42,138 nucleotides of DNA, from assembly GCA_029941135.1 (NCBI GenBank), contig JAPYRI010000015.1:1-42138 (forward strand), in the 5' to 3' direction. Positions 1 through 42,138 of this stretch are shown here, piece after piece; the stretch's first letter is position 1; every line of letters starts with the position of its first letter. The notes beneath the pieces were generated by a model, which was not told where the DNA came from, searched no databases, and saw only the letters and a list, made by a program, of their open reading frames with translations. Source of the DNA: Alphaproteobacteria bacterium. Lineage in GTDB: Bacteria > Pseudomonadota > Alphaproteobacteria > JAPYRI01. The position numbers were made by a program, and so were the translations under genes.

Positions 1-1164
1 CTCACTAATGACGGTGCCCTCGACGCCTACCGCAAACTGCGCAGTATGGGTGCGATCAAAGACGATCCGGATCAGGAATTGGCAGCCCATAAGCTGCAAG
101 ACCTGCACCGGAATCTTGAAGGCTACGCGTTGCCAGAACGCCGCACGCGTGGATTGATGTCCCTGTTTCGCCGCGACGTGGAGCACACGGCTCCCACTGG
201 CATGTACCTATACGGTGATGTGGGCCGGGGCAAATCCATGTTGATGGACATGTTTTTCGATCATGCGCCCGTCGCCGCCAAACGGCGGGTGCACTTCCAC
301 GAGTTTATGCTTGAGGTGCACGCTCACCTCCATGCCTGGCGCCAGATGGATGCGGACGCCCGCGCGCGCGAGATCAGTGCGCTTGGCGTGCGCAATGGAA
401 CCGGCGATGATCCGTTGCCGGTGATTGCCCGCCGTGTCGCCAATGGCGCCACACTTCTGTGCTTTGATGAGTTCCAGGTGCATGACGTTGCCGATGCCAT
501 GCTGCTAGGGCGTTTGTTTTCGGAGCTGTTTGTAAACGATGTGGTGATCGTGGTGACCTCCAACCGGCCACCCGATGACCTCTATAAAGACGGCCTTAAT
601 CGGGGTTTGTTCTTGCCGTTTATCGAATTGATCAAAGAGCGGCTGAATGTCTTCAAGCTCGCCGGGCCGATTGATTTTCGTTTGGACCGTCTTAAAGGCC
701 TCACGGTTTATCACGCGCCGCTGGACGCTGCAGCAGTTGATGATCTTGACGCAGCGTTCGCCAGCCTAACCGGCGACGGCGACGGCAAGCCTGAAATGCT
801 GGACGTCCAGGGACGCAAACTTGAGATTCCGTGCGCGGCCATGGGCGTCGCGCGCTTTGATTTCGACGACCTCTGTGCGCAACCCTTGGGCGCGGCAGAT
901 TACCTGGCCATTGCCTGGCATTTTCACACTGTGATCATCGCCAACGTTCCCCAACTGGGATCCGAGAAGCGCAATGAAGCGAAGCGGTTTGTTACCTTGA
1001 TCGATGCGTTGTATGAAAATCGCGTGAAGTTTATCTGCTCAGCGGAAGTCGAACCACAGCATCTTTATCCGGAGGGCAGTGGCGCGTTTGAGTTTGAACG
1101 TACCGTGTCGCGCCTGATGGAAATGCAGTCGGAAGAATATATGGCGGCGGGTCACGCGGTGTGA
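1..1164 (+). CDS. zapE: Cell division protein ZapE / AFG1-family ATPase (5' end truncated by window)
   Basis: Frame is open to the window start (LTNDGALDAYRKLRSMGAIKDDPDQELAAHKLQDLHRNLEGY), so the ATG at 46 is probably internal. Walker A GDVGRGKSMLMD, Walker B LLCFDEFQV, 'VVIVVTSNRPPDDLYKDGLNR' typical of AFG1/ZapE. Confidence 0.93.
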   Translation, partial: LTNDGALDAYRKLRSMGAIKDDPDQELAAHKLQDLHRNLEGYALPERRTRGLMSLFRRDVEHTAPTGMYLYGDVGRGKSMLMDMFFDHAPVAAKRRVHFHEFMLEVHAHLHAWRQMDADARAREISALGVRNGTGDDPLPVIARRVANGATLLCFDEFQVHDVADAMLLGRLFSELFVNDVVIVVTSNRPPDDLYKDGLNRGLFLPFIELIKERLNVFKLAGPIDFRLDRLKGLTVYHAPLDAAAVDDLDAAFASLTGDGDGKPEMLDVQGRKLEIPCAAMGVARFDFDDLCAQPLGAADYLAIAWHFHTVIIANVPQLGSEKRNEAKRFVTLIDALYENRVKFICSAEVEPQHLYPEGSGAFEFERTVSRLMEMQSEEYMAAGHAV

Positions 1165-1289
1165 CCAGCTAAATCGTTTGCAGCGCAAGCGGGTCCTGCC
1201 GCGCTTATCCTTGCAGCCCGGTCAGAATCGGGGTAGTAGCACTGAGACGCGAGGAGCCACGGGAAATCGCTATAACACCGGAGATATAA

Positions 1290-2345
<1,056 letters not shown>

Positions 2346-2456
2346 TAGGCACTATACGAGTACGGTTGCCGGTCATTTCACCGGTGTTATAACTTGTCCA
2401 CCTAATTCAAGCCCTGCCTCCGGGACTCACCCGCAGGCAAAATCCAACGGAACAAC

Positions 2457-3626
2457 ATGAACATTCACGAGTATCAAGCCAAAGGGCTACTGGCGGAATA
2501 CGGCGTCAAAGTGCCGTCTGGCAGTGTCGTCTATTCTGTCGATGAAGCGGTGAAAGCCGCCGAAGATCTGGGTGGCCCCGTGTGGGTGGTTAAAGCCCAA
2601 ATTCACGCCGGTGGCCGCGGCAAAGGCGGCGGCGTTAAAGTAGTTAAGTCCATTGATCAAGTGCGCGAAGCGGCGGAGGCCATCCTTGGCATGACTTTGA
2701 TTACCCATCAAACGGGACCTGAAGGTAAATTGGTCAAGCGCCTTTATGTGGAGGATGGCTCGGACATCGAGACCGAACTTTACCTCAGTGCCGTGATTGA
2801 CCGGGGGACCAGCCGGGTTGCCCTCATGGCATCAACCGAAGGCGGGATGAACATCGAAGAAGTGGCGGCCGAGACACCAGAAAAAATTGAGACCGTGACC
2901 ATCGATCCGGTCGCCGGGTTTCAACCGTTTCATGGTCGGCGCCTAGCCTACGGTCTCGGCCTTGCCGGCGACCAGGCAAAAGCCGCGGCCAAACTCATTA
3001 AGGGTGTTTATGACGCGCTGATGGCGACCGACGCGAGCTTGGTCGAAATCAATCCTTTGGTGGTTACAAAAGACGGCGACGTGATCGCGCTGGATGCGAA
3101 AATGAACTTCGACGATAACGCGCTCTATCGGCACAAGGCGGTTGAAGAGATGCGCGACTTGGACGAAGAAGACCCGGCCGAAACCGAAGCCAGCAAGCAC
3201 GACCTCAGTTACATTAAGCTCGATGGCACCATTGGCTGTATGGTAAACGGCGCTGGCCTGGCCATGGCGACCATGGACATCGTTCAGCTTTATGGCTCTT
3301 CACCGGCAAATTTCCTTGATGTTGGCGGGGGCGCAACCCGCGAGAAAGTTACCGAAGCGTTCAAGATCATTCTGTCGGATAGCAATGTCCAAGGCATTTT
3401 GGTCAATATCTTTGGCGGCATCATGCGCTGTGACGTGATCGCCGAGGGCGTTGTCGCGGCGGCAAAAGAAGTGAGCATCAGCGTGCCCCTGGTAGTGCGG
3501 CTCGCGGGTACAAATGTAGATTTAGGCAAGAAGATCCTTAGCGAGTCAGGTCTCCCCATTGTGTCCGCGGACACCTTGGCCGAAGCCGCTGAAAAGGTCG
3601 TTGCCGCGGTGAAGGATGCAGCCTGA
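2457..3626 (+). CDS. sucC: Succinyl-CoA synthetase (ADP-forming) beta subunit
   Basis: [48 protein letters not shown]; 389 aa. Confidence 0.97.
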
Positions 3627-4504
3627 TGTCGGTATTGATTGACGCGAATACGAAAGTTATTTGTCAGGGTTTCACGGGCTCCCAAGGCACGTTCCACTCC
3701 GAGCAAGCCATCGCTTACGGCACCAAAATGGTCGGTGGCGTGACCCCGGGTAAGGGCGGAACGAAGCACCTTGACCTGCCGGTGTTTGACACGGTTGCGG
3801 GTGCGGTTGAGGCCACGGGCGCGAGTGCAACGGTTATATATGTGCCACCGCCGTTTGCCGCCGATGCCATTATGGAGGCGATCGACGCGGAAATAGCGCT
3901 CGCCGTTTGCATCACCGAGGGTATTCCCGTGCTCGATATGGTGCGTGTGAAACGCGCCCTCCAGGGCTCTAAAACCCGATTGGTAGGCCCCAACTGTCCT
4001 GGCGTTATTACCCCAGGCGAATGCAAGATCGGCATCATGCCCGGCCATATTCATCGCGCAGGCAGCGTTGGCATTGTCTCGCGCTCGGGGACGCTTACCT
4101 ATGAAGCGGTGGACCAGACAACGGCGGTTGGCCTCGGTCAAACCACATGTGTGGGCATTGGCGGTGATCCGGTGAACGGCACGAATTTCATTGATGTTCT
4201 GGATTTGTTTCTCCGCGATGATGCCACCGAGTCGATCGTTATGATCGGTGAGATTGGCGGAACAGCCGAGGAAGAAGCGGCCGATTTTCTTAAGTCATCC
4301 AAGGTCAAAAAGCCTGTGGTTGGCTTTATTGCTGGGGTTACTGCCCCTCCTGGACGGCGCATGGGCCATGCGGGTGCGATCATTTCAGGCGGTAAAGGCA
4401 CGGCAGAGGACAAGATCGAAGCCATGAAAAGTGCTGGAATTCACGTCTCCGAATCACCTTCGGCGCTGGGAACAACATTAAAGAAGGTGTTGGAAAACCG
4501 CTGA
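3626..4504 (+). CDS. sucD: Succinyl-CoA synthetase alpha subunit
   Basis: [65 protein letters not shown]; start overlaps the sucC stop (ATGA-type). Confidence 0.97.
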
Positions 4505-4602
4505 AGTTCAAACAGTCGTTAACACCCGCGTGGCAGTCTGCCTGACGTAATGGGTCTGAAAACGTTGTGTTTTCATGGTAGTGGGCGCGCGGTTTAACCC
4601 GC

Positions 4603-7521
4603 GTGAGTGCAGTTATGGCTGAAGAATTGGATACCTCTACGTTTCTGACGGGCACGAATAGTGCGTTCATTGAGCAACTTTTCGACCGTTACCGGGACAA
4701 CCCGGCAACGGTTGATCCAAGCTGGCGGCAGTTTTTCGGGGACTTGTCGGAAGAGGCCACAGCAGCCGTGTGCGATGCACGCGGACCGTCCTGGACACGA
4801 TCTGATTGGCCGATTGTTCCAAGCGCGGATGAAGCGCTGTTGGGGGAAGAAGCCGCCCCAGCCGAAGATGTGGCACCAGTGGAGGGCAGCCTTTCAGAAG
4901 AAGAGGCCCACACGGCGACCCTCGATTCCATTCGCGCTCTCATGTACATCCGGGCTTACCGGGTGCGCGGTCACCTCCGCGCCAACTTGGATCCGCTCGG
5001 CCTCTTGAAAGAGGCAAACCATCCCGAACTTGATTACCACACCTACGGGTTTGGCGAAGAGGACCTGGATCGGCCGATATTTATCAATGATGTCCTAGGG
5101 CTGCGATCCGCGACACTCAGGGAAATTACTGAAATTCTGGAGCAGGTCTACTGTTCGACCATTGGGGTCGAGTTCATGCATATCAGTGAGCCTGCGGAAA
5201 AGGCCTGGATGCAGGAGCGCATCGAGGGACGCGACAAAGAAGTGAGTTTCACGCCCGAGGGCAAGCGCGCCATATTGCGCAAATTGATCGAAGCCGAGAG
5301 TTTCGAAAACTTTCTCCACCGCAAGTACCCGGGCACTAAGCGCTTCGGTCTGGATGGCGGCGAAGCAACGGTGCCGGCGATGGAGGCGATCATTAAGCGC
5401 GGTGGTCAATTGGGCGTGGCTGAGATTGTAATCGGTATGCCCCATCGGGGTCGCTTGAATGTACTCGCCAATGTCATGGCTAAACCCTTGACCGCGATCT
5501 TTAGTGAGTTTCAGGGCGTATCCTCGCTGCCCGACGAAATCGAGAACACGGGCGACGTTAAATACCATTTGGGGGCCTCGTCGGATCGCGAGTTTGACGG
5601 CAATCGTGTGCATTTATCGTTGGCCGCCAATCCCTCCCACCTGGAAGCCGTTGACCCCGTGGTACTCGGCAAAGTGCGCGCGACTCAGGTGTTGCGTGAA
5701 GACACGGAACGCAAGACCGTGCTTCCGCTTTTGCTTCACGGCGATGCGGCGTTTTACGGACAAGGTCTGGTTGCCGAGTGTTTTAACCTGTCGGGCACCA
5801 AGGGCCATCGATCCGGCGGTACCATCCATATTGTCGTCAACAATCAAATTGGATTTACCACCAGCCCCCAATATACCCGCACATCGCCTTACCCGTCTGA
5901 CGTGGCAAAAATGGTTCAGGCACCTATATTTCATGTCAATGGCGATGACCCGGAAGCGGTGACCCACGTGGCTAAAATTGCGACCGAGTTCAGGCAGCAT
6001 TTCGGCAAAGACGTGGTCATCGACATGTTTTGCTACCGGCGTCACGGCCATAACGAAGGTGACGATCCGACGTTCACCCAGCCGTTGATGTACAAAAAGA
6101 TCAAGGCTCACCCGACCACGCCGGCTATTTATGCGGCGCAGTTAGTGCGTGAAAAGCAGATGACCGCAGATGATGCAAAGAGCATGACGGTGGCCACACA
6201 TGAGGATATGGAACGGGCGTTCGAGGCTGCTGAACATTACCGGCCCGAGAAAGCCGACTGGCTGCAAGGACGCTGGTCGGGAATCGAAGCCGCCGATAAA
6301 ACGTCAACGCGCCGGGGTCAGACGGCGGTTGAACTGGATGTCCTGCGCAAAGTCGGCACGGCGCTGAACACGATCCCAGACGGCTTTAATCTCCATAAGA
6401 CCCTGAAACGGCTGACAGCCAATCGGATCAAAGTCATGGAAAGCGGTGAAGGCCTTGACTGGGGAACCGGTGAAGCGCTCGCCTACGGCTCCTTGATGAC
6501 TGAGGGCTTCAATGTTCGTTTAAGCGGCCAGGACTGTGGCCGGGGTACTTTCAGCCACCGCCATTCGGTGTGGGTTGATCAGGAAAACGAAGCGCGATAC
6601 GTGCCATTGAACGCCATACCGGATACGGAAGCCGAATACGAAGTGCTCGACACTATGCTGTCCGAAATGGCGGTGCTTGGTTTCGAGTATGGCTACAGCA
6701 TGACGGCGCCGAATACGCTCACTCTTTGGGAAGCGCAATTCGGCGACTTTGCCAACGGTGCGCAGGTCATCATTGACCAATTTATTGCGCCGGGTGAAGC
6801 CAAGTGGCTACGGATGAGCGGCCTGGTCATGTTGTTGCCCCACGGATACGAAGGCCAGGGTCCCGAGCACTCTTCCGGGCGCATGGAGCGGTTCCTGCAA
6901 TTGTGCGGCGATGACAACATGCAGGTGGTCAACTGCACCACCCCCGCCAGTTACTTTCACGTGCTCCGCCGTCAAATGCATCGGAAGTTCCGTAAGCCGC
7001 TGGTGATCATGACGCCAAAATCCCTGCTTCGCCACAAACGCGCCGTGTCGTCGCTGGCGGAATTGGGACCGGGCACATCGTTCCACCGGGTGTTGTGGGA
7101 TGATGCCGCTGTGCGCACCGATTCTGCAATTACCCTCCGGCCCGATAACCGCATCCAGCGTGTGGTGCTGTGCACCGGCAAGATTTACTACGATCTTTAT
7201 GAAGAGCGTGAACGGCGCGGTACTGATGGCGTCTACCTCATGCGTTTGGAACAATTGTATCCGTTCCCCCTTAAATCATTAGTCGACGAGTTGGGGCGTT
7301 TTCCCCAAGCCGAGATTATTTGGTGTCAGGAGGAGCCTAAGAACATGGGAGCTTGGCACTACATCGAAGACCGCTTGGAGACTTTCTTACGGCGATTAAA
7401 ATTTTCCCACCAGCGGCCGGTTTATGTGGGGCGCCGCGCGGCGGCCTCGCCTGCAACTGGCATTGCCAAGCGCCATGCAGCCGAACAATCGGCCGTCGTG
7501 GATATGGCTCTCACTTTGTAA
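4603..7521 (+). CDS. sucA: 2-oxoglutarate dehydrogenase E1 component
   Basis: 972 aa; [89 protein letters not shown] start at 4603 or ATG at 4615. Confidence 0.97.
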
Positions 7522-7570
7522 CCCAGAATATCAGCCCGCATCGAATGGGCTGTCACCTGAAGAGGTTGTT

Positions 7571-8824
7571 ATGACTACCGAAATTCGCGTTCCTACCCTA
7601 GGAGAATCGATTATCGAAGCAACTGTTGGCGCCTGGCTAAAGCAGCCCGGCGAAGAGGTTGCCATGGATGAGCGATTGACCGAGCTCGAAACCGACAAGG
7701 TTACCTTGGAAGTGAATGCGCCTGTGGCTGGCGTTCTGCAAGATATTGTTGCCGAAGAAGGCGCGATCGTTGAAGTTGGAGCTTTAATTGCCGTCATCGA
7801 TGAAATCGCGGTGGCGGCAGCGGGCGCTGGCGTAAAACCTGCGGCCAAGGCCGAAGCGGTGCCAGCCCATGCTGAAATTGCGATGGCGGAAGCAGATGCG
7901 ACTATTGCTGCTCCGCCCGCGGACGTGCCGCCCATGGCGCCAGCTGTGCGTAAACTGATTGCAGACAACGGCCTCAATCCAGCCGTAATCCCGGCCACCG
8001 GCAAAGGCGGACGGCTGGTCAAAGGCGATGTGTTGAAAGTGATTGGCGGCGGTGGCCAACCCGCACCGGTGCCAGTGCCAGCGGCTGCCCCGCCCGCAGC
8101 AACCTCCAGCCCGCGCCCCGAGGGCACGCGGGAGGAACGTGTGCGCATGACGCGCTTGCGTAAACTCATTGCGACGCGTCTTAAGGAAGCCCAGAACACG
8201 GCCGCCATGCTGACCACTTTTAACGAAGTAGACATGACAAACTTGATGGCTGCGCGCGCCGAATACAAAGCATTGTTTGAGAAGAAACACGGTGTGCGTC
8301 TTGGCTTCATGTCGTTCTTTGTCAAAGCCGCGATCACCGCGCTTAAGGATATTCCGGCGGTCAATGCCGAGATTGACGGTGACGAAATTGTCTACAAAAA
8401 CTACTACCACATGGGCGTGGCGGTGAGCGCGCCGTCTGGCCTTGTCGTGCCGGTGGTGCGTGATGCTGACCAATTGGGTTTTGCTGAGATCGAAAAGACT
8501 ATTTCCGATTTGGGTATTCGTGCGCGTGATGGCAAACTCGGACTTGAAGATTTACAAGGCGGTACTTTCACCATTTCAAACGGCGGTGTGTTCGGCTCGC
8601 TCATGTCGACACCTATTCTCAATCGACCCCAGTCCGGCATCTTGGGCATGCACAAAATTCAGGAGCGTCCAATTGCGGTTAACGGCGAAGTGCAAATTCG
8701 GCCGATGATGTATTTGGCGTTGTCCTATGATCACCGGATCATCGATGGCCGCGAAGCGGTGACATTCCTCGTGCGGATCAAGGAATGCATCGAAGATCCG
8801 CAACGCTTGCTTCTCGATCTTTAG
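7571..8824 (+). CDS. sucB: 2-oxoglutarate dehydrogenase E2 component (dihydrolipoyl succinyltransferase)
   Basis: Lipoyl domain ([17 protein letters not shown]), E3-binding motif ([33 protein letters not shown]), catalytic C-terminus [24 protein letters not shown]. Listed ORF start 7424 lies inside sucA; ATG 7571 preferred. Confidence 0.96.
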
Positions 8825-8851
8825 TTTCAGTAACAGACGGATTTGCGGACC

Positions 8852-10261
8852 ATGACCGACAACAAGTATGACCTGGTGGTGATTGGCGGCGGCCCTGGCG
8901 GTTATGTGGCGGCGATCCGCGCGGCCCAGCTTGGGATGCAGGTCGCGTGCGTCGAAAAACGCGGCGCGCTGGGCGGCACCTGCCTCAACGTCGGATGCAT
9001 TCCGTCGAAGTCGCTCTTGCATTCCTCCGAAGAGTTTGAAAAAGCCGAACATCACCTTGCAGATCTGGGCATTAAAACCGGCGGTGTCAGCCTCGATCTA
9101 AAAACCATGCTCGGCGTTAAAGACAAAGTGGTTGGCGAGCTTACGCAAGGCATTGAATATTTATTCAAGAAGAACGGGATCGGCTATATCAAAGGGGCGG
9201 GGCGGATCGAAAGTGCCGATACGGTCGCGGTCAACAATGGAAACAAAACAACGCAAACACTGACTGCTAAAAAAATTCTGATTGCGACCGGGTCCGAAGC
9301 CGCTCCCTTGCCTGGGCTGGAGATTGACGAAAAGCGTATTGTAACGTCTACCGGTGCGCTCGCGCTAAGCAAGGTACCGAAACACATGGTGGTGATTGGC
9401 GCCGGCGTTATCGGGCTTGAACTGGGGTCGGTGTGGCGGCGGCTTGGCGCGGAGGTGACGGTCATTGAATTTCTTGACCGGATCACGCCGGAGATGGATG
9501 GCGAGGTCGCGAAGACTTTGCGCCGCATTCTCAAAAAGCAGGGCTTTGACTTCAAACTATCAACCAAAGTGACTGGCGGTTCGACCACTAAAAGCGGCGT
9601 GACGCTCACTATTGAGTCGCTCAAAAAGGGCAAAACCGAAGAGATCAAAGCCGACGTCGTTCTGGTTTCGGTGGGCCGTAAGCCCCACACCGAAGGTTTG
9701 GGGTTGGAGCTCGTCGGGGTGGATTTGGACAACCTTGGCCGAATTGTAACCGACGATCATTTCCGCACCAGCATCCCCAGCATTTACGCCATTGGCGATG
9801 TCATCGCAGGACCCATGCTGGCCCACAAAGCCGAGGACGAAGGGATGGTGTGTGCGGAAATGATGGCGGGGCAATCCGGTCACATTAATTACGATGCCAT
9901 TCCCGGTGTCATATACACCAGCCCCGAAGTCGCCGCTGTGGGCGCGACCGAAGAACAACTAAAAGAAGATGGCGTCGACTATACGGTCGGCAAATTTCCG
10001 TTCGCCGCCAACGCGCGGGCAAAAATTGTGAGCGGTGGCGAAGGGTTCGTGAAAATCCTTGCCGATACTGCAAGCGACCGGGTGCTCGGCGTTCATATTG
10101 TGGGGTCGGATGCGGGCAACATGATCGGCGAAGCTGTTTTGGCCATGGAATACGGCGCCAGCGCCGAAGATATCGCTCGCACTTGCCACGCGCACCCAAC
10201 CGAAATGGAAGCGCTCAAAGAAGCCGCCCTCGACGTGGCCGAGCGCGCCATTCACATTTAG
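8852..10261 (+). CDS. lpdA: Dihydrolipoyl dehydrogenase (E3)
   Basis: YDLVVIGGGPGGYVAAIRAAQLG, redox motif GGTCLNVGCIPSK, C-terminal HAHPTEMEALKEAALDV. Confidence 0.97.
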   Translation: MTDNKYDLVVIGGGPGGYVAAIRAAQLGMQVACVEKRGALGGTCLNVGCIPSKSLLHSSEEFEKAEHHLADLGIKTGGVSLDLKTMLGVKDKVVGELTQGIEYLFKKNGIGYIKGAGRIESADTVAVNNGNKTTQTLTAKKILIATGSEAAPLPGLEIDEKRIVTSTGALALSKVPKHMVVIGAGVIGLELGSVWRRLGAEVTVIEFLDRITPEMDGEVAKTLRRILKKQGFDFKLSTKVTGGSTTKSGVTLTIESLKKGKTEEIKADVVLVSVGRKPHTEGLGLELVGVDLDNLGRIVTDDHFRTSIPSIYAIGDVIAGPMLAHKAEDEGMVCAEMMAGQSGHINYDAIPGVIYTSPEVAAVGATEEQLKEDGVDYTVGKFPFAANARAKIVSGGEGFVKILADTASDRVLGVHIVGSDAGNMIGEAVLAMEYGASAEDIARTCHAHPTEMEALKEAALDVAERAIHI

Positions 10262-10296
10262 AGATCGAGTTTCTAAGAGTTTGCGCGCGCAAATAT

Positions 10297-11304
10297 CTAC
10301 GCCTTGGCGCGAGGATGCGCGGCGTCGTAGACGTCGAGCAGACGGCTTTCATCCACCTCAGTGTACACTTGCGTTGATGACAGACTGGCGTGACCCAACA
10401 GTTCTTGAATGGTCCGCAGATCACCCCCGGCGCTGAGCAAGTGGGTTGCAAAACTGTGGCGCAGGGCATGGGGCGTGGCGGACGCGGGCAAGCCCAAGGC
10501 AGTGCGCAACTTTTGCATGGCCAGTTGAACGGCGCGGGGGTTGAGCCGCCCGCCGCGCTTGCCCACAAACAAAGGGCCCTGGGGCTCGAGATCCATCGGG
10601 CAAGACTCCACATAGGCATTAATAGCGTGCACAACAGCCGGCAGTACAGGAACCAAGCGCTGCTTGTTGCCTTTGCCGGTGACGACCAGGCTGTCGCGGC
10701 TGCTGGCAAAATCGGACTGGTTGAGGCTTAAGGCCTCAGAAATTCGCAATCCGCAGCCGTAGAGTAGAGTGAGTACCGCCGCATCGCGCAAGCCGACCCA
10801 CTCTTCTTTGGGTAAATGTCGGGCTTGGTCCAGGGCTGCTTGGGCACTCGTGACGCTCAGAGGTTTGGGAATGCTGTGGGGTATTTTGGGGGCGCGTAGA
10901 CCGGCCAATGCCCCGTTCTCCAAAATTTTGGATCTTTCGAGATGGCGGAAATAGGACCGCAAGGCTGACAACACGCGTGCGAGTGAACGGCCGGAAACAC
11001 CATCGGCGCGGCGCTGTGCAAGAAAACTTCTAAAGTCAGCCGTCCGCAAATTTTCAAGCGCGTTGTGGCCGGCGGGACCGCCCAAGTGTTCGGCCAGAAA
11101 TGCGAAAAAAACCAACAGGTCACGGCCATAGGCGACGACAGTGTGGTGGGATAACCGTCTTTCACTCGCCAAATACCGTTCCCATGCGGACAGGCTGTTG
11201 CGGGCTTCCGTTGCGGCGACGACGCGCTCACCCAATGCCGCCAGGGCGCGATCGCCCAGCGTGCGGGGGGGCGGTTTACGGGGCGCAGTTAGGGCGCCTT
11301 CCAT
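10297..11304 (-). CDS. xerC: Site-specific tyrosine recombinase XerC
   Basis: LLYGCGLRISEALSLNQSD, HALRHSFATHLLSAGGDLRTIQELLGHASLSSTQVYTEVD (R..HxxR..H..Y). ATG at 11304; the upstream GTG at 11316 is also possible. Confidence 0.94.
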   Translation of the reverse strand: MEGALTAPRKPPPRTLGDRALAALGERVVAATEARNSLSAWERYLASERRLSHHTVVAYGRDLLVFFAFLAEHLGGPAGHNALENLRTADFRSFLAQRRADGVSGRSLARVLSALRSYFRHLERSKILENGALAGLRAPKIPHSIPKPLSVTSAQAALDQARHLPKEEWVGLRDAAVLTLLYGCGLRISEALSLNQSDFASSRDSLVVTGKGNKQRLVPVLPAVVHAINAYVESCPMDLEPQGPLFVGKRGGRLNPRAVQLAMQKLRTALGLPASATPHALRHSFATHLLSAGGDLRTIQELLGHASLSSTQVYTEVDESRLLDVYDAAHPRAKA

Positions 11305-12011
11305 CGGGCAATGCACATTTCAAGGGTGCGGGCGAGAAAACCCATCAATTCGGTGCCTTGACCGGGATGAAATTTCTCAACTTCGCGGGCTCCGAGCGCC
11401 AAGACGCCCGGCGCGTCTTCGCCAAACGACAAACGAATAAGGGCGTCTGACCGCACCAGCGACGCTGCGGGTCCAAATATTTCATCCAACTGTTCGGCTT
11501 TCGAGCGCAACAGGATATCGCGCCCAGGCCCCATTAGCCAGTCAACGGTGCCGCTTGCGATTGATCTTACCGTGGTGTCAGACGGAGGCAAAGAGCACGT
11601 CGCTCCTTCTTCCAAGCACAAAGTGACCACGTCCATGTTCAGTATATCGGCAAAATCGTGAGACACGGTATGATATAATGTGGCTAGCCCCTCGGACTTG
11701 AGCATCGCCAGAACTGCCGTATGAACCTGCGCCTGGGTTGCCATGTTGCTGCGCGACGTGGCGATGAGTTCGCTCCAATTGCCACTGAGTTTCCGTACTT
11801 CTTTTTGCAGCTGCTCAAGCATGAACAATTGCAAATCCAACACGTTCTCACCACTGCGGTGGGAGGGAGGTGTAAGCACGGCCATTAACTCAGGATGATC
11901 GAGCAGAAAATCCGGATGAGTTTTCAGATATTTGACTACATCTGACCCATCCGGTGCTTCATCGGCCCCCGATTTAGGGGAGTTTTGGCTGTTATCCACT
12001 TGGGATGTCAT
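11289..12011 (-). CDS. DUF484 family protein
   Basis: VVKYLKTHPDFLLDHPELMAVLTPP..., DLQLFMLEQLQKEVRKLSG; next to xerC as is common for DUF484 genes. Confidence 0.85.
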   Translation of the reverse strand: MTSQVDNSQNSPKSGADEAPDGSDVVKYLKTHPDFLLDHPELMAVLTPPSHRSGENVLDLQLFMLEQLQKEVRKLSGNWSELIATSRSNMATQAQVHTAVLAMLKSEGLATLYHTVSHDFADILNMDVVTLCLEEGATCSLPPSDTTVRSIASGTVDWLMGPGRDILLRSKAEQLDEIFGPAASLVRSDALIRLSFGEDAPGVLALGAREVEKFHPGQGTELMGFLARTLEMCIARWKAP

Positions 12012-12040
12012 CTGGTCGCCCCCCCGGTTGGCGATGGCTG

Positions 12041-12697
12041 TCAGCTCAGGATGACCTGGCCGGTTTTCTCCCAGTCCTGCAAAAAAGCCGCCAGTCCTTT
12101 GTCGGTCAGCGGATGCTGCGCCAACTTGCGCAATACGTCCGGGGGCATGGTGGCAACGTCCGCGCCGATCAACGCCGCCTCGACCACGTGCATGGTATGG
12201 CGTATGGAAGCTACTAAAATCTCGGTGCTGAAATCATAATTGTCATAGACTTCCCGGATCTCTTCGATCAATTGCATGCCTGATTGACCGATGTCATCGA
12301 GCCGTCCGACAAACGGCGAAATAAAAGCCGCGCCTGCCTTCGCGGCCAGGAGCGCCTGTGCGGTCGAAAAACACAGGGTTACGTTGACCATGATGCCGTC
12401 ATCCGCAAGCGTACGGCACGCCCGCAAGCCGTCCATGGTAAGCGGAACCTTGACGGCAATGTTTTTTGCCCGTGCCGCAAGCTTCAGACCTTCCGAAATC
12501 ATGCCGTCCGCGTCGGTTGCCGTGACTTCGGCACTGACCGGACCGCTGACAATGGCGCAAATCTCGTCCAGTACCTCTATAAAATCGCGACCGCTTTTTG
12601 CAATGAGCGACGGATTGGTGGTCACACCGTCCACCAGCCCGGTTTTTGACAAGTCTCGGATGTCATCGATTTCAGCTGTATCGATGAAAAATTTCAT
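12041..12697 (-). CDS. Transaldolase / fructose-6-phosphate aldolase family protein
   Basis: [66 protein letters not shown]; 218 aa. Confidence 0.94.
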
Positions 12698-12851
12698 GCA
12701 CTTAACTCCTTTGGAATAGTAAACCCTTGATGTCGTGGAGAGTTAACGAGTGGCTTGAGAACGACTTCCAAAAGCGCGACTTGTCCGTGTCCCCGATGGC
12801 TGGCACAGTGTATCTGATGCGCAATCCTGGTACCAGTTCAACGGCCCTCGC

Positions 12852-15050
12852 ATGACCATTTCCGATATGTTTGAAGACGGCCGCGGTGAACGGGTCTCAG
12901 TCCTGCTGCCGTTGCGCCTGGCGCGCGGGTTTGACTATCGGGTGCCGGATCGTGTCATGGTAAAGCCGGGTGATTATGTGACCGTGCCGTTAAGTGGCCG
13001 CATGGTTACCGGTGTGGTTTGGGACACACTGTCCAGCTCTGAAGAATTTGACAGTTCCAAATTGAAATCAATCGCCGAACGGATTGACTTGCCGGCCATG
13101 CCGCCTGTTCATCGCAAGTTTCTTGAATGGGTATCTGCATATACATTGAGCCCTTTGGGTATGGTGTTGCGTATGTCGGTTGGGCGCGGCATGGCAAACG
13201 GGCCGCCCAAGCCCAAAGTCGGCTACGTTCTCGGAGGAGCGCCGCCGGAGCGGGTAACACGAGCGCGTGAACGGGTGCTGAGCACGGTCGCCGATGGCCG
13301 GCCACGGATACCGCTAGATCTGGCGCGAGAAGCGGCTGTGGGTCCATCCGTGGTCAAGGGATTGATCGACGCGGGCACGCTCATTCCAGTGGAGCTGCCG
13401 GCCTATTTAGGGACACTCGGGCCTGATTGGTCCCGACCGAGCCTTGAATTGAATGAAGGCCAAACCGCCGCTGCCGCCGAACTGCGCCACAAAGCCGGCG
13501 CTGGTAGGTACTCGGTTTCAGTTCTGGAAGGGGTGACCGGCTCCGGCAAAACCGAGGTTTATTTTGAAGCCATTGCGCGGGCGCTGGAACTGGGGCACCA
13601 AGTTTTGGTCCTGCTGCCCGAAATAGGACTGACGGCGCAATGGCTCGAACGATTTAAGGCGCGTTTCGGGGCCGCGCCCGAACTTTGGCATTCCGATCTG
13701 ACGCCCAGCCAGCGGAAACGGGCCTGGCGTGCGGTGGCCGATGGCGTTGCACGTGTGGTCGTCGGCGCGCGCTCGGCGCTTTTTTTGCCGTACGCCGACT
13801 TGGGCTTGATCGTCGTCGATGAAGAACATGACCCGTCATTTAAGCAGGACGAAGGCGTCATTTATCAGGCCCGCGACATGGCCGTTGTGCGCGCGTCGTT
13901 GGGGGAAATACCCATAATTCTCGTATCGGCGACCCCGGCATTGGAAACCGTCGTCAATGTAAGAGCCGGACGATATCACCGTGTGCACCTACCTAACCGC
14001 TTCGGTGGTGCCAAACTGCCTGATATCACCGCTGTTGATATGCGCGCACACCCGCCCGAGCGTGGATCCTGGCTGTCGCCCCCTCTTCTGACAACGATCG
14101 AAAGTAATATCGCTGATGGCGAGCAGATCATGCTGTTCCTCAATCGCCGAGGCTATGCGCCACTCAGTTTATGTCGAACCTGCGGGCATCGCTTGCAGTG
14201 TCCCGATTGTTCGGCATGGCTGGTCGAGCATCGACGGCGGGGCCGCAGTCAGTGCCACCACTGTGGATACACCCTGCCCCTGCCGTCCAAGTGTCCTGAG
14301 TGTGGCGGTGCGGACAGCATGGTTGCCTGCGGGCCTGGGGTCGAGCGGCTGGCGGAAGAAGTCGATTCCCGGTTTCCGGACCTTCGGGTGGAGATTATGT
14401 CTAGCGACAATATGACCAGCCCACGTGCCGTGGCCGACCTCATTGGCAGGGTAGAGCGCCACGAGGTTGATTTGCTGATTGGTACTCAGATTGTCGCCAA
14501 GGGTCATCATTTTCCCCTCCTCACCCTGGTCGGAGTGATTGACGCTGATCTTGGTCTCACTGGCGGCGATTTGCGCGCGGCTGAACGTACCTATCAGTTG
14601 CTGTTTCAAGTCGCCGGGCGCGCTGGCCGGGCCGACCGTCCGGGCCGGGTCGTGCTTCAGACTTACGTTCCCGAACACCCGGTGATGACCGCCCTCACGT
14701 CGAGCGATCCTGAAGGATTCGTCGCCCGCGAAATAGAAGCCCGGCGCGGGGCCGGGATGCCGCCCTTTGGTCGTTTGGCGGCGATTATTGTATCCGGCCA
14801 TGACCCGTCAAAAACGCACAAAACCGCCCAAGCATTGGCCCGATCCGCTCCACAAGCTGCAGAACTACAAGTATTCGGCCCGGCCCCGGCCCCGCTTCCC
14901 CTGCTGCGCGGCCGTCATCGATGGCGTTTGTTACTGAAAGCAAGCCGGTCAATCGACGTGTCGGAAACCGTGCGTCGATGGCTGGATACGGTCACGCCAC
15001 CGCCCAAGGTTCAAGTGCGCGCTGATATCGACCCTTATTCGTTTCTCTGA
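12852..15050 (+). CDS. priA: Primosomal protein N' (PriA helicase)
   Basis: LEGVTGSGKTEVYFEAIARAL, DEEHDPSFKQDEGVIYQARDMAVVRA, zinc-binding cysteines LCRTCGHRLQCPDCSAWLVEHRRRGRSQCHHCGYTLPLPSKCPECGG, VAGRAGRADRPGRVVLQTY. Confidence 0.95.
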   Translation: MTISDMFEDGRGERVSVLLPLRLARGFDYRVPDRVMVKPGDYVTVPLSGRMVTGVVWDTLSSSEEFDSSKLKSIAERIDLPAMPPVHRKFLEWVSAYTLSPLGMVLRMSVGRGMANGPPKPKVGYVLGGAPPERVTRARERVLSTVADGRPRIPLDLAREAAVGPSVVKGLIDAGTLIPVELPAYLGTLGPDWSRPSLELNEGQTAAAAELRHKAGAGRYSVSVLEGVTGSGKTEVYFEAIARALELGHQVLVLLPEIGLTAQWLERFKARFGAAPELWHSDLTPSQRKRAWRAVADGVARVVVGARSALFLPYADLGLIVVDEEHDPSFKQDEGVIYQARDMAVVRASLGEIPIILVSATPALETVVNVRAGRYHRVHLPNRFGGAKLPDITAVDMRAHPPERGSWLSPPLLTTIESNIADGEQIMLFLNRRGYAPLSLCRTCGHRLQCPDCSAWLVEHRRRGRSQCHHCGYTLPLPSKCPECGGADSMVACGPGVERLAEEVDSRFPDLRVEIMSSDNMTSPRAVADLIGRVERHEVDLLIGTQIVAKGHHFPLLTLVGVIDADLGLTGGDLRAAERTYQLLFQVAGRAGRADRPGRVVLQTYVPEHPVMTALTSSDPEGFVAREIEARRGAGMPPFGRLAAIIVSGHDPSKTHKTAQALARSAPQAAELQVFGPAPAPLPLLRGRHRWRLLLKASRSIDVSETVRRWLDTVTPPPKVQVRADIDPYSFL

Positions 15051-15283
15051 GCCCTAAATTGGTGCCCAATGGGGAGGCGGCCCGTCCTGAAAGCATTGTG
15101 GTACCGGTAAATATCAAGGGCCTGGGTTGTCAGTTCCTAGGGACTGTGCTAGGTATCGCCTGCCGTCAACGGGGGCTCCTGTTTGAGTTCGCAAGTGCGT
15201 AAATAAACTGTTTAATTTCAACACGTTAAATAATAATCAGAGTCGCGGGCCAAGGCCCGGCCTTGGGTAGAGGCAATTCCACA

Positions 15284-17373
<2,090 letters not shown>

Positions 17374-17397
17374 CGCCTAAGCGGGAAACGCTGGCAG

Positions 17398-19777
<2,380 letters not shown>

Positions 19778-19801
19778 TCGGGGACAAGGAGCAGAAGAGC
19801 C

Positions 19802-20203
19802 ATGGCCGATAAGGTCTCATTTGAAATGGTGTCGCCCGACCGGCTGCTGAAGACGGCTGACGTGGATATGGTGATTGTGCCGGGCATGGAAGGCGACTTT
19901 GGCGTCCTGCCAGGCCATGCACCCTTGATCTCGACCATGCGGCCCGGTGTGGTCGAAATTCATGACGAAGGCAACGATGTCGAGCAAATATTTGTGCGTG
20001 GCGGATTTGCCGAAGTGACCACTGAAGGTGTGACCATCCTCGCCGAGGAAGCGATTGCCATGGCCGACTTGGGCCGCGGCCAATTAGAGCAGGAAGTTAG
20101 CTATGCACGCGAAGATATTGACGATGCGAAGACCGATGAAGCGCGCGACCGCGCGCAACATAAATTCGACCAACTGATTCAACTTTTGGACGCTCTGGAC
20201 TAA
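19802..20203 (+). CDS. atpC: ATP synthase F1 epsilon subunit
   Basis: MADKVSFEMVSPDRLLKTADVDMVIVPGMEGDFGVLPGHAPLIS; last gene of atpHAGDC. Confidence 0.95.
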   Translation: MADKVSFEMVSPDRLLKTADVDMVIVPGMEGDFGVLPGHAPLISTMRPGVVEIHDEGNDVEQIFVRGGFAEVTTEGVTILAEEAIAMADLGRGQLEQEVSYAREDIDDAKTDEARDRAQHKFDQLIQLLDALD

Positions 20204-20222
20204 TCTGTGTCGCTGGAATGCG

Positions 20223-20711
20223 TCAGCCGTATTTGACCGGGACCGTCAAATCCTTAAATCCGATGGCTACTTGCCGATAAATGGGTTGTTTGAAAGCGAC
20301 AATTTCGTCGGCCAATTGAGGCGCCGGGAGCCATTTCCAAACCCGGAATTCTGGATGCTCAGTTTGAATATTGATGGCATTGTCGTCGCCCTCGAAGCGC
20401 ATGGCGAACCATTTTTGAGTTTGCCCCCGATACTTTCCATTCCACGCCTTAGTGCGTACCGGTTCAGGCAAGTCATAGCTTAGCCAATCATCCCGCTCCG
20501 CGATAATGTCAGCGTTGTCGATGCCGGTTTCCTCAACAAGTTCTCGCATGGCGGCCTGACGAGGCGTTTCGCCCGGGTCAATACCCCCCTGGGGCATTTG
20601 CCATGCGATTTCCTTCATATCCAACCGTTGCCCGACAAAGACCAATCCATCACGGTTGAGCAGCATGATGCCTACGCACGGCCGATAGGGTAAACTCACA
20701 GTGTCAATCAT
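20223..20711 (-). CDS. rppH: RNA pyrophosphohydrolase (Nudix)
   Basis: MIDTVSLPYRPCVGIMLLNRDGLVFVGQRLD, Nudix box GGIDPGETPRQAAMRELVEETGI. Start at 20711 preferred over the longer ORF. Confidence 0.93.
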   Translation of the reverse strand: MIDTVSLPYRPCVGIMLLNRDGLVFVGQRLDMKEIAWQMPQGGIDPGETPRQAAMRELVEETGIDNADIIAERDDWLSYDLPEPVRTKAWNGKYRGQTQKWFAMRFEGDDNAINIQTEHPEFRVWKWLPAPQLADEIVAFKQPIYRQVAIGFKDLTVPVKYG

Positions 20712-22086
20712 GGGCGTCAGATGTTGAATGCGATGAAGATGGTGAAGGAGCGGCAGCGTCATTTGAGGGCCTGAATTCAGCTACAGATGCGGACATCGTG
20801 CCGCGGGCCGCCAAATTAGAGATGGGAGCTAATGTCAGCCCTCGTCGTTCCAGGGTTTCAGCCCAAGCGGCAATGCGTTCAATTGACACGGGGTAAGGAA
20901 AAGCAACACCGATTGCCGAGCCTCTGGCCCGGGCCATTCGTTCCAGTTCAGCCAGACGTGCGTCGATCGCCGCGCGCGACGCCTTGGTATCGATAAAGCG
21001 ATTGTTGGCCGCCTGAACCAGACCGACTTCGTCGGCAACCTGACCGGCGACGCTATGGGATGACGTGCCCGTATCCAGGAACATGAGGCCGCGATTCTGA
21101 AGGCTCTGGAGAACCGGGCGCAATGCTTCGGCCGACGCCGTAAAACGCGACCCCATATAGTTCGTCACGCCCACGTAGCCTACAACGCGACCCAATAACC
21201 ATTCTGTTTGCTCCAAATTTGCGTTTGCATCCATGCTCGTGAGCAGCGTATGGGGGCCAGGGTCGTCGTCGGGATAGTCCATCGGTTCCATCGGCAATTC
21301 CAGCATGACCTCGTGGCCGGCGGCGCGCGACTGGTCAATCCAGTCTTGCAGTTTTTGCGCATAGGGATTGAAGCTGAGGGTGACCGCGCCAGGTAATTGC
21401 TGAATAGCCGTCAATGTCGCCGATTGGCTCATGCCCAACCCCCCCAGCAAAATACTAATGCGCGGGCGTTGAAAAGGGTCTGAAAACGGCCGCGCATAAA
21501 CCCGCCACGCTTCACGGCCATCAGGTGCGATTACGGGCAACAGACCACTTTTAGTTTCTATGATCAAGGCGGGGTCTGGTGCGCGTGGAAGGGCAATCTC
21601 ATCGCCCAAGATGGCGGGTCGAAAAACAGGCGCTCCGGATTGATGGTCCGGTGCGCGGTTGTATGCGGATGGGACCGCGCCGCTTGAATGAGCAGAAACT
21701 ACTCCAGGCGAGGCCCGTTCGCTTATCCCCGGTTCCGTGTGGGCAGATAGATTTTCCGGCCCTACATGCACGGATGGATCCGGAAACACAATATCCATCC
21801 ACACGACAGGTGCAGGGATAGGATTCGGGTCGTCTGCCGTGACGGCAAGCAATCCAATCCCGCCGCCCATCAGTATGACAAACGATAGCGATGCGATGAC
21901 GAGGGGTGGAAGCTCCGCCGGTCGGATCGCAGCCGATGGGATATATTGGAGAAGTCTTCCCACGCCCCGCCGCGATCTTGTGGCGAGACTGCCCTGGCTG
22001 GAGAATAAGGCCCCTATGCCTTCATGTTTCAGGGTGTCGATTAAACCGATTATCCGAAGCTGGGCCGTGGTCAGAAAGTTGGTCAT
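20704..22086 (-). CDS. Divergent polysaccharide deacetylase family protein
   Basis: RISILLGGLGMSQSATLTAIQQLPGAVTLSFNPYA, GHEVMLELPMEPMDYPDDDPGPHTLL, GSRFTASAEALRPVLQSLQNRGLMFLDTG; N-terminal hydrophobic segment. Confidence 0.87.
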   Translation of the reverse strand: MTNFLTTAQLRIIGLIDTLKHEGIGALFSSQGSLATRSRRGVGRLLQYIPSAAIRPAELPPLVIASLSFVILMGGGIGLLAVTADDPNPIPAPVVWMDIVFPDPSVHVGPENLSAHTEPGISERASPGVVSAHSSGAVPSAYNRAPDHQSGAPVFRPAILGDEIALPRAPDPALIIETKSGLLPVIAPDGREAWRVYARPFSDPFQRPRISILLGGLGMSQSATLTAIQQLPGAVTLSFNPYAQKLQDWIDQSRAAGHEVMLELPMEPMDYPDDDPGPHTLLTSMDANANLEQTEWLLGRVVGYVGVTNYMGSRFTASAEALRPVLQSLQNRGLMFLDTGTSSHSVAGQVADEVGLVQAANNRFIDTKASRAAIDARLAELERMARARGSAIGVAFPYPVSIERIAAWAETLERRGLTLAPISNLAARGTMSASVAEFRPSNDAAAPSPSSSHSTSDAHD

Positions 22087-22175
22087 AATAATTTTTGTTT
22101 GTCCGAATCGATAAACCGTTCACCGCCCGCCATGGCGCAATATTCTCATTTCCCGGAGAACCCCGGACCACACGG

Positions 22176-23519
22176 TTAGTTGACTTTTACCTCCTGCATC
22201 AATGCAACGCCGTGCAAAAGATCGATCGCGTAGGAAAGCTGATAATCATTTTCGGCTTCAGAAGATTTGGTCGACGCGTCATGGCTGTCGCCTTCACTTT
22301 TTTTGTCTTTGTCATTCTTGTCATTTTTACGAATGAGATCATTTATTATTTTATCTTGCGGGTCCTCTTTTTCCTTTTCCAAATGTCCGCGCAAGGAAGC
22401 TTCCGACCGCCGCTTTCTACTTTTTTCGGTTTTTTCGACTTTCTTCTGTTCGACAACAATATCCGGATCAATCCCTTTGGCCTGGATTGATACTCCCGAT
22501 GGGGTGTAGTAGCGGGCCGTGGTGAGGCGAATGGCGCCTTCGCCACCCAAGGGGATTAGTGTCTGTACGGAACCCTTGCCAAATGACCGTGTCCCCAATA
22601 TGAGAGCACGCCGGTGATCCTGAAGCGCGCCGGCGACGATCTCCGATGCCGACGCCGAACCCCCATTGATCAACACAACCAGTGGTCTGCCTTTGGTCAG
22701 GTCGCCCGCTCGAGCGCTGAAGCGTTGTACATCGTCGGCCCGCCGACCCCGCGTCGACACGATTTCACCGTGCTTTAAAAACGCATCAGATACCGCGATG
22801 GCCTGATCCAATAGCCCGCCCGGATTATTTCTGAGATCCAGAACATAGCCTCTGACATCATCACCCAAATCTTCATTGATCGCGGCGACAGCTTTTTTGA
22901 CGCCGCTGTCAGTGTGTTTATTAAACGAACTAATGCGAATGTATCCCACGTTCGCTTCAATGCGGTAGCGCACCGATTTTATCTTGATGAGGTCCCGGGT
23001 CAGGGTGACATCAAGAGGTTGATCCTCGCCAAGTCGGGCAATGGTGATAGTGAGATCGGAGTTGATCGGGCCGCGCATGCGCTCGACCGCTTCGCTAAGC
23101 GTCAGTCCCAAAATGCCTTCGCCGTCCAAATGTGTTATCAAATCGCCGGGTTGCAGGCCAGCACGTGAAGCTGGCGTGTCATCAATTGGGGAGATGACTT
23201 TGACGAAACCGTTTTCCATAGTGACTTCTATTCCCAGTCCACCGAACTCACCTTCGGTCTGTACTTGCGTTTCCCGGTAGTCTTTTGGGTTCATGTAACT
23301 GGAATGGGGGTCTAGCGAAGATAATAACCCATTGATCGCCGCTTCTATGGCTTCAGCATCATCAACATCTTCAACATAGTCGGCGCGGACTCGCTCGAAC
23401 ACATCTCCAAACAAGTTCAACTGGCGATAAGTTTCGGAGCTTGCGGCATTGCCGGCGCCAGCCGATACCAAAAGTATTATCCCGGCGATCCAGCCTGTAA
23501 GGGCCACTTTCAGCAACAT
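22176..23519 (-). CDS. ctpA: S41 family carboxy-terminal processing peptidase
   Basis: N-terminal hydrophobic signal; PDZ DDTPASRAGLQPGDLITHLDGE; catalytic region VVLINGGSASASEIVAGALQDHRRALILGTRSFGKGSVQTL. Confidence 0.94.
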   Translation of the reverse strand: MLLKVALTGWIAGIILLVSAGAGNAASSETYRQLNLFGDVFERVRADYVEDVDDAEAIEAAINGLLSSLDPHSSYMNPKDYRETQVQTEGEFGGLGIEVTMENGFVKVISPIDDTPASRAGLQPGDLITHLDGEGILGLTLSEAVERMRGPINSDLTITIARLGEDQPLDVTLTRDLIKIKSVRYRIEANVGYIRISSFNKHTDSGVKKAVAAINEDLGDDVRGYVLDLRNNPGGLLDQAIAVSDAFLKHGEIVSTRGRRADDVQRFSARAGDLTKGRPLVVLINGGSASASEIVAGALQDHRRALILGTRSFGKGSVQTLIPLGGEGAIRLTTARYYTPSGVSIQAKGIDPDIVVEQKKVEKTEKSRKRRSEASLRGHLEKEKEDPQDKIINDLIRKNDKNDKDKKSEGDSHDASTKSSEAENDYQLSYAIDLLHGVALMQEVKVN

Positions 23520-24757
23520 TATCCTGCAACCTTTCTATTATTCGCGGTCAGCCATGGTAGCGGATTAATTGGTTCTCCATGGCGGCGGAGTTCAACATAC
23601 AAATTAGGCTTTTTGATGGAGCTTTTGGTGGTGTCTTCGGGCCTCATATGGCCGATGGGGTCGCCGGCTAAGACCCATTGACCAACTATTCCGTCAATCC
23701 GAGACATCCCGGCAAGCAGGGTATGATATCCTTCGCCGTGGGCGATGATCAAGAGTTGGCCGTAATCGCGAAACGGACCGGCATACACAATTTGACCATC
23801 ATAAGGGGCCGTTACCTGGGCTCCATCCAGGGTTTCAATGGTGATGCCGCGCAGCGGACTGCCGGTTTTATCAGGCTGGCCAAATCCACTGGCGATTCGC
23901 CCGCGCACAGGCAGTGGCAATGTTCCGCGCGCTGTAGTTATCGGTCGTCCGCCCCTGAGTGACCGATTGAGGTGGTCCAGACGCTCTTGAGTTTCATTGT
24001 TTTTGGATTTCTTGAAGCGTCTTTTTTGTGCCGCGTTCAGTCTCCCGATCAAGTCACGCACGGATTTTGCCTTAGACGCCAATTGTTTGGCATGTTTTGC
24101 CTGATCAAGCGCTTGCTGTGACATTCGGTGTTGTTGCTGCCGCTTTTTGGCGACCAATTTATCCAGCTTTCGGCGATCGATCCTCAATTGAGCGATCCCC
24201 TCCGCAAGTTTTTCTCTTTCGTGCAAAATCTCTCGGCGGAGAGTATTCAGTGCTTTGATCTCTTCACCCAATTCGATGGCTTCGACGCGTAAATCAGGAA
24301 CCACAGCGCCTAGCAGTGACGCACTGCGAACAGCGCTTAAAGCAGTTTCCGGGCGGGTTAGAAATGCCGATCTCGGTTGTCGCGACAACCGCTGCAATGC
24401 GGCTAGGGATTTTGAAAGCTCGCTTGCGCGGCGATCAAGTTGTTCCCGCTTTTTCTGTTCGACTTCTTCCAGTCCATCCAATTGCTGCTCGGATTGGAGG
24501 ACATAGGTTTCTTTGGCTTGTATCCGTGCCGCCGCCCTTACCAAGTCTTCTTGAAGATCGTCTGTTTCCCCTTTCAGCCGATAAGCGGCCGCACTCAACT
24601 TTTTCTGTCGCGCGGTGGAGTCATCGATTTGATTCTCGAGCTTATGAAGTCGTGCTTGCTCCTGACCAACGCTGGTCAAGTCCGACCTCGTGGGTGCACC
24701 GGCAAATGTGACGGTAGCGGCTAAGGAAAGGGCAATTAAGCACTCTCGCCGATTCAC
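23519..24757 (-). CDS. Murein hydrolase activator EnvC-like, M23 peptidase-fold protein
   Basis: Long coiled-coil N-terminus, C-terminal LPVRGRIASGFGQPDKTGSPLRGITIETLDGAQVTAPYDGQIVYAGPFRDYGQLLIIAHGEGYHTLLAGM; directly upstream of ctpA with overlapping TAATG. Confidence 0.9.
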   Translation of the reverse strand: MNRRECLIALSLAATVTFAGAPTRSDLTSVGQEQARLHKLENQIDDSTARQKKLSAAAYRLKGETDDLQEDLVRAAARIQAKETYVLQSEQQLDGLEEVEQKKREQLDRRASELSKSLAALQRLSRQPRSAFLTRPETALSAVRSASLLGAVVPDLRVEAIELGEEIKALNTLRREILHEREKLAEGIAQLRIDRRKLDKLVAKKRQQQHRMSQQALDQAKHAKQLASKAKSVRDLIGRLNAAQKRRFKKSKNNETQERLDHLNRSLRGGRPITTARGTLPLPVRGRIASGFGQPDKTGSPLRGITIETLDGAQVTAPYDGQIVYAGPFRDYGQLLIIAHGEGYHTLLAGMSRIDGIVGQWVLAGDPIGHMRPEDTTKSSIKKPNLYVELRRHGEPINPLPWLTANNRKVAG

Positions 24758-24770
24758 TTCACAAACTCCC

Positions 24771-26396
24771 TCAAGTCGACATCAAGCCGGTTTTTGCGGT
24801 TGAACTCGAAGGTGCCGGAGATGCGACATTGGAAACGGCTATGGTCAAGTTTTGTCCCGTCATTTCTACAGGCTGAGGCAGTCCCATAAATCGTAGCAGT
24901 GTTGGCGCAACGTCGGCCAAACGACCATCTTCAATACTTAGGGTTGGTGAACTTTCGGGCGCAACCGCTAAAATCAACGGGACGACATTGGTTGTATGGG
25001 CGGTGAAAGATTGATTGGTCTCGATATCTTTCATTTTTTCAATATTGCCATGATCGGCGGTGATCACAAGCACACCATTTGCCATCTCGACGGCCTCGCA
25101 GAGCCGGGCCAGACATGTATCGATGGTTTCGACTGCGCTGATCGCGGCGGTAAAATCACCCGTATGACCGACCATATCGGGGTTGGCATAATTGACAACG
25201 ATGAAGTCAAAACTGGCATTATTTATCGCCTCGACCAGACGATCGGTCACCTCGATCGCCGCCATTTCCGGTTTCAAGTCGTATGTTGCGACCTTGGGCG
25301 AAGGGACCAGGATGCGTTCTTCGTCGGCAAACACAGCTTCACTGCCGCCGTTGAAAAAAAATGTTACGTGGGCGTATTTCTCGGTTTCGGCGATCCGCAA
25401 TTGCGTGAGGCCCGCCTTGGCGACAATTTCGCCGAGGCTATTGACCACTTGTTGGGGCGGGAATAACGCGCTCATTAAAGTCGCAAGTGTTGCCGAATAT
25501 TCGACCATCCCAGCCGCGCAAGATAGTTTCGCGGGTGTTTGTCGATTAAAGCCGTCGAAATCCGGGTCCACAAAAGCGGCCATTATTTCGCGCGCCCGAT
25601 CTGCTCTGAAATTGGCCATCAGAACACCGTCGCCATCTGCCATGCCGCCATAGCCGGTGATGACTACAGGCGCGATAAACTCATCTGAGATGTTGTTCTG
25701 ATAAGCATCATTGATGGCGTCACTCGCCGACAATGCATGACTGTCCAAACCACCGGCGATGGCTTTGTAAGCTTGTTCAATCCGATCCCAGCGCTGGTCA
25801 CGATCCATGGCATAGTAGCGGCCGCAAACGGTCGAGATCGAAGCACAATTGATGGCATCTAATTCGCTTTCAAGTTCAGAAATATACTCCAAAGCGCTTT
25901 TGGGGGGTGTGTCACGGCCGTCTAAAAAAGCGTGTAAATGAACCTGAATGCCTGCGGCCGCAACCTCGCGCGCCAATGCCACAATATGATTTTGGTGAGA
26001 GTGGACACCACCAGGCGACACCAATCCCATTAAATGACAAGCCCCGCCCCTTAGCTTCAAGGTTGCGATCAATTGTTGAAGCGCGGCTGTGCGGCCGAGG
26101 TCTCCTGTGTGAACAGCTTCGTCAATTCGTGGCAAGTTTTGCTTGACGACCCGGCCGCCGCCTAAATTCATATGACCGACCTCGGAATTACCCATTTGGC
26201 CTTCTGGCAGACCTACCGCCGTGCCCGATGTTTGCAATAAAGCACAGGCGCGGTCCTCCGTCAGCCGGTCGTAAGTAGGGGTCTTGCCGGCTGTTATGGC
26301 ATCATCCGGCATACCTGTAGGGCGGCCCCAGCCATCCAGAATACAAAGAACGACGGGGCGGGGCCGGGCAAATAATTGCGCGTTTGTAGAGCTCAT
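24771..26396 (-). CDS. gpmI: 2,3-bisphosphoglycerate-independent phosphoglycerate mutase
   Basis: RPRPVVLCILDGWGRPTG, MGNSEVGHMNLGGGRVVKQ, VITADHGNIEKM; 541 aa. Confidence 0.96.
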   Translation of the reverse strand: MSSTNAQLFARPRPVVLCILDGWGRPTGMPDDAITAGKTPTYDRLTEDRACALLQTSGTAVGLPEGQMGNSEVGHMNLGGGRVVKQNLPRIDEAVHTGDLGRTAALQQLIATLKLRGGACHLMGLVSPGGVHSHQNHIVALAREVAAAGIQVHLHAFLDGRDTPPKSALEYISELESELDAINCASISTVCGRYYAMDRDQRWDRIEQAYKAIAGGLDSHALSASDAINDAYQNNISDEFIAPVVITGYGGMADGDGVLMANFRADRAREIMAAFVDPDFDGFNRQTPAKLSCAAGMVEYSATLATLMSALFPPQQVVNSLGEIVAKAGLTQLRIAETEKYAHVTFFFNGGSEAVFADEERILVPSPKVATYDLKPEMAAIEVTDRLVEAINNASFDFIVVNYANPDMVGHTGDFTAAISAVETIDTCLARLCEAVEMANGVLVITADHGNIEKMKDIETNQSFTAHTTNVVPLILAVAPESSPTLSIEDGRLADVAPTLLRFMGLPQPVEMTGQNLTIAVSNVASPAPSSSTAKTGLMST

Positions 26397-26939
26397 AAAT
26401 CAGTCTCAGGCCTCTATCGGGCTGATTTGGGTCGTTCTTTGGGCGTTTCACATCGAAAACGACCAATTGCGGTGCAACATACACCAATTTGGTACTCAAG
26501 TGGTTACCACAAACTGTAGAACATCCCTGCTTTCAGCCGTCCATGTGCCGGCAATTTCCCGGTGCAGTGGGCGTTTGGACGCAAATGCGATCCTGCCGAT
26601 CCTGTGACGGGTGTTCAGATCATTGCTGTGGCGGATCAAATCGCAAGATTCAAAGAATTATTCCGGTTATACAATAAGCCCATAAACGCGCCGTTATTTG
26701 AACAAAGTGAGGACTGTACTCCCCATATAGTTGTAATAAATCAAATAAAAACTCTTAAAAGTAAAGTCGACAAATCCGGGTCGTCCCCTTATCCAGGGCT
26801 ACTTAAAAATATTTTTATCATAGTCATGGCCCGGCAATGTTCGTGAATTAATCTCGTGTATTCGCCGCTGCGTCGTGATGGCGGAAGGCGATTGGATCAA
26901 CGAAGACAATTTGGGTGTTCCCTGGAGTGAAGGTCGTAA

Positions 26940-27212
26940 GACCGGGCCATCGCCGCTGATAATCGAACGACGGCCAATACGAGCGCTGGGAATAGTCAAA
27001 ACGTGCCGTCGCCTGATTTTGCTGATCGCAATAACTTGCCATCGTTTGATGAGGCCCGCCGCAAAATGGAAGAGAACCTGCTTCAGGACGCACTCAGCTT
27101 TCATAACAGGAACATCAAAAAGACTGCCGAACACTTAGGCGTTTCACGCGTAACCCTGTACCGCCTTATGGAAAAGTACTGCATCACTTCTGGCGACGAA
27201 GTTCGTCACTAG
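26940..27212 (+). pseudogene. C-terminal Fis-type HTH remnant of an NtrC-family (sigma-54-dependent) regulator
   Basis: Frame open after the TAA at 26937-26939; ...LPSFDEARRKMEENLLQDALSFHNRNIKKTAEHLGVSRVTLYRLMEKYCITSGDEVRH. No receiver or AAA+ domain recognised upstream. A GTG at 27003 could start a 69-aa HTH-only protein. Confidence 0.6.
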
Positions 27213-27249
27213 GGCAAAGGTGCGCCACGCGTTTTTTAGAGCGGGTATC

Positions 27250-27440
27250 TGGTTTTACGGGGCGGAGGTGAATTGCGTGAGATATTCGATGTTAGTGAGG
27301 TTGGCCATGGTTTTTCAAGGGGTTCCTTTTGGATCGGCCAAAGCCGGAAACCTGGACCGGATGGACATCGCCAGCGAAAGTAATTGGCAGCCGGGCAGTT
27401 GCCACGCGCCGGTCCCCCCCCCAGCACCAAAGTTTATGAC
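27250..27440 (+). pseudogene. Possible degraded N-terminal fragment of a type-B carboxylesterase
   Basis: 'AMVFQGVPFGSA' in one frame and 'RPKPETWTGWTSPAKVIGSRA' in the +1 frame resemble carboxylesterase 'VFKGIPYG...RFRPPxPPxPWTGVRDAxxFGPRA'. Short and frameshifted. Confidence 0.3.
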
Positions 27441-27666
27441 GTCGTCACTTACAACGTTGCGGTTTCGCTATTCAACGCCTACCGCGAAGAAGTTGATACT
27501 TAATTTTGCGTGTGCGGGCCGCGAAGCTGAAAGCGACCTTACGATGTTTCGTGGCGTATTGAGCGGCAGCCCGCAAGGGATATTATGTGTTGGGGGCCGC
27601 TTGTGATATGTTCCTTTCCGAATTTTCAGGATATTTGACAACATAAAAAATAAAGGGTTTAGGCAT

Positions 27667-28794
27667 ATGCATGTGGGAATGGCGACAATTTTTCAGAATC
27701 CCGACCGGGATAATGGGGTAAGTGATCACACGGTATATCAGAAGGAAATGACCTTGGCTTTGATGGCCGAGGATCTGGGATACGAGTCGGTTTGGGGCGT
27801 GGAGCATCACTTTACTGACTACACCATGACCCCCGATGTGGTTCAATTTTTGTCGTACGTCGGTGGCGCCTGCAAAAAGGTGAAACTAGGCACCATGGTC
27901 GTGGTTTTGCCGTGGAATGATCCCATGCGGGTTGCTGAAAAAATTTCGCAGCTTGATTGTATGTCGAATGGCCGGGTTATTTTCGGCATCGGCCGGGGCT
28001 TGGGCCGGGTCGAATTCGAGGGGTTTCGCGTCGAAATGGGTGAATCCAGGGAACGTTTTGTCGAATCCGCGACAATGATTCTGGATGGCCTCGAGCAAGG
28101 CTATTGCGAGTATAGCGGCGATCACATCAAACAGCCGAAGGCCCGCATTCGTCCCGAGCCATTTGCGTCCTTCAAAAACCGCACTTATGCGGCAGCCGTG
28201 TCACCGGAATCGTCAGAGATCATGGCTAAACTGGGCCTTGGTATTTTGGTTATTCCGCAGAAGCCTTGGGAAGAACATGCGGCGGAATTAAAGAACTACA
28301 ACGAATTATTCATGAAGATGCATGGAGTGGCCGCTCCCCGGCCCTACATCGGTGCTTGGATTGCCTGCGACAAAGACCCCAACAAAGCGGAAGCCATGGC
28401 GCGCGAATACATTGCCGGATATTGGAACTCCGTGGTGAAACACTACGAGATGGGGAGCGACCATTTTGCCTCCACCAAAGGCTACGAGTATTACGAGAAG
28501 CTGACCGAAACCATTGCTGAACAAGGCATCAGTGGTATGGCCGATTTCTTCATGGACCTTCAAGTTTGGGGAACCCCGGAACAGTGCTTTGAGAAGATAA
28601 AGGACATTCACAGCCGTACCGATTGCTGTGGGTTCACCGGTGTCTTCCGTTACGCGGGTATGCCGCTTGAAATGGCTCAAAGTAATTTGACGACTTTTGC
28701 GCGCGAAGTGATGCCCGAGCTCAAACTTTTGGGCCACCGTCCGCTCTTCGATATGGAAGAGGACGAAGCGCCGGCGTTCATGGCGGCGGAGTAG
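27667..28794 (+). CDS. LLM-class (luciferase-like) flavin-dependent monooxygenase
   Basis: DLGYESVWGVEHHFTDYTMTPDVVQFLSYVGGACKKVKLGTMVVVLPWNDPMRVAEKISQLDCMSNGRVIFGIGRGLGRVEFEGFRV; intact 375 aa. Confidence 0.92.
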   Translation: MHVGMATIFQNPDRDNGVSDHTVYQKEMTLALMAEDLGYESVWGVEHHFTDYTMTPDVVQFLSYVGGACKKVKLGTMVVVLPWNDPMRVAEKISQLDCMSNGRVIFGIGRGLGRVEFEGFRVEMGESRERFVESATMILDGLEQGYCEYSGDHIKQPKARIRPEPFASFKNRTYAAAVSPESSEIMAKLGLGILVIPQKPWEEHAAELKNYNELFMKMHGVAAPRPYIGAWIACDKDPNKAEAMAREYIAGYWNSVVKHYEMGSDHFASTKGYEYYEKLTETIAEQGISGMADFFMDLQVWGTPEQCFEKIKDIHSRTDCCGFTGVFRYAGMPLEMAQSNLTTFAREVMPELKLLGHRPLFDMEEDEAPAFMAAE

Positions 28795-28832
28795 GGCCCA
28801 CGCGCAAAGCGCTACGTTGCGCGCATAAAAAT

Positions 28833-28868
28833 AGCGGCGGCCGGAATTGCTCCAGCCGCCGCTTTATT
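28833..28868. terminator. Bidirectional Rho-independent terminator between convergent genes
   Basis: Perfect 9-bp stem AGCGGCGGC (28833-28841) / GCCGCCGCT (28855-28863). T-rich on the + side (TTATTT) and on the - side (TATTTTTAT). Confidence 0.75.
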
Positions 28869-28881
28869 TATGTGTTTTTCT

Positions 28882-29988
28882 CTAATTGAATATATCGAGT
28901 GACACCGGCACTCTGATCATAACGTCAAGGTCCGGCGAATCTTCAGTGACGCCAACTCCCAGGGTCACATTAAACGTCGTATTTCCGCCGGGGCGAAAAG
29001 ATCACCCAACCAAAAATCGACCAACCTGTAAGGTTCTTGCTGCCGGTCCGGCGATGCCGTTGAGACGGGTTTTCTGAACTTGTTTGTGATCGTAACCCAA
29101 ACTGAACGAGAGCATTTCATTCAGCGCAACTCCCATGCCGAAGTTGACCCCGACCGCATTTCCCGGATCGATTTTGCCAAATCCGCTGATGTTGCGCTCG
29201 AAGTTTATCAGGTAGTTTACGTTGGCATATAGCACTGCGAGGTCAGTCGGATATATCATCGTCATGCTCGGCTCGAACGCCTAAAGGCCGGTACCCGTCG
29301 GCAATTGTGTTTCGACGTTGTTGGCGTCCTGCCTAACCTCGAACGGATCTTTACCCGTGTGAGATTTACCGCGCAAGTTGGCGACAAAATAGGGCATTTT
29401 GCCGCCGCCCTTGTTAACTTGATAGTGAGCAGCGAATTCGATGTCGCCAATATCGCTGCCATTGGCCGACGTGGTGGATTCTTGATCCACGCCGAAGCCA
29501 CCTAAAGGACAGCTTGTGGTGGTGTCGTCCCGCCAGACATGGGGGACTTTCACTTCCACTTCTAGCCGGTTGGCGAGTCCATAGCGCGCGGTCATCGATG
29601 AAATAACCGTGTTGCGGTTCTCCTCAGTCACATTAATGTTGCCGATAATAATTCCCGGCAGAACCGAGAAACCGGCGATCTCGGCGCGGTTGACGTCACT
29701 GCGCACATAATTGGCCGACGGCTTGAGGATTAAGCGCCCTTTGGGCAACAATACACCGCCCACATCAGCAATCGCTGCAACTTCGGGCCGGGTTTCGGCT
29801 TCGGCGTCCTTCAATCCTTCAATGGATGTGGTTGTCGCCCCGGTTTCGTTTTGCGTGTACCGGCGGTAGCGATCGGACCTGTTCTTGCGGGGAACATTGG
29901 GGGTCGGGATATGAACCGCCTTTTGAACTCGCGCTTCAGACGCCTTTCTGACCTGGGCTTCCAAAGCCTCCAGCCGCCGCGTCTGCAT
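28882..29988 (-). pseudogene. Outer-membrane beta-barrel / transporter-like protein interrupted by two in-frame stop codons
   Basis: A single frame of 368 codons holds 235 aa, TAG (29281-29283), 92 aa, TGA (29002-29004), 39 aa, then terminal TAG (28882-28884). All three segments read as one beta-barrel protein, ending ...TTFNVTLGVGVTEDSPDLDVMIRVPVSLDIFN. No signal peptide visible at the N-terminus. Confidence 0.8.
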
Positions 29989-30209
29989 TCATCCCCCATA
30001 TAGGCAAAGGCTTTTTGGTTCGTGTACCTAATCCCGTCCTAAAGCCACGTGTTTTCTGATGACACACTTTGACCGGACGGGAGTGTAATGAATAACACCC
30101 ATTGTATCCAACTGGAAAATAGGCCTGTATCGACTTAAGGGGTCTGTAATTACACGAGTATTCGCAAGTAGAGGGTGAACATTCTCGTGAAGTGACAAGT
30201 CAGTAACAG

Positions 30210-30668
30210 TTAAGCACGGTGATAGGGATGGCCTGAAATCAATGTACTGGCGCGGTAAAGTTGCTCGGCGAGCATGACTCTGACAAGGATATGGGGCCAC
30301 GTCATGGCGCCGAGTGACAGAACCAAATCCGCGCGTTTCAGCAAGTCAGGGGTGTGGCCAGCAGCACCGCCGATGAGAAAAACCAGGTCGCGGACGCCTT
30401 GGTCCTGCCAAATGGCCATTTTTTTTGCCAATCCTTCACTTGAAAGGCTCACCCCCGTTTCGTCCAAGGCAATGATTGTGCTTGCCCGGGGGATGACTTT
30501 TTCGAGTTTCTGGGCTTCGTTATGGCGCCGCTTCTTAACGTCTTTGATGTGTTTTTCGTCAACTTCAAACAATGACAAAGACCATGGCAACCGATCAACA
30601 TATTTTTGGTAAAGAACTTTCTCAGGCCCCGTCCTAAACCGGCCTGCGGCGGCAATTATAATTTTCAA
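30210..30668 (-). CDS. rlmH: 23S rRNA (pseudouridine1915-N3)-methyltransferase RlmH
   Basis: (M)KIIIAAAGRFRTGPEKVLYQKYVDRLPW, IALDETGVSLSSEGLA, LVFLIGGAAGHTPDLLKRADLVLSLGAMTWPHILVRVMLAEQLYRASTLISGHPYHRA. TTG start inferred; the longer ORF overlaps rsfS. Confidence 0.92.
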   Translation of the reverse strand: MKIIIAAAGRFRTGPEKVLYQKYVDRLPWSLSLFEVDEKHIKDVKKRRHNEAQKLEKVIPRASTIIALDETGVSLSSEGLAKKMAIWQDQGVRDLVFLIGGAAGHTPDLLKRADLVLSLGAMTWPHILVRVMLAEQLYRASTLISGHPYHRA

Positions 30669-30702
30669 AACTATACCGCTAGAGGCGCGGTTTTGCGGCC
30701 GT

Positions 30703-31089
30703 TTAGACCGCAGCCCGCCCTGGATTAAATTGTGTAGTCGTGTCCACCGACCACATTTTTTCGAGATTGTAAAAAAGGCGCACTTCGGGCCTGAACAGGT
30801 GGATGATAACGTCACCCGCATCCACGAGCACCCAATCTCCCTGACGCAGCCCTTCGGTTCGCACCGGCTTAATGCCGGCACCTTTTAGGCGTTTTACAAG
30901 GTGAGTTGCAATCGAGCCGATGTGGCGATCTGACCGTCCACTTGCAATAACCATGGCGTCAGCAAAACTCGTTTTTCCGAGGAGGTTGATTGAGACCATA
31001 TCCATGGCCTTGTCATCTTCAAGGGACTCTTGCACTAGCTCAAGGAGTCCGTGTTCCGGTTCTTCGACCGGCTGAACATGGGGTTTTAT
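30703..31089 (-). CDS. rsfS: Ribosome silencing factor RsfS
   Basis: LLELVQESLEDDKAMDMVSINLLGKTSFADAMVIASGRSDRHIGSIATHLVKRLK, EGLRQGDWVLVDAGDVIIHLFRPEVRLFYNLEKMW. The conserved N-terminus extends upstream of the GTG at 31035, so the start is uncertain; an ATA at 31089 is proposed. Confidence 0.9.
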   Translation of the reverse strand: MKPHVQPVEEPEHGLLELVQESLEDDKAMDMVSINLLGKTSFADAMVIASGRSDRHIGSIATHLVKRLKGAGIKPVRTEGLRQGDWVLVDAGDVIIHLFRPEVRLFYNLEKMWSVDTTTQFNPGRAAV

Positions 31090-31775
31090 GAGGAGTTACT
31101 CCTTTTGTCGTTGGTCTGGTTCAAATGCGCGCCTTGGTTACCTGCTTGCCTGATCGCGGTCGCCGACTGAGGATGGAGCGGTCCGGAAATAAAACACCAG
31201 ACAGGTGGTTTGCGTAAAGCGAGGCCCCGAAATCTTTGTGCACGTACCCGTTGTCTCCGAATATGCCGGGCGGCAAGACTGTTTAGCGCCCGCAGAGAAT
31301 AAGTGGGACGGCCGAAAATCGCAATGGGTACATTTGCCATCAAGGTTTGCCAGTGCCGCCAACGCGACATTTGTCCAAGATTATCAGCTCCCATCAGCCA
31401 CACAAATTTCGTTTTTGGAAACAATGAGTTAAGATTTCTAATCGTATCTACTGTGTTACTTGTTCGAAAACTCGCTTCAATCGCCGTTACTTGTATTGCG
31501 GTGCCATTCGCGACTCTTTTCGCACTTTTAATCCGCTGTTGCATGGATAGCATCCCGGCGGTGGATTTAAGCGGATTTTGGGGCGACACCAGCCACCAGA
31601 TCTGATCCAGACCGAGACGTTGCAGGGCGAGGCGGCTGATATGCATATGTCCGGCATGGGCTGGGTTAAACGATCCCCCCAGCAATCCGACCTTCAAACC
31701 AGGACGGCAAGTCAATCCATTGCGCCGTAAACGGGGACTTTGAGCGCCAGGTTTCAGTGCGCGCACGATAATCAA
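31086..31775 (-). CDS. nadD: Nicotinate-nucleotide adenylyltransferase
   Basis: [65 protein letters not shown], ...[13 protein letters not shown] start overlaps the proA stop (TTGA). Confidence 0.93.
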
Positions 31776-33088
31776 GGACGGGTTTGGCCGTTGCCCTGAA
31801 CGACATATTTGAAGGTGGTCAATTGCTCTACTCCGACCGGGCCGCGGGCATGGAGGCGACCCGTCGATATACCCATTTCGGCGCCCATGCCAAACTCGCC
31901 ACCATCGGCAAATTGAGTCGACGCATTGTGCATGACAATGGCGCTGTCCACCTCGCGTAGAAAACGGGCAGCGGTTTCGCCATCCTCGGTCACAATGGTG
32001 TCGGTGTGCTGGGAACCATGTTCGGCGATATGGGCGATCGCCCCTTCGACTCCTTCCACGACGCGAACCGAAATGATCGCGTCCAAATACTCAGTTTTCC
32101 AATCTTCTTCTGTGGCCGCGGTGACTCGCGCATCCATATTTTGAGTCGTCGCATCGCCGCGCACTTCACAGCCTGCCGTGATCAAGTCATTGATCATTTG
32201 CGGAAGCGCTTCGTCGGCCAGAGCCGCATCCACCAGCAGAGTTTCTGTTGCGCCGCAAATTCCCGGGCGGCGCATTTTACTGTTGAGTAATATTTCCCGC
32301 GCTTTGGTTGTGTCCGCACCCCGGTCCGCGTAGACATGGCAAATGCCATCCAAATGAGAGATCACTGGAATTTTACTTTCGTTTTGCACGCGTTCGATCA
32401 ATCCCTTGCCCCCGCGCGGGACAATGATGTCGATCAAATCCGGCATGGTGAGCAGACAGCCGACGGCCGCCCGATCGGTTGTCGGCACAATCTGGATCGC
32501 GGTTTCCGGCAGTCCGGCGGCCGTTAACCCTTGAACCAGACAATGATGGATGGCCCGCGACGAATGAATGCTTTCAGAGCCGGGGCGCAAAATGGCGGCG
32601 TTGCCGGACTTAAGGCAGAGCGCACCTGCATCCGCCGTCACGTTGGGACGGCTTTCATAGATGATGCCAATGACACCCAGGGGAACTCGTACCCGGCTAA
32701 TGCTAAGCCCATTGGGACGGTCCCACTCGGCCATGACTTGACCGACCGGATCGGGCAGATCTGCAATAGCTATGAGACTGTTCGCCATGGCAGCGATACG
32801 AACCGGGTCCAGCTTCAACCTGTCGAGCATGGGGCCCGACAGTCCTGCGGTCTCGGCCGCAGTCGCATCTTTTGCGTTCGCCGTCAGCAGCAAGTTCGTG
32901 TCTCGACCTAAAGCAAGAGCGGCTTCACGACAGGCCATATTTTTGGCGTCGGTTATGTTGTTGGCAAGAATTGCCGCCGCGCTACGCGCGTTGGTCGCGA
33001 GCGCCCGCATGACTTTGGCAATGTCTGTCGACGCATTGTCAGTCAGATTGGTCTGCCCGGTATTTGCCGCTGTGGGTGCGTTATTCAT
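31772..33088 (-). CDS. proA: Glutamate-5-semialdehyde dehydrogenase (gamma-glutamyl phosphate reductase)
   Basis: [73 protein letters not shown]. Confidence 0.96.
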
Positions 33089-33122
33089 CGTTCTTCACAT
33101 CCTGTTCTACGCCACGGCATGA

Positions 33123-34238
33123 TCAAGAGAGAGCCAAATCATCACGATGGATCATCTCATCCCGGCCACGATAGCCGAGGATGTCTTCGATTTCACTGCT
33201 TTTATGGCCCAGGATAAGGCGCGCGTCGGCGGTCGAATATGCACATAGACCACGCCCCAATTCCCGTCCATCTTGACCCCAAATAATGACCGCGTCGCCG
33301 CGTTCGAAATCGCCGTCCACGGCAATCACGCCCACGGGCAGTAGGCTTCGGCCTTGGGCCAGCGCGGCTGTCGCGCCAGAATCGACGGTTAATCGGCCCG
33401 CCGGCCGCAAACTGGCGCCAATCCACTGTTTGCGGGCGTCCTGCGGATTTTTGCGCGGGACAAACCATGTGCATCGTGCCCCATTTTCTAATGCGTTTAG
33501 GGGTTGCACGCCTTTGCCATTGGTAATTGCCACGTGACAGCCACCGGTAAGAGCCATTTTCGCAGCTTCGATTTTTGTGACCATGCCGCCGGATCCCGTT
33601 GGTGTTTTGGCGGCCCCAGCCATGGCCTCAATCTCAGGCGTAATCCGCTCGACAACAGGAATAAAGGCAGCGTCCGGGCTGGACGAGGGGTCGCTGTCAT
33701 AGAGACCATCAACATCCGACAAGAGAATCAAGCAATCGGCGCTGGCCATTATGGCGACCCTGGCTGCCAACCGGTCATTGTCTCCATAGCGGATTTCACT
33801 GGTGGCGACGGTGTCATTTTCATTGATGAGCGGAAGCGCGCCAAAATCGAGCAAGGCGTTCAAGGTGCCGCGGGCGTTTAAGTAACGGCGCCGTTCTTCA
33901 GTATCGTCAACCGTGAGTAAAACTTGAGCAACAGGCAGTTTATGTGGGCGCAAAGCTTCTTCATAAGCATGGGCTAAACTCACTTGGCCGGCCGCCGCCG
34001 CCGCTTGCTTTTCTTCAAGCTTAAGCGGGCGGTCATTCAAATGGAGCACTGTGCGACCGAGTGCAATGGCACCGGAAGATACCAAAATCACATCCTGACC
34101 GCGCCCCCGGCAGCGCGCAATATCGGCTGCTAAGCCCGCCACCCATTTTTTGTCGAGCGCACCGTTTGTTTTGTCGACCAGAAGGCTTGAGCCAACTTTA
34201 ACGACAAGCCGCCGGGCGGTTTTAATCCTTTCTGACAT
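33123..34238 (-). CDS. proB: Glutamate 5-kinase
   Basis: [64 protein letters not shown]-terminal PUA region. ATG at 34238 preferred. Confidence 0.95.
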
Positions 34239-34248
34239 GGCTTTGCCT

Positions 34249-35298
34249 CTAGTTCTCCGGAGACCATGCAGCAGAACCGGCGGCCACGACGGCATCAGTG
34301 TTCTGTTCGATTTTGTCGGCGATTTGATCCCGAAGCGCCCGTAGTATTGGCTCCACCCCCTCACCACTAATGGCAGACAGAATCATCGCCTTTGCGCCGA
34401 CCGCAGTGGAAAGTTGCTGAAGTTTTTTCGCGACAACATCAGATGACATGGCATCGGATTTGTTAAGCGCGACGATCTCAGGTTTTGATCCTATTCCATG
34501 GCCGTATTCCTCGAGTTCCTGGCGCACGGTGCGATAATTCGCCGCCACGTCATCGGAGGTGCCATCCACCAGATGCAGAAGAACGCGGCAGCGCTCCACG
34601 TGTCCCAAAAACCGTGTGCCCAATCCGGTGCCTTCATGCGCGCCCTCAATCAGGCCGGGGATGTCGGCCAGAACAAATTCACGATCATCGGCGCGCACCA
34701 CGCCAAGCTGTGGGTGCAGGGTGGTAAACGGATAGTCGGCAATTTTCGGACGTGCGCGGCTAACCGCTGCCAGGAAGGTTGATTTTCCGGCGTTGGGGAG
34801 GCCGACCAACCCTGCATCGGCGATCAATTTCAATTGCAACCAGACCCACATTTCTATGCCGTCACCTCCCGGTGTCGACCGCCGGGGTGCTTGGTTGGTG
34901 GAACTTTTAAAGCGCGTGTTGCCGAGCCCGTTTTTCCCGCCTTCGAGGAGTAAAACACGCTCGCCCAATTCCATCATGTCGGCGAGCACAACTTCCCTGG
35001 TGTCATCGAACACCTGCGTGCCCTTAGGCACTTTGAGAGTTATATCGGCGCCGTGTTTACCGGTGCGATTGCGGCCGGTGCCGTGATCTCCGATTTTCGC
35101 TTTGAAATGTTGCTGATACCGGTAATCGATCAGCGTATTCAGGCCATCCACGCATTCCACATAGACATGACCGCCACGGCCGCCGTCGCCACCGTCCGGG
35201 CCGCCGTATTCGACAAACTTTTCCCGGCGGAAGCTAATGGCACCTGCGCCGCCATTTCCGCTACGTAAATAAACTTTTGCTTCATCAAGAAATTTCAT
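34249..35298 (-). CDS. obgE: GTPase Obg
   Basis: [82 protein letters not shown]. Confidence 0.96.
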
Positions 35299-35427
35299 CT
35301 CAACGTTCCGCCCTGGAGGCAATTAAGTCTGCCGCACACAAAAAAAAAGGGAATGAACCACCATCCCCCTGTTTCTGGCCTTAAACACGGATCTCTTTGG
35401 TCCGTCCGGCACCCGTTTGGGGTCGGT

Positions 35428-35685
35428 TTATGCCACCGGGGCCACCGAAACATAAGTCCGGCCTTTTTGCCGTTTTGAAAATTGAACTTTGCCTTCGCTC
35501 AGAGCAAAAATCGTGTGGTCCCTACCAATCCTTACATTTTCGCCGGGGTGCCATTTAGTGCCGCGCTGGCGAATAATAATGTTGCCGGGGATCACACTTT
35601 CGCCACCGAATTTTTTGACGCCAAGGCGCCGGCCGATTGTATCGCGGCCATTCCTCGAACTGCCGCCAGCCTTTTTATGTGCCAT
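35428..35685 (-). CDS. rpmA: 50S ribosomal protein L27
   Basis: [48 protein letters not shown]. Confidence 0.97.
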
Positions 35686-35705
35686 TACTTATCATCCTCG
35701 GATTT

Positions 35706-36170
35706 CTATGCCGCCACCTTTTTAGGGGCTGTGTTTTTGGCCGGGGCCTTTTCAGCTGTGGGCGTGCTGTCGTCTTTGGCTTTCGTATCTTGGACCGGCT
35801 TGTCGTCCGCTTTTTTGGCTTTCGGTGCCGCCTTGGTTTTGGCGGCGGCCTTTTTTCCGTCCGGCGCAATATCGGTCACACGCAATACCGTAAGTTCCTG
35901 CCGGTGGCCGCGGGTTCTCTGATAATCTTTCCGTCGTTTTTTCTTAAAAACAATGATCTTGGCGCCGCGGGTCTGCTCGACCACTTCGGCTGTGACCACG
36001 GCGCCTTCGACTGTGGGCGTGCCGACGGTCACATCAGCGCCGTTTACAACCATCATTACGTTTTTCAATTCGACCGATGCACCGGCAGCACCTTCGAGCT
36101 TTTCGACGCGGATGACGTCGTCTTTGGCAACTTTATATTGCTTCCCGCCGGTCTTTATGACTGCGAACAT
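35706..36170 (-). CDS. rplU: 50S ribosomal protein L21 with Lys/Ala-rich C-terminal extension
   Basis: [54 protein letters not shown], followed by a ~50-aa K/A/P-rich tail. Confidence 0.96.
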
Positions 36171-36277
36171 GGCCGTAACCGTCTCTTTCAGTGTTAAATT
36201 ATTGATCAGTCTATGATTTATGGGTTCACCTACCCGATTGGAGCCCTCGTAAAAAGTTCTCCGAAATTAGGGGGCGG

Positions 36278-36305
36278 ACTATAGCGTCAGCACCGCCTGT
36301 GTCAA
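36278..36305 (-). promoter_or_regulatory. Candidate sigma-70-type promoter for rplU-rpmA
   Basis: On the - strand: TTGACA - 16 nt (CAGGCGGTGCTGACGC) - TATAGT, ~110 nt upstream of the rplU ATG. Confidence 0.65.
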
Positions 36306-36519
36306 CGATTATCAGAGGCTGAAAGTTCATCAAAAGTGCCAATAATCGAGGGATCCATGCAAGCGCCAACCTAGACTTGCCACCGAATATCGCAGAAAGC
36401 GGCTTTGGGCTTTTGTAGCGGCATCATCGTGTTGCAGGCTGATGGCCCTTAGGTTAGGCTCCGCGCGGCCTACGCAGCCAGCTATTTGCCTGCCAACTAG
36501 ACAGGCAAGCCATCACCGC

Positions 36520-36608
<89 letters not shown>

Positions 36609-36901
36609 CTTTTCCTTAAAATATTGTTAAATATCAATTAGATGAACTTATTTATATGAATTCAGCCCCCCAAATAGCCCCCATTCTTGATTGAAATTGC
36701 CGGATTTAATGTTCCGGCGGGCTTCTGCGGGGAGAGATATTCCTAATTTCTCAATACGACCAACAACAATTTCACATACGGCATTAGCCAAGGGTCAGAT
36801 TGGCATAACTGCGACATTGTGGAATCGCGGTGATCAACCTAGAGTCTCAATATTGCAATGGGGCAGAATTCACCGTCTGCAAGGCCGGGAGACTAGGCGA
36901 A

Positions 36902-37672
36902 ATGGACGAATTTGATTATTGGCGCTTGTGTGATGACTTATCCATTTTTCAGGCTGCGCTATTGGTTATCGGCGAAGACCCGTCAGGAGATAACAGCTAT
37001 ATTGAGGGTTGGGAGGTTCATAAAAGGCCCCATGGCTATGAAGCTGCGAAAACCGCGATTGCAAATGGTTTGATGCGTTCGGTAATTGAAGGAGAGCTCA
37101 AATTCGAACTTAAATACGACCTCAATGGAAATGAGGTAGGCGGAACGAACGTCATTGATGCGCTTTCCTCAATTGTCTCAGTCGAATCCCTCCGGAAATT
37201 CTTGACAGCGCGGGGGATCACCACGGGATTCTTTTTCCCCAGCGGGTTTGATAATCGCAGTTATCTCGACCGCGACAATTCGTGTTACGCGCCAAAACTG
37301 GCAACCGCGCTCGCCCGCGCCATGGTATCCCGCTGGGGCATGTCCGAAAGCGTGGGCCCCATTGACCTGCGCGAAAGTGATGAGCATCCGTTCCTTGGCC
37401 GTGAGATAGCCCAACCAAGGCGCTTCAGCGAGACCACCGCCCATGAAGTGGATGAAGCGGTGGGCAAAATTCTGCGTGAGGCCGAAGCCCGGGATGTTGA
37501 ACTTGTGCGCGCCCACCGCCTTAGTCTCGACTGCCTGGTTACTGCACTTGAAGAGCGCGAAACTCTGGACGCAGCCCAGATAGAAACCTACTTGGGCGCG
37601 GCCAAGCATCGCCCGGCACCACCGCGCAGTGACGATGAAACCAGATCGAAAAGCAAAGCAGAAACCGGCTGA
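36902..37672 (+). CDS. Chimeric hypothetical protein: accessory N-terminal domain fused to an FtsH/M41 C-terminal tail
   Basis: N-half MDEFDYWRLCDDLSIFQAALLVIGEDPSGDNSYIEGWEVHKRPHGYEAAKTAI...RGITTGFFFPSGFDNRSYLDRDNSCYAPKL. C-half ALARAMVSRWGMSESVGPIDLRESDEHPFLGREIAQPRRFSETTAHEVDEAVGKILREAEARDVELVRAHRLSLDCLVTALEERETLDAAQIETYLGA, matching the FtsH C-terminal pattern. Confidence 0.75.
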   Translation: MDEFDYWRLCDDLSIFQAALLVIGEDPSGDNSYIEGWEVHKRPHGYEAAKTAIANGLMRSVIEGELKFELKYDLNGNEVGGTNVIDALSSIVSVESLRKFLTARGITTGFFFPSGFDNRSYLDRDNSCYAPKLATALARAMVSRWGMSESVGPIDLRESDEHPFLGREIAQPRRFSETTAHEVDEAVGKILREAEARDVELVRAHRLSLDCLVTALEERETLDAAQIETYLGAAKHRPAPPRSDDETRSKSKAETG

Positions 37673-37713
37673 CGCTGCCGAGATCGAAACAGCTCAAATT
37701 TGGAGAGAGACCT

Positions 37714-38910
37714 ATGAAACGGATTGTTGTTGTCGGTGGCGGCTTCGCCGGCATGTGGGGGGCGCTGGCCGCCGCGCGAAAGATCGATCAGTCAAATGTG
37801 GCGGCTGGTGAATTTGAGATATCTCTGATCAATCGGGACGGCTTTCACTGCATCCGGCCGCGCCTTTATGAAAATGACCTGACTGATGCCCGCATCCCCT
37901 TGGCGCCGGTGTTGGAACCCGCGGGCGTAACGCTGATCGAAGGCGAAGTGCAGGCAATTCACCCCGAGGCGAACCACATCAGCGTAGGCACCGGCAGCAA
38001 CAGCCGACAACTACCTTATGACCGGCTTATATATGCAGCGGGCAGCATTTTGAGCATGCCTGATATCCCCGGTGCCGCCGAGCATACTTTCAACATCGAC
38101 ACTTTCGACAACGCCGAGCGCCTGAATACTCATCTGAAACACTTGCCCGACCTTGCCGACACAGAAGGCCGGTTTGCCGTGGTAGTGGTGGGCGCGGGTT
38201 TCACCGGGCTCGAGATAGCCTGCGAACTGCCAGCCCGCTTGTCAGCTCTTGCGGGCGCAGCCCAAGCGCGCGTGATCCTGGTCGATCAAGCGCCGGTAAT
38301 GGGCGCAACACTAGGGTCCAATCCAAGGCAGGAGATTGAGCGCGTTGTCAATTCCCTTGGCATCGAATCCCGCCTTGGTGTCCAGATTTCCCGGATCGAT
38401 CCGGACAGCCTGACCTTCGACGATGGCAGCAAAATTCAAACCAATACGGTCATTTGGACTGGCGGCGCCCTGGGCAATCCGATCGGCCGCAACCTGGGCA
38501 TTGAACTGGATGATCTGGGCCGGATACCCGTGGACGGACAACTTCGCGTGGCCGGGCTGCCTGACATCTTCGCCGCAGGTGACGCCGCGCGCGTCCCGGT
38601 TGACGACACCCACATTGCAGTTATGTCCTGCCAGCATGCCATGCCCCAGGGTAAGTACGCCGGCCACAACGCCGCCGCTGATCTGCTGGGCGAACCGCTT
38701 CTTGACTATCGTCAACCAACCTACGTTACCTGCTTGGGACTGGGACCCAGCAACGCCATTTACACGGAAGGCTGGGAGCGCGTGGTGCGCAACACCGACG
38801 CCCACCAACTGAAGCGCGATATCGTCACCCAGTGGATCTATCCGCCTTCAAGCGGCGATCGTGCCGAAATATTTGCGGCGGCCGAGCCAGTGACCGTGGA
38901 TTATTACTGA
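37714..38910 (+). CDS. NAD(P)/FAD-dependent oxidoreductase (NDH-2-like)
   Basis: KRIVVVGGGFAGMWGALAAAR, VVVVGAGFTGLEIACELPARL, LPDIFAAGDAARVPVDDTHIAVMSCQHAMPQGKYAGHNAAADL. Confidence 0.9.
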   Translation: MKRIVVVGGGFAGMWGALAAARKIDQSNVAAGEFEISLINRDGFHCIRPRLYENDLTDARIPLAPVLEPAGVTLIEGEVQAIHPEANHISVGTGSNSRQLPYDRLIYAAGSILSMPDIPGAAEHTFNIDTFDNAERLNTHLKHLPDLADTEGRFAVVVVGAGFTGLEIACELPARLSALAGAAQARVILVDQAPVMGATLGSNPRQEIERVVNSLGIESRLGVQISRIDPDSLTFDDGSKIQTNTVIWTGGALGNPIGRNLGIELDDLGRIPVDGQLRVAGLPDIFAAGDAARVPVDDTHIAVMSCQHAMPQGKYAGHNAAADLLGEPLLDYRQPTYVTCLGLGPSNAIYTEGWERVVRNTDAHQLKRDIVTQWIYPPSSGDRAEIFAAAEPVTVDYY

Positions 38911-39021
38911 CGGAAAGGTGATCGGTTATCTGCCGGGCCCACATTGCGCGGCGAAATCACCAACTCTATAGTCGGTACCGCCCGCGAGTTCCAACCTCCA
39001 ACATCGGGAAGGAGCAATCCC

Positions 39022-39465
39022 ATGAATGTTCAGCCTCAAACTCTTGAAGCCGCTGATTCCACGACCGGTAACTTGCATACTGACGACATAGCCTGGACTG
39101 AAATATGCCCGGGCGCATTCGTGAAAGTGCTGGCGGTTGACGAGAAAACCAACTGCGTCGATACGCTCACCAAGTTCGAGCCCAACTTTACCTTCAACCG
39201 CCACCGCCACTTGTCGCAAACGGTCGCCTATGTAATCGAGGGCGAGATCCGCGACGTGGTCTCGGGCGAGGTGTGCGGCAAAGGCGCCTGGGTCAGCAAC
39301 TTGCCCGGCACCGTCCATCAAGAAGCGTCCGGCGAAGATGGCTTTATCCTCTATGCCAGCCTTCGTTCGGAAACGCCAAATTTGATTGAAGTGCTGGATG
39401 AAAATGACAACGTCATCCAAGAAGTGACAGTTGCCGACTATCAGGCGATACTGGATAACCAGTAA
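39022..39465 (+). CDS. Cupin domain-containing protein
   Basis: FNRHRHLSQTVAYVIEGEIRDVVSGEVCGKGAWVSNLPGTVHQEASGEDGFILYASL; GGAAGGAG ribosome-binding site upstream of ATG 39022. Confidence 0.8.
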   Translation: MNVQPQTLEAADSTTGNLHTDDIAWTEICPGAFVKVLAVDEKTNCVDTLTKFEPNFTFNRHRHLSQTVAYVIEGEIRDVVSGEVCGKGAWVSNLPGTVHQEASGEDGFILYASLRSETPNLIEVLDENDNVIQEVTVADYQAILDNQ

Positions 39466-39489
39466 AACTGCCGGGACTAGGTAAACTGT

Positions 39490-40866
39490 ATGGGGGGTGC
39501 GGAAGTCGGCAATTCAGCGGGGAGCAGTGAGCAGGATGCCCCATGGCCCCGCCCCGCGTACTCGTGGTACGTGGTCGGCATTCTGACAGTCGCTTACACC
39601 GTGTCGTTCGTCGATCGGCAGATTGTATCGCTGCTGGTTGAGCCGATCCGCCGGGATCTTCAAATCAGCGACACCGAAATCAGCCTGCTGCAGGGCTTTG
39701 CCTTTGCTGTTTTCTACACGATCATGGGATTGCCGATCGCGCGCTTTGCCGACCGGCATTCGCGCCGTGCGATCGTTGCCGGCGGCATATTCTTTTGGAG
39801 CCTGATGACTGCGGCGTGCGGCCTGGCTCACAATTTCTGGCAATTGTTTGCGGCGCGCGTTGGGGTGGGGGTGGGCGAAGCTGCGCTCTCGCCACCGGCT
39901 TATTCGATTATTGCCGACTATTTTCCGCCTGATCGTCTGTCGCGGGCGATCAGCTTTTATTCCATGGGTATCTACATTGGCGCGGGATTGGCGTTCGTAG
40001 TGGGCGGCGCGGTCATCCAATTGGTCGAAAGCGCAGGCGTGACCACATTGCCGATCCTGGGCGAGGTCTACTCGTGGCAAGTCACCTTCATTACGGTGGC
40101 CGCCCCGGGACTTCTTGTGGTCGCGCTGATGGCGACGGTACGCGAGCCGATCCGGAGAGGCCTATTACCCAAGTCCGGGAGTCCACAAACGGCGCGTTCG
40201 TCACCGTCGGTGGGCGAAGTAATTGCCTTTACCCGCCGAAGCCGAAAGGTATTGCTTTCCCATTACATGGGGCACGCGTTCCTCGCGCTGATCGGCTACG
40301 CCAATTTTGCCTGGATCCCCACCTTTATGATCCGCAATCACGGCTGGTCAGCCACGCAAGTAGGGTTCGTGTTTGGAATGCTGATCCTCGTGTTCGGCAC
40401 CACGGGGGTCTTCACCGGTGGCTGGTGGGCGGACCGGCTGCGGGCTCGCGGGCACGTTGACGCCAACATGCGGGTGTCCATGTACGCAGCCCTCATCATG
40501 CTGCCGACCCTCATCGCCGCCCCCCTGGTGCCGAGCCCGGTACTTGCCATGGCTTTGGTTGCGCCCGGGATATTCTTGCTCAGTATGCCGTTCGGTATCG
40601 CGCCCGCGGCCTTGCAAGTCATCACACCCAATCAAATGCGCGCCCAAATCTCCGCGCTCTATTTATTTGTCGCAAACATTATCGGCCTCGGCCTTGGGCC
40701 CACCGTGGTCGCCCTCATTACCGACTATGTGTTCGGCTATGACCTCGCGGTGCGCTATTCGCTCGCCATTATGGGCGGCACCATCGCGCCGCTCGCTGCG
40801 ATCAGCCTCGCATTCGGCCTTAAGCATTACCGGGCCGGCTTGGACGCCGCCAAATCCTGGACTTAG
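39490..40866 (+). CDS. MFS transporter
   Basis: 12-TM-like hydrophobic pattern; VSFVDRQIVSLLVEPIRRDLQISDTEISLLQGFAFAVFYTIMGLPIARFADRHSRRAIVAGG, typical of spinster-like MFS permeases. Confidence 0.92.
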   Translation: MGGAEVGNSAGSSEQDAPWPRPAYSWYVVGILTVAYTVSFVDRQIVSLLVEPIRRDLQISDTEISLLQGFAFAVFYTIMGLPIARFADRHSRRAIVAGGIFFWSLMTAACGLAHNFWQLFAARVGVGVGEAALSPPAYSIIADYFPPDRLSRAISFYSMGIYIGAGLAFVVGGAVIQLVESAGVTTLPILGEVYSWQVTFITVAAPGLLVVALMATVREPIRRGLLPKSGSPQTARSSPSVGEVIAFTRRSRKVLLSHYMGHAFLALIGYANFAWIPTFMIRNHGWSATQVGFVFGMLILVFGTTGVFTGGWWADRLRARGHVDANMRVSMYAALIMLPTLIAAPLVPSPVLAMALVAPGIFLLSMPFGIAPAALQVITPNQMRAQISALYLFVANIIGLGLGPTVVALITDYVFGYDLAVRYSLAIMGGTIAPLAAISLAFGLKHYRAGLDAAKSWT

Positions 40867-40945
40867 TACCGGCCTGAGCGCGAATAGATGCGCGCAGGTT
40901 CAACCCTCCCTTGACAGTCCCGCAGCGCGCAAACAGACTCTGGGC

Positions 40946-41776
40946 ATGCGTATGTTCCAATTTCTGATCACTCTAATTGTTGTGCTGCTAACCGCCACGC
41001 CCGCCCGCGCGGATTTCGACGCGGGCATGGCGGCCTATGAGCAGGGAGATTTCAATACCGCCATGACCGAATGGCTGCCGCTGGCCGAGGCCGGCGACGC
41101 CGAAGCCCAATACCGGGTCGGACGGTTGTATGGTTTTGGGGAGGGGATCGAGGAAGACAAATCAGAGGCATTGTCTTGGTATCGATTAGCAGCAAATCAA
41201 GATCATCCCATAGCGACGTATAACTTGGGTGTTTTTTATGAGCACGGATATGGGATTTCATCAGACAAGCAAGTGGCTTTTGAATACTTCCGCAAAGCCG
41301 CCGAGCTGGGCGATATTACCTCGGCTTCAATTGTTGGCGGCGCTCACTGGCTTGGCAAAGGCGTGCCCGAAGACAAGGAGGAAGCTGTTCGGTGGCTTCG
41401 CATCGCGGCTGAGGGCGGGCATGACATCGCGCAAAACAACCTAGGCATCGCCTACACCAGTGGGGAAGGTGTCGCAAAAGATGAGCAGAAAGCTGTTTAT
41501 TGGTTTAGGCGGTCTGCCGAGCAAGGATATGAAGATGCGCAAGGTGCTCTCGGAGTGCGATACAAATTTGGCGAAGGTGTCGAAAAGGATTTGGTCGAGG
41601 CTTACAAATGGCACTTGTTGAGTCATCGCCCTGGAAACTGGCGTTCATACTACTCTCTGGCCACAGGATGGTTTATGACCACCGCTGCACAGAGAGAGGA
41701 AGCCACGCGTCTCGCCGACGGCCTTGGCCTGCAGCTTGACCCGGGCACTTTGGATGCGGCCGAGAACCCTGCTTAA
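40946..41776 (+). CDS. Secreted/periplasmic Sel1-repeat protein
   Basis: Signal peptide MRMFQFLITLIVVLLTATPARADF; Sel1 repeats (AEAQYRVGRLYGFGEGIEEDKSEALSWYRLAA..., AQNNLGIAYTSGEGVAKDEQKAVYWFRRSAEQG...). Listed ORF start 40418 is inside the MFS gene. Confidence 0.9.
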   Translation: MRMFQFLITLIVVLLTATPARADFDAGMAAYEQGDFNTAMTEWLPLAEAGDAEAQYRVGRLYGFGEGIEEDKSEALSWYRLAANQDHPIATYNLGVFYEHGYGISSDKQVAFEYFRKAAELGDITSASIVGGAHWLGKGVPEDKEEAVRWLRIAAEGGHDIAQNNLGIAYTSGEGVAKDEQKAVYWFRRSAEQGYEDAQGALGVRYKFGEGVEKDLVEAYKWHLLSHRPGNWRSYYSLATGWFMTTAAQREEATRLADGLGLQLDPGTLDAAENPA

Positions 41777-41822
41777 GCGCGCTTAGAGCCTAGGTTTTAG
41801 GGCTTGGGCAAATAGGGACTGA

Positions 41823-42138
41823 TCAAGGTTTGAACATCCAATTTATATTGGTCCCGTACAAAATCTGATCGAGTTTCTGTTCGATCTGCGCATCGACCTC
41901 GGCCGTTGCCTCGCGATCGTAAACTTTCGGCTGGGTGTAATTATCGAACCAGTGCCTGGCATCGCTCAGGGGGAGAAACTCGATGGTGGCGCCGGAATTA
42001 GCCAGAGCATTCACGCGTGCGCGGCATGCACCGGGGCTAGTGACTTTATCGGCAGTACCGTGGAAAACGCGGACGTCCACTGATGCCGGAAAGCCCTTTT
42101 TGCCCGACAGCGATTTGTCGCTGCAGTAGGGGTAAAAC
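41823..42138 (-). CDS. Alpha/beta hydrolase (dienelactone hydrolase-like), C-terminal part; 5' end outside window
   Basis: Frame open to the window edge: FYPYCSDKSLSGKKGFPASVDVRVFHGTADKVTSPGACRARVNALANSGATIEFLPLSDARHWFDNY; contains the HGTADKVTSP and DARHWFD Asp/His motifs. Confidence 0.75.
   Translation of the reverse strand, partial: FYPYCSDKSLSGKKGFPASVDVRVFHGTADKVTSPGACRARVNALANSGATIEFLPLSDARHWFDNYTQPKVYDREATAEVDAQIEQKLDQILYGTNINWMFKP

What the first reader, a model, noticed from the sequence alone, without database searches (positions are those of the whole stretch)
36902..37672. In-frame chimera: accessory hypothetical domain joined to an FtsH C-terminal tail lacking ATPase and zinc site
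The second half (about 37312-37610) reads as the FtsH M41 C-terminal helical region (compare LARNMVTQWGFSEKLGP...FLGRS...SDETARIIDQEV...L...YETIDAPQI). AAA+ motifs, HEXXH and the upstream Asp zinc ligand are all absent. The first half is an unrelated accessory-type domain ending near YAPKL, the likely natural end of that domain. Base composition also shifts from relatively AT-rich (N-half) to GC-rich (C-half) near the junction at ~37290-37325. Either this is an internal deletion scar that fused a small gene to the 3' end of an ftsH-like gene, or it is a real adaptor or decoy that uses the FtsH hexamerisation tail.
Basis: partly seen in the sequence, partly recalled or inferred. Interest (0 to 1): 0.7.

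Follow-up and report, generated by a model that had tools for sequence, protein, structure and literature searches.

The report
Deletion scar fusing two broken genes
This open reading frame is most likely a leftover of a DNA deletion that joined the front of a mobile-element gene to the back end of a second, accessory FtsH protease gene; it is real as sequence but probably has no designed function.

Summary
The ORF at 36902-37672 is a chimera, as reported. Residues 134-228 match the last half of Pfam Peptidase_M41 (73 bits). They belong to a second FtsH clade, 60-74% identical to full-length ~640-aa proteins, and not to this genome's own FtsH (38%). Residues 1-137 match a ~200-280-aa family that Pfam, NCBIfam, PHROGs and PADLOC do not cover. 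Its gene lies next to a tyrosine integrase in tRNA-inserted elements. Here too it lies just downstream of a tRNA-Ser. In all intact relatives the protein runs on ~70-80 residues past YAPKL (AW..GKTPKQAL..KWL..AKVANW..GGAPKTP). Those residues are missing here, so YAPKL is not a natural end. The integrase, the rest of the element and the ftsH2 head are not found in the held genome. The two genes meet inside a shared Ala-Thr-Ala stretch (37301-37309). Best explanation: an illegitimate deletion, perhaps at short homology, from inside a tRNA-Ser island into a downstream ftsH2, which happened to stay in frame. A decoy or adaptor role is unlikely: no other genome searched has this architecture, and the joint is predicted to be poorly ordered. 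The claimed composition break is not significant. An assembly error cannot be excluded. Interest low.

The parts
36520..36608 (+). tRNA-Ser (CGA), the presumed attachment site of the lost element
   Evidence: ARAGORN, Rfam tRNA 57.5 bits; relatives of the N-half gene sit next to tRNAs with an integrase between
36609..36901 (.). 293-bp AT-richer spacer between the tRNA and the chimera, where relatives have the ~1.2-kb integrase; no integrase remnant detected
   Evidence: tblastn of six integrases against the spacer gives only chance-level matches; GC about 0.40-0.50
36902..37300 (+). 5' part (residues 1-133) of an integrase-adjacent island gene, 3' end missing
   Evidence: matches L004/L106, L082, L083, L090-L094 and S. 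meliloti pSymB hypothetical protein
37301..37309 (+). junction: codons GCA ACC GCG (Ala-Thr-Ala) fit both parents (element KLA[A/T]A, FtsH2 xATxLARAM); upper bound of the crossover interval
   Evidence: codon comparison of both sides
37301..37672 (+). 3' end of a second-clade ftsH (ftsH2): C-terminal helical part of M41 plus its stop codon
   Evidence: PF01434 hit; 66% to the tail of L034 FtsH2; in the FtsH2 clade with L032, support 99/84
37714..38910 (+). Downstream gene, FAD/NAD(P) (type II NADH dehydrogenase-like) oxidoreductase; intact neighbour, not a known neighbour of ftsH2
   Evidence: Pyr_redox_2 143 bits; no locus in hand pairs it with ftsH2

Best explanation
A tRNA-Ser-associated integrated element carried a conserved integrase-neighbour gene, and a second, accessory ftsH (ftsH2) lay downstream in the same orientation. 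An illegitimate deletion, possibly guided by up to 9 bp of shared sequence coding Ala-Thr-Ala, removed the 3' third of the element gene, the rest of the element, any intervening DNA and the first ~80% of ftsH2. It joined the two remnants in frame (one chance in three). The integrase was lost in the same or another event, or was never upstream of this copy. The product, if made, lacks the ATPase, HEXXH and zinc Asp and the C-terminal third of the first protein, so it is most likely a non-functional or weakly expressed fusion pseudogene. Shown: homology of both halves, truncation of both relative to intact relatives, position after a tRNA, absence of the ftsH2 head and of integrase relatives from the held genome. 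Inferred: the order of events, the microhomology route, and loss of function.
For: FtsH tail only, from a clade distinct from the resident FtsH. Intact N-family members extend past YAPKLAAA with conserved helices (AlphaFold helices 138-152, 162-177 and 189-199, mean pLDDT by block 67-87). Arrangement tRNA - Arm-DNA-bind tyrosine integrase - this gene in L082, L083, L102, L103, L104 and L106, and integrase - gene in S. meliloti pSymB. ftsH2 head not elsewhere in the genome. No integrase of that type in the genome, with positive controls. Joint within ATA shared by both families. Fusion absent from the other genomes searched. Chimera model has low confidence around residues 118-176.
Against: No pre-deletion relative or empty site was found, so the events are reconstructed and not observed. 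No copy of the tRNA 3' end was found downstream as attR (the other hits are tRNA genes), though the deletion would have removed it. The tail shows no accelerated decay (end branch 0.23, median 0.24), which fits a recent event or retained constraint.
Confidence: 0.85

Rival explanations
1. A functional adaptor or decoy: the island-derived domain uses the FtsH C-terminal helices to enter and poison or redirect FtsH hexamers.
For: The frame is open through the FtsH stop, the tail is not visibly decayed, and FtsH paralogues can hetero-oligomerise (P. aeruginosa FtsH1/FtsH2, PMC6629908).
Against: No second genome with this architecture in 385 class genomes or in the genome-contig scan. The N-domain is truncated inside its conserved helical region. 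Low predicted order across the joint. The AAA ring and the membrane part, which bring FtsH subunits together, are missing.
Confidence: 0.05
2. Assembly artefact: the contig of this draft genome (178 contigs) wrongly joins an island contig to an ftsH2 contig.
For: Draft assembly; neither the rest of the element nor the ftsH2 head is found elsewhere in it, and no second independent sequence of the junction was found (viral contigs only).
Against: The shared stretch is at most about 9 bp, shorter than typical assembler overlaps, and the join is in frame. If both parents were present as sequence, their other halves should appear on other contigs and do not.
Confidence: 0.08
3. An intact gene of a described single family with this architecture.
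For: None.
Against: Pfam and NCBIfam see only the M41/FtsH tail, PHROGs (N-half) and PADLOC (whole ORF) see nothing; every relative is either an N-family protein or an FtsH.
Confidence: 0.01

Closest known systems
FtsH/M41 AAA+ zinc metalloprotease, second (accessory) clade of Rhodospirillales, Gammaproteobacteria and others
   Same: C-terminal ~95 residues of the M41 domain, 60-74% identity to L032-L045
   Different: Membrane segment, AAA+ module, HEXXH and third zinc ligand all absent
Uncharacterised integrase-adjacent protein (M[D/E]xxDYWRLCDELSI...YAPKLAAA...AKVANWxPxGGAPKTP) of tRNA-inserted elements
   Same: Residues 1-137, 28-48% identity, mostly start-to-start match, position after a tRNA
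   Different: Conserved C-terminal ~70-80 residues missing; no integrase upstream
Gene-fusion pseudogenes left by illegitimate deletions in decaying genomic islands
   Same: Two truncated unrelated genes joined at a short shared sequence next to a tRNA
   Different: Happens to be in frame; parent arrangement not observed

Membership tests
FtsH protease | AAA+ module (Walker A/B, SRH) | tested here: not met
   Only the last part of TIGR01241 (504-598) and PF01434 (94-189) match
FtsH protease | HEXXH and downstream Asp zinc ligand | tested here: not met
   Alignment starts after SSGADDDI
FtsH protease | C-terminal helical part of M41 | tested here: met
   73 bits, E 3.6e-20; PDB FtsH chains matched at residues 133-231
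Integrase-adjacent island protein family | N-terminal region DYWRLCDELSI ... GFFFP ... YAPKL | tested here: met
Integrase-adjacent island protein family | C-terminal AW...GKTPKQAL..KWL...AKVANW...GGAPKTP | tested here: not met
   Replaced by the FtsH tail
Integrase-adjacent island protein family | Tyrosine integrase directly upstream, next to a tRNA | tested here: not met
   tRNA-Ser present; no integrase in the spacer or genome
Fusion pseudogene from deletion | Both halves truncated relative to intact relatives | tested here: met
Fusion pseudogene from deletion | Not conserved as a fusion | tested here: met
   Only this genome among those searched; closely related genomes were not available
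Fusion pseudogene from deletion | No expression or phenotype | not testable with these tools
   -

The most novel reading that the evidence does not exclude
A newly born fusion protein that is kept because its FtsH2-derived helices let a fragment of an island protein bind or poison resident FtsH hexamers.
Probability: 0.04. Interest if true: 0.6.

Novelty: new member of a known kind. Interest (0 to 1): 0.17.

Why it matters
As a scar it is ordinary: it shows how an island next to a tRNA and an accessory ftsH can be lost together, leaving an in-frame ORF that annotation would call 'hypothetical' or 'FtsH family'. It warns against reading such domain chimeras as adaptors without relatives. The useful by-product is the uncharacterised integrase-adjacent family in tRNA elements, some with defence cargo.

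Tried and rejected
Composition as a junction marker (GC3 breakpoint not significant). Search for attR copies of the tRNA end (only tRNA genes). Integrase remnants in the spacer (chance level). Synteny of ftsH2 with the downstream oxidoreductase (none; ftsH2 has no conserved neighbour). N-family in viral contigs and phages (none). Fold search of the N-family model (no match with E <= 0.001, best 2.6). Other short ftsH2-tail ORFs (L005, L123) proved to be contig-edge truncations. Two paper searches on ftsH fusions and second ftsH genes gave at best island-borne FtsH xenologues, and one on integrase-adjacent genes listed nothing evidently on this family (titles and abstracts only).

Full report
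OBSERVATION. The ORF 36902-37672 is present (the mechanical list starts it at an upstream GTG, 36830). Its residues 134-228 match PF01434 Peptidase_M41 over positions 94-189 of 191 (E 3.6e-20), the end of TIGR01241 and the corresponding part of solved FtsH chains (residues 133-231). Nothing of the AAA+ module or HEXXH is left, and the join lies just after the place where FtsH relatives carry SSGADDDI.

C-HALF. The genome holds one full-length FtsH (G000:C3), only 38% identical to this tail. The tail is 60-69% identical by local alignment to full-length ~640-aa proteins in Rhodospirillales, Kiloniellales, Pelagibius and many Gammaproteobacteria. A tree of 90 tails splits into two groups with support 100/99: one contains the resident FtsH, the other contains the window tail, which pairs with L032 (74% over the tree columns, support 99/84). 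Its end branch (0.23) equals the median (0.24), so there is no sign of long decay. A full-length FtsH2 query finds in the own genome only the canonical FtsH, this tail and weak AAA hits: the head of ftsH2 is gone from the assembly.

N-HALF. Residues 1-137 match proteins of about 200-280 aa. No Pfam or PADLOC family covers them, and PHROGs gave nothing convincing. In L082 (tRNA-Phe), L083 (tRNA-Leu), L103 (tRNA-Leu), L104 (tRNA-Phe), L106/L004 (tRNA-Ser) and L102 (tRNA-SeC) the order is tRNA - Arm-DNA-bind type tyrosine integrase - this gene (Pfam domains tested on L103). In L102 one extra ORF lies between. The S. meliloti pSymB record independently annotates integrase - hypothetical protein - AlpA regulator. 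Several carry a helix-turn-helix gene and a second tyrosine recombinase further on, and two carry defence-type cargo: a type III restriction-modification pair in L101, an HmaA-like helicase in L102. L101 has no integrase or tRNA directly upstream, so integrase absence has a precedent. In the window the gene fragment starts 293 bp after a tRNA-Ser, with no integrase remnant between and no integrase of that type anywhere in the genome (positive controls).

JUNCTION. Every intact N-family member continues past YAPKL(A)(A/T)A with AW...GKTPKQAL..KWL...AKVANW..GGAPKTP. The AlphaFold model of a full member places a helix starting at that very point and two more after it (residues 138-152, 162-177, 189-199). 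YAPKL is therefore not a natural end. In FtsH2 the matching place reads DDIxxATxLARAM. The window reads AAA CTG | GCA ACC GCG | CTC GCC CGC: Ala-Thr-Ala fits both parents, so the crossover lies within or beside 37301-37309, with at most about 9 bp of possible microhomology.

ALTERNATIVES. The fusion occurs in no other genome searched: 385 class genomes with each half and the genome-contig scan. Short ftsH2-tail frames in L005 and L123 are contig-edge truncations. The chimera model is confident in the N core and in the tail helices 177-231 but poor around residues 118-176; that alignment was imperfect, so this is weak evidence. No promoter-like site was found on the coding strand (weak). These points disfavour a conserved adaptor. 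Composition does not mark the junction. An assembly join cannot be excluded without reads, but the tiny overlap, the preserved frame and the absence of the missing halves elsewhere make it less likely.

CONCLUSION. An in-frame deletion scar between an island gene next to tRNA-Ser and a second-clade ftsH, probably without function. Interest is low; the by-product of note is the unnamed integrase-adjacent family.

Noticed in passing
L082:6001-6735; L083:6001-6633; L102:4013-4627; L103:4174-4812; L106:2762-3430; L101:4973-5623 and L104:4236-4838 (minus strand); L147:4968-5810: An uncharacterised protein family (DYWRLCDELSI...YAPKLAAA...AKVANWxPxGGAPKTP) sits directly or closely after the tyrosine integrase of tRNA-inserted elements, some with restriction-modification or helicase defence cargo; no Pfam or PADLOC model and no convincing PHROG.
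   Followed up: partly
L146:3063-3866 (Leisingera sp. M527 plasmid NZ_CP081042.1): An independent N-terminally truncated ftsH2 remnant, annotated 'hypothetical protein', matching FtsH2 from about residue 347 on and next to metal-transport genes: accessory ftsH2 copies may be prone to loss.
   Followed up: partly
window:37301-37672 compared with G000:C3:59107-60858: Two well-separated FtsH clades (canonical and FtsH2); FtsH2 has no conserved gene neighbours in the 49 loci examined.
   Followed up: partly
L101:4973-5623 (minus strand): A copy of the integrase-adjacent gene without an integrase or tRNA directly upstream but with the HTH gene and second recombinase downstream.
   Followed up: no
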